This document shows positions 1 to 64,000 of a DNA stretch of 64,000 nt, in pieces. The position numbers and the translations under genes are program-made. Position 1 is the first letter of the stretch. Every line of letters begins with the position of its first letter. The notes beneath the pieces are model-generated. The model saw nothing but the letters and a program-made list of their open reading frames with translations. It did not search any database and had not been told where the DNA came from. The stretch comes from Sphagnum magellanicum. Its lineage: Eukaryota; Streptophyta; Sphagnopsida; Sphagnales; Sphagnaceae. The stretch lies in contig CM038925.1 of the NCBI GenBank assembly GCA_021904315.1, forward strand, positions 14,510,501 through 14,574,500, read 5' to 3'.

Positions 1-1190
1 AGATTGCTGCAGGAATCTTATTTACAAATCAACCCTGTTCAACAGAGGTTTTTTCTCAGTGTATTCAGCTTTAGGTGAAAAATGAATTATCGTTGAGAGC
101 CTCTACATACTAAATAATAAACAAATTATGGGGATTTTTTCTAATCAACTTTGCTGAGACACAGAACATGTGGTCAGGGGGAGAATTTGTCCATAATCAT
201 GCTAACAACCTTTGGATGCTCATATATATGTTGGGAGCAATGTAGGTATGTATATTTTCACTTGGGAACAACTTTTGGGGTTTTTCAAGGATGTGATTTG
301 GAGTTAATATGGAACATAAAAGAATACCTTTAGCACTTTTATTGAGCATTTTTCAACTTGGGATTATCACAATGAACTTCTTTTCCTAATTATTGTGAAC
401 AAATTCAACTGCATGTTTGGGGAATGTGATTTTACAATTTGAAATTGTGAAAAGGAATTTGGTTGAAACCTTTCAGATACAAGGTTGGACTATATATTCT
501 TTAGAAAACAAAACCAACTTTGGAGTCATTACAAAACAACATTGAGAACTCATTGGATTCATTTCCAGTGGTGATCAATTTGTATTTTGTTTATAGTAAC
601 ATAAAGAGAACTATGTCCTTGCTACTTTGGACTTTTTAAGTTTGATGTGATCAAAAGCTTTTGATTTGTTACCAAAATAATCTTGTACAACATCATGACA
701 TAACATCATATGAATGTATTCCTTGTGCATTAAACAACAAAAAGGATTTCATTCCATTGAGAGATTAGGGATAGAAATAAGTTTTGTAGATTAAAACCCA
801 ACATATTTTATCATTACATTAGGAAATGAGCTCAACAACAACACTAAGATATTGCCGAAATCCAATTTTCTATTTTTTTAAAAATGACTAATAGCAAGAA
901 TATGGTACATCACAAATTATCTTATGAGCGGTAATCCACAAAATGGGTTGCAATCGAAAGCAAGAAAATTGTTTGAACCACAAATCCTCTTGGATGATCT
1001 TTTAAATTATGTTTCCCATAGAAGATGTTGCATTGTGGCAAACATGTTGAAGATTAAATGTTATGTTTACTATTCAAATACAAATGGTTGAATAGTGAAA
1101 TTTTTTGAACCCGTCTTCACTATCCAAATATTAATTGAACTAGATTAAATATGCTATTTAATTAAAGCAAACTGAAATATGAACCCCTTT
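1..1190. other. AT-rich non-coding DNA
   Basis: No gene is seen here. The only open frame reaching 60 codons (151-333) has no recognisable motif and typical AT-rich composition. There are long A/T tracts and few CpG dinucleotides. Confidence 0.6.
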
Positions 1191-1269
1191 GCAAATCTAG
1201 AAGAGATGAAAGTTAGAAAACCATTAATTGTGATAATGGTTTTCTAATTTTCATCTCTTCTAGATTTGC
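1191..1269. repeat. Near-perfect 36-bp hairpin (foldback)
   Basis: Arms 1191-1226 and 1234-1269 are reverse complements at 35 of 36 positions, with a 7-base loop (ATTGTGA). The one difference would form a G-U wobble in RNA read from the + strand, so a transcript could fold into an unbroken 36-bp stem. The arms begin with GCAAATCTAGAAGAGATGAA. This could be a foldback element or a small-RNA precursor. No flanking target duplication is evident, so its origin is open. Confidence 0.85.
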
Positions 1270-4200
1270 TTGTACTATCTACTCAGCATTGAAAGACTGG
1301 AAGAAACTGTCCACCTTTTCCACAATGCAAATTTCAAAACAAGTTTTTGAACCTTGAATGTCATAGCAAACTCATTGGTGATCATTTATGCTATTCTATC
1401 ACCAAGAAAAAAGCAAAGACAACAACCAAAAACACCATACTTCTACTAAGAAAACAAGTCGTATTGAGCCTTAGTTATCACATACTAAAGCGATCAAAAC
1501 AAGGCTTCACAAACATGCAGGCCTTGTCTTTTTAATAATAATAAAAATGATTTATTTTAATGGGATGGTAAGATAGAGAACATGATTTGGTAATTTGAAT
1601 GCAAAATGAATTGGTTTGTGATATGTCCAATAAGTTTTTGTTCATTCAAAGTGGCATTGTTGTATTGGTGCATTAGTCCATATATGGTCTAAATGTGTAT
1701 TATAAATTATAGTACTTTTGTGCAATATAATTGATATATGTTCATGAAATTTTGTAATGTTGTTGATTGTGGTGTATGTGTTAACATATTTATATTGAAA
1801 TCATCAATTATTACAATTAGAAAATTTGTACCTATTGTTTTTAGTATAATGTTTAGAATAGAAATAAATTAATTGGCTTGCACTTTTGGTGGCTTATAAA
1901 TTGCAATTACATGAAAGGATTTTCACATATCTTTATTAAAAGTTGCGATGATGAATTTTGCACCCAAATTTGTAATTTCATAAATATTCAAGGTGTTATA
2001 TGACATAAGTCTATTGTAAAATCTTTTCTATTTAAAGGTAATAATATACTTGTAAATTTCATTGATGGTTTTGGATATTGAGATTGATAAATTTGTTGAC
2101 ATTTTTTTCTACTTGTCCATTTCTGTTGATGTATTTGATTATTACAAATTCCATGTTTAAGTATGCTTTGATTAACGGTTAGTTATTTAACAACAAAAAA
2201 TTTAATATTTCATTTGAAAAAATACCAAATTGAAGGGAGTTTCCTAACCATAATAATTCATGGTCATGAGCTAAACCTCCTTATTGAAATTTTGAAATGA
2301 AAAAATAATCTTTAATTTTACCCCAAAAAATCAAAAACATTTAAATAATTTTGGAACTATTCATTTTATGTTCATAATATCATACACATGTCACAAGTTC
2401 ATTTCTAACAAGCTCTCTTTCATCCAATACATCATCATTTTTACCATAATGTTGAACATAAAAATCTTTTAGTGTTTTACTAAAACTTGAGCAATTTTTC
2501 ACACTTGTAATAAATGTAACAAAAATGTTGGATCTCCAAGTTGATTTCATGGCAAAAAGATTTTTTTGAAGTCAATCCAAATAATTTGGAAATGTTTTAG
2601 CACAATTAATTTTCTATAATCTAAATCAAAATTTAAATTTTATTCTAAATTAACATTAGTTGATACATCATTAACTATTAACATGTGATTTATTATTTTT
2701 TCTTTTCAAATACATATCCATGCAGAGGATAATATAAAATAAATGAAATTTTTAATTATTTTTAAAACATATGTTAATTACATGATATGCAATTTTTTAA
2801 TTAACATTTGTTAATTCAAGTTGTATTTCTTTTTATATGAACATTGAAAACATGGTCTTGGATGTCCAAAAACCAACATTGGATTTTTTTTTTAAAACAT
2901 ATTTATCACAAAATAATCTTAATAGTCAAAAAACTTTCTATAGGTGCAATTGTAAACAATCTTAAATCATCATCAATCATTTGTTCTGCATCCAAAACAT
3001 TTTGTTCTAACATGTTTTGCAATTTTCTTTTATATTTTTTTCAAAATTGTTTAAACTATCTATATGATGATTTTTTTCAAATTCATCCTTTTGCAATTGA
3101 TCATTTTGCAAGTTCTACAAAACCTTGCCAATTTGGTGCAAATGCAAAATGAGGTGCAATACATCATTCTTCTATTTCATTTATTTAACATTAAAAAAAT
3201 ACATATTTGGTTTATTATTTACAATATGGTTCTGTAAAGTTATTTTAAATTTTTTTTAATAAATATTTTTTTGACAAGACGTACACATCAATATTTTATC
3301 ATTAACATTCACAATTTTTTATAGAATTGGGGAATTGTTCAATATATCTTTGACAACAATAACAAGCACGTCAAGGAATATCCTCGATATATATATTTAA
3401 TTTCATAACATATGTATTATTAAATTATCTTTCATCACTATTTTGTTGGATTGAAACAATTTGTCTAATTTAAAACTTCATCATTTATGAATTATTTTTC
3501 ATTGGAGCATCACTTTTAATATTTTTTATGTTCTTCAAATTTATTTTCCATCATGTCATTTTGGCAAATTTGCATTACATTCTAATTATCTTGTCAAAAT
3601 TTGAACAATTTTTTTTTTTTTAAATATTCAATATGTTTTAAATTTTGCTTGATTTTTGTTGTATTTAAACCTAAACATGGATTTTCATGAATAAATGTTA
3701 ATGTAATGTCTTGTATGGTCCATTCAAGATGAGTTTTTTGTAATTTGTGATAATGCATTATTTAAATGGAAAGTGCAACTAAATCTTTTTCATTTTGTTG
3801 ACTTTTTTTTTGTTCATTATTTATGTCCATAAAACATGTACAATGTTTTTTGTCTCATTATCTACATCATTTGTGAAAATATCCATGTTATTTGAAACAT
3901 TATCAAATAAGTCTAAAGGTTTAAAATGATTATTTCTATACAATATTTGAAATTGTGTTTCCATTTTACCCTTGTACTTTCATCATTATTAGACCATTAT
4001 TTTTATTCCATACATGAATTGAACATTGTAAATATTTTGATACCTAATGTATTCCTATAAAATCTCCCCTACAATCCACCTTCTATTGCAAATTTTGACA
4101 TTTGTTGATGATAACTTTCTTCATCATTTGCTCGCCCATGGTGCAAATCTCTTAATTTAATTTATGCCTATGGCATTCTCATGCTTTCAAAACACCAAGT

Positions 4201-4485
4201 TCTAAACAATTCCACAAATATTTCATACTATTTCTATAGAAAAAATTTGAACTCATTGAATATTTTAACAAGTAGGTTATAGCATCAAATAAATAATCGC
4301 CAACATTGTATTTAAAATTAGTGTCATGAACCAAACTCATTCAATTTCATATCTATATCCATAATATATGTTTTTCATTAGTTATAAATCATATACTAAC
4401 TTTAATCTTAAAATGTTGATTTTTCTTTGCAAAAGTCTTTTAAATATTCAAATAATTGTTGTTCTTGTTTCAAAAGATTCCATTT
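1270..4485. other. AT-rich non-coding DNA, no gene seen
   Basis: There are many T and A runs and few CpG. The longest open frame (2844-3152, 102 codons) is low-complexity (K/I/F/S/N-rich), as expected from AT-rich sequence by chance. I see no splice-flanked exon, known domain or strong tandem repeat. Confidence 0.5.
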
Positions 4486-4625
4486 CACTACAACAAAAGG
4501 TGTCCCTATATGCTAAATGATTTCACTAGATGTTGAATAAATTCACTGGTCATAATGAATAGAACCTAATGGGGAAGCAATGAATTCACTAGTCTAGTGA
4601 CTGCAAACTAATGAACTACACCCAA
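4486..4625 (+). mobile_element. CACTA-like transposon end (left terminus)
   Basis: The sequence CACTACAACAAAAGG at 4486-4500 resembles the plant CACTA (En/Spm) terminus CACTACAAGAAA. It is followed by repeated TTCACTAG-type motifs (near 4522, 4552 and 4605), including the palindrome CACTAGTCTAGTG near 4607. CACTA elements carry such short subterminal repeats. I could not find the matching right terminus, so the extent is unknown and this may be an orphan end. Confidence 0.4.
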
Positions 4626-4639
4626 ATTTTGTAATAATG

Positions 4640-5160
4640 TTTGTTTTGCAATTTGTAATCTTTTACAAAAATTTTGAATATTAAACTGATTATTTAATTT
4701 CAACTCTTTTCAAGTAAAAATTTGCATTTAATTATTATATTTAAAACTCCAAATTCAATCGCAATACCACAAAAATATCATGAATTTTCATTTAAAATAA
4801 TATTGGCACTAAACCTTCCACAAGTACCAAAAAGTTTCAATGTTCAACTTTATGACAATATTTTCAAATTTTTCAAAATGCCAATTTTACAATGTAATTT
4901 TTGGAAACTGTTATATTTATATTTAGAAAAGTTTTTAGAACAACACAAAGTCTAATAATAAAAAAATTATTTGTTGTAAAAAAAACACTTATATTTTGGT
5001 TAATTGATGTTAATATCAATTTAACTATATTTTGAAATATGAAAAGTTACAAAATTTTAATGCAACAAGTGTAAGAATGACCCAATAAACCCATCATTTA
5101 GTCCTAGCCAAGAAAAAAATCCCATTATTTAAATTATGTCCAAGTGTCACCAAAAAATGA
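4640..5160. other. AT-rich non-coding DNA
   Basis: No gene is seen. The open frame at 4722-4955 (77 codons) has low-complexity composition and no motif. Confidence 0.5.
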
Positions 5161-6180
5161 AAGGATCAAACAACAACACGACCCCTCTATCGAACCCACT
5201 CAGATAGAATGTGAATGGGTGTCTGACTACCAAACCAGCAGCATGACAATGGCATTAATTTGAGTCCAAAGCTTTTGTCCTTTGGCTCTACTAAACCCCG
5301 ATGAAAGGCACACATCACTAGTGCAAACTCCCCTTTTTCTGAACTTCCACAGATTTTACTCTTACTCAGACAAATCAGCAAGACAGAATCTTAGAAATCA
5401 AACTCATTAGCTCAAAATTTACAGAGTTCCCTGATGGCACAAGCTTTCTTCACTCCAGAGTTCTCATAAAAAATCTGTCAACCCTACTTAGCTAAGTCAC
5501 TGGCGCAATGGAGAGTTACAATAACTCAGCCAAGTTCTCCAAAAACAGATATACGGAGCGATATGTCTATCCATTTCTGAGCTCATCTGACATCTTCAAC
5601 TTTACCTTTCCAACTTCAACACAAAATCTCAGAAAAATCTCCTCTCTAGCACGACCTCAGCCTCTTGCTATACTCTGATCTCCTCTCCCTGAACAATGTT
5701 CATCAAGAATCAAAAACAATTTCTGGACTCTAACGCTCTCCTCCCCAAAATCAGACCTCTCAGTCTGTCTCCACATGCATTCCTGAGCTCTTCTCCCATC
5801 GTCCCCTCTCTACATGCCCACACCTTCCTTTTCTCCGTCCTTGGCTTCCTTCACAAGCCTCCGTCCTTCCTTACTTTTTCCACCGTCATCTCCTTAACAG
5901 CACATCAATGCGGCGCCATCCCCCTTCATCATTCGCACCACCTTTCTCCTATACTCCCCACCCCACACAGCCAGAGAGCAACACTTCCCATGCATCCCAT
6001 GCACGACCAGCACTAACCACCTTCCAAAATGGTAAAATCTGCCGCCCTCATCAATGAAGGTGACGGCTGGATTAATTCTAGAACCCTGATCAGTGAATCT
6101 GGCATTCACACAAAATGCACAACCATAGAATCCTTGTTCGGCCACTCCCTTTCTGGTTACACAAGTCCAAAATAGATTTT
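5160..6180. other. GC-raised island of unknown identity
   Basis: This block of about 1 kb has clearly more G+C and more CpG than its surroundings. Its + strand has a C/T-rich stretch (about 5640-5695) just before an ATG in good context at 5696, giving a 106-codon frame (5696-6016) rich in P, S, L and H. The opposite strand has an 83-codon frame (5894-6145). Neither shows a recognisable domain. Less CpG decay suggests either a younger insertion, such as an LTR fragment, or a remnant of an unmethylated gene leader. No LTR boundaries or target duplication were found. Confidence 0.35.
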
Positions 6181-8554
6181 GTCCAAGACTAATTTAACAA
6201 ATTTTATCCAAATCCAAAAACATTTAGTTCAATTCAAATCAAAAACCCAAAACATAATGTCCTCGATTCCATACAAAAGAAAATTTATACACATAAATCA
6301 AACTTTAATAAATATCATATTTGTCAACAAGAATTAACAGCCATTTTAGTTTTTACAATTTTTCTGCTTTTTACGCTTCTATAACATTTTTCACCAACTT
6401 TTATTTTGTAAGTACTATTTGTTCAACTTTTGCATTCTACTCATTTACAATTTTTTGTTCAAGACCTTTTCAATCTTGATCTTGGAACATTTTATCTCTC
6501 CACTCTTGTTTTTGAACTTCCTTTTCTTTAGAGATGAGTACCCTACAATCTTTGTTGTTGGGTTTTAAATTAATTAACTTTTAAGCTTGCTTTCTTTGAA
6601 TTTTTTAGGGTCTAATCAAATCATGATGAAACAAAAGCTTGATTCAAGGGAAACACAAAGTACACAATCAAAGACCTCCCTGCTTTCATGTTTGATTTTA
6701 TAGTTAATGCAAAGTTGACTCTCAAATGCCACCATACATTTACGATTATAATACTAGTAACCAACACATTTGTTTATTAACAAAGGTAAGTGGCATTTCT
6801 TGTAGACATTTTCAAAACATAATGTTGCAATTGGGATCACAAGGGTTCCAACCACTTGCAAGAACATATTTAACAACTTTAGTTTTGAACCTAAAGTATT
6901 TTCCTCCCAGGTTTCTCAACAAACAAAACAATAACATTTAAATACATTACTTCAAAATTGATGGAAAAATCTTAACCTCTTGTTCTTTAGCTATGAACTT
7001 TAATAACTAACCTTTAAAAAACATTAACATCATAGGAAGGGATTATAACAAAAATACTAAAATAACTTGTTAATAGTCATTGTTCACCATAAACAAAACT
7101 TCCAATGTTTTTCACCAACAATGTTGTAGGTCTACCAATGTTGTATAACTCCATAAATTGTGTGTATTGTGCATGAAACTAAATGAATAGAAATAATGCA
7201 TGCACATCATCAAGACTTAGGCCATTATCTACAACAAGAATGAATGACTTTGCAAATCACTTGTAAATACAAGTCACAAACATTTCCAAAGTCCCCAATT
7301 ATTCCAAATTATTTTTGTGCATGAACTCTAGAATAGAATAAGAAGCAACAAAATGTAAAAATAGTGGAAACTAATGGATGAGTTAAATGACAATAATAGC
7401 CCCAACTTTCAAGACAAATTTTGAATCCCCCTTTTCAAATTTGTTTATGAATGTCACCTAAAATTCGCAATCCTTACAAAAGACTTAACATTCAATTGAG
7501 GATAATATAATGACAAAGCTAGATCCAATAGTTAAATTAATTATCACATACCAACAACATCAATTAGCTCATAATGGATGTATTTATAACCACTACCAAC
7601 CACATCATAAGACCATTCAATTTATAATGTAACCTTCAAAAGATGCACCCAACATACGATGTTAGACATTCATTTGTGAGGTGACTTTCTATCCTTCTAT
7701 TCTTGGTTTTATGAGGTGACTATACTTGAAAGTACATACGCTACCGGTGAAGGAAAAAAATATAAATATATTTTAAAATGTTAAGTTGCGTTTGTAGTTG
7801 AAACCAGATAGCTTGCTTCCTATGCATGATTTACGATTTAGAATTGATAGATATATCTTCCAAGCTTGAACACTCCAAATCCTAGAATTTTACATTAAAT
7901 TGTCACCCATTCAAACCAACTTTAAGGATTAACATCAAGTTCAATTTGGTTGTAGACCACCAATCATTTAAAATATTACTCCTATCGCATATGTTGTCCA
8001 AATCAAGCTTGTCTTAACTCATTAGAAAGCTAACTATAAGGTGCATCTGCCTACCAAATTGTAGGCTCTGCACCTAGACTAGTAAGAAGTTGTGCTACCA
8101 AACCCAAAAGGGTTTATGAAATTCCTTTACAATTTCAAGCTCCCAACATTATCTTATTCACTTCTATTTTTTCAAAATACCCCAAACAACTAACCCATTC
8201 TCCCTCTTTCCACCATCTACTAAGACTCATCATCCTTTTCTTCCCCTTCCCCAAGAAAACTAACACAAGAAGAAAACCCCCCCACATAACCATGCGCATT
8301 CATCATTCCTTATTCTAACATGAAATTGCTAAAAACCCCTAATAACTTTACCACATTTGACTATCCTTGATGCAATTCTTAAAAATTGAGACTCGCACAC
8401 GATTATGTAAATATGGTTCGCATCATTATACCAACAACATTCAAAAATGGAGTTCTTTTCATGTTTGGGCTTGCAACAAATTATATCATAACAACACATA
8501 ACACTCAAAAGACCAAAAGAATACATAAAAAATCACAACATTACAAACAACATG
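6180..8554. other. AT-rich non-coding DNA
   Basis: No gene is seen. Short frames (6726-6941; 8329-8526 on the minus strand; 8386-8583) lack motifs and overlap each other on opposite strands, as chance frames do. Confidence 0.5.
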
Positions 8555-9337
8555 GCAAACTTATCCCTGGGTGGTACCACTAAAAATATCACACCCCAAA
8601 TTTATGAAACCCATCCAACTTCAAGACAACATAAGACTCACATAAAAAAAACTTTTCATTCCAAATTATTTATCAAAAGGTTACCCAAGTCATGTTGAAT
8701 TCAAAACTCTATTTAAATTTACAAAAGAATATGTTTTGATGTGAAAAATGAATGCATTAAAAAAAAAAATAGGAATGTCACACGAAGACTTTTTTTTATC
8801 AAGAACACAAAAACAATCCTTTTTTGGGAATTTTCCTTGGATATTAATTTTTTAAAATACTTCAAATGCCAACCTATTTGATGTTTTTTATAAATAGTTG
8901 ATTGAATCAATTTTCATTTAGTTATGAATTTTTAAAGTCACAATCATGAAGTCCTAAAAGACCATTGATATCAAGAACATAAATGATAACTATTTTTATC
9001 TTTTGTTATTTTAATGACTAATTTGGATCATTCACTTATGCATGTACTAAATAAACAAAACAACATATCTAATGTGCAAATGTAAGGACACTTAAAAAAA
9101 GAAGTCAGGAATTGGGTCAGGAATGGTTCAAGAAACAGAATGTTAATGCATATTATAAGTTTTTGGGTGCTCATTATTTTTCATGAGTGTGTGCATAGGT
9201 GGGGAAAACCTAGCCCACCTAGTCCAATCAAATAAACCAATGTATAATAAATGGAGTTTTATTTCTTAAATTGGGTCCAACTTTCTTGTGATTTTGGCAT
9301 GGTGGTTCCTACTAGTACCACCCAAGGAAAAGTTTGT
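8555..9337. mobile_element. Inverted-repeat element, MITE-like, copy A
   Basis: The left end (about 8556-8585) reads GCAAACTTATCCCTGGGTGG followed by TACCACTA. The right end (about 9303-9336), read on the minus strand, gives GACAAACTTTTCCTTGGGTGG followed by TACTAGTAGG. These match as terminal inverted repeats. The interior shares stretches with the element at 17200-17818, for example TTTAGTTATGAATTT near 8918-8932. There is no coding capacity. The ends do not match a superfamily I know, and no clean target duplication is visible, so boundaries are approximate. Confidence 0.6.
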
Positions 9338-10871
9338 CGAACAACAAATAGAAAATGAAACAAACTATATAAATCTTGCACACTTGCACTAAAATGTTCC
9401 AAATTATTCAAAATCCAAAACGAACACAAGGCTAAACAAAATCAAATAAAAAACACCACACTTTTTAAACTATTTGGTGTTAAGTTTAACCCCTAGGGAC
9501 CTATTCCATTAAGGTTGAACTTTTAGGATTTACACATCAGGGTTGTCAAAAAATTACAACTCAATTTTCATGGCTAACCTTAGGGCTAATTAAAAACTTA
9601 GGGTCTAACTTTTATGATTAAAACTAAACCTATAAATCACAACACATGTCTACAAATCATAATTCCATATTCATGACATTTTTCACAAAGATCACAAATT
9701 GAATTACATATTGACAAATGTTCAATTAGCAATTTTTAAAAAATCAAATATTAACATAAAAAATTTCAACAACAATTAATTAGTTGCAAATAATAACTTT
9801 TTAATTAATCTACATAAGACTCACAAATATTTAGATATTTTTAAAATACACAATGTACAAATGTTATTTGAAAATTCATCTATTTTCAATTAAATCAAGA
9901 AAACATGACATATGACCAATACATGATGTTTGGATGATAAATTCAAACCTTTACACAAAAGATACAATGTTGTTTGTTCACGCAATTGTTGAAAATTTAC
10001 CCATCACACAAATTCATCCACAAGTTTTTAAAACAAGGGTGAAAACACACTAAGGGTGAGCCACTTTTCATCAAAAAAGGTGATGTATAACGTATTATAA
10101 TACATAGTCAGCTAATATCTTGATGGTATCCTTTGGCTATCCTAAACACACGCAAAAAACTTTAAATTTTACATGACAACCTTTTGGAATTCAAAGTTTA
10201 CTTTGAATCAAAATTGATTTTGATCCAACAGTTAAATGAAGAAGATTGAATAAAATTAATGTACATACAATATATGATTTACATTTTTTCAATGATTACA
10301 CGGCCTCATGTCTGTGGCTCATAAAACAGTACCAAAAAAAAGAAAATTGAAAAAATAATGCAATTCCCATCTATAATTTCTCTTCCTCTTTGATATGCTA
10401 ATGGTTTTTTTTTCCAAAAATAGATATTGTTATGCATTTATTGTTTAAAAATGCAAAAAAACACTTTTTTGAATGAAATTTCATCCAAAAAGCTTAAATC
10501 TCTAAATGGTCCTATATTTAATTCATTTATATCAATATCATACACCATAAAAAAATTCACCCAATAATTCCACTCAGAATCTTAGTTTTGAAGTTTATAT
10601 GGAAATTTTTCAAACTTTGTGACAAGTATTATTTTGTCACAAATATATTCCATATACTTCAAGTTTTTCATTTTTTGTTGGATTTTTAAAAATAATTTAT
10701 TAGATTAATTTTTAAATCAATCAAATATACTTAAAACCAAAAAAAAATCCAAGATTTGATGTCTATACATTACCAAAACAATTAATTTTAAAAAAAACTA
10801 TACTTGTGACTCCAATTTTTGGGGGGCTTAGTGTGCTTATGCCCACAATCTAACTTCAATGATATCCTATG
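9338..10871. other. AT-rich non-coding DNA
   Basis: No gene is seen in this stretch. It has homopolymer A/T runs, few CpG and no open frame of note. Confidence 0.5.
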
Positions 10872-11285
10872 CATGTTATATTCTTTGTTGTCATGTCTTG
10901 CTTCAATAAGAACAACACTCAACAAATGTTTTGCTTTTGTTATATTGTCTTGCATCCACACAAAAAAAAGATTTAATACATGTTCTATTTTTTGTTATCA
11001 TGTCTTGCTTCCATAAGAACAACACTCAATAAATGTTTTGCTTTTGTTATATTGTCCTACATCCACACAAAAAAAAGATTTAATACATGTCCTATTTTTT
11101 GTTGTCATGTCTTGCTTCCACAAGAACATTCAATATATGTTTTGATTCTACTATCTTATCTTTGCATCCACAAAAATGAGATTCAATACATGTTCTATTT
11201 TTTGTTTTCATGTCTTGTTTCCACAATAACAACATTCCACATGTTTTGCAATTTGTTGTCTTAACTTGCCTCCACACAAACAACA
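10872..11285. repeat. Tandem array, four copies of a ~107-bp unit
   Basis: Units begin at about 10872, 10979, 11086 and 11189 with CATGTTCTATTTTTTGTTGT-like sequence. They contain TCATGTCTTGCTTCCA, then AAATGTTTTGCTTTTGTTAT, then CATCCACACAAAAAAAAGAT. Spacing is 107, 107 and 103 bp. The first three units are very similar; the fourth is more diverged and the array fades out near 11285. Small frames seen here (10819-11016, 10980-11264) are the repeat read through and carry the same peptide twice. They are not evidence for a gene. Confidence 0.92.
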
Positions 11286-14200
11286 TATATGTGTACAATG
11301 CCAAGATCCTATAAGTATAACCATAGCAACATTTCACAAAAAACATTTAATACCCCAAATTCAAAAAATACAAATAAAAAAGATACCACAAACACCATTA
11401 ATTTTAGCACTGTTACAAAACTTGTAAGTAGTTTGTTAGGAACCAAAAAAGGACCAAGATCACACCAATAAGAATAAAAAAATATCAATGTGTGATGGCT
11501 TATAATGCACCCCCTTTTCCACCATGTTAAAAATAATGCAAAATTAGCATGGAAAGCCTTTATTTGTTTTGCGCATAAATGCAGCATGCTTTATATTTGG
11601 TTGTTGAACATCGCATGGAATTCAAACAAAGAACTCCAAGCAAAAAAACACCCACTAAATACACATCAAACAAAAAGTGTCAGAAAATGAAACCAAAAAA
11701 ATAAAATAAATTAGAGTTTTGAAGGAGTTTTAGGTTGTGATGGGGCTGTTTTTTGGGGAAAAAATCAAAAGGAAACTTTAGAGAGTGTGATGGGTCTATG
11801 GAAGTCCAACATCAAGTTAAGGAACTTGATATGATTCAAGGAACCAATTACATCAGATCTATAACAATCTATAATCCACCAAAAATGACCTACTTAAACA
11901 CCTAATTGGTATCCACCTTGTCACTAACTTCAACAAAACAAAACACATACTAACCATTGATCAACCAATGAAACCTACTGAAAGTTTGAAGTTAGAATCC
12001 AACACGAAATTGCTTGTAATGAACATCCATGATATAATAAGAAAGCAAGCACAATGTATTCCAACATGAAAGAACCACCCAATGGAACACACTCCCACCC
12101 TAAACCCCACACATTTTCAAAATAGTCCTTGACCCTAATAAATGAAAAAAATTCATTTACAAAACAAAATAACAAATGATAATTTCTCTTCCATTAATAT
12201 GAAAACCCTACCCCATCTTAAACTCCCATATCTTGTTATATACAATCTTGTAGTACTAACATTGATATTCTAATATTTAATTGGGTTCATACCAATATTG
12301 TTTAATTCTTCATTTATGAAAAAACCTTTGGTTTTAGTTTTGACATTTAAAAAAAAAAATTGGTTAATTTTTCAAAATTTTAAACTCATAGTTCTTGTTT
12401 AAAATGTTTTTTAAATTGAAAATTTTTTGAATTTGATTTGAAAACAAGGTCTAGTTCCATGTACACACTCTCCAAAGCAAAAAAATTGATATGTAAAAAA
12501 TTTGACAAGTTCAAATTAAAAATTGTGAAAGTATTGAATTTTATAACAAGTGAAAATATAAAGTTTTACAAGAAATTAAAATTGATCATTTAATTCAAAA
12601 ATTTAATATGCTTGCTTAGTTTCTTAGAAAATCAATGTGCTTACCTTAAAAACCTAAACTTATTTTCAAATTTTTTATTTTCAATTTGGTTTTAACAAAA
12701 GGTTAATTCCATGGTTTGATCCTTGTGTTGATTCCACCAAAATAATGTTGGGTTGCATTGGGAGGTCACAAGAGCTTAAACTTGAACTAAAGAACTTGCC
12801 AACATGGTCCATATAGAAAGTGACTTCAATAAAAATACGTCCATTGTTAACGTGATATTTGTCACTCTTTACAATTCAATTTAACAAATTTCAACTTGAA
12901 ATACAATTGCTAAATTAGCCAAATTTTATGGAAATGAAAAGGCCTTCATAAATGTGTGCTCTCTAATAACTTAAACTTTGGATTATCATAGTGACACGTT
13001 AAAACCCTCATGATATTAATTGTTTTTAAGGCTTCAGGAAAATTTTACTTGTTAGGACACTCTAAAACTAATAGAATTATATTGTTGTCACGTGGAAATT
13101 TTTTTGATGAAATGATTGTCATAGATTATATTTTTGAGTTTCCATTCATTATGTTTTATGTGGGAAAAACAAGTTGTAGGATTAGAAATTGATTAGTGAA
13201 GAGTTGTGTGGGAGCAAAAAGAAAATTGTTTCCCATTAGTATAGGAAAGTTATGCAAGAAAATTTAATTAATTACATTTTCTATCTCAAAAGTGTGAGGT
13301 TTAACCATATTTAAATATGGAATATAAAATGTGAAAGGTGAAATTACAAGTGGAAGACTATTCTTGAATCTAATTTTGCAAGTGCCAAATGAAATTAATC
13401 ACCTAGTTGTAATTCACACTATGATCTATAAATAATATTCAATTACAAATTCTACTTTTGTCACTACTTCCAGAAAGGTCTTTTGCTATCATAAAAATCA
13501 TTGCATTCAAATTTCAAACCCTTATAAATAAATTTGTCTTAGTTCTGTAAGAGCAAAGAATGCACATGAAATCCAATCTTGGGTGAGTTTGATTTTATAA
13601 CTAGAACAAGAATTAAAACCTAGTTTTATTTTCTTAACAAAGTGGACCCAAAAACAAGTTCATAGTTCTATTTAGGTGTGGAATTGGAATGGAGATTTGG
13701 GCCTCTGGGCGGGGGGGAACTAGAATCGAGGGTTTGTCAATAATTAACCATTGATTTTGGTTAGGACTAATAATAACTAGACTTGAGCTAGGTTTGATTT
13801 ATAGAACCAAATCTTTAACTAGAACCCAATTTATTTTGTGAAGAATCAGATTATGTGTGAATTTAGAACCAAAACCAAGATGCTTCAAATTCAATTTTAA
13901 AAACTAGAACTAAAGGTTCTTCATAAAAGTAAAGAACAAGTTAGCACTAATAAAAACCTTATTTAATTTTTTTTTGTAAGTAATTCATTTAGGTATGTTA
14001 CAAAGTGTAATCATCCTCTCAATGATTAAAGCATGTTATAAATCATCTATAAAATACCTTTAAGGTAGCAAATGGAAATTGCATGAGGTTTTTTAAGTAC
14101 CAAAGAATGAGACTTGGTAGCCCTAGTGTAAAAGTTCATAGGTAGGTAGGTTGAAAGGAGTTAAGTGGAGCTAAAAAATTTAAAAATTAAAATATGTACA

Positions 14201-14449
14201 TAGGGAATAACAATCAAACTTTAAAAGGCCATAAAACTTACTAACTTGAAAATGGAGAGCATGCTTGAGATGTGAATCAATGGCGGAAAAAATAGTTATG
14301 CACTATAACAAGCCTTACTATAACCCATCACCACCTAATAGAATAGCTTCTTGCCTTTTCAAGCTCACTACATTCCTAGTGCATAGTGAAAATAGTTTGT
14401 ATTCATTTTAGTTTGCATAGGGAGGGTACTTCTAGATACAAAATACTAA
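11286..14449. other. AT-rich non-coding DNA
   Basis: No gene is seen. Antiparallel short frames at 11289-11690 are low-complexity. A short AGGTAGGTAGG run occurs near 14141-14152. A G run (GGGGGGG) sits near 13712. Confidence 0.5.
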
Positions 14450-14513
14450 TGTTGGGAGATATTTACTTTGGCAAGTAAAAACTTGTCGCAACCCTAGCTT
14501 TGGGCTCGCAACC

Positions 14514-14609
14514 AAGGCAAAAAGGTTACAAGGTTGTGGGCTAAGAGGAAGCCCATGAGTCAAGGCAAAGAGGTCACAAGGGTGCGGGCCAAGAAGAAGC
14601 CCAGGAGTC
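14514..14609. repeat. 48-bp direct tandem duplication
   Basis: Copies 14514-14561 and 14562-14609 differ at about 7 of 48 bases. Each holds AAGGCAAA, a GGTNACAAGG core and an AAGCCCA segment. If the surrounding island is an LTR, tandem repeats near its start could be enhancer-type repeats of the U3 part; that role is inference. Confidence 0.85.
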
Positions 14610-14800
14610 ACATCACATACTTTCGGGAGTGTAAAAAAGTGTGAGGGAGTATGAGGGAGTGAACCCTCACACTCCCAAGGCAACTCCCACTTTGGGAGAT
14701 GGAGTCCCGGTGGACTCCCAAAATTTCAAAGAGCAATTTCAGGGGTCAAAACTCAATGGCATGTGGCGTTCTTTATATCATTGGAAAGCTCTTGAAACTT

Positions 14801-14839
14801 AGATGTCTAAATGAGCTCCCATTGCTCATTTGGACATCT
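14801..14839. repeat. 16-bp hairpin within the GC island
   Basis: Arm 14801-14816 (AGATGTCTAAATGAGC) pairs with 14824-14839 (GCTCATTTGGACATCT) at 15 of 16 positions, around a 7-base loop. Confidence 0.85.
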
Positions 14840-14865
14840 GAAACACAAGTTATGACCAAAAGAAG

Positions 14866-14900
14866 GGTCGGGAGTCAAATTGCCAGTTTGACTCCTGACC
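14866..14900. repeat. 14-bp hairpin within the GC island
   Basis: Arm 14866-14879 (GGTCGGGAGTCAAA) pairs with 14887-14900 (TTTGACTCCTGACC) at 13 of 14 positions, around the loop TTGCCAG. Confidence 0.85.
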
Positions 14901-15071
14901 AAAAAAAGTTGGGAATCAACCCGATTTACTTGGCTACAGAGGACGTGCGACATACCGTTAGAAAGCTCTTGATGAGAACTACAACTTTGCTTCAAACCGC
15001 ATCTTGATCCAAGGTCTGATCGCAAAATTATGGGGCTCCAAAGTCGCGAAGGTCCCAATTGGCACGATTTC

Positions 15072-15093
15072 GGGACTCCCACTCGGGAGTCCC
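15072..15093. repeat. 9-bp perfect hairpin GGGACTCCC/GGGAGTCCC
   Basis: Perfect 9-bp arms at 15072-15080 and 15085-15093 flank the loop ACTC. A related stem-loop occurs at 14655-14692, where GTGTGAGGG-type and CCCTCACAC sequences face each other. Confidence 0.8.
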
Positions 15094-15340
15094 GGGAGAG
15101 AAAAACCATTTGGATGTGGGCTCCGTGGCCAGCCATAAAGTATACTATAAGGGGGAAGGTGGTGGCTTCCCTCAAGTCCGAGCCATGGTGAGTTTAGTGT
15201 GTCCATGTTGCCCGTGGCTCGTCTTAACACCAAAGGTGCTCCAACTATGCACTAACCATTTGGTGTGGGTTGTGTGCAAGCCTGTGTGAGTGAATGAAAC
15301 TTGTCAACTCTTCCTAGACCCATCCCGGAGCTCCAACACG

Positions 15341-17199
15341 CCCCTCTACCCTTCAAAGTGTTGTGAGTTAGGGAGTGTGCCCCAACTCCTCCCTTTTCCA
15401 CTATCTTCTACTTGGACTCACATTTGAGTCCTTCAAGGAGTTGGGAGTGCATCAAAACCAATGTTGGCCGATTTTCATTTGTTATGAAAACTGCTAATTT
15501 TGGTTCTTAAAATAAATTTTAAGAACCAGCTTAATGTATATATATATATATATATATAGGATTCATTTGATTTTTTAAAATCCTAAAAATGGAGCCATTG
15601 ATTTTCAATTAGACCAGTTTTCATTTAGTTTTTATTAAGGATTTGACCCCAAGACTTTTTAAAGGGAGATCATACAAAATCTTCCCTTTCAAACAAAAAA
15701 CTTAGGACTTGGATTGCTAAAATGTTTAATGATCCCTTCTTCATAATGTAAGCAATGAATTTATGTATGCTTTTAGTTAATTTTCACCAATTTGTTCTTA
15801 GTTTTCCTTTGTGAGTTTTGTTTGTCGTTATTAAACTTGTGGCATCTTGTAGTGGGTCATTTGTTTAACCCTAATGGGGTATTTCAAATGGTAAATATCT
15901 TTTGTGATCTTTAAAAAATTTCTAGTTCAAAACTTTATTTACCACTTCTATACTTATTATTAGACTAGACATTTTAACTAATGTTGCTTAGTTTTTAAGT
16001 TTTTAAAAGAATCATCAATTTTAATTCTTAATTTCATAGAAACAAAGACCTATCAATTTTAGTTTTTATGCTTTAAATCTTTCAGAAAATGAAAACTCAT
16101 CGATCATGGGTCTAGGTCAACTTTGTTTATATGTTGGTTGTTAGTTATAATGGTTCTTATTTTGATAAGACTTGTTGGTTTGGATTTTAGGATGTAAAAG
16201 TGGCTTGATCAATGAAGTAGATGGATTTGAAATTGCAATATGTATAGCGTTTGAATGTTGGTTCCTAGTTCTATAGTTTGAATTTGAACAATGGAGATCT
16301 TACTATAGTATGTGGACTTGATTTTTTGTTTCCCCTATTTTTGGATGTCGAATTTTCCACCTAGTCATCACACCATTGTAGCTTGTCATAAGCGTCCAAA
16401 TTCTTCCTTCCTTGAACTTGCATCCAAATAAAGCACCCCGCCCCCCTCTTTTGTGGATACTTGTAGAAATTATTAATCCTCTGAAGGCCCTTATGATGTG
16501 CATTGTCATTTGGCCCACTATATCTGTAATGGGAAGAAAATGGCAAACATGAATGATAGGTCTACAATCCAAAATTATTACTTCCCTATACCAACACCAA
16601 AACTTCTTTTTCCAAGAATTGGAGCATCAAGATTATTAGTTTTGGGAATGATCATAAAAGATTTTTTTTTCTTCCCTTCAAATCTCATGAATTGTTTTCA
16701 CCATTTGTTTGTTTTGTCCCCCGCTCCCCTCAAAGCTCTAAACAAAAAGAAAAGTAAAATATTTCCAACTAGCAAGAAAAATCTACTTATTGGTGTAACT
16801 CCATATTGCTCATTGGATATAAAAACAAGGAACAAAGGCAATGAAAATGAAGTGCCTTCTAACACTACCCTAATTTTCATCAATGCAAATAACACTAACC
16901 GTCTTCATGAGTTTTCCCTTTCATGGTGGTGCCAATGGCTATTGGAATGTTCCTTTGTTAAACACCAATCCATGTTTTGAAAAGAAGAGTGATTAAAATA
17001 AAGGCTTAATTGGAGGTTAAATAGTAGTTAACCCCATTAGTCCGTGGTTTTCGACTAAGTTAGTAATAACTAAATAAGAACCCAATGTGATTTTTTAAAT
17101 TAGGACCAAAATATTTTTTAATTTAAAAAAAACCAAAACCAAAAGTTCTTCATGAAAAAAAAAGACCTCCCAACATTGGAAAATACCCTTGTCAATTGT
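15341..17199. other. Non-coding DNA with palindrome and (TA)n
   Basis: No gene is seen. A 12-bp palindromic stem (GGTTCTTAAAAT and its complement, loop AA) lies at 15502-15527, followed by a (TA)11 run at 15537-15558. The frame 16498-16980 (160 codons, + strand) is the second longest in the window, but it has no recognisable domain, signal or splice context and overlaps open frames on the other strand, so it is not called as a gene. Confidence 0.5.
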
Positions 17200-17818
17200 C
17201 ATCCTTAGGTGGTACCACTAGGAACATCACACCTTAATTTTCTTGGACCCATCAAACTTTGAAAAATCATATGAAACACTTAAATAAACATTTTTTTTTA
17301 TGATTACATTTATTAGGTTCCATAGATTTTGAAATCTCAATAATATCAAAAATATTTTGTATTTTGATGTTCTTAATCATTGCATTTAGAAAAAGTTTTT
17401 GAACATAACACATTTTTTTTCCTTGAGCTTTTTGGTTAAAAACACAAATTCAAAACATGATTTCAGAATTTTCTTCTGATTTTTTTTCCTAAGGTAATTT
17501 GGAAATAATTTTATTTTAAAGTTTCTATTAGGCAATAAATTGATTACGTTTAATTTAGTTATGAATTTCCAAAGTTGAAATCGTCAATTTTTTAAAGGGC
17601 CATTTTAATCAGGAATATAAAATTTTCCAATTTTCCAATTTTAAAAATTCCCAAATAAACTTCAAACCATATGTTAAAGCATGAAATGGATAAAGATGAA
17701 AAAATAATATTTATAGTTGTGAAAAATTTTAAAGAAAAGGGCCCGGGAAAATGATTTGGTTGTTTTTTGTTCTTTAACCATTCCTCGAGGTGGTTCCTAG
17801 TGGTTCCACCTAAGGATG
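17200..17818. mobile_element. Inverted-repeat element, MITE-like, copy B
   Basis: The left end at 17200 reads CATCCTTAGGTGGTACCACT then AGGAACATCAC. The right end, read on the minus strand from 17818, is CATCCTTAGGTGGAACCACT then AGGAACCACC. These are long, well-matched terminal inverted repeats. The ends match those of the element at 8555-9337, and part of the interior is shared (TTTAGTTATGAATTTCCAAA near 17558). The short open frames inside carry no transposase motif, so it is non-autonomous. No target duplication is clear. Confidence 0.72.
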
Positions 17819-20800
17819 GGTTTGCCCACATATTAAGCATAACAAACAAGCTTTGTAGTTGCACGATCCACTTGTTGAAAATTTATATTAAGTTCAAGCT
17901 AACCAATTGCCAAGTATTGAGTGAAAAGGATTTTCAATATTTAAAGTTTTGGATGGGCCTTGAAATTTGTGATCACTTCAATTCTATTGTAGTTGTTGAT
18001 AGGGAGAAAGGGGGGAGAAAATAAAAAGAATAAAAATTGATACATTAGGGTTGTGGGGTAGTTGCATACTATGAAATTTTCATAAAACTTATAATCATCG
18101 TTTTGCAAAATGTCCCAAAATTTATTCCCATTGGAAATTTCTCACCTTTTGTTAATCATCTTTTTAAAAGAAGATCAAATTGACTAGTGGGTTGCATGCA
18201 ATTAGGCCCACAAATTGTTTTTTCATTCCAAATTTGGATTCCCCCATTATCCTTTTTCATGTGTGAAAAAATCCCTTTGTACAAGGACTAGACATACAGA
18301 TGGATGGATGAAACACATAAATAGAAATGGAAAATTTTGTAGTAAACTATAATTAAAGCAATTCAATTTTTCAAATTAGTAGTAAGGGGCATTTAATGCC
18401 ACACTCAAAATGTACCCTCTTGTGCTATAAGCCTAGTGTTTTTAAGGTGATTGAAGACCCGCCCAATAATTGGACCAATGAGCCTTATGCTTGGGTCATC
18501 CAAGGCCATGTAAGGTCTAAGTCCTATAGACCAAAATTTTTAAAAAAAATCCATGACCTTGTTTTTAACCCTTTGACCATTTTTTTCACTTAACATGTAT
18601 GAAAAAAGAATATAATTAAGCTTTTTCAATATTGTTGCACTTGGTCATTTGGATGGGGCCAAGTTCGCATAATGTTTCCCAAGACCCAAATTGACAAGTT
18701 TTATCAAAATAAGACCATTTAAATATGGAACTAACTATCAATGTATTAAACCCAACCCTAGAACTAATAGGTTCTAATTTTTGAAATAAATAAGTAGAGC
18801 TAAAAATGATAGTTTCACATTTCTATGAAAATGGTTAAACCCAAAATTAATGATTCCTTTTCAAAACCTAAGAATTGGCCAACATTGATTGTTACTAATG
18901 TGGGGGTGGGTATTTGGTTTTTTCATATATCAATTGGGCCCCAGTTTTTTGAAAATAAAAAGTTGAAGAACCATGAAGGTTCAAGTTGTTAAAAAATAAA
19001 AATATTAAAAGAAATACATGTGTTCAATTGTTTAAAATTGAAATTTTAAGGTACTATGGGCTAGGAATAGGAATTTCAAAAATTTGAAGTCATAGATTGA
19101 CCTTGAATAGTTATTTGACAAATACCATGTGGAGGTACCCTATTAATTTTCTATCAAATACTAACAATTCCCAATTATTTGAATTAGAAACCAAATGAAA
19201 CAACATTTTATTAAAACATTTACACATTTGCATATTTAAATCTTGAAAAATTGATGTTTACGTTTGACATTTACATTGTATGCATTGTCCAAAAGTAGAA
19301 CAAAGATGAAAAAGAAAAAAGTTGTGGTTCATAAAATGGGCCAACACTTCAAACTCATTGCATGATCAATTTATCACTAAAAGATGTATTTTAAAGTTCC
19401 ATGTCATATGATTCCACCCCATTTTAAAATATGCTAAACAACAAAGCAATATTTTTATACAATATCTAGCATAAGCAAATGTGTAATGTTTGCATGGAAC
19501 TTAACCCAATTTTCAAATGGGCCCAAAGGTTCTTGAATTTAGAAAAATGTGTCAAAATCAAAATTATAGGGTTTTTAAATGGGAAGAACTAAGTTCAAAC
19601 CTACATTGGAAGAACCTCCAAATTTATTTTTTAATTCAAAATTGAAACTAGATGTTCTTTTAAAAAAGAAGAACCACACAACATTTGTAACAATAATAGG
19701 TTTTAAATGGACAAGTAACAAATAGGGGTCAAATCACTTGATTCCTATAAAAGGCAACCACCATTTTTATAGTTTTTGGCATCCTAATTTATAAGACTTG
19801 CCACTGCCCTTAGGATATTTTGAGGAGGGGGAATGGGAGAATGGTTGTTTTTGAATATTGGGAAAAGAAGTGTGGTTGTGTATGTATTCCAATGTGGAGA
19901 TAATACAAGGAACCATGAAGAAGGTCTTGGCATGAATTTTGTGTATATATATATTTTTAAGAATTTGGAGTTGAAAAAACCTATGGATTTGTCAACAACT
20001 AGTTGTAGTTCTAAGACATGATTTAATCATGGTGAAATCATTATGAAGTTATTTTGCCCAATATGGATCAAATTACTCCTTGTTGGATAGCCAAACAACC
20101 CACATGCCTAATGATTATATACATACTTTGAAACCTAGGATATAACAACAATGTTAATGATCTTTTCGAAAAATCAAATCCCTAAAAAAATGAAGGGTAA
20201 AACATTTTAAAAACTTGATGCTTCATGTGAACCCACAACTCTTACAACGTTCATAAAAAGTGAATGTTTATAAATTAATCATGTTATTAGGGACCTTTTA
20301 ATGTGAAAGCTCATCAAAAAAATTTAAATAGGTGGAAATGACAAAGTGTCAGGTGTTTCCAAACATTTAATGACCCTAGTTTTGGTACATCACACAACTA
20401 ATTAATATTAATGACAACACTTTTATGATAGTTTCACAAACCACACCCAAGTTCATAAAGATGGTACACAACTTTGCAATGCCCTTGTTTGTTGATGGTA
20501 ACACAAAGCAATGGCCAAGCAAAACATCAAAGCATCCTAGGGCAACAAATACCCAACTTGAAACCTACATGAAAATCCCAAGGACACCAAAAGGCCAAAA
20601 CAAGTTGTTAGTTGGAACAAACATCCTCATGGATTTGCAAATTTAACACAACAAATAATTGACACATCATCAATCCCACTCGCCTAGTTTTCATTGGTAT
20701 GTTGAGTTTTTTGGCCTCAACCCAAAATCTATGCAAGTTTTATCCAATGCTTGCCTCCTTTTGCCACTTTTTTGGGCCATATAATACATTCTTGGATATC

Positions 20801-22031
20801 AACCTAAACAAACTTGATGGATGCATAACTAAAACCTTGGGCAATTTTGTCATTTGTAGTAGTGTATTATCAAACTTTTGATAGTGCATGACCCAAGCAC
20901 ATTCCATCAAATGGTTTAAACACACCCAAGGCATTATAAGAGACAATTGGTTTTAAAGAATATGCACAAGTCTAAAATTAGACCCATCATCTTTTACACA
21001 TGCCACAATCTTCTAAAATAGGTTAAACTTATCAAAGAGTTGTTGCAATTGGACTACCATAGCTACATTAGACACAACAAGAATTCACAACTTTTCAAGC
21101 TCGTCCAACTTGACTAAAATGTCCATTTTTGCTATAGTTTTGGTCATTTTGATTAGAGGTTTTGGTTATTGAAGTGACATGCCCCTTTTTAGTGGCTTAA
21201 TTGACTAGAATGACCTTTTTGACCAATTGGTCAATGTGACATTTTGTCAAATATGACAAAAAATGAACACCTTTAGTAAAAAACAACAAGGTTGTATAAT
21301 CAAATGGGACATTTGTCAATTTTAACTAGAGTTCATTGCATCAATATATGTGTACATTTTGTGTGACATTATTTCTAAAAATTCCTACATCTATTGATGA
21401 AACCTTGATATTACCCTCAATTATTTTCAAGTCTTTGAAACAAATGCGTAGTTTTTAGAGTAATCCACTAAACATTAAATTGTTCATCACTAGAAGTTGA
21501 AAGCACAATATTGGATTTTCCAACACATACATTTGAATTGATTAATTATGAACTATCACATCCAAAGTTATTTGATATTGAATTAGAAGACCCGCATTTG
21601 CTTCAATATATAAGCATGACAAGATCTTTGAATCTCATTGCTTGCAATATTTTATTTTGAATTGGTAATTGAAATAAACAAGCAAAATTACATAATTAAT
21701 TTCATCTCATAGCTTTTTGTTGTCATCACCATCTTTTATTATTTTTCTTATACCATAGTTTAATATCATTATTACATGTAAGTTTTAGATCTAGTTTATT
21801 AATTTTCATTTAAAAGTTCACAATTAGAACTCCAAACCTTGGTTCACAATAAATAACCAAATATTTCATATAAATAATTCATTGGCATGGTTCGTTGAGT
21901 GTATTATTAAATACATCATGAGCCCCTTTTGACATCCAAATATCAAATGTGCAATTGGTTAAATTGCATGTGGCCAATGCAAATTGCACATATTGAACCA
22001 AAGTTTTTTGCATTAAAGGATGCATATTAAC
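17819..22031. other. AT-rich non-coding DNA, no gene supported
   Basis: Several frames of 60-85 codons occur (17767-18024, 18396-18593, 19833-20021, 20425-20646) but none has a recognisable motif. The segment 21100-21330 is rich in TTGAC/GGTCAA motifs and resembles the right subterminal part of the CACTA element that follows (23950-24148), so it may be a decayed fragment of a related transposon. Confidence 0.45.
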
Positions 22032-22384
22032 TTACCCTACAAGAAATCATGGTTTTTTAGATCGGGAATTTTGCTCAAAAAAACCCTCCATATGGTTTTT
22101 TTGCCCCCATGTTCAACTTGACCAAAGTGCCATTTTAGACAAGTTGATTTGGACCTAACCATTTTGACTAGGTCTTTTTTATTGTCTTTTTACTGGGTTT
22201 TTTTTTACTAGGTTTATTTTACTAAACCACCATGACAATAGTATAATTTGGGCAGTGATTAATTTTTTTAAAAATTATTTTAATTTAAAAGTAATATGAA
22301 AATATTTATTAATTTATTAATTACCCTACTTACCTACCTAAATAAGAACCAATTAATTAATGTCAAAAAAATAATTTATTTATT

Positions 22385-23260
22385 TAGCTACCAACCTTAT
22401 GTCTTAAGCTTAGGTTAAGCCACCTAGCTTAGCCACCTAGGTTAAACCAAACCACTTAAGCTAGGCCAAGCCCCTTAAGCTAGGCCAAGTAGCCTAGGCT
22501 AGGTGGTTTAATAGTTTTTACAACTTCAAGCTACCTAATTAAGTCACCTAAATAGTCAAGATGGCCTAAGTTGCAAGTGTGAAATTTGAATTCCTCACCT
22601 CCACATTGAGCAGCCAAGTCGTTAACCATTGCACCACCACCCCATAAAGTGATCTTTTTGGACAACTTATTTGTAATGAACATGATTTTGGACCAACATA
22701 TTGTAATCAATTTTCATGAATTTTTTTTCAACATGCATACTATATTAAATGAAATTGAAATTTTTTACACTATTTACATAATTAAGTAGGTTATAGGTAG
22801 GGTAGCCTGAGTTGGTAAGAAGTACTTATTAATAAATGCATGTACTTAAGAAACATATAGGTTATAGTCTACTAAGCTTTATAGGTACCTACTAAATCTA
22901 TGTTTATACCTACCTAGTAAGCTATATATGCCTATGTTATTTAGTAGGTTATGTAGGTACCTACTAACCTATGTAATACCTAGCCTAGGCATACTAGGTA
23001 GGTCTATGCTTAAGCTATTTACCTAATAGGTGAGGCTATCTACCTAATAGGCTTAGGTGGTGTAACCTAGGTTAGTTACATACCTAATAGGCTTAAGTAG
23101 CGTAGGTTAGTTACAAACTTAATAGGCCTAGGTAGCCTAGGTTAAGCTACATACCTACCTAATAGGATTAGGTGGTCTAGGTTAAGCTACCTACCTAGTA
23201 ATTAGGCCTAGGTGGCCTTGGCCACTAACTTAGTTAATAGGATAGGCTACCTATAGGTAA
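22385..23260. repeat. TAGGT/CCTAGG-rich degenerate repeat block
   Basis: The core of the CACTA element is dominated by variants of CCTAGGTTA, TTAAGCTAGGCC and ACCTACCTAATAGG in both orientations, so many short inverted repeats are possible. It is interrupted at about 22560-22780 by ordinary sequence that includes a tRNA-like SINE head. Confidence 0.75.
22581..22640 (-). repeat. tRNA-like SINE head
   Basis: On the minus strand, TGGTGGTGCAATGGTTAA resembles an A box and GGAATTCAAATTTC, about 40 bases later, resembles a B box (consensus GGTTCGANTCC). The segment GGAGGTGA followed by TTCAAATTTC is nearly shared with 25802-25823. It cannot be a working tRNA: no acceptor stem pairs. It fits the 5' part of a tRNA-derived SINE. 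Confidence 0.45.
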
Positions 23261-23720
23261 TTAATAAAAATATTTAAAATGATTGATGAATTACTATAAA
23301 TTATAAATAAATAAATAATATCAATGATTAATAATTCCTAGGAATTACTAAATATTAAATATTGAATAGTGATTATTTACTATGAATTAATAATTATCAA
23401 TTAATATATAACAAATTATTATTAACTAAGAGTTAGCTTAAAATAATCACTTATTAATAATTATTTACAATTATATATTGACTACTATTAATTATTATAA
23501 ATTACTATCAAGTATTAGCCAAAAAAATAGATAAAATAGATAATTTTATAATAATAATTAATCAATTAACAAGTTGGTGGAGAGACTAATTATTGGTTAT
23601 TAATTAACATGTATTTGGTGACAAATTAATTATATAAAACATTAATCATAAATTATTGAGTATTAATTATCAATTATTAAATATCAACTAATTAATGTAC
23701 TAAGTTTAAGTACCTACATG
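23261..23720. repeat. Very AT-rich TTAATTAA-type block
   Basis: This stretch is made almost only of A and T in TTAATTA/AATTAATTAT variants, within the CACTA core. It is internally repetitive and can form many short hairpins. No gene is present. Confidence 0.7.
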
Positions 23721-24578
23721 TGCCTAAAGGTAGCATGTAAATAGCCTTTTAAACTCTATAAGTAGCTACTAGGTGTAATATGCTTAACCTAAGGCCTATA
23801 AGCTATGAACTTAAATTTGGTATGTACCTTATGCAAAATAAACTTGTAGGTTAAATAACCAAATTAATATGGTTGATTTGATTAATGGCCAATTTGATTA
23901 ATAGTAGATCACAATGGCCATTAAGTATGGTGAATTTGCCTACGCCTTGGTTGATGGACCTTTGGCGTTTTTTATTAAATGTTTGGTTTGTCACATGGTC
24001 AAAAAGGTCATTTTAATCAAATGTTTCAGTAAAAAATAGCTTGTGTCTTTCATGCCCCAAGTTTTTAGTCAAAACAACCATCCCCTTTGGTCAATGTGAA
24101 CATTACACTCAAGTTGGAGCTTGTAAAAAGTCGTGTTTTCTTGTAATGTTATGTAGCAAAAACTTTTTTGAATGGGAAAACATGTATTGAATAAATTTTT
24201 GATCTCTAAAAATGTTCATTTTAATTATATTTTAAATAAACATTAACATGTATCAAATATAAATTTGACCTTTATAAATGTTAAATTATAATTTGTATAA
24301 ATATTAATTAAGTAGTGGTTAGTTAGTATATTGATTCCTACTTAGTTAGATAATTACTTTAGTTTTAGTAAAAACCACCTAGTCTATTCAAGGAGGCAAG
24401 TTTGAATCTTTTGTATTTTTATTCATTTGTAATAACAATCATATATTTGACTTGTTATCTTTTAAATTTGAATCTATACATTATGTCTAATTTGAACATT
24501 CATGCATTGGAATAATGAGATTGTGTACATGTTTTCTAAAAGTGTATACTTTGTTTATCAACATCAACCTCCACACAT

Positions 24579-24640
24579 CACTACAAAACATGATTTTTTT
24601 CATTAGTAACATCATGATTGAAGAAACTATAGAGTCAAGT
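24579..24640 (+). mobile_element. CACTA-like transposon end
   Basis: CACTACAAAACATGATTTTT at 24579 resembles the CACTA terminus and the left end of the nearby element (CCCTACAAGAAATCATGG). No matching right terminus was found, so this may be an orphan end. Confidence 0.35.
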
Positions 24641-24879
24641 TCATTTTTTTAAAATGACTATGCTTGATTTGATTAAAATCAAAACTAAGGTAAGTTCATT
24701 TTGATTTTAAAAACTCAGCTAAGTAGTTAAAATGAATATGTTAGACACATGGCATATGTGGCACCCACATGGATTTTTTAAATTTAATTAATGTGATTAA
24801 AATTAATCATCAAAATATGACAAATTGTGGTTATAATGTTACTATTTATGATGTGAAATATTAAAATGATACATATTTT

Positions 24880-25505
24880 AACTTCACGTTGTTGCGCACT
24901 ACTAGTGATGGTCAACTAGTATATATATATATATATTAATGTCTTCATTTGGTTTCCAATGATTCATCATTATTTATGTCCATGTCAAATTTAATTTAAA
25001 TTAACATACATTTCAAGGACATGAAAAGACATATGTCAATTTGTTTTTCCATATCCATGTTGGTGGATAAGGAAGAAGAATGGAAGGAGTTATTAGGAAA
25101 GGTGGGAGATAGTTATTGAAAACATTAATAGGAAAAGGAAGTAATTACTAAGAAAGAAATGAAATAGTTATTTATGAAATAGTCTTTGGAATGGTCCATG
25201 GATGACCATATGAAAATTCCAAAAAATCCCCCATATACAAATTTTGATTACTCATCATTGGAGAATATATATATACTTGGGCTCTGTGTTGCTATGCACT
25301 ACTAGTGATGTTCTACTGTTTTTCCTTTCTTATCATGTTTTCATTTGGTTTTCAATATTTCGTTATCATGAATTGCTTTTAGTATTATTTTTGAAATCAT
25401 CCAAGGATGACCATATGATAAATTCTACAAGCCTATCAAAGATTATGCAAAACCACCCATATACTAGCTCCTCAAATTTCATCACTAGAATATATATATA
25501 TATAG
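24880..25505 (+). repeat. ~400-bp tandem duplication ending in (AT)n
   Basis: Two units are aligned at ACTAGTGATG (24901 and 25301). Each starts with a GTTGCNNNGCACTACTAGTGATG-type sequence, continues with TTCATTTGGTTTYCAAT, then GGATGACCATATGA, then CCCATATAC, and ends in an ATATATAT run. Unit 2 is shorter (about 230 bp). Related starts occur at 45971-46012 and 61813-61857, so this is a dispersed family. No coding capacity is evident. Confidence 0.75.
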
Positions 25506-25539
25506 TTACTTTAATTAATTTTTGAATTACATTCCTAAA

Positions 25540-25860
25540 ACAAATGAAAGTAGTTTATGATTTCATGTGGAATTTGAAAATTTATAATTCAATTATAAAT
25601 TTCAAACTATGTGATTATGAGACTAACAAACGAATTAAATTTAATAATGGTATTAAAGATATAAATGTGTGGTCAATTTCATTATGAAATAAGGTTATAA
25701 TGTGTGATATTCAAAAAATGTGTGTTCATATATTTCATGATAACAATTTATATAACCACATGAAATGGTGGTAAGATGATAAAAATCTTGGGTTGTGGTC
25801 AAGGAGGTGAAGGTTCAAATTTCATTTTGAACATGTTGCAACTATGACCATAATGATGAC
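25540..25860 (+). repeat. Dispersed repeat with tRNA-like promoter
   Basis: The part from about 25640 (AATTTCATTATGAAA, then TTATAATGTGTGATATTCAA) through 25823 aligns with 36720-36910. It contains an A-box-like TGGTGGTAAGATGATAA (25766) and a B-box-like AAGGTTCAAATTTC (25810-25823) with SINE-like spacing. Similarity continues upstream of the tRNA-like part, so either a SINE lies within a larger repeat or the tRNA-like part is internal to it. Confidence 0.55.
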
Positions 25861-27035
25861 ATGATGTGGGTTTGTCAATAGTTAGCCCAAATATTTTTAA
25901 AACATTGGAGTCATAGGCTAATGTGATTACATTTTTGACTCATCAATAGTTCAACCCAAAAAATAAAATAAAATAATTATTATGTTATTAATAATAATTT
26001 ACTTATTAAAAAAAACAATATTGCCATGTTAACTAATAGGTTTAATCATTTCAAACAAATAAATTTAGTCAAATTTTTGGCATTGACAATTGGTTTGGTT
26101 TGATTTGATTTGATTGAGGACATTTTTATCCATTGTCCATTGTGATTAAAATCTCAATTATAAAAACTAGCATAAAACCATGTTATGTATTCGTGACATG
26201 TTTATGCCGACCTTGGATCTTAATTATTAAAAAGTAATGATAAAAATAGATTGCATATTCAAGATGCCAAAAAAAAAAAAAAAAAAACAAAAAGTGTACC
26301 ATGAAACGAATGAAAATGAAAAGCTTCCTTTGAACTAATTCAGCTTGAGTTCAATTTTTGGAGGGTGATGATAGAGCTTGACAAAGTGTGTTGTGTGTTG
26401 GGCAAAATATGTCAAATCGTGAAAGCCTACAACAATCATGAAACATTTTCTTCCCTCTTTTTACTTTTTCTCTAATGATAGTTAACAAGAGACAATGATC
26501 AAGTGTGTGTGGTTTCTATTTTGAGTGAAGTTGGAAATAACCAAGAAATAAATGATGTTATGCATTTGAAAAGAAATGAACAAACAAAGTTCAAACAAGT
26601 GCATGTTGTAACCAATATTGAAATACAAAAATGAGGAATGCTTACCTTCTTCACTTTCCCTTGTGAAATCTTCTAGAAAGCTTAGGTGATGCCATTACCT
26701 ATGAGTTTCATTGATCGGTGGCCCTATGATTGGTGCTCCCTCACATTGAGGTGCTAGACCAATAGATTGCATCAAGGCTCCTTTCACTAGCAAGGTTGCA
26801 TTCAAAGAAATCCTAAGATGACAAAATGACTTTTCAAACTATGTCAACTCAAACATATCAAATGCAAAGTGCAATTACATTCAAGGAAATAAACCCTAAA
26901 CCCAATTGTATGCCCATGATGATTATCATAGTACCTTTTCAGGTTTGGCATAAATAAAATTAATTTTTAATTTGTCAAATTTTTTGGATATTAATAATTA
27001 GTTATGACAAAAATTAAAAAATTCATGCAGCCAAC
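25861..27035. other. Non-coding DNA with A19 run
   Basis: A run of 19 A's lies at 26269-26287. The segment 26640-26830 is less AT-rich but gives no recognisable protein in any frame. No gene is supported. Confidence 0.5.
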
Positions 27036-27102
27036 CAAGTTTGATCCTTGAGCCTCCTCTTCCAAGTGGCTTACGACGGTAAGTTATTGACCACCTAGCC
27101 AA
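27036..27102 (-). repeat. tRNA-like SINE head
   Basis: On the minus strand, TTGGCTAGGTGGTCAATAAC resembles an A box, and AAGGATCAAACTTGG about 45 bases later resembles a B box. The layout matches the tRNA-like segments at 22581-22640, 25766-25823 and 49133-49187. No complete tRNA cloverleaf can be drawn. Confidence 0.45.
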
Positions 27103-27109
27103 AAAAAGC

Positions 27110-28013
27110 ACTAAACTACTCTTCTACAAGCAATTGGTTATAATCAATTTACTATAGAGTGCCAAAATTTTCAGAATTCAGAATTTACCCACCAAATTAA
27201 GAATTGAAAATTAAATTAATTATTCAACATTGAGGTGCCAAACCTGAAAACATACTACAGGCATAACAAAGGTACAAATCCGGGCTTTTTTTTTGCTTCA
27301 TAACCAACTTGGGATTTCTTCTTGTTTTGATTGCCATTATGAACATTAGTCTTTTATGCATTTGGATTAAGGGCAAGGGTGCGTGCAATAATTTCTATTT
27401 TGCCTCGGTAGGGGTACGGGTTGGGTGTGAGGTTTTGAAATTTTCATCTCCGTAGTTATATAGTTATATACGTAATTGACCAAGCACCTGACAAATACTT
27501 GCCATCAAATTGAATATGCACCCAAACAATAGTTGTTACTTATATTAATTCTAGCATGGCTTCCACAAATTATGAGCTGAAATGATTTGGAAAGTAAGTA
27601 ATGCCCTTTTGGCATATTTGAAAGGAAGAACAACAAATTAAAACAGTACAACTATGCGAGTGCAAAGCAAGCCCCTTTTCAATTAATTGCCCAATAAGGC
27701 TTTTATTGAACCCTTGTTGAGCCAATTGCAAAACAAACCCCCCAAATTTGATACATATATTAAAGTCATTCTTAAAATCACCTTCCTTTTTGAGCCTTTT
27801 TTTTCCGCACTACCAAACCCTGTTGGAGCTCAAAATGTTGTTTTTGCATGAAACCGAGAAATTTTTATAAAAATTAGGCATCAAATATGGATATAGTCTT
27901 CCTTTATTGCACATAATTAAACTTGGAAAAAACTTCCTTGTCGATTTGGAGCATACCTTATATTCATGAAACGCCTATAGGATAGTATTACACCTACTGG
28001 CCATCAAGAGATG
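27110..28013. other. Non-coding DNA, no gene seen
   Basis: Composition is mixed, with no open frame or known repeat that I can support. Confidence 0.45.
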
Positions 28014-28047
28014 GAGGGATCTTATGCCTATGAGTATAAGATCCCTC
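28014..28047. repeat. 12-bp perfect hairpin
   Basis: GAGGGATCTTAT (28014-28025) and ATAAGATCCCTC (28036-28047) are perfect complements around a 10-base loop. No T run follows directly, and no transcript is evident. Confidence 0.8.
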
Positions 28048-28247
28048 CCATTCAATCATAAGGACTATTAGTTAAGAACCCTACCCCTCCTATGCCTCAT
28101 GATTTACTTATAGCTACGTTCATGATAACCTTACCATGTGCTTTACGATTAGTAAAGCTTGCAAGTGGGGCACATTCCCAAATTATTGCATGGGTCGGAC
28201 TAAGCAACCACCTTGTTGTAGGCCCCCTTATTTATTTTGAGAATGCT

Positions 28248-28273
28248 CCCCCCCCCCCCCCCCCCCCCCCCCC
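28248..28273. repeat. Homopolymer run of 26 C's
   Basis: This is an uninterrupted C run, and the exact length is likely to be unreliable in any read. The proline stretch in the small frame 28092-28295 is this run translated and not a real protein feature. Confidence 0.95.
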
Positions 28274-28510
28274 TTTATTGTTTCTAGAAGAATGACTCAA
28301 ACATTGACATCATGTACTTACTTGTGGGGAACTCTCTTGACCTTGGGTCCCATCTAGCTCATGGGACCTTAGGTCCCAAATAGCCCCAATTCCTTTGTTT
28401 CTAGAACTTGTGTATGGATTGAGAAGTATTGTGTGTGGAGCAAGCTCAAGTTTGTGTTGCTCACATAGTCTTGTGGCCATAAGTCATGGTAGACTTCCCA
28501 GATCACCGAG

Positions 28511-28554
28511 TTTATTTTATTTTATTTTATTTTATTTATTATTATTATTATTTT
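28511..28554. repeat. (TTTTA)n/(ATT)n microsatellite
   Basis: A pentanucleotide TTTTA run grades into an ATT trinucleotide run. Confidence 0.9.
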
Positions 28555-28639
28555 CTGGGGGGTCCCAAAAATGCCCTAATTTAAAAAGAAAACCTCCTTT
28601 TGGTGTATTATTCAGGTACTTTTTTTTTTAATGGGTTTT

Positions 28640-28900
28640 TCTGAGGTGCAACAGGTGGGTCATTTGCTGGTTCCGCATTCAGATCTGCATGCAAGTTCTG
28701 CTTTTGATGTGAATCAATGGTTGGGAACACTGTAGTAATGTGAAGTAACAGTAGGGGAAATGCTGATTACACTCCGGAACAGGCCCTGGTAGCACCCATT
28801 ACCAACTAGTGGAACTGTGTCTCTTGCCTAGGAGGGGTGGAATCTGGATAGAAAAGATATTAGGTTTTTTTGCAGCTTGAGAACATGAATGAACAATGGG
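28640..28900. other. GC-raised low-copy-looking stretch
   Basis: Higher G+C and less repetitive than its surroundings, but no frame, splice-flanked exon or known element is recognisable. Confidence 0.3.
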
Positions 28901-29029
28901 GTGTGTCAATTACACTGTGGCCTTTCCATTTACATTAAAATGTATCGGAAGGCAAAAGAATGATTATGGAAACTCAAATATTTCACCATCCAAAAATATA
29001 ATAATTTTCAAAAAATCCTCTAAAAGAAA

Positions 29030-29200
29030 CCAAAATCCTTCAAGATATTACAACTCTATAATTACTCAAAATCTCAAGTTTCAACACAAGCCAAAATATA
29101 TCATGTTTCAAAAATCCTCATATAAAAATAAATAGACCTATTATTTTTACCTAGTAGGGGCCAAAATCCCTTAAGCTACTATAACTCTATAATGAATCTT
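29030..29200. repeat. Imperfect ~130-bp duplication
   Basis: CCAAAATCCTTCAAGATATT then ACAACTCTATAAT near 29031 recurs as CCAAAATCCCTTAAGCTACT then ATAACTCTATAAT near 29161. Confidence 0.6.
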
Positions 29201-32200
29201 CTAAACACAATATCCTCGCCTTGGTAGGCAAGGCCAACAAATCATCGAAGATAGCTGATTGTACATGTCCACGTATCCTACAGTTGTTGGCTCATGACTA
29301 TACATCACATTTTCATGATCGTTAGTTATAGTACAACGATTTTTTTAAATCACTATTTGATTTTTACAATAAATTTAATTAAATTATAAATTCATTAATT
29401 TTCCAATTGAGGAGTGTGTAAGAGTTAGTAATAGTGTGTACATGGAACAAAATTTAATTTTCAAATTATCTTCGAAAGTTCTTTGAAATTCGAAAAAATG
29501 TGCTAAAATCAAAAGAAGGTTTTAAAATGTGAAAATTTTGAAGAATTGAGCTCAAACCTTTCACAAATTACATTGTTGGGTGCTTGTTCTCATGGCATCC
29601 AAACAATTGAATTAACATAGAGTGGATGGATGTGCTAAGGTGCATGGTTAATGTTCAAGTATTTTGTTAGCTACTTTGGTGGTCATTTTTGAAGGCCCTT
29701 GATTAATGAGTTTCATATAGTTAGAGTGTGTGTGCACTTGATTTCCATGAATGGGCATTGAAGCTCGAAATTTTGAATGGTTAAATGATGCATTATGCTA
29801 GCGCTCTTTAATTGAATTCTAATGTGACAAGGAATGGAGCAATCCTAAGATTAAGGTAGTTTTTGTATTTTGTTTGTTTTGTCACATTGAGATCTTTCAC
29901 ACCATGGTCCAAGTTGTGTTCTTGGTAGTTGGAGAGCTCTCAATAAGTAGGAATGCAACAAGGTGAATTTATAATGTTCCAAATGGCAATTTAAGAGATA
30001 TTGGATTTCGAGTATTTTAATAACTAAAAGTTCAATAGAAAACAAAATTTTAATTTTCAGGGAAATTGGGAGTGTGCTCTTGATATTGTTGGAAAGTCCT
30101 TGATAAATAAATTGTCATACTTATGGTGCACAAATGATTGAATTTTGAGTAACTTTTTTCATTGAAAATTTAATAAAACTCAAAACCAATTTTCTAAGGA
30201 AATTAGATCCTATGGTTCAAAAACATATATACTTTGTAAAAGTGTGTTACAATATGTGTTCAACAACATAAATTGCATGAATGAACTTGGATTGAAACTT
30301 CATTTGTTGATGCAAGTGACCTCCACATGGGGCTAGAAGAGGGAGGTGACCCTAACAACATCTACTTTTGAATGACTTCACATTTGGTCACCTTATGAAT
30401 CATGGTGATATTTTCAATTGTTTGACATCCACCTTAGCCCAATTAGGACCAAAAAATTCTCAAGGTCTCCATGCCCTTATGTCCATGTTGGAGCCCCATT
30501 TCATTCAATAGTTCGACCTTGACTTTCTTAATCCATGTTGGTTGATATTCACAATATCACCATGCATGAAACTCCCATATGGCACAAAGAAGTCCCTAAA
30601 CATCTTTAAACTTTTAAATTATATTTGCACTTCAAACAATTTGTGCTACTTATACATGACCCTTTGTAATTAAATAAGCATATACATCAAATTATAGAAG
30701 GCCTTTGTCATGCACATGTTACAAGCATTAAAACACAATTTCCATACATGCAAGTTCATATTTCTTCCATTAGAATTCAACAATCAAATGCACCATAATC
30801 CACACCTCGTTTTCACAACAAATAGCTTTTGTCAGGAATGTACCAATAATTTGTCACTTTGCAACAAACTTTTTGTGTGAGAATACAAATTTTTTGTAAC
30901 CTACTAGATGTGCACAAACACAAGCCTATGAAATGGCATTGTTGATATTGGTAATTGTAATGAACCATAAACATATAGGCATTTCAAATATTCATTTGTC
31001 ATTCACATTATGAATCTATGCAACAAACAACATTCACTATCATATAATCCAACACTTGATGATGACATATCACTAATGGAAGCAATTTATAAAGATAGAA
31101 ATGTTTTACTACTTGAAAATGAGATGCAATTGGCATATATTTTATATGCATAATTCAAAAGACATTTAATGCCTTGAATTAAACTATCTCATAAATATAT
31201 TTCAAATTACATTACTAATAAACAATTATGAGTTGAATTCACAAGGCAACTTTTTTGAAATGGTCAACAACTATGAAAACAATTTCGTAAATATTGATAA
31301 AATAAAGGTATTCAAATCTAGGTTTTTTTTCAATTTCTCTAGGTAAGGAGACTAGCTACAATATGTATGTGGTGGTGTGCCAATGTGGTTTTTGTTTTGT
31401 TTGAGGCATGTGGATCTAGTTGACTACACATAAATTATTTTTCTCTACATGTGACTATGATAATCAATTTATGTTCATGATTTGTTCATGAGAATCTCCA
31501 ACATGTTGTATGTTCATGTGGCTACTTTTTCTTTTCAAGCTTTCAATTTAGGAGGCTAATGGATTTTGCAAATTTTTAAATTGTGGTGACAAATGCTTCA
31601 ACATGGGAAGCTTTGTGGCTATTGAAAATTTTGTACATGAATCAAGATGGAGGACAACAAAACCTCCAAGTATCAAATCAAATCCAAAGCCTAGTTAAAC
31701 CATCCTCAAGGGAAACAAAATTTTGACTATTCACTTATTGGTAAGCGAATGCATCAACCAACAATATGATGGATCAAAACCACATGTATCCATTCCCAAT
31801 CCAAATTGGAGTTAGTTATATTGTGGTTGCATTAGCAAATACAAATAGAAATCATTGTCCATTTGAAATTCCATATAGGATACGTGTGCATCATTTTGCA
31901 ACAATTTCAACTAGCTTATTTTCAAAACTCTACTTGGACAAAACAAGGTGGTAGACAAAATATAACAAATGTGCACTACTCAATAGGTAATTATTGTAGT
32001 GGAGAGCAAAACAAAACTACTAGTGACATTCAAAGAAAAAAAATTCTTCAAAGAAGAGAAAGAGAAGTCACAATAATCCATATAGACAATGTTGCATGTT
32101 AATAGGATCAAAACTTGGAAGATTTCTTTGGAGTCAAATGTATGACATAATCTTATGTTTGCCTTTTCATCAAACATTTGCATCAAACAACATCATCTAC

Positions 32201-34564
32201 TCTAGCTAGCAAAGATCAAGTCACAAAATGTCCATTATTTTTCACGATATGAAAATGTGATTCAAGATCAATGTATTCAAACACAAACTAGCACACCTCA
32301 ATATAAGTAGTTGGTGTTGCTTGTGAGCATTTCACCAAAGACAACAAAAAAGAAGAAGAAAACAACCCATCAAAAACCTATCAATTTGAAATGATGAAAA
32401 TTTGCAATCAAGAAATAGGACCCAAATTTTTTTTTACCATTTCTTGAATCAAACTAAGGTAATTAAAAAATTGCAAACAAGCTTCAAACAACCCCCCCAA
32501 AAAAAACTTTTCCTAAATCAAACCAAAATCTTGAAACATTTGCAAACAATCTTCAAAGGACCAAAAAACATAATTCCATTTCCTAAATCAAATTGGATAA
32601 CCATGAAAATTTGAAAACAAGTTTTAACGACCAATTTTTAAAAAAAAACCCATTTATGTAATCAAACAAAACTATATTTTTTCTTTGAATGAAACCAATA
32701 ATCCAAGGGACACATAAATCACATTTACCTTATCAAAAAATTTCAAATTCAATTTCACTTATATTAGACTTGGTAGTCCTGATCAATTGGCACTCTAATT
32801 TTTTATATGTGTTACAATTTTTTTTTTTACTATAGTAAAAGGGTGCTTGTTTCTAAACCATCTATAAAAATTTGGGAACTTCATCTTTCAAACTATGACC
32901 TTTTTGTCAAGAGGTGCAAATAAAAGTGAGGAAAAAAAAGATGGGATGCTATAGAAAACATTATCCAAGTGGAGCCTTGGAATTTCAGTCATATGTGTCA
33001 CAATGTCATTCTAGACATTCAAGATGTTATGGATGGACCATAAAAATTTGATGAAATGCATCACAAAAGTTGCAATCAAAATTGGTTCCAATGAAAAGAT
33101 TAACTAAAAACAAAAGGATGTGAGATCGTGCTAAAAATTTGAAATGCAAAGGTTAGTTGAAAAATTGTTATTTGACACTTCACTTTGAAGTTGCACCTAT
33201 TTTCTCCCAAAAGACCATGTGATGTTTTTCTGTTACACCATTACAAAGTTCAAAATCCAATTCATCCTTGTACATAACACTACAATTACGAAGTGAAACA
33301 AGGAAGGATCAAATGCAAGCTTGCAATGGAACAAGAGTCCTACAACAAATGCAAGATTTTTTAGAGTCTTAATATCTTACACATCTTGCCATTCCTACTT
33401 GTTCTAATTTGAACCATCAATATATTAGACAAGGACACCTTAAACTCAAAATTTCATCCTATTGGTGTACTTCTACAAAAAAATCTCATATCCATTTTGA
33501 TGGCAAAATTTGATATTAAACTTTCATGTTTGCAAGTGATGGAAGCAAGCTTTTGGGGAGTGGAGTGATGATGGAAGCCCTACACAAAGCAACCATTTAG
33601 CATGCAACATGAAAGTGTTTAGTCAATTTGGGGGTTGATTGATTTGGATTGCCCATCAAGAGGATGGTCATCCCTCCTTTTTTTTTGTTGTTGAAGGACG
33701 GTGAAAATTTCAAATTATGTAGCTTATTTTTCTTAAGGCCATTTGCATGACATTTGTTTTTTCCATCAAATGGTGAAAATTTTCCACAAAAAAAATTGAT
33801 CCAAATCTTTAGCACATCACAAAAATGTCACCTTAATTCATCTTTTGATTTGTGGTCATTAGGTTGCAAAATGCACCCACATGGAGATATGTAAGTATAT
33901 CCTACTTGAACCACTACTAGCAATAATTAATTCAAGATCAATTATTTAATCAAGAATTATAACATTTTCATAATCCATGCCTAAACATTATTTCACTTTA
34001 GTGTTGATTGAGCACCTACAAGGTGGTTCAAATACACTATATTCCAACAACATTTCATTTATCATCATAAATTTCCCCCTTGTATTGTCTTTCCATTTAT
34101 TATGAAATGAAATGAACAATTGACACATCTTTCCAAGGCTTTGTCATATGTCATTTAGTCCCCATTGTGCAAGAACTAAATGTGGTAACGAGTGAAGTGC
34201 GACAACCTGTTTGACATAAATTGCAAGATAGTGTCCAAATTGAACATTATTTTCAAATTTCAATTGTGATTGGTGTTTTACTTATCTTTCTTGCACCACT
34301 TTTTCAAGGGAAAAAATTGATGCATGGTTAGAAGTCTTGCCTTCAACCCAAAGGTCTAGGGGTTTGATTATTTTTTTCCAAATTTTCACTTTTTTTCATA
34401 GATAGATGAAAAAGAGGATGTAACCTTTAAGCAATTTCCTCAAGCTAGATGCTTTAAAAAAACAGGGAATTGCAACTTCTTCAAGGAGCAGAGACTTGAA
34501 AGCCCCAACCAATTTGCATGAGGAAAATGTACCCTATCAAGAAGTTAAGGAATAATAGTTTTCT
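29201..34564. other. AT-rich non-coding DNA
   Basis: No gene is supported over this long stretch. Small frames (29851-30045 and 31980-32186 on the minus strand; 31766-31954; 31863-32102; 32402-32614; 33597-33815 minus) are isolated, short and motif-free. The segment 32400-32640 shows a loose repeated pattern of CAAACAANCTTCAAA and CTAAATCAAA. A weak tRNA-like pattern lies near 34320-34375. Confidence 0.45.
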
Positions 34565-34735
34565 TTCAACTCTTCATCCATTGTGCAACCTTTCATCCAT
34601 GCCTACCATCATTTGTTTTCAACTTTCATCCATTATGTAACTTTCCATCCATATTAGGCAATATTTCACCATGAAAAGTTGAATAAAAAATGTTGCATAA
34701 TATGGATGAAAACTTGCATAGTGGATGCAAACAAA
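34565..34735. repeat. Direct and inverted copies of a ~40-bp unit
   Basis: Unit 1 (34565-34604, TTTCAACTCTTCATCCATTG) and unit 2 (34617-34656, TTTCAACTTTCATCCATTAT) are direct copies. Unit 3 (34698-34735) is an inverted copy, so units 2 and 3 form an imperfect hairpin with a loop of about 41 bases. Confidence 0.75.
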
Positions 34736-34759
34736 TTGTATTCCATAGATGAAAATGAT

Positions 34760-34840
34760 CCATTTGCCTTGGGTAACCATGGTTTCCCCATAATATAGCC
34801 TTGGGGCAAATGGCCCATTTGCCTTAGAGAACCATGCTTA
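34760..34840. repeat. Short ~55-bp tandem duplication
   Basis: CCATTTGCCTTGGGTAACCA at 34760 recurs as CCATTTGCCTTAGAGAACCA at 34815. CCATGGTTTTCC-like motifs continue to about 34920. Confidence 0.6.
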
Positions 34841-34929
34841 GGCAACCTAAGTTCTCATGAAACCATGGTTTTCCTAATCAAGTGGACCCAATTTCTTGGG
34901 GAACATGGTTCCTTGGGACAAACACTAAA

Positions 34930-36700
34930 TAGTGGTAATGACTTAAATGTATTGTGTGATCTTCAATACAAAAAGTAAACATGCTCAAAGAGATGCATGG
35001 TTCCCTTGGGAACTTGAGTCATAAACTAAGTTGAAGTTTATGACAATGTGAACGTAGTGAACCAACATAATGGCAATTTCAATCAACTTAAATAGAGAAT
35101 CCCCATCTCTTTTTCATCTTGCAAAAATGACAATGACAATGGCAAACCCATGAAAATGAATTTTTTTAGAAAAGCCAATCGATAAAAAGTGAAAGGAATC
35201 CAACATTCTTGGCTTCCACATGTGCATTACTTTTTGATTTTCATTCACCACCTTCAATTTGGATAATGATTAGTGTCAAATGATTTTACATGTGTAACAT
35301 GGTTAAAGGCCAAAACAGTTTTAAATCCTTTGAAAGGTTTTAATTCCACCATAAGAAGTAATTTTCACAATGTTAAATGGCCAAGAATGCAGCTAGTCAC
35401 TAGAGATCATAAAAGTAGAAAATCCATTAATCTATAGGAATTATAACAACTGAATCTTTTAAAACAATTTTATCAATTTGTGATTTCTTGGTCTTGAATA
35501 ATATCATCTCACTTAATATAAGTTTATATTTCATATGTGAAATTTTCACCTTCAAGAAAATTAATACTTGGTCTCACCATCGCATATACTTCGTTGTGAT
35601 GGATGATATCCACATTCTTGTCCAAAGTGCATGCATCCATACTTAGAATTGTTATTAGGAAATTCCCATCCATAATCCACCCCATGTATCTAAAAGTTCA
35701 CAAAGAATTTTTCATTCACTGTTCATCCACATGAAGAATGAATGTTACAAAATATGCTTATGTGTATGAACAAATTATGCTTCACATGGTTCTTAAAAAC
35801 TTTGCCATTGATAGTCCCCAAATTCAATTTTCATCCATGTTTGTTCTCCAGAGTAATTTCTAAAAAAAAAAAAGTTTATAAAAGTCATTTTAATAGTGAG
35901 CCTTAAAAGAACTTAATAAAAACTTTTATATACTTTCCTTTTGGGATGTACATACCATACAACCCATTACCTTTAGTTTGACCAACATTAGGTCAAGGCA
36001 CAAATTTAGTTTCCTTGTTGGTGATTCATTTCTATATTTATAATCTTATGATCATTATCACCAATTTTTAATTTGGTTGTTCTAATGGTTTTGTCACATA
36101 TGTTGTATTCTTATACATTGTTGTTTTGTATCCTTACTTATGCTTGGGTTTTTGATATTTATTTTGTCAAATTTCTTATGCTTATGATATTTTGGTTAAA
36201 TTCCCAATTGATTAGCAATTTTATGGTGTTTAGACCAAAGATGAAATAGTGATTTCCATGGATGAAATATTGTTCCTTTTGAAAGTATCAAACAAGAAAT
36301 TAATTTTTTTTATCAGGATATTTCTTAATTTTTAATTCCATATTTCACCTACAATGTGAAATATGAAATTGAAAACATGTGAATCCATTTCATTATGATA
36401 TTCTGAGAATAATTTCAATACAAATATTGTACTTGAATTTATCACCCAAATCAAGATGTTAATTTAGTGTGATGTTTGGCATCTAAAATTAAAAACATTA
36501 AAAAATCTAATTAAATATTAAATTGAAATAAATTTGGTTGTAATTACAAAGTTACATTTGAATGTATAACCTAAATCATTTAAGTTTAGAACAACACATT
36601 AATTTTTTTGGAGTAAATATTTAAAATTAATTTAATTCCTTTCTACATTTTGAAATTAAAAAAAAAACATTTCAATCTAATTATGAAGCTAAAAAATGAG
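34930..36700. other. AT-rich non-coding DNA
   Basis: No gene, no open frame of note and no strong repeat is seen. Confidence 0.5.
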
Positions 36701-36719
36701 TAAAAAAAAATAGTGAAAG

Positions 36720-37390
36720 TAAAACATGTAATCAATTTCATTGTGAAACTATCTAATTAAGTAACATGCTTATAATGTGTGAAATTCAAAAAATCTATGT
36801 GTTTATGTATTTTGCAGTAACATTTCTTATCACCATGTGAAGTAGTGGTTAAATAATTGGTCTATTAGTATCCTAAACTTTGCATAATTGTGTGTTAGAT
36901 TTGAATTTTTTTGAGTACAACTTAATCATACATCATCTATATTATGCATTTGTGATTTTTATCACATAAAAATGAATAACTTTTTATTAAAGACACATCT
37001 TCAAAATTCATGATTTTCAAAGCAAAAAACAAATTTCAACCAAAGGTGTTCAAATGTGTTATAAAAATGAATATCACAAATTTAAACTCCTTTTTTTCTT
37101 TTAATCATTAATATTATGATACTTCCCAAAATTTGATAAGGAATGATGCACATTTGATAAGAAAAAAAGACGGTTGCAAACAATTTTTTTTTGTCCACCC
37201 TAGATTTTTGAATGCTTTATCACTTTTGAAACATCATCAATTTGTATCAAATTTCAAAAATTGAAACTTTGCAAGTAATGGAACCAATTAAAAAAAAACT
37301 TTGATGTTATCCAGATTATTGTGTTTCCATTATGATTTTTTCAAAAATATAAAATTGTAGTTTTAAGCATTGTTCACCCCTTTAGGTGAT
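36720..37390 (+). repeat. Dispersed repeat, relatives at 25.6 and 59.1 kb
   Basis: The first part (36720-36910) aligns with 25640-25823 and includes a decayed tRNA-like segment (GTAGTGGTTAAATAATTGG at 36842; TAGATTTGAATT near 36897). The second part (about 36930-37390) aligns with 59075-59525 through shared blocks such as ATTATGCATT, TTTTAATCATTAATRTTA, GATGCACATTTG and TTTTAAG near the end. It is a non-coding repeat of unknown class. Confidence 0.7.
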
Positions 37391-38860
37391 TCGCAAGATT
37401 GTGATGCACCCAATGAGTTAAAATAAATCCAAAGCACGATGTTAACCTAAAGATACATTTTTTTTGTGCAAGGGAAATATGTGGGAATGTGCAAGAGAAG
37501 GCCCCACGACTACCAAATGCATTCCCACACTGGGAATTGAAAGCCTTGGGGGATGCATTCCTATGTTTGTCAAGTGGTATTTATGGTAAATAATCTTTTC
37601 GATTTTTAGTTTCACAATAAAGTGCAAATGTAAAGCACACTTTTTAACTCCTAAGGTGAAAAAGGGCTTGAAAACTCTAGCATGGAATTAAGACTAATTT
37701 GTAAGTTGAACTCATGGTCATGTTAAATTACACAAACTAAGATGGTTAATGTAGTTCAAAGCCAAAATGATGCTTTGATGAATCTTGACAAACATGGACT
37801 AAATATGCACACCATAGTCCAAACTTGGGGCACTTGGGACAAATCACCATATTCCTCCCTTTATTATACTTGGTCCCTTTGGCTTGATTACATTCAAGAC
37901 TCCCAAGTTGGAGTCTCACAATTGATAGCTTGTGAATCTTGTCATTTTGGGGATTGATAAATTTCACTTTGAGTTTGTATTCCATTGCAAAGCTCAAAAT
38001 TGAGGAAGTTTTTTACCATAGGACCACTTGACAAATGTTTTAAAAAATTGCATTATCAAGAGCAAATCCTTAAAAACAAATTGCAATCAAAAGATGAAAG
38101 GATGAATTAAATCTTCAAGCTCATATGACTCCTACACTAGTATGGCATCCTTGTGTTGTGTGAAGTCCAATTTTGCTAAAAACTTGATTTTTGATTTCTA
38201 TTTCTAACAACAAAAAATAAATATTCAAAATTCAATGACTCACATTGCAAGTTTGAAATTAAAAAACCACCTTAGTGCACCCAAATTCATTGAAGGCTTT
38301 CTAATGGGACCAAGAATGCAGGTGAAGGCCTATGTGTTAGGAGATCTCAAGGTAACAAACTAATTGGTACCTTCTAGGACCTAGAGTGGAGGTAGGCCTA
38401 GCACCCAATATTATGAAAGATATTAGTACATTTATTGCTGTTGTAATTAAGGATTGTCCATATCATTATGACAGAATAGTTCAAGTGTTGTGAAAGGAAG
38501 GCATTAAAAAAAAAAAAAATCCTTATTTTGAAAGTGTTTGAAATGATGTCATATGGCACTTTGAAATTTTAGATTGCATTTTGAGCCCTTAAGCCTACCT
38601 CCACTAAACAAATAAAATCAATAGAACATCCAACACAAGTAACATGCCAGAATCTTGGCTCTTATAACTAGGAAAAGGTTGCAAGGTTGAAACTATATAC
38701 ACAAGATTGTTAGGGTTTGTGCTCCTTTTGTAAAATCTTTGAGTAAAAAACAAACATAATGGTGTGTAAAACCTCCAAATTCTTGTTAAATGCTTCTTGC
38801 AATTTGCAAGTCTTTTGCGTGCAACCCATAATTACTAGTTTGCGCAGGCAACTCTTATAA
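37391..38860. other. Non-coding DNA, no gene supported
   Basis: Antiparallel short frames (37742-37957 and 37746-37997 minus) overlap on opposite strands and show no motif. Confidence 0.45.
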
Positions 38861-39600
38861 AGAATTCAAGGCACCCGTTTGAACAATTTCACCAGCCACA
38901 CATTTTGTCTTCAGACCTGGGCACAAGCCTACTCCATAGACTGCGTATGTTTGTGTATATTTCTTCACTAATACTCTAACCCTTGTCTATACCCAGAGAA
39001 AGTTAACAAACAAACAACCTTCCTTAATAGTAGGATTGGGACCTGGCCCTCCCTCTAGCGACAATAAAGGCCACATTGTAATTGATGATATTAATTGATG
39101 AAAGTGGGTTAGATAATCATGTACTAGAGAGAGTGTGCTGTTTTGGGAGCTGATTCTGCTACGTAAATCTGCCATAGAGAGCCCATTACGGCGAGAGCAG
39201 AGCTGGTGCACAGGAGAGAATCAGTCATGGAAGGCTGATTCATGCTCTATGGTTAAGAGCAATATATTCAAACTCAATCCGCATTTCATAATCTGCAAGG
39301 CCTATCAATTCTGGAGGTGGGGAGGTAGCCCTGCCGATTTGGCATCACAATTGACTCCTAGACAAGCAGAATAAGCCATAAGTGGTCTTCACATCTAGAA
39401 GAAGAAGAGTGGTCAAAAGGGAAACAAACATCTTAATAAGCTTGTAGACCGGGGAAATACAGTGGCAATTAGGTACCCACAAGATGGTACCTAGATATGT
39501 CTTGTGATCTAGAAGACAATTTGGTGCAGAGGATATGCACTTTTGGTTATCATGGGTAGTAGTAGTACCTGGACCAATTCGACACTAATTATATTATTTC
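38861..39600. other. GC-raised stretch, identity unknown
   Basis: More G+C and CpG than the flanks. Opposed frames of 74 (38987-39211, minus) and 79 codons (39135-39374, plus) overlap and have no recognisable domain. It could be a decayed retroelement piece or gene remnant. Confidence 0.3.
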
Positions 39601-39930
39601 AGAAATGTTGACATTTTTTAAAAAGTATTTTATTTTTCAAAAATATATTTTTTCTGAAGGAAAAATAAAATTTGATGGAATATTTGAGAGCATATTATTT
39701 GTCAAAATAAAATCCTCAAAATTTATTAATTAATTATTTAGACAAACATGTGTCAAAGTGGCCAAGGTACCACTGTAGTAGTTAGGCAAATGAAAATAGT
39801 AAACAAATTGTCATTCTATGATGACAAAGATAACGAATGGGTCAAATCTGGTTTTGTTCTGGACCCAGTCATCCAAAGTCTGTCTGCTTTAGAAAGGCAT
39901 AGAAGGAAACAAAAGGGATTATGTAGAAGG

Positions 39931-40000
39931 AAGGTAGGTAGGTAGGTAAGTAGGACCCACACAGCTCACTACTAGGTGGTAGGTAGGTATGTAGGTACCT
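39931..40000. repeat. (AGGT)n tetranucleotide cluster
   Basis: GGTAGGTAGGTAGGTAAGTAGG is followed by GGTAGGTAGGTATGTAGGTA. It lies about 0.7 kb upstream of the promoter of the 41.3-kb gene. The same tetranucleotide recurs at 49.3, 53.5 and 56.3 kb. Confidence 0.85.
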
Positions 40001-40336
40001 ATTCAAGGAGGAGGGTGCTGGCTTCCTTCCATGTTTAATTGCACCGTCAACACAGGTGCACAGATTCCAGAAGATGTCGAACACCCCTTTTTTTTGTCCT
40101 TAGCTTTTTCTCTTGTTTGGGTCAAGAACAAAAGAAACTTTCTCTCGCCCGCCCTTCTCTTCCTTTCCCTTCCATTCCCTTTTTCTTAAAAAAATGGACA
40201 ACTTTTTGTTTTCAATTTTTGTTTTGTGATTTTTTGGGTGTATTTGTTATGTGGTTTTTTTTATGGTGTTATTTGTTTTTGGGGTGTGTGCAAGGAGTCA
40301 CTTTGATTGGCCCATCATAACAAAGTTATTGGAACA

Positions 40337-40417
40337 GTGGACATCCCTACAATAAAATCATAAGTGCACATCCCTACACTGAAATCATAAGTGGACATCC
40401 CTACAATAAAATCATAT
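40337..40417. repeat. Three tandem copies of a 27-bp unit
   Basis: Units 40337-40363, 40364-40390 and 40391-40417 read GTGGACATCCCTACAATAAA then ATCATAA with only a few differences. They lie about 265 bp upstream of the likely TATA box, so a role in transcription is possible but unproven. Confidence 0.9.
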
Positions 40418-40619
40418 TTGCTGCACTTTGGGGAAAAAAGAAAAGAAAACTCTTGTCGTAATACTTACGTACTTACCAGAAGTGTGGGAGCAGGCGTTGT
40501 GACTTTTGATCAAGTCTTCAAGTCTTTGATTTTTTGTTGCAGTTCTTCATGTAGTCTGTGGGCTCCATCCCTCAACAACAAAAGTCACAATTTACAAACG
40601 TGTGAGGTAGGGAGGGAAG

Positions 40620-40725
40620 GAGGGAATTAAGAGGAAGGGAGAAGGAGTGGCTTCGATTGTTTTCCATCTCTGCTTGAGCTTTCTATAATACCCTTGGTTT
40701 TGTCTTTCTCTCTGCCTTTCTCATC
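40620..40725 (+). promoter_or_regulatory. Likely core promoter of the 41.3-kb gene
   Basis: A TATA-like TCTATAATA lies at 40682-40690. About 20-35 bp downstream is a pyrimidine-rich patch (TTTCTCTCTGCCTTTCTC, about 40704-40721) containing TCATCAG, a plausible start site near 40720. This arrangement of TATA box followed by a Y-patch is typical of plant promoters. The + strand contains no ATG from 40552 to the gene's start codon. Confidence 0.55.
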
Positions 40726-41272
40726 AGTTGTAAAGCTCTCTTTCTTTCTGGTAATTGTTGTTGTTGTCGTCGTCTAAGACTTGTCTAGTGAGAGGGTGAA
40801 AAGATTTTGTCTAATAAGACTAAGTCTTGTCTTAGACTAAGGTGCCAAGAATTTGAAGGGTGGTGGTGCAATTTTTGTTTGTGAGTTTTGTTTGTTCGTG
40901 TGTTTTGCAGATTAGGGTTTTTTTGTTGCTAGTCTTGCTGGGGGAACCATAAAAAGAAATTGACCTGAAATTTAGTGAATCTCAATCAAATACTTCACTT
41001 GGGCATTCAAGGAATTGAAACCCATTTGATCGTCAGTGCAATTTTGCAGTGCAAAGTGTACTTACCACTCTGATTGCTGCAAAACAGAGCTTGAAATTTG
41101 AGTTTAAAGTTTTTCATCTTGCAACACTAGGGGAGCAATACTACTAAAGCTTGCAACTACAATCTGCAGTACAGCTATCCTAGAAACAGCAAAGGTTTTG
41201 ATTGCAGTCAAGGATTTGCAAGCTGCACTAGTAAAGGAGACTGTCAGAAACTACTACTAGTTCAGAGGAAAA
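40720..41272 (+). promoter_or_regulatory. 5' leader of the 41.3-kb gene, ATG-free
   Basis: The inferred leader runs from the start-site region to the base before the start codon. It contains no ATG at all, whether or not the predicted intron is removed, which is very unlikely by chance in this sequence. Just after the predicted splice acceptor is ATTAGGGTTT (40911-40920), whose complement AAACCCTAAT contains the telo-box AAACCCTAA known from plant promoters and leaders. An in-frame TAG at 41258-41260 prevents an upstream extension of the protein. Confidence 0.55.
40751..40910 (+). other. Predicted 5'UTR intron (160 bp)
   Basis: The donor CTG|GTAATTG at 40751 and the acceptor TGTGTTTTGCAG| ending at 40910 fit plant GT-AG introns, with T-rich sequence before the acceptor. 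The intron lies wholly in the leader. The prediction rests on sequence alone. Confidence 0.45.
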
Positions 41273-41947
41273 ATGCAGACAAATGATGAAGCTCAGGGAA
41301 GAGAGAAGAAGCAGGACTCAGCTTCTCCCCATGTGAAGAAAGTGCAAGCAAACAGAAGCTGTTTAGAGATTGCACCACCTCAAATAATCACAGTGGATAG
41401 ATCACCCAGAGCAGCAAAGCTGCAACTTGACACGATCGAGGAAGCAGAAGAACAGTGCATGACAAGTACAGTGGAGTATCTGGTATGTGAAGCTTCTGAC
41501 TTGTTTTTGAAGCAGCTGCCCTTAGTGATGAGCTTGAACTGTGGTGAAGTTGCTCCTCTACCCTTCATCTCTGTCAAGAACTCCAAGCTGAAGCAGCTGA
41601 TGAGATCCAAAAAGCTGCAGCTGGGAACAACAACAATTCTGCTGGACACCATTCTGGAAGAGAGCATTCACTATGCAGAGCACCTTGTGTCGGAAGCTGC
41701 AGATCATGTTTTCAGACCACTGCAGTCAAATGTTAATTCCTACTTGGGAAACAACTTGTTCTCTAAGTACTCCTGGATCAACAACAACAACAACCCAGAA
41801 ACAGCTGACAAAGGAACTCCACCTTCGTTGTCATCACAACTACAAAATTCCAATCTTTTAGTGCAGCAAGCTGCTGCTGGCTCCAATCTAGTGCAGCAAA
41901 CTGGATCATTTGTACAGCAGGAGGAGTTCTTGATCAGAAACTCATGA
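41273..41947 (+). CDS. Unrecognised 224-aa protein, two internal repeats
   Basis: I do not recognise this family. The frame is by far the longest in the window, has coding-like composition and follows an ATG-free leader with an in-frame stop five codons upstream; the start has A at -3. Residues 1-30 are hydrophilic and charged. Residues about 35-89 and 95-155 look like two copies of one unit: I39-T-V-D-R-S matches I99-S-V-K-N-S; KLQL (49-52) matches KLQL (114-117); DTI-EE (53-57) matches DTILEE (125-130); EYLVCEASD (68-76) matches EHLVSEAAD (136-144). The parts around EYLV and EHLV look helical. Residues 165-224 form a low-complexity tail with five Asn in a row (170-174), and three VQQ motifs between 197 and 216. 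There is no signal peptide, no membrane segment and no cysteine/histidine metal site. A soluble, possibly protein-binding role is inference. The gene stands alone, with no neighbour within 20 kb that hints at function. It appears intact and intronless within the coding part. Confidence 0.75.
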   Translation: MQTNDEAQGREKKQDSASPHVKKVQANRSCLEIAPPQIITVDRSPRAAKLQLDTIEEAEEQCMTSTVEYLVCEASDLFLKQLPLVMSLNCGEVAPLPFISVKNSKLKQLMRSKKLQLGTTTILLDTILEESIHYAEHLVSEAADHVFRPLQSNVNSYLGNNLFSKYSWINNNNNPETADKGTPPSLSSQLQNSNLLVQQAAAGSNLVQQTGSFVQQEEFLIRNS

Positions 41948-42200
41948 TCTGCATCACAAGCATCATGTTCAATCTCTAAGCTAAGATTTCACACAAATTT
42001 CTGATAAACCCAAGAAAATAATTCAGGCATACAAATTTCAGTTGGACTATAAACTGCTCCAGGGGTGAATTCACCCTCCTTTTTTCTTTTCATTCTTTGG
42101 ACAGATCTGATGACTGATGGTCTTGCACTTGTTATGAACAATTTAAGCTTGATAGAATCTGTATCAATGTCTTTGTATCAGATATAATCATGTTTATGAA
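41948..42200 (+). other. Probable 3'UTR of the 41.3-kb gene
   Basis: Composition stays gene-like after the stop. AAAATAATTC (about 42016) and the T/A-rich TTTGTATCAGATATAATCAT (42172-42191) are the kind of loose signals plants use for 3'-end formation. The exact end cannot be fixed. Confidence 0.35.
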
Positions 42201-43700
42201 AAGCAGCAACAGGTCAACCATGATCCGGTCACTGTTATTATCTCAAAAGATTGATCAGAGTGTACTACTAATATGGGAATTCCTCTTGAGTCTATGGCAT
42301 CATCAGAAATTAGTGTGGGGATGTTTTTGGGCAGTTTGTGTGCTGCTCCTTAGTCAAATGGATTTCCATCAGTGATGAGCTTGAGGTATGTGAAGTTTTT
42401 TGTTTGCATGTATTTTTCAGTGGTGGAAAAATGGGATTCAACCTGATTGCATTTTAGCTTGTGGGTTTTGTTTCTGCAATGCTCAGATTCTTGGCGAAGA
42501 CAATCAGAGTTTGGATAGTGAACATTAAAGTTCCTCAAGCAGCATCTGAAGAAGAAGTCTTAATCATCTCTGGGCCATATTCTTCAGGACAAAAGGAGAT
42601 ATTAAATTCCTTGCAGCAGCCCACTGAACTTGTTGGCAATGATTTTCACCACAAATAGTCAATTCTACTGCTGAGTTTAATCTTTGCTATGAAAAATTGG
42701 CATCAGCAGTCACCATTTCATCAATGTAGCGTACATTCTTCTGGCATGTTACTACTATGTTGTTTGTGCACTTTCATATCCAATCTCACCTGTCTCGAGT
42801 AGAGCTGGTGGACATTTTCAAGAGAAGATGCATCATGCAAGTGTACTTCATTATAGCCACCAAGTTTGTGACATCACCCAGGAAAAAATCTTTCAGCTGC
42901 TTCTCCTTCCCAGATGTTCCTCTTCCATCTCTACAGATCTTCTGCATTTCTGGTCTTAAATCATGCATGAGAAAATATTGTGAGCCATCCCATTCATCAA
43001 AAAAATGTTCAATGTAGTACTTGACATTTTGCTTCTAGCACACACATGAACTTCCATTTTCAGGTTCAAGTTTTTTACAGAAACTTGTTGTCAAAGGTTT
43101 TGCAAATTGCACCTAAAAATTTCTCTCCATTTCATGCAAATGACATAAATTCCTTCTATCTCCAGACCCATTTGGTCATGCACTTCAAACTTGAAAATTA
43201 TCACTTAAAAAAGCTTTTTCCTGGGTTGATCAACTCAGATTCTGACAAGCTTGTGGAATAAGTCTTGTGACCTAGAATACATCAAGTGAATTTGAATCAA
43301 CGAATGCTTGAAGCTGTCCTCTGAAAGCTTCATGTACAACACATCCTACAGCTAATTGTAATAATACCTCAATGCTGGAAACCCTTGAAAGCTACACAAC
43401 AAAAAAATTCAGACAGCCAAATTTGAGAAGCAATCAGAATGGCACTGAAGCCAGAACACCATGAAATGTTGCAACATCAGTGATGCATGCCATGCTTTTC
43501 TACAAGGAACGAAGCCCAAATGCAAATTTGACATGCTACAACAAAGTTCTCAATGTATGTGAATGCCACCGGACATGATAACTTCCTTATTGAGATTGCA
43601 ATTCTTGAGTGATGAAGAGCTCCTGATTTAAGCAAAATGATGTCATGTTCATAATCACTTTGTACCACACCCTTATGTAGAGATGATGGGTCATGGGTTT
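42201..43700. other. Gene-like stretch without a convincing frame
   Basis: G+C and base texture resemble transcribed DNA rather than the AT-rich flanks, with few homopolymer runs. Frames of 60-86 codons occur on both strands (42461-42658, 42757-43017 and 43046-43261 plus; 42786-42968 and 43477-43668 minus), and none shows a recognisable domain. The block could be a longer 3'UTR, a non-coding RNA gene, unrecognised exons or a decayed gene. Confidence 0.3.
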
Positions 43701-44242
43701 AGGGTTCAAAAATTCTCATTTGCACTCCTAGCTTCAAGTTTTTCTATCAAGAGATTTAATTAAGATAGTGTTGAAATATAGAACTGCACATTTGGACAAC
43801 ACAAAAGGGAAGCATGATCCCAGTTAAGATTTTTGAAAGATTTGTGATAAGAAGACCGATGCACACAAAGGGACCCCATACATAACCAAAACCCCTAAGC
43901 AACCACTAATCCATTGTGTATCAACACAAATTGCATCACAACAAGCAAGCATATAAATGTAGATTTGTATTGTATTTGGAGATTAGGTTCAAAAAGTGTA
44001 ACTTTGAGTCCAAGGAGATTATGTGTAACATCTCCATCTTTTCTTCTCATCTTTTATTGTTATTTGATTTTTCGCCTTATTGCTTTTGCTGATCTTTCAC
44101 AATGTCTTTTTATATAGTGTGAAAATATCTCTTTCAAAAGCTTTTCAACATGTCATTTAAGATTTATTTCATCTTTAATTGATGCTGATATGAGAACTTT
44201 GTTCATCATTAAGTGACTCAAGTAATGAAACTCAAGTATGCA
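43701..44242. other. Non-coding DNA, no gene seen
   Basis: The base composition returns to the AT-rich background. The frame 43914-44117 is short and motif-free. Confidence 0.45.
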
Positions 44243-44497
44243 TTCCACCATTCCAACAAAATTGTTGCAAGAATGAACATGTGCTTATTTCACCGTTGAA
44301 ACATCAAGGTCTTTAGAAGAAAATATGTGCACACATACTTATGAGAAACACAACCTTTCAGATTTATGCTTTCCACGACTCCAACAAAATTGTTGCAAGA
44401 ATGAACATGCGTTTATTTCAATGTTGAAAGATCAAGGTCTTTAGAAGAAAATATGTGCACACATACTTATGAGAATATCACCTTTCACATTTATGCT
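44243..44497. repeat. 127/128-bp tandem duplication
   Basis: Copy 1 (44243-44370) and copy 2 (44371-44497) share CCAACAAAATTGTTGCAAGA, GAACATG, ATCAAGGTCTTTAGAAGAAA and ATATGTGCACACATACTTAT with few differences, so the duplication is fairly recent relative to the background. CAAAATTGTTG inside each copy is close to palindromic. Confidence 0.95.
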
Positions 44498-45960
44498 AAC
44501 CCTGAAGTGGACTTTTTGTTGGTATCTTAAGCATTTCCATGTACTAAGCTAAGTTGTGCAAATCAATTGCAAGACCTCTCTAGGGTAATTCTTTTATAAA
44601 AACTAACATTGTAGATGACAAGTCTCATCATGTGTCATAACTTTCACATGATCAATATTTGGAATGAGAAACATTCCTTAAAAATTTGGTTGGATTCTAC
44701 ATCTTGATGTCCTCAATAGCATGTGAACATTCAATGCTATGCAAAATGCCTAAATTAAGGGATCAAAACTTGAAACTATTTTCAAACAACATTGTTGGTT
44801 CTTCCATCACTTCTATCTCCTTACAACATCACAAATATATGAAGAACTCAATCAATGGAAACAACAAAACTTATAATAGCTACAAAATCGATTGTAAAAG
44901 AAGATGAATTTAACAAGTCAAAGTGATGTTGTTGATGGATAACAACATATGCACAAAAGAAGGAAAAAATGAAAATGATGAGAAATGTCAACACTTATCA
45001 TAAGTTCTATATGTTTTTAAAATAATTTAAATAGGGTAAAAATAGGGCGATATGAATTGTTAGTGTCTTTGAGTTAGTTGTGCTTGCTTGTCATGATTGG
45101 ATGATGTGGTAACATGAGATTGATAGATTTTTTTTGAAATAGTTTAAATAATTGTGTTTTTACAATATGTCATACTACTTTTCAAGAACAAAAAAATTGG
45201 TTATGAGCTTTAAAATGTGTTGAAAGATATGTTATATTTATTGGATTAGTTTTGAATTTAAATCCAAATGTTAGATTAATTCATGGTACAAATACAACAC
45301 ACATTTTCACCATTATTTTAGTTTATGAGAGTTACAATCATGTCAAACTAGCATTAGTTATAATAATTGAAGTAGCTTTTATTACTTCATTTTACTTGAA
45401 GTATAAAAACATCCTTTTATGGAAAAATGTTATAGTTTATTTTTTGGGGAATCATTGTCCTTTAAATGTAAGTTTTTGAATGAAATATATTGCAACATTT
45501 AAGAGAATCATAATGCTTCCCAAGAAAAAACATGTGTCATCCACTCATCTCTTACAATAATACCTTAAGACTCCCTTATTCACATACAATGTTAACGACT
45601 AATGTACCACCAAATGTAAGTAAGGCAATTTGGTCATGACTATTAGGGTGAATGCGAGGTTGACTTAGACCAAAAAGCAATGGATTATAAAGTCCCATAA
45701 GTCCATTTGGGTAGTGTTTCTTTTGTATTTTTTTTAACACTAGGATGATAACAATAATTCCTTGATTTCTTGAAGAAATTGTTTTTCATTTATTTTCAAA
45801 CCCCCTTAAAGGTCAATATTTTGTACATGTGTGCACCAATCTAACAATATATATATATAACATGACTTTGATTTTGCAAAAAATCTATGACATCTATATG
45901 ATAAAAAATAACATACAATCAACATGGTGTGAAATCATTGAAACTTGTTTTTGTTGATAT
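44498..45960. other. AT-rich non-coding DNA
   Basis: No gene is supported. Small frames at 44686-44907 and 45252-45479 lack motifs. A short TA run lies near 45848-45859. Confidence 0.45.
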
Positions 45961-45970
45961 ATTATTCAAC

Positions 45971-46012
45971 TTGGGCTCCATGTTGCTATGCATTACAAGT
46001 GATAATCAATTG
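45971..46012 (+). repeat. Member of the 24.9-kb repeat family
   Basis: TTGGGCTCCATGTTGCTATG then CATTACAAGTGATAATCAA matches the unit starts at 24885 and 25277. A (TA)n run follows further on at 46385-46401. Confidence 0.65.
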
Positions 46013-47479
46013 ATCAATTGATGAAAAAAATGAATTGATTTTGTGAAAATTAAGTTCCATTCAAATTCCATTTGAATTTAATTGAAGAGAAATGGGTTAC
46101 AAATTGGTGGAGAAGATATTGAAAATTTGCTTGTGAATTTAGTGGTGGAAAAAAAAACATTTAAAAAGAAATAGGTTTGAAAAGACACATATCCATGCCT
46201 CTATATTCAAGATTGTGCTAAATTGATTCTAGTTTGGAAATGTCTAAGTGATGATTTGCAACTTGTGACTTATGAAACATAAGGTTATAGTACTTAAACT
46301 AGTCCAATGAATCATCATCATTGAAATTAAATTTGAGTCCCTAATGACCATATTATCAATGATTGGACCATTTTGAAGTGACCCATATATATATATATAT
46401 AAATTGTATAGTCCCTTGTATACTTTATAAAATATGCCACCATTCCATCCATTTTGGTCCAATCGATATTGCATTAGCCCATTAGGTGAGTACATGCATA
46501 TGGATGGTTAGTATAGATCAAATCACCATGGTCAGTTATGAGACATGAATACAACAAACAAGCTTTCCTTGTCCACACATAGTCCATCTTGCATGGTGTG
46601 CTTGTGGGTGTTGGTTTGCTATGGTCTCATTAGAGCTTTTTGCACATTTATTTCATATTATAATTTCAATTTTTTGAAACTTTATTTTGTGCCCTTATAA
46701 GGTATCCGTAAAGATTAGCAAAACATCATCTTCAAAAAACTTCCCATGTTTGCACTTTAATTCCATGTGACCCATATTGTTGAAGTTTTCCATGTGTTTT
46801 TAACCACTCCTTGCTTTATTGAATCACATATGAAACATGAAGCTAATGTTCATGAATAACCACTTGTTTCATGGAAAATAAAATCTAGATCAAACAATTG
46901 TTTGCTTTCAAATGGCCCCTTTCTTTTTTAAGCCATCAATTTTTGTATGTTTGCAAAATTTCTTTAAGAACATGGGAATTGAGATCCTTCCAATTGTACA
47001 CCTTGCTTTTACAAATATCATTGTGAGATTCCCTTATGCAATTTCAAGAAAGTGGAACCATCCTATGGAATTCAATGTTCTAACTAATAATTGCAAAATA
47101 TTTTTTGGGCAAATATCTATTAAAAAAAAACCCTTCCATAAACTTCATTTGCTTGCTTAGGTGGGGCACATTTGACCTTTTTTTCCAAACTTCCCCACAT
47201 GCAACTAACAACATTGAAATCACTCAAGAAAAGATAATAAATTGAAGACAATTCGAAAGTTTATGAAGGTTCTATAGTTTCCAATTTTAATTTTCCAATG
47301 AATTGATTTAATTACAATTCTCAAGTTACTCAATTTCCAAATTTGTGATGGCACATGTGTTCATGTGATGAAATTCTTTATTCAAAGGAACAACATGAAT
47401 TAATGTGTTCATTTATGGTTTGGAAGGTGAAAGGATATTTGAGTTAAAATTTGCATCCATGATAAGTGAATTTGGGGAC
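46013..47479. other. Non-coding DNA, no gene supported
   Basis: The frame 46912-47160 (82 codons) has no recognisable motif. The palindrome ATCAATTGATCAATTGAT lies at about 46005-46022. Confidence 0.45.
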
Positions 47480-47700
47480 CAAGCCTAAGGGGGAACACTA
47501 AGTGTTAATATTTTACATTACCTAGGTTAAAAAATGTATTGTGGGGGAGGGGGGGGGGGGGGGGTGTCTTAGGTGAGGGAACCTTTTTTTCTCCCACCTT
47601 ATATTACCTAATATTCTAATATGCACATATTTAAACCATTGTAAATTTAATTATAACCTTTTTTTTGCATCAAATTTTGATCTACCCTATATTGATATTA
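47480..47700 (+). repeat. Dispersed repeat, relative at 60.3 kb, with G16 run
   Basis: CTTAGGTGAGGGAACC, then TTATATTACCTAATATTCTA, aligns with 60358-60430. The upstream CTAAGGGGGAACACTAAGTG aligns with 60288-60306. A run of 16 G's is at 47549-47564, and the relative at 60.3 kb has only a short G run there. Confidence 0.65.
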
Positions 47701-48039
47701 GTTTTTTGTTTTAGTGTTTGATCAAGAAAAAGGAATGCATGAAAATTTCCATTTTCACACTAGAAGGAATTTTATCCTTGCAACCAAGAAATTAATGACT
47801 AAATGTCCTTAATGATTATATAATTAAATGTAATCATAGAATATTATTTCAAATCCTATGTGGAAAAAGTTGTAGTCATATATTAATGGTGCATTTGAGT
47901 AGTAGATGATAATGTGGTAACAAGAAAAATGACATCATTTTTTCTTGCAAGTTTTCATCTATATGGCATCCATGATTGATGACAAAATGACATGGATGTC
48001 CAAGATATCATTTGAAAATGTAACTAAGATAAAATCATT

Positions 48040-48860
48040 AAAAATATGATTAAAAAATAATTATGCAAACGACATGGACAAAATGATGTGTCATTATAAA
48101 GACAATGTGATTACACAATTATTTACAATGATTAAAAAATAAAGATAATAAACTACAACTTGTAAAGAATTGATTTTGATTAATATTATACATATAGGTA
48201 ATATAAGAACCTTTATCAAAGCTAATTTTTAAAAATACACTTGATATATAATCCACTTAAAATATTCAATGTGAATAAATTAAATTTTATACATTGAAAT
48301 ATAATTTAATGGTAAAAGTATGATATATTATAAATAAAATTTTATATTCGAATTTTAAAATAAAATGTAAGCGGTCCCATAAATATATAATTTATTTTAA
48401 TTAAAAATTTATCATAATTAAAATTAAAATTTATACAATATATGTATAAAAATAAATAAAAATATTTTACATGTGTAAAAAAATATCATTACAAAATTAT
48501 GTTAGATTATATGCATAAAAATGAATAAAATTTATAATTAAAAAAATAGTTAATAGTTTAATATTTATTATTATTATTCAAATTGATTAAAATATTTAGA
48601 TTAAATTTATACATCATATTCAATATGATTAATATTATATATATATATATACAGATGTAATTGATTTATGATCCATTTATAAATATTTTATGTGGATAAA
48701 TTATATGGACTCATACATCTAAATTAAAAGTTATTAGTAAAATTATGATATATTGGAAGCTTTTATAACAAAAATTTCTAAATCAAATGAAAATTTAAGA
48801 TGTGAAAAATATATTTTATTTATTCTTGTATTAGCCATAATGTTTTTCAATTTACAAATC
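48040..48860. repeat. Very AT-rich stretch with (TA)n
   Basis: Composed mainly of A/T with TAAAAATAAATAAAA- and AAATTAAAATTTA-type words, and a TA run at 48636-48651. No gene is present. Confidence 0.65.
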
Positions 48861-49130
48861 ATGTGTTTGAATTTAATTTTTCCAAAGACTGGCCGTTGAA
48901 ATGTTATTCAATAAAAAAATTCAAAAAAAATTCTTTTGAAATGAATTTACATTTGAAAAGTAAATTATATAATTATGTACATTATTGAAACAAATTCATG
49001 AATAAATTTTCAAAATTTTCATTTGGACAAATTATCAATAAGATATGAATGATCAAATTTGATGTTTTATGTAATGTTCAAATGAAATATGGTGTAAATA
49101 GAATAAATATTAGATTATTTACACAAGTGG

Positions 49131-49335
49131 GGTGGCTTGGTGGTAAAGGAGTTGAACTCCATCCTTAGGGTATAAGGATCAAATTTCACAAAAACATTCA
49201 TTGTGGTCAACATTGGAATATTGACCGAATATTTTGTGCCTATTTAGACTACATAGGTTAGATGGTTCCTAGGTGGGCTTAAGTAGGTAGATCAGGTGGT
49301 CTACTTAACCATTTTAGGTTTTTAACCTAATTTAA
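49131..49335 (+). repeat. tRNA-like SINE head with TAGGT-rich tail
   Basis: TGGCTTGGTGGTAAAGG (49133-49149) fits an A box and AAGGATCAAATTTC (49174-49187) a B box, about 40 bases apart. Downstream (49240-49330) is sequence rich in TAGGT and CCTAGG words. The SINE head at 22581-22640, read on its own strand, is likewise followed by TAGGT-rich sequence. Confidence 0.5.
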
Positions 49336-49909
49336 ATGGTGACATGTGTCAACAATTGATGGGACGGAAAATAATGAGATTAAAAATATATCTTATTATT
49401 TATATTATATAATATAAATTTATAATAGTAAATATTATAAATTAAAAAATAATGTTCCCCAAGTTTTTGGGTCCAATTTGTAATAATAATAAAAACTAAA
49501 AAATCATGAAACTATCACTAATGACTTCACATATGTCTTTTATGACTAGAATGTTAATCATAAACTTAGTCATATATCTGAAGATTTTTATTGGTGTCAA
49601 AGGTTTGAAAGATAAAATGAAAGGATTATAACCGTTTACAATTTTTGTCAAACAAGTAACACATGATAAAATATATGTGATGTTTTGAGTCATGAACTAT
49701 TCCCCTCCATTCCCAAAACACAAAGACAAAAGATAAATGATGAACACATTATTTAGTTTTTAGAAAGGAGGCCAATGTGTTTGCACAATCAATTTTTTTG
49801 CACAAATAGCATGGAAATGGAACTAGTTTTTTTACTAGTATTAATTCATTTATTATTAATTGAATTGAACGTACTAACAATGAATACCTAAAATCCTTAA
49901 TGCATATGT

Positions 49910-50070
49910 TATATATTTTCTATATATTTTCTAATACCAAGGATTAATGCATATCCCATGTTCATTATAAATTGGTTTTTAGAATAAACATAACCCTATT
50001 ATAAAAATATTCGAATTATAAAATTTATGTAACAACCAATATATTACACCTTATATAGTTTTACTTGTGT
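49910..50070 (+). repeat. Dispersed repeat, relative at 61.3 kb
   Basis: TAGAATAAACATAACCCTAT, AATTATAAAATTTATGTAAC and AACCAATATATTACACC line up with 61375-61450. With the pair at 47.5 and 60.3 kb in the same order, the two regions may be copies of one long, decayed element. Confidence 0.6.
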
Positions 50071-50270
50071 ATTTTTTAAATTAAAAAAAAAATGTCCCCC
50101 AAAGGACTTAGCTAGTCATTTGATTTGGGCCAATACATGTTAGTAGGCTTATGTGATTTAATTAAGATGAATAGATTTTATCTTGTAAATTGACTCTATA
50201 ATAAATTTTTTTAAGTACAATGTATTAAACATTAAAATTCATGGGCACAAAACAAATTACACAAATGTGG

Positions 50271-50296
50271 AACCCTAAACCCTAAACACTGAACCC
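50271..50296. repeat. Short interstitial telomere-like repeat
   Basis: AACCCTAAACCCTAAACACT followed by GAACCC holds just over two units of the plant telomere repeat CCCTAAA. Such short stretches also arise by chance or as telo-boxes. Confidence 0.6.
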
Positions 50297-51489
50297 AATT
50301 TACAACCTTTCTTTTGTGATTTTTCTTATGTGGATTGGCTATCATGATTCATCATATGGCCTTTTCAATTGGGCATTCTTTTCCCCTTCTTCTAATGGTC
50401 AAGGTGTTCCAATGTATTCAAAAAGTTGCCATGTTGGAATGACCTTTGGTGTGGATCTTGGACATTGTTGCAAATAGCCTAAATTTCATGATTATACATG
50501 AGACAATAAACATCATCTTTATTTTGGCGATCAATTGCTTGATCGTGTGGTACCTTATTCAATTCCAATTTCGTTTTTGTTACTATATCATGCAAAATTT
50601 CCACGTCTAAACAACAACATGATATGTTTATATAATCACAATTGCAATCATTATTTACTGGAAGTACAACAATGTTGTTCTCATTGAACTCTTTAGCAAT
50701 GCAAAAAACAATTTCAGGTTATGTCATTTTGTAACATCATCAAAATTTCACAACAATCTACAAGTTTGAAACTTACAAAATACTACATGTAGGTATCATT
50801 TCATCACATTATAAAAAAACTATGGCATCCTTCCATATAATTCTCCATATTGTGGAGTTCTTTTGCACTCATGCTACCCCAAAACCATCCATTAATCCAT
50901 TGCAACTCAGTAATTTTGCATAATTGCAAACACTTGATCCCAAGTGTTACCATCTTTAACAAGTTTTTGCATAACTTTCTTATGCATTATAGGATACATA
51001 ACAATTTTACACATTCAATGGGATCATCCTTAAGGCTTTTTAATTTATGCTAGATGTGCTCATGCACAAGATCATTGGGCAACAGAAGGAATTATGAAAA
51101 ACCAAACCTTGTTTTAATTATGGTTCAAGTTGAACCATAGAAGACTTTCCATGCCATCGAAAAGAAAATCATTGTTTTTGTTGATATTTATAAGTTTGGA
51201 CAATAAAACTTTCTGTATTAATTAGTTTCACATATGCCCATGCCATGACAAACCTTGGGGTTTAGATGGGGGTTTGTGTTTAAACCTAGATTAAATATTG
51301 TTGCAACTTGAATGAAATTTGTAACTGAAAAGTAAGTGCATCAAAAGACAACATGAAGATAATGTGAAGATTTGAAGAAAGCATTTCATGATAAAAGGGT
51401 CAAAACAAGATAATAGGACTTAGACTTGTTCATGTGACCTTATTTTGATGGACTATTTTTGATTGTTAAAAAAATAGTAATAGTGCTTG
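50297..51489. other. Non-coding DNA, no gene supported
   Basis: The frame 50850-51053 is short and motif-free. No repeat stands out. Confidence 0.45.
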
Positions 51490-53157
51490 CACTAGTAGAA
51501 ATTGGCCAAAATGTGACCATTCTATTTGTGACTACATGCAACTATTAGTTATTTGCAATTACATTTGGACATTTTTGCAACTATTTCTTGTGTTGGTCAT
51601 ATTTGCAACTACATTACAACTAATTTGTGACTATTTTGATATTCATCCTTACATGTGAACAACATTTAGTTTGGTTTTCATCCAAGAAAAACAATTTATG
51701 TCCCACTAACTACAAATGTGACCAATTTAATTGCAACCCTATCAATACACAAAGGTGTATTTCGTGAATTACATAAGGAACATAATTGGGTGTATTAAAA
51801 TTTATAAATTTATATTTTGAATGTACATGAACAACCATATTACATGTGTATTCAAATATTATTATTAGCATAAATGGCCTCGATATTATGGTTACACTAA
51901 TTAGTGTATATTTTGAGTATATTAAAATTTTAAGTAAGATATTTACCAAATATATTATACCCATATTATAAGTTTATCCACACCATCTTACTATACTTCT
52001 TCAAATTATTACAAATTACATTTATTAATATTAATATTAATATTATATTATGTCTTTATAATAATTACGTGTAATAAAAAACTAACTTTCAAAATTATCT
52101 TTGACTAATTTTTTAAAATAATATTTTACTACATAATGATCATAATGATGATGATTTTAGAATGATAGGAAAAATAATTATATAATTCTGAAATAATTAA
52201 TAAAAATCTAATATATTCTTATATTATTATTTAATTATTTTCAAATCACTAATGTACTTATTAAGAATTATTCAATGATCATAATCAATTATTGATATAT
52301 ATATATATATATCAGTTTTATTATTTTATTATTTTATAAAAATTACTGTAGTAGTTAGAATCGAAATCTAATAAATTATTATACAAATGCAGAAATTATT
52401 TTCGAAGGAAATACACTTATTAAAAATATAAAATATTTATTATAATAGTTCATGAATAGTTATAATGAGTGAAGTAATAATATGAATAATAAAAATAAAA
52501 TAGTTAGCCTTGGCTAGCAACTAGTTATAATAATAATTCAATTAATGTTATTTTTAATATTAAATAGTTACACCTATATTTATTATTAACTATAAAAATA
52601 AAAATAATTATGGGAATAATTATAATAAATTATTTAGTGTGGGCTATTTTTTAATTATACTATTAAATTTTAAAAAAATAGAACTCAATATTTATAATTA
52701 ATAGTTAATAATTACTAAAATAATAAATATCTTAGTTATTATATTAATTCATTTGGTTATGAAATGTAAATAAATTAGTTATTAACAATTAGCTTATTAT
52801 TGAAATATTAGCCAATTACTAGTTAATTAAATTGGTTGATAGATAATTACAGCTAATATATAATTAAAATTAAATATTATTAGTGTTTATTTAGCTAATA
52901 AATTAAGTGATGTTTAGTAATAACTAATAATATAATTAATTGAGTAATCATAATATGTTGATTATTATTACTACAAAAAATTAGTTAGTTTCTATTTTAG
53001 TTGTTAATTAATTAAATACCAAGTTTATTCATTTATTTGCTTATATTTTATTCATTAAATAATTAATAATTTTATTAAGTAATTAGTTGATTTATTAGTT
53101 CATTAGTTAACTAATTAGTTAGCTAGTTAATTGTCATTTACCTACGTAATTATATAC

Positions 53158-53301
53158 TTTTCAAGATGAGAATGAAAACTAAAACATATGGGATAAACTT
53201 TTTAGTTACAAGTTGTTTGCGATTAAACATTTTTAATCATAAACGACTTGCAAATAAAAAGTTCATCCCATATGTTTTAGCTTTCATTCTCATCTTGAAA
53301 A
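53158..53301. repeat. Long hairpin with 70-bp arms
   Basis: Arms 53158-53227 and 53232-53301 are complementary at 63 of 70 positions around the 4-base loop CATT. Weak pairing (TATATA-type) continues outside. Six of the seven differences are transitions, as expected from slow decay of an originally perfect palindrome. The arms contain CATATGGGATAAACTTTTTA and its counterpart. If transcribed it would form a long double-stranded RNA. It could be a foldback transposon or a young small-RNA locus. Confidence 0.92.
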
Positions 53302-53424
53302 ATATATAAACAATGTATTTTGTTTTATATTTTCATATTTAAAACCATGGGCATATGGGACGAGCCAATAAAAACAACTTAACCCAAAATAAAATATAAA
53401 TATTCATGTATTTATATTTAACTA

Positions 53425-53575
53425 CCTCCTTCCCTGACTTACCTACTTACTTTTTTACCTACTTACCTACCTACCTACCTAAGTAAATATTTGGTTTAGG
53501 TAGGTAAATAGTTCCTATCTAGATAAATGTTCAGCCTAAATGGGTATGTAGGTATATAGGTAGGTAGGTACCTAG
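53425..53575. repeat. (ACCT)n facing (AGGT)n
   Basis: A CTTACCTACCTACCTACCTA run (about 53463-53482) faces TTTAGGTAGGTAAA (from about 53495) and a further GGTAGGTAGGTA (about 53559-53570), allowing hairpin pairing of the two strands of the same tetranucleotide. Confidence 0.85.
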
Positions 53576-53935
53576 TTTAACCTACATCCCAATTTATTGA
53601 TTTAAATTTAATTTGGACAATTCAATTAATATGCCACATGGCAAATTTCTACTACACCACATGTCATAATCTAAACTTTCCAAACATAAAAATTAAATGT
53701 TTTAGATTATTTCAAAATAATAATAAAATATTTTTAATTATCAAAAGTTGAAACATGTGGCAACACATAATTTGTTCCCATTGTTGACCAAAAAAATCAC
53801 ATCCTAGTTGCAAATCACAATACATATATGACCAGTCAAAGGATGAAGGCATATTTTGCTGAGTTTTTTTTCATCCAAAATTCTTTGTCATTTGTGAGTA
53901 GTGTCAATGCGATTCATCCAATGCAACTATTAAAA

Positions 53936-53966
53936 TTTTAGTTGCAAATGTCGTTTGCAACTAAAA
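53936..53966. repeat. 13-bp perfect hairpin
   Basis: TTTTAGTTGCAAA (53936-53948) and TTTGCAACTAAAA (53954-53966) pair perfectly around the loop TGTCG. The arms contain the subterminal motif TTTGCAACTA of the surrounding candidate transposon. Confidence 0.85.
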
Positions 53967-54099
53967 ATTAGTCATAGGGACTAGTTATAAAATGGCCATA
54001 ATGATGTGACAAATTGTGATTGGTATAAAATGTGACGGATTAGAAACCCATGATTTTCACAATAGCCAAAAATACTCATTTTTGGGGTCGTAATATACT

Positions 54100-54420
54100 A
54101 TTATTAAAGGTTTGAATAATTATTGTAAATGATTATGTTATTTTGAAACCATTTCAAAACCTTAAAAAATGAAAAAAAAACACAACCACATGTTTTATGC
54201 ACATTTTTGAGTACTTTATTTTCATTATATTGAATTCAAATTATTCTTAATATTTTTATAATACATTAAAAAGGGCATCATGCAAAAAAATTCAAAACTT
54301 GCAACATTATTATAATTTTTGAAACTAGAAACATGGAGAACTAAGTGCTCATTACACTTCTTGTGATATGTGTTAGTGTGACTACACCCATAATTGAACC
54401 AAGGTTGAAAGCACTTGGTA
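54100..54420 (+). repeat. Dispersed repeat, relative at 56.7-57.0 kb
   Basis: GTGTTAGTGTGACTACACCC (54370-54389) and the preceding ATTACACTTCTTGTGA align with 56984-57021. Looser similarity extends upstream. Confidence 0.6.
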
Positions 54421-56280
54421 TAATTTAAGCCAACTATTGTTGAAAAAAAAAGTGAAAAAAACAACCAATACAAAAATCATAATAGTGCCAAGCCTATCCA
54501 CAAACACAAAAAAAAAACATAATGTTAGTCAAATAATCTAAATTTGTTTTGCAAATTATGTCTCAAAAGTTGCCGAGTTATTGAAAGTTAGGCATGAAGA
54601 TGTAAACCTCTTCTCCCCTAAATAACATCTGGGTTTGAAAAACATGACAAAATCTTACACTAAAATAAGTTGACAAGTTGTCCATGGTAGCAAAAATGAA
54701 AAACGTGAATTGGAAAAATGTTTGCAATTTCACAACAAAAAGGAGATGAAGTGAGAGTAAAGGCCAAGGTACCTCCATCATAAATGAACTAAGAAATTGA
54801 CCTCCAATGACATATTTGAGCTTCCAAATTTGGTCCTAATGTTTTCGATAATCTTGTCACCTTTCTCCTTGTTTTTTACATAGAAATAACAAGAGCAATT
54901 AACATGTAACACTAAGAGAATTAATAAAAGTAAAAAAAATCTATTTGACTTGAGCAAGACCATTGTAAACTACAAGCAATAAACCTTGTGAAGAAAAGTA
55001 AAAGAAACATGTGCAAACTTAGGTTAGAATGGGTGAATGGAACCAAAATAGAGGAAGGGTGCAAGTTTAGGGGGTGGGTTACAAGGACAAAGAGAAATTT
55101 TTGGTGTACAAAGAAATGGACACCCATTGAGACCATAGTTAGTGCATTGGGGATGAGCTGACACAACAAGGTTGGGCTGAAATTGTTTGGAAGTTGGGCT
55201 AATAATGTTTTTGGAGCCAAGGATGGTAAATGAAAAGTTGTTGGCTACTCATAGTTGTCCCATTTAATGCATGTCACCTAGGTCTATTTCTTGTAAACTC
55301 AACAATCAAAACCCATTGCCTATAGAATGTTTGTTGAATGAAGGTGCATGTGGGAGATATTCAATTCAAGGTTTTTCTTTATTATGCACAAATTGTGAAA
55401 TTTGACTTGGGGCCCCTAATTGTAGGCAAACCAATGTTTTTTTTTCCATTTTTGGAAAGTAGCTCATTGGCCACTCATGAAGTGCATGTGGTGTTGAATT
55501 GGCTAAAAATATGGGGTGGTAGGAACTTTGATAGCCCCATTGGCAAATTGTTTATTTCAACATGCTTGCTAGTAAAATTCACAAGGTGAAATATTTGACG
55601 TCTCTAGATTTAGAGATTTAAAGGTGAAAGTGTTTGTTGAAATCCAATAATTATAGGTCTTTGTTTTTGGCTATTGTGTTATTACACTTGGAGTGTTTTT
55701 GCCAAGGTGTCAAATTGTCTTATTTGAATCTAATTATTACATGTGTCAAAATATAAAGTTTTGGCAATCAATGCACTACATAATGTTCATTACTTTGGCT
55801 TTGTAGCTTCTTTGTATGCATTGACATATGTAAACAAGTGTAAACATACATTACAAGTTTAAACAAACATATGAACTTCTAAAGCAAAAAAAAACACTTA
55901 TGGGGTAATTGAACCTTTGAAGTTGGCCTTTCCAACACAAGTGACCTACAAGAGTGAACATTGTTTAGTGCATAAAACACACAATGCAAACATACTTATC
56001 AAAAAGCGAAAAGAAAAAAAACTTTAAGAGAAAAGAAAAATCGATTAATTGTGGGGGAATTAAACTCTTGAAATTAACCTTTCAACACAAGTGACCTACA
56101 TATAAGATCAACAAGTTAAGAAATATTTATAACTTGAAAAGCACATGCTTGAAAAGAAATCAAGATCATTGGCAAATGAGCATAACACTTGGGTCGCCAT
56201 CATGAAAAAAAATGGTAAGCATGTAAAATAACCATTGAATTTAGCAAAAATAGAAAAACACAAGTCACAACATTTTTCTT
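54421..56280. other. Non-coding DNA, no gene supported
   Basis: Several frames of 60-99 codons on the minus strand (54578-54781, 54778-54963, 54921-55220) lie end to end. They are leucine/phenylalanine-rich and motif-free, and I see no splice signals that would join them convincingly. Confidence 0.4.
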
Positions 56281-56284
56281 TTAC

Positions 56285-56430
56285 TTGGTAGGTAGTCCCT
56301 ACCTACCTACCTACTTATATAAGTCCCTAGTTACTTATTTAACTATTTTTTTTTCTATCTTCCATAATTACCTTCCTTACCCAACCCACCCTACCTACCT
56401 ACATTAGTCCCTAGCTACTTGCTTACCATA
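56285..56430. repeat. (AGGT)n/(ACCT)n cluster with hairpin
   Basis: GGTAGGTAG (56286-56294) pairs perfectly with CTACCTACC (56298-56306) across the loop TCC. Further CCTACCTACC runs lie near 56390-56400 and 56429-56437. Confidence 0.8.
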
Positions 56431-56699
56431 CCTACCTAAACAAAAAGGTCCAAGTCATATTGGTTACCATGAAGTGGTTAAGAATGTGATTAAATGGACT
56501 TTAAAAAATTTATCCATGTGGTAAGACCCACACACCATCAGTGCATATATGACCATCAAGCTCAAAAAAAACCATAACATCACAAAAATCTAGTTGGGTG
56601 CAAATAGGATAGCACAAGCTGCACCCGCTTGCCTTTGGGACTACTTTTGGGGGAATTTTTAAAAAAATTTTAAAAAAAAGTTTCAAAAAATTCTTCAAA

Positions 56700-57025
56700 A
56701 GTATTTATAATTTTCTTTATATTATTATGTAAAGGTTTATGTAAAATATTTCAAAATATAAGTAATTTTCAAAAGTTTTGAAGTCTATTTATAAGTCCTT
56801 TCAGTGTTAAAAAAATGCATTGTAGTGCTTAATGAGTGTTTTCGAGAGTTTATTATTCATTGGATATTTTTCAAATTAATTCACATGTTCCAATGATATA
56901 TTACGAACCTTAATATACAAAAATCTTATACTTTCAAAACCAAATTAAATTACCACTTTTAAACATGAAAAATTAAGCATCAGTTACACTTGTTGTGACT
57001 CGTGTTAGTGTGACTACATCCAGTT
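56700..57025 (+). repeat. Dispersed repeat, relative at 54.1-54.4 kb
   Basis: This is the counterpart of 54100-54420; the best-matching block is CAGTTACACTTGTTGTGACT then CGTGTTAGTGTGACTACATC (56979-57018). Confidence 0.6.
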
Positions 57026-59074
57026 ACAAGAACATTCTTGTATGATTACAAACAATAATAAGTTGCATGTAATTGCAAATTGACTAGTTGCAAATAATTT
57101 TTCTTTTGGTGAAACCTCAACCATGTCACATTGCAATGTATCACTCAAGAATTCGCATAAAATCACAATGAATCACAAAATTGCCTCCAAGCTTAATGTT
57201 CCATGAACTAAAATAAAATAATGTTCATTGAATATGGCATAGAAGTACTCCCTTGGAGGAGTGGATGTGTTCAATTTGCAAAAAATGATGGAACATTCAA
57301 CAAGGAAGGTTTACGAGTAAAACATCAAGGATCAAGCCCCCAACCCTACGTAATATTCACAACATAAAACAAAGTGCATTCAAGGTTCAAACATTGGTGA
57401 GTAAGGAGCCTTAACAAAACTTGATAATAAATTGGTGACACACCATGGAATGAAATCGGTCGATGATAAAAGGAACAAACAAGCATGAATGGAAAGTTAG
57501 TGAGCTCTTGCACATAATGAACAACTAATGTTGGCAAAAGGGTTGATGCCTTTTTCATGAATGGGTTTTTTTGTTGGTGAAATTCAAGCATGAATGTGAA
57601 ATTCAACCATTTGGCAAGATTTAGAAATTCCAACGTGACAACTTTGCAACACCCACAAAAACTTTATGGTGAATAGGGTGGCAAATTTGAAATCAAACAT
57701 CAATATTTGGTTCATCCTATCTATCTTCAAATGCTTTTCAATGATCAAAATTTAAAAACCTTTTTTTTTTTTTTTCCTTTGTGCCAAAAATAAAAACATG
57801 AGGCACACCCCAACAAAAAAATGTAACTTGTTTAATGATTTAAAATATATTAATATAGGTCAATCAATATTATGTTTTTTCCCCAAATGTATTAATTATT
57901 AATTTGTCAATTTACTATAAAAGTGTTGGGTCACATCAAGCTATTAGGCGAAACAATAGGATTATTTAATAAAAGTCCTTTTCATTTTTCTCATATTAAA
58001 GAATTTTTGGATGAAAACTTTGAAATTTATTATTAAAAATACATATGGTTTCCCCAATATATCAAATGTTTTGTATTAATCATTGTTGGATAAATATGAA
58101 TTTTTGAAAGTGTGCAATTGTTTTTAGGTTCTAGATTTCATTTAGAAAATTTATCATAATTTCAAATCATATAAAAGCATGTTAATTGTTTAAAATTTTA
58201 ATTTCTTGTATCATAAGCTACAATTTTTTTTTCCATGTCATGTATTTTACACCCCATTTACATGTGGTAAAGGACTTTTGAAAATTTAAAACATATTTTG
58301 AATTTTTAAAATTTTCAAATTCCACAACTTTTGAATTGTGAATGTTTTTTGAATGTGTGTAATAGGCTATTCTCATCTGAAATTTTTACCATAATTTGTT
58401 TTGTATTAAGATAGTCTTTTACCCTAGTCTTTTGAAATTTTGATTATTTTAAAAATAATTATTGTTCAAGTTTAAAACTTGTAATTTATTTTAAAAAAAA
58501 CTTGTAATTTAATTTAATTTATTTTAATTCTTCAACACTCATATTAGTCATTTAACACAATTTAAAATGATTCCCATAACTTTAAAATGTTAAAAAATAC
58601 ATATATTTATTATAGTTTGAAAATTTCAAGGATTCAAGACATGTTTTTTGGTCCTATTAGCTTTTGTTAGCCACATTGTAAATGTTGAAAAAATGTTAAA
58701 CTTCACTTTAATAATAAATTGTGATTTTTTAGTGATGGGTTCTTGTTACTTTTTTGTTTTCTTTTGTAATTACACCTAAATGATATGAGGTCACATTTTA
58801 TTTATCGCATTTAGTGTAGTGATTGTGTGAATAAAAGGTATATTGGAGGCTATTGTTTTGAAAATCACATTTTTTTCCACATCAACAAATGATAAATAAG
58901 GTGAAAACATGGCCAAAGGGCCTACCAACACCAAAGTAAAAGTCCTTTTCCAAGGACTACACATAACATGTGTCATTTTTGTATTGGTTTATAACTTTAA
59001 ATTTTTTATTTCAATTACTCCATTTAACATTACATTTTAGATATAAATACATTTTACTACAAATTGCTTTTATA
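57026..59074. other. AT-rich non-coding DNA
   Basis: No gene is supported. The minus-strand frame 57346-57633 (95 codons) has no recognisable motif. T runs and A runs are frequent. Confidence 0.45.
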
Positions 59075-59525
59075 TCATGTATATTATGCATTCATGTCTT
59101 CTATCACATAAATATGAACAACTTTCATTAGAGGCATATTTTCAAAATCCATAATTTCTAGAGTCAAAAACACGTTTGAGCCAAATGTGCTCAAATGGGT
59201 TATAAAAAAACAATCATCAGTTCAAGTCCTTTTGCCCTTTTAATCATTAATGTTAAAATCCTTTCTAATTTTCAAGAGGAAGGATGCACATTTGGTAAAA
59301 AAAAGGATGTTTGAAAAAAAAAAAGGACTATTCACTTTAAAGGTTTGAATACTTTGAACATGAGAAATTTTTTTTGATTTGTGTCAAACTTTGAAATGTA
59401 AAATTTGCAATTAATGAAAAATCTTCCAAAAAAAAATGACAATCCAAATTATTTTGTTTCACTTGTGATTTTCAAACATACAAGAATACAATTTTAAGGA
59501 GTGTCCATTCACTTTGAGTGGCTAC
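59075..59525 (+). repeat. Dispersed repeat, relative at 36.9-37.4 kb
   Basis: Shared blocks in the same order as 36930-37390 include ATATTATGCATT, ATCACATAAATATGAA, CTTTTAATCATTAATGTTA, GGATGCACATTTGGTAA and AATTTTAAGGAGTGT. Spacing is nearly conserved, so these are two copies of one repeat. Confidence 0.75.
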
Positions 59526-60280
59526 TTTGATTATGTTTTTACCTAGTAATACCTTCAAATGATTCAATTGGATATTCATATTTGTGATATTAGAACTTGT
59601 TCATGATTTTTATAAAATTTATTCAATAGACCATATATATATGTTCACAATGATATTTCATTACATATGTCATTTACTACAACATGCATTAGAAGTAATT
59701 TTGTGGGACAATGGTAAATCTAATATTATGTCTTTTGATCTATTTAAAATCATAATGTTAAAGTCCAAAACCCTAAATGCTTTGTTGCATTACTTATGTA
59801 GGAATGTCACTTAAATGTTCATCCATTGCCTATCATGACTATAACTAATTATATGATGCCACATGTCATATTCAAGACAAAATTATTATTACATGAATAT
59901 ACTATAGTTTGCAATGTCCCACATTTTTTTTAACTCAATAAAATTGAATGTTTTTCTTTTTCAAAACCATGAGTTATTATGCAATAATTGGTCTTCACAT
60001 AATACATGGAAATAGGTTACAAATTAATTTATAATATGGTTGATGACTATTAATTTAACAAAGGTTAAACAATAGACTTTAATGTTGGTTGAAATTTTCT
60101 TTGATAATCATAATGCCATTCAATATTCCTTTAACAAGCCTAATATCATAATTAAACATCTTGGTTTCATAGTCACCATGTGTTGTGCCATGGCATCAAA
60201 CCAAATGTAAACTTTAACAACAAAATTTCACCGTTCCAATTTAGTTCAACTAACCAATCCAAAAACAATTCTCCCAAGAT
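59526..60280. other. AT-rich non-coding DNA
   Basis: The frame 59584-59814 (76 codons) has no recognisable motif. No gene or strong repeat is seen. Confidence 0.45.
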
Positions 60281-60284
60281 AACA

Positions 60285-60500
60285 TGTACCGAAGGGGCAC
60301 ACTAATTATTAAAATTTTAGATTGCCTACATTGAATAAAGATTTTTTGAAGGGGGATATTAGGTGAGGGATTTTTTTTTTTTCCCCAACCTATTATTACC
60401 TAATTTTTTAATTTACACATATTCTAGGTGCTCTATATTTAAAGTTTATGTTTGCATCCGATTAAATAGTATGTCCTTATATTCATTTAAATTTTTATTT
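60285..60500 (+). repeat. Dispersed repeat, relative at 47.5 kb
   Basis: TTAGGTGAGGGATTTTTTTT and CTATTATTACCTAATTTTTT correspond to 47569-47620, and the flanking sequence matches on both sides. Confidence 0.65.
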
Positions 60501-61319
60501 TTTAGTAAACTTGGAGTTGGAAAGAAAGTCATAAATTATTCTTTTAAAAGCAAATCACTTGCATAGCGAGATAGGACATGTAAGAGCAATTGCCACAATG
60601 CCTTTCACCAATTCATTTTGTTACAAGTAAGGTAAACACATTTTGTGGTCAATGCAATTTCAATTATAGTTTAGAGATATGAGATTTTGGGATTAAATAT
60701 TAATAATTGCTAATACAACTTGTATTTAAAATACTACTTTTGACCAATGCAAATTGTTCAATCTTCAATTAATATTACACAACTGGAACAATAGAAATAC
60801 AAAAAGAAACTTGACAACATTCCTTGTGATCCTACTAGATAACATGTTTAACACCTCACAAGATCATAATAAAATATAAGCCAATTACTTTGAATTCATT
60901 GTATGCAATGGACTTAGAAAATTTATTATGGTGTTTTTAACTTTGCACATCATGGTGATGAACTATTGATGATTCCTTGTGACCCAATATTATTATGTCA
61001 TAAACCTTGTGAAATAATTCACAAAAATATTTGAACTTGATAGTTGATTGTTCAAAAAATTACATAGTAGACCATATCTAAGTTATGAATAAAAGATGGA
61101 AACAAAAGAAAAAAAGGCACATGAATCAAAGTATAGTTGTCATTTTAAGAAAATGTTGAAAAAACTTGTTTTCCAAGGGAATGATCAATGATTAGTCACA
61201 GTTTCAATTGATAATAAAAAATGGAAACAATAGAAAAAGTTCTTGAGTTAAAAGCTCCTAACCTATTAGTTGAATCTAGTTACCAACTAATATTTAAAAT
61301 GTTTTGTACATACATTGTT

Positions 61320-61480
61320 ATATTATTTATTATATAGTGGGTTATCATATACCTTCTATTAATAATATTCTTACTTTCAAAATAAACATAAAAATATTAC
61401 ACATTTAATTAAATTATAATTTTTACACAACAACCAATATAGGGAACCCTATATTGTGTTTGATTTATATGAACTTATAA
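61320..61480 (+). repeat. Dispersed repeat, relative at 49.9 kb
   Basis: AAAATAAACATAAAAATATT and ACACAACAACCAATAT correspond to 49980-50045. It lies about 1 kb after the 60.3-kb copy; in the other region the two parts are about 2.4 kb apart. Confidence 0.6.
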
Positions 61481-61812
61481 AGATATCAAGATTTTACATT
61501 TATGTGTAGACTATATTATCTTGAGAGGTCACCCATTTGAAGGCTAATATATTTAGTCCAAGACTTTTAACTAAATTGGAACCTTAATAGGATATGATGT
61601 CTCCACCTTAGCTTAGCTATAATTGCAAGGTTCCCATACATACCAATATACTTTTTACAATTTTCTGAAATTGATTCAATTTCTTTCCCAACCAACTAAC
61701 ATTGGCCTCATTAGTTTTTGGCATTCAATCCAAAACAAGAACAAAAGAAAATTCAAACAAGTTTTGGTAATCTCAATTTTCTCAACACATTTTGTGAAAT
61801 AAACATTAACAA

Positions 61813-61857
61813 CTTGGGTTTAATATTGCTCCATACTACCAATGGCAATCAACTTGA
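61813..61857 (+). repeat. Diverged member of the 24.9-kb repeat family
   Basis: CTTGGGTTTAATATTGCTCC then ATACTACCAATGGCAATCAA resembles the unit start at 24885, 25277 and 45971. Confidence 0.45.
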
Positions 61858-64000
61858 CATAATAAGAGAATATTAATAATGTATTTTCATTTGTTCCTTG
61901 AATCTTGAAATATCAAAACAAAATTCCATGATCATATAGATTTTTTTATGAAATTGTTTCCACTTCCATTAAAATTTTATAACATGAAATTCAATCTTCA
62001 CCTATTGGAAGCATTAAAGAATTTTGTATTGATTACACCAAGAGATCCATAAAGCATCTCAATTTCAAAAAAAAGAAAAAAAAAAGGATTAGCCTTTTAT
62101 TCAATGTTATGTGACATAAATATCAAATTCACATATGTGTTGGTGTCATGCATAGAGAATAAAAAAACTCAATATTCACATGTGATGACTAGAAAGTAAT
62201 GATATGAAAAGACAAATGTGAAAAGGTTTTAACATGGAATTGTTCAAGTGGAATTGAAATCCAAAACCATGATTACTACTAAAGAAGCACTAGTATTATG
62301 GTTTACATAAACTCCATAATTTTCCATGGAATTAAACAAAATTGGGTAGTTGATGCATGTTATAAGCTTGTGAAACAAGATTTGGATTAAATCATTTTGA
62401 CATCTTTTCAAAAACAATTCCCCAAATTATCAATATCAAGTATAAACCATTATCAATTCACATTAAAAAAGAAGGTTTTAAAACCTTTGATAGATACCTT
62501 TGAATGAATTATAACAAGCTTTTCAAAATGAACACCAAATGATATATAAACATTGAGAGTTCAAGGATTCAAGTTGATCCTTCTACAAAGTTTATGAAAA
62601 ATTGAAGGAAACACACATTAACAAGCCAAAAAGTTTGCAAAAGGTATGAGAGTATTTGCATTCAAGGCCCACACCTAAACCCATTCATGATTTGAGTCAA
62701 TGTAGTTAAAATATAATAAGAAAAGTTTTCCTTGTTGATTTCTTACTTTCCAAATTTATCTATGGTCTAATTAGGGTGAACTTGTTATATCACATTGAAA
62801 ATCAAAGCAATGTTTTTACGTTGCCTATGAATTTGCTTCAAAATGATGATTGTTTTGTGTTTAATTATCCCCTATTATTTTTTAATTCAATCTTAAAAAT
62901 AAATTTTTTTTGGTTCAACATTAAATTTTAGTAGGAAGCCAAAAATATAAAAGGATGCTTTAATTTTTTTTATTTCATATTTTGAATCAAAGTTGGTTAA
63001 ATTATCCTTTGGATGATTGCCTCTTCAACTACATCACAAATTTTGGGGAAAAGAAAAAAAAAAGTGCAAGTTCAAAAGTAAGTTACCTTGGTTAGCAATA
63101 ACTTGGAAAGGTGAGTTGGAGCTGACATTAACCAAATAAGTTCTTAATTATGGTTCCTTTGTTGTTGAAGTTAAATCAATTTTTTTTTTCCTTTGGGTTA
63201 TTTAAAAAAATTAGCAACATATTAAGATAAATTTTTGTATTTACAAATAGTAGATCCAAATTTTCATTTTAAATAATGCACACAACTAATTTTGTATTAT
63301 TCATAATGTTAATTTGCAACTTTCTTAAACCATATCATTAGTCAATGTGCAACTCAACATCACAATTCACAATACTATAGAAAATTTGAAATGAGTTAAT
63401 GTTAATCATTTAAAAGTAATTGAACATACCTATATTCATTAATTAATTTTTCATACTAAAAAGGTTTTGAAACAACTATATTGAAATGATTCATATCATT
63501 GACCTAGCTTTCAATCAAATTCAACTTTGGTTAATGCTATTAAATGGTTTAATAGTTCCACACTTAATTGACAATCAATTTAAAGGTAATTTTAAACTTA
63601 ACAAGCTACATATAGGAGTATGAATTCCAAATTTAATTATTTAAATTTTCAAGTCCAATCAAGATTAAATATTGGTAGACTCATTACATCGTGCATAGCC
63701 ATTCCAATAGTGACACTAAGTATCTTGTTTAGGTTTTTATCACTAAGTACCAAACTATTCAAATGAGGTGTTTAGGGAATCATTCAATGTTTTAGAACTT
63801 CATTGGTTTAAGGCAATCTCAACACTACTTTTATATGGTTAACTTTGAGAACACACAAAATATGCATTTTTAAAACCTCAAAGTTAGCATTTTTCATACA
63901 TCATGCACCCAACATTTGAGGAAAAAATATATTCATACCAAAAATTGGATGGTTATTTGATTTTCTTGTAAACTTGAAGTTCTATGTTTTGGAAGATTTT
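61858..64000. other. AT-rich non-coding DNA to window end
   Basis: No gene, long open frame or clear repeat can be supported. Confidence 0.5.

Follow-up and report, generated by a model that had tools for sequence, protein, structure and literature searches.

We found that the window, a 64,000-nucleotide stretch of the Sphagnum magellanicum genome (contig CM038925.1, positions 14,510,501 to 14,574,500), carries a complete, correctly delimited non-autonomous CACTA copy. CACTA (En/Spm) elements have inverted ends that start with CACTA, a 3-bp duplication and subterminal repeats, and their autonomous members carry a tnp2-type transposase. We place the window element among the non-autonomous members of this superfamily with a probability of about 0.95, because inverted ends, 3-bp duplications, related empty sites, dispersed copies and subterminal motifs occur together and no coding was found. 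The element starts with CCCTACAAGAAATCATGG and ends with GTGTTTTCTTGTAATG, with TTA on either side; its 5′ start reads CCCTA and its reverse-complemented end CATTA, each one substitution away from the consensus CACTA. The coordinates that an earlier note on this DNA had given for the element and its TTA/TTA flanks proved exact to the base (Table 1), and the agreement it had claimed between the two inverted ends, at 20 of 28 bases, was confirmed. The family represented by this copy is a new CACTA family, and the type of element is already known and ordinary.

Table 1. Parts of the window element and its flanking duplication; positions are counted from the first base of the window.
Feature	Position	Strand	Remarks
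TTA target-site duplication, left copy	22032..22034	.	read from the sequence; perfect 3-bp duplications in 19/25 placed family copies
Complete non-autonomous CACTA element, 2114 bp	22035..24148	+	90.7% identity to the family consensus
Left terminal inverted repeat CCCTACAAGAAA	22035..22046	+	consensus CACTACAAGAAA
Left subterminal region	22047..22294	+	consensus TTGACC/GGTCAA and TTGGAC motifs, partly eroded in the window copy
First TAGGT/CCTAGG-rich block	22388..22560	+	fold z −2.9; 1/200 shuffles equally good
Second TAGGT/CCTAGG-rich block, imperfect 35–40 bp tandem repeats	22785..23260	+	fold z −2.2; 2/100 shuffles equally good
AT-rich block	23260..23700	+	fold not significant (z −1.4)
Right subterminal region	23889..24136	+	TTGAC/GGTCAA motifs
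Right terminal inverted repeat TTTCTTGTAATG	24137..24148	+	consensus TTTCTTGTAGTG
TTA target-site duplication, right copy	24149..24151	.	read from the sequence; one triplet here in related empty sites

The genome search covered 438,994,042 bases in 31 contigs, with matches on contigs numbered C1 to C20. Searching with the whole element returned at least 83 matches on 17 numbered contigs (40 of 857 first-look candidates scored); because two further searches likewise scored just 40 of 318 and 40 of 484 first-look candidates, all family copy counts are lower bounds. Forty loci, the window copy included, were fetched with their flanks, and the 29 near-complete ones were aligned, the other 11 being excluded for an unmatched end or an element that was largely missing or interrupted. 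The resulting consensus is 2130 bp long, beginning CACTACAAGAAATCATGG and ending GTTTTCTTGTAGTG (family ends CACTACAAGAAATCA...GTTTTCTTGTAGTG), and its CACTA terminal inverted repeats read CACTACAAGAAA at both ends, matching at 12 of 12 positions. Exact degenerate patterns of the ends occur in the genome 56 times (left) and 68 times (right), as against 0 and 0 for reversed control patterns. Pairing the listed ends on the same strand within 30 kb gave 19 pairs, 16 of which span 1.7–2.5 kb, the other three lying farther apart. A MITE is a short element, usually well under 800 bp, and all of these spans exceed the size of a CACTA-type MITE. The copies share both ends and have 3-bp duplications of their own, as the earlier note had hoped to see, and its suggestion of a new non-autonomous family is supported; the family is new, its kind known. 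The literature searched, CACTA and Sphagnum included, gave no description of it among the matches listed.

Positions 21073..21260 (−), some 775 bp left of the window copy and not part of it, hold a diverged right end that matches consensus 1943–2130 at 68% and belongs to this family or a related one. A comparison of the consensus with the window found no left end partner for this remnant.

The duplication test used 25 of the 29 copies, L011, L024, L027 and L028 having been dropped for a truncated or misplaced end. The 3-bp flanks were identical in 19 of these copies, agreed at two of three bases in five and at one of three in one, leaving six of 25 with no perfect duplication; the 19 perfect duplications comprise 16 different triplets. 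When the triplets were slid by 1–6 bases, only 0–4 of 25 copies showed identity, in line with the original reading of TTA/TTA as a target-site duplication. For the window copy, the flanks were joined with one TTA into a 400-base query, which gave at least 51 genome matches (40 scored of 75 candidates), ten of them crossing the join by at least 15 bases. Nine places were fetched, namely seven of these ten together with L072 and L073, both of which end short of the join. An empty orthologous site had been expected to show a single TTA; at the related, non-orthologous sites recovered here (71–82% identity), the element is absent and a single triplet occupies the TTA position in seven of seven fetched junction-spanning loci, but that triplet is never exactly TTA (TTC in three, TTT in two, TCC in one and ATT in one, as the alignment shows them). 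Since the window flanks match elsewhere across the junction, the insertion appears, on sequence comparison, to have struck a short dispersed repeat. Just upstream of the insertion point, the window flank has three extra bases, absent from all nine fetched loci, which may have come from an independent small insertion or be the footprint of an old excision. An empty counterpart exists for copy L038 as well: this copy lies between AAT/AAT, and a sequence next to copy L020 that matches its joined flanks (69% over 708 alignment columns) has one AAT at that position.

The TAGGT/CCTAGG arrays and imperfect tandem repeats that dominate parts of the middle would also fit a generic dispersed or tandem-derived satellite-like TAGGT repeat, on which the CACTA-like ends and TTA/TTA are coincidental. 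We regard this explanation as exceedingly improbable, as placed copies end at the CACTA ends, 19 of 25 with perfect duplications, and empty sites exist for both the window copy and L038. Copies with their own duplications and related empty sites support the reading as a non-autonomous CACTA element.

Short subterminal repeats of the CACTA kind, both direct and inverted, are present in the family. Motifs, each counted together with its complement, were compared between the consensus and 300 shuffles for two 248-bp subterminal parts and a 1610-bp interior. TTGAC occurs four times in the left part (shuffle mean 0.60; 2/300 reach this) and seven times in the right (mean 1.10; 0/300), while GGTCAA occurs three times in each (means 0.22 and 0.32; 0/300 shuffles reach either) and TTGGAC three times in the left part (shuffle mean 0.21). 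The interior of the consensus has no GGTCAA and four TTGAC (mean 0.80; 3/300 shuffles reach this); as TTGAC is above shuffles there too, it is not confined to the ends, whereas GGTCAA is. TTGAC(C/T) is the core of the WRKY W-box, and the overlap of the subterminal motifs with it may be a coincidence.

TAGGT occurs 52 times in the interior of the consensus (mean 11.0) and CCTAGG 13 times (mean 0.95), with 0/300 shuffles reaching either count. The TAGGT richness claimed for the window element holds, with 49 occurrences on both strands against a mean of 9.8, a count reached by 0/300 dinucleotide shuffles. These blocks had been called an unusual cargo; the TAGGT/CCTAGG and AT blocks are indeed there, but they form the body common to the family and are not specific to this copy. 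Consensus 1401–1700, the later AT block, is among the best-kept parts of the family, and the middle of that block (1301–1400) is not. Compared with shuffles, the two TAGGT blocks of the window copy have a somewhat better fold, which is not true of the AT block (Table 1); part of the TAGGT-block folding may follow from the palindromic CCTAGG. It seems to us quite improbable that the TAGGT/CCTAGG arrays are a functional second site set and not inert filler, such as sites to which a moss-specific accessory protein binds or a hairpin source of small RNA regulating related CACTA elements.

Promoters of the tRNA-like type contain an A box, TGGTGCAATGG, and a B box like AGTTCAAGTCC. Candidate boxes of this kind on the minus strand of consensus 505–600 were rejected, with 10 of 60 shuffles scoring equally well. 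A search with the Rfam tRNA model gave no match in nine loci, ARAGORN found no tRNA in the window or the consensus, and the Rfam gathering search of the window gave 0 hits.

The earlier note had reported no frame of 60 codons, and the longest ATG/GTG/TTG frame inside the element is indeed 59 aa. Five longer frames of the window element gave no Pfam match, and the consensus has no stop-to-stop frame above 74 aa. Without a start-to-stop frame above 59 aa or a Pfam match, the tnp2 of autonomous members is absent here, and membership of the superfamily is therefore non-autonomous only. The tnp2 domain (PF02992) is abundant in the genome, with at least 152 matches (150 scored of 657 candidates), several of them in open frames of 500–811 aa with no stop. 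The three tnp2 loci that were read (L059–L061) all contain tnp2, two of them with DUF4218 and DUF4216 alongside. They were rejected as direct parents: the family ends are absent inside the fetched 9.9 kb, and their matches to the family are short and weak. Measured against 82 left-end and 85 right-end entries, just two of the 150 tnp2 places had a family end no more than 25 kb away; the distances were 10.0 and 11.1 kb, and both ends belonged to complete short copies. An autonomous relative, which the earlier note had proposed to look for, was not seen as a coding element with family ends among the 150 of 657 tnp2 candidates compared. By analogy with other CACTA systems, we infer that tnp2 transposase would be supplied to the family in trans.

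Two of the loci read, L059 (C11) and L060 (C8), have CACTA transposase open frames of 674 and 811 aa, respectively, and show no locus-wide CAG/CTG depletion, which suggests that they may be young. Neither shows its element ends within the fetched 9.9 kb.

The interior of the element could have arisen in more than one way. If the element was produced by internal deletion within one particular autonomous CACTA of the same genome, its interior would be a non-coding leftover of that parent (intron or untranslated). Non-autonomous CACTA elements often arise so, according to the available part of PMC2613891, and the abundance of tnp2 genes fits such an origin, to which we give slightly less than an even chance; the three tnp2 loci read match the family just briefly and weakly, and the autonomous parent may no longer exist, or may be among the candidates beyond the 150 scored of 657. 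Capture of the interior from elsewhere, as in the Pack-CACTA type, is unlikely: the composition of the interior does differ from that of the ends, but the five window-element frames have no Pfam match, and a tested 116-bp piece lay inside family sequence in 4/4 extra loci (40 places listed, 294 candidates). Since the piece was always within family sequence, no independent source was seen in these four loci.

Long end pairs were considered as autonomous relatives and rejected, as the 6.6–6.9-kb copies L053 and L062 are short copies holding other inserts. In L053, a family copy is interrupted by ~4.4 kb of inserted DNA with CACTA-like ends, CACTATGAGAAAATCATGT and CAATATGAGAAAATTATGT; the flanks of the insert, TAA/TAG, agree at two of three positions, and six frames tested gave no Pfam family above cut-off. 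By its ends, this insert would be a second, different CACTA-like element nested in the family copy, with no recognisable transposase. L062 is a family copy with 0.8-kb and 3.83-kb inserts, which gave no Pfam match in two frames tested. The 3.83-kb insert covers bases 2660–6489 of the reverse complement; the 24 bases at its start and the 24 at its end form an inverted repeat (91.7%), and a portion of its sequence is similar to the right flanks of L012 and L026. Two candidates for two-right-ended elements, to which end pairing had pointed, were likewise discarded: L063 is a 1441-bp short-subfamily copy with a separate inverted neighbour and retrotransposon-like frames in between, and L064 is a complete copy adjoining a broken one.

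Shorter copies of 1.37–1.69 kb look, from their ends, like a sister subfamily. The left-end pattern CACTACAAGAAAA, likely marking this shorter group, has 198 genome matches against 83 for the control, and eight end pairs 1.37–1.69 kb apart, paired by coordinates among the matches listed, combine left ends of this type with family right ends. L063, the one of these eight that was read, is flanked by TTT/TTT. Left ends similar to the CACTACAAGAAAA type also occur in L040 (CATTACAAGAAAACAAGG), L047 (CACTACAAGAAAACAAGG) and L048 (CACTACAAGAAAACAAGA). Deletion forms are seen in L074 and L076, in which consensus ~785 is joined to ~1815. On contig C4, seven family right ends are clustered within 125 kb (16.546–16.670 Mb); for four of these, coordinates give a pairing with a left end of the short subfamily at a distance of 1.4–1.6 kb. 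Another relative, L036, is 1.5 kb long, lies between TGT/TGT and carries an end of the right type at either side, one of them right-like over about its first 27 bases.

The 29 copies are 81–91% identical to the consensus, and judged by these values the family is old. Divergence was calculated for 26 main copies, with L039, L040 and L047 excluded as more divergent. The mean K2P distance was 0.117 to the consensus and 0.194 pairwise; the pairwise value is somewhat below the 0.234 of a perfect star, which points to a history dominated by one burst, with some substructure. Substitutions relative to the consensus are strongly biased (C>T 17.0, G>A 17.3, T>C 3.0 and A>G 2.7% of sites), C-to-T and G-to-A being ~6 times commoner per site than the reverse, and because of this bias no age in years is given. 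CAG and CTG occur in the element at 0.19 and 0.12 of expectation, compared with 0.39 and 0.37 in the whole window. Together, the C-to-T excess and the CAG/CTG depletion would be the expected mark of methylated-cytosine deamination, CHG context included.

Five copies, three on C9 (L012 included), one on C5 and one on C12, lie beside host sequence that matches the joined L012 flanks at 97–100%, among the matches listed (40 scored of 391). Both flanks are listed in four of the five and the right flank alone at C9:14034675; other matches to the L012 flanks are mostly one-sided, at 79–89%. Given such near-identical host flanks, the five copies appear to share one insertion that was then multiplied with the surrounding repeat or duplication.

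The history of the family may be pictured by analogy with known CACTA elements. A tnp2-type transposase from other CACTA elements would have excised the element at its CACTA termini while an accessory protein probably occupied the subterminal TTGACC/GGTCAA motifs, and the excised element would have been pasted at staggered 3-bp cuts. The family would have spread mainly in one old burst and partly, as the five copies at one insertion site suggest, as a passenger of another repeat or duplication, and since then its copies have probably decayed for the most part through C-to-T change, as methylated DNA would.

Among known systems, dSpm-like non-autonomous CACTA elements have in common with the window family the CACTA ends, the 3-bp duplication, the subterminal repeats and the absence of a transposase; the window family differs in an interior that is not recognisably transposase-derived and consists of two TAGGT/CCTAGG blocks and an AT-rich block. 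In Sphagnum genomes, CACTA is reported at 6.8%, more than any other classified repeat type and second to the 7.8% of unclassified repeats, and the part of the source at hand describes no families of these elements (PMC9946827), the present family being delimited here. Jozin elements of Chenopodium and relatives, as presented in the accessible sections of PMC8978399, are likewise CACTA elements carrying non-coding repeats, in their case a 171-bp satellite array; the element detailed there is coding and 16.5 kb long, whereas the window family is short and non-coding, and its repeats are motifs of ~5–40 bp. Soybean Tgmt* and Tgm, so far as covered by the portion of PMC2613891 used here, are alike in their CACTA ends (there 13 bp and imperfect), three-base duplication and subterminal motifs, whose divergence between CACTA families that paper stresses; Tgmt* is coding and 20.5 kb long, unlike the non-coding 2.1-kb window family. 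A survey of MITEs in 207 plant genomes reports, in its available part, CACTA as the least represented MITE superfamily (PMC12550479), and the present family is longer than a MITE.

Overall, one peat-moss CACTA family now has boundaries fixed to the base, a consensus and evidence from empty sites. The consensus could be added to repeat-annotation libraries and could mark past CACTA activity, and the family leaves current knowledge of how CACTA elements work unchanged.

The window as a whole is depleted in CG (0.19 of expectation) as well as in CAG and CTG, as though CG and CHG methylation had affected most of it for a long time. Positions 40001–44000 form the sole 4-kb bin with no CAG/CTG depletion (1.70 and 1.36 of expectation; elsewhere 0.04–0.73), and 40001–42000 has the highest G+C among 2-kb bins. 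The longest frame of the window, of 224 aa, lies at 41273–41947 and has no Pfam family above cut-off; the 40001–44000 bin may hold a gene. A 160-base self-complementary stretch (89%) at 53150–53309 is possibly a fold-back element, and a smaller one of 79 bases lies at 1191–1269. Minisatellites were found at 10872–11280 (107-bp unit, 3.9 copies) and 44237–44497 (128-bp unit, 2.0 copies), and a run of 26 C occupies 28248–28273.
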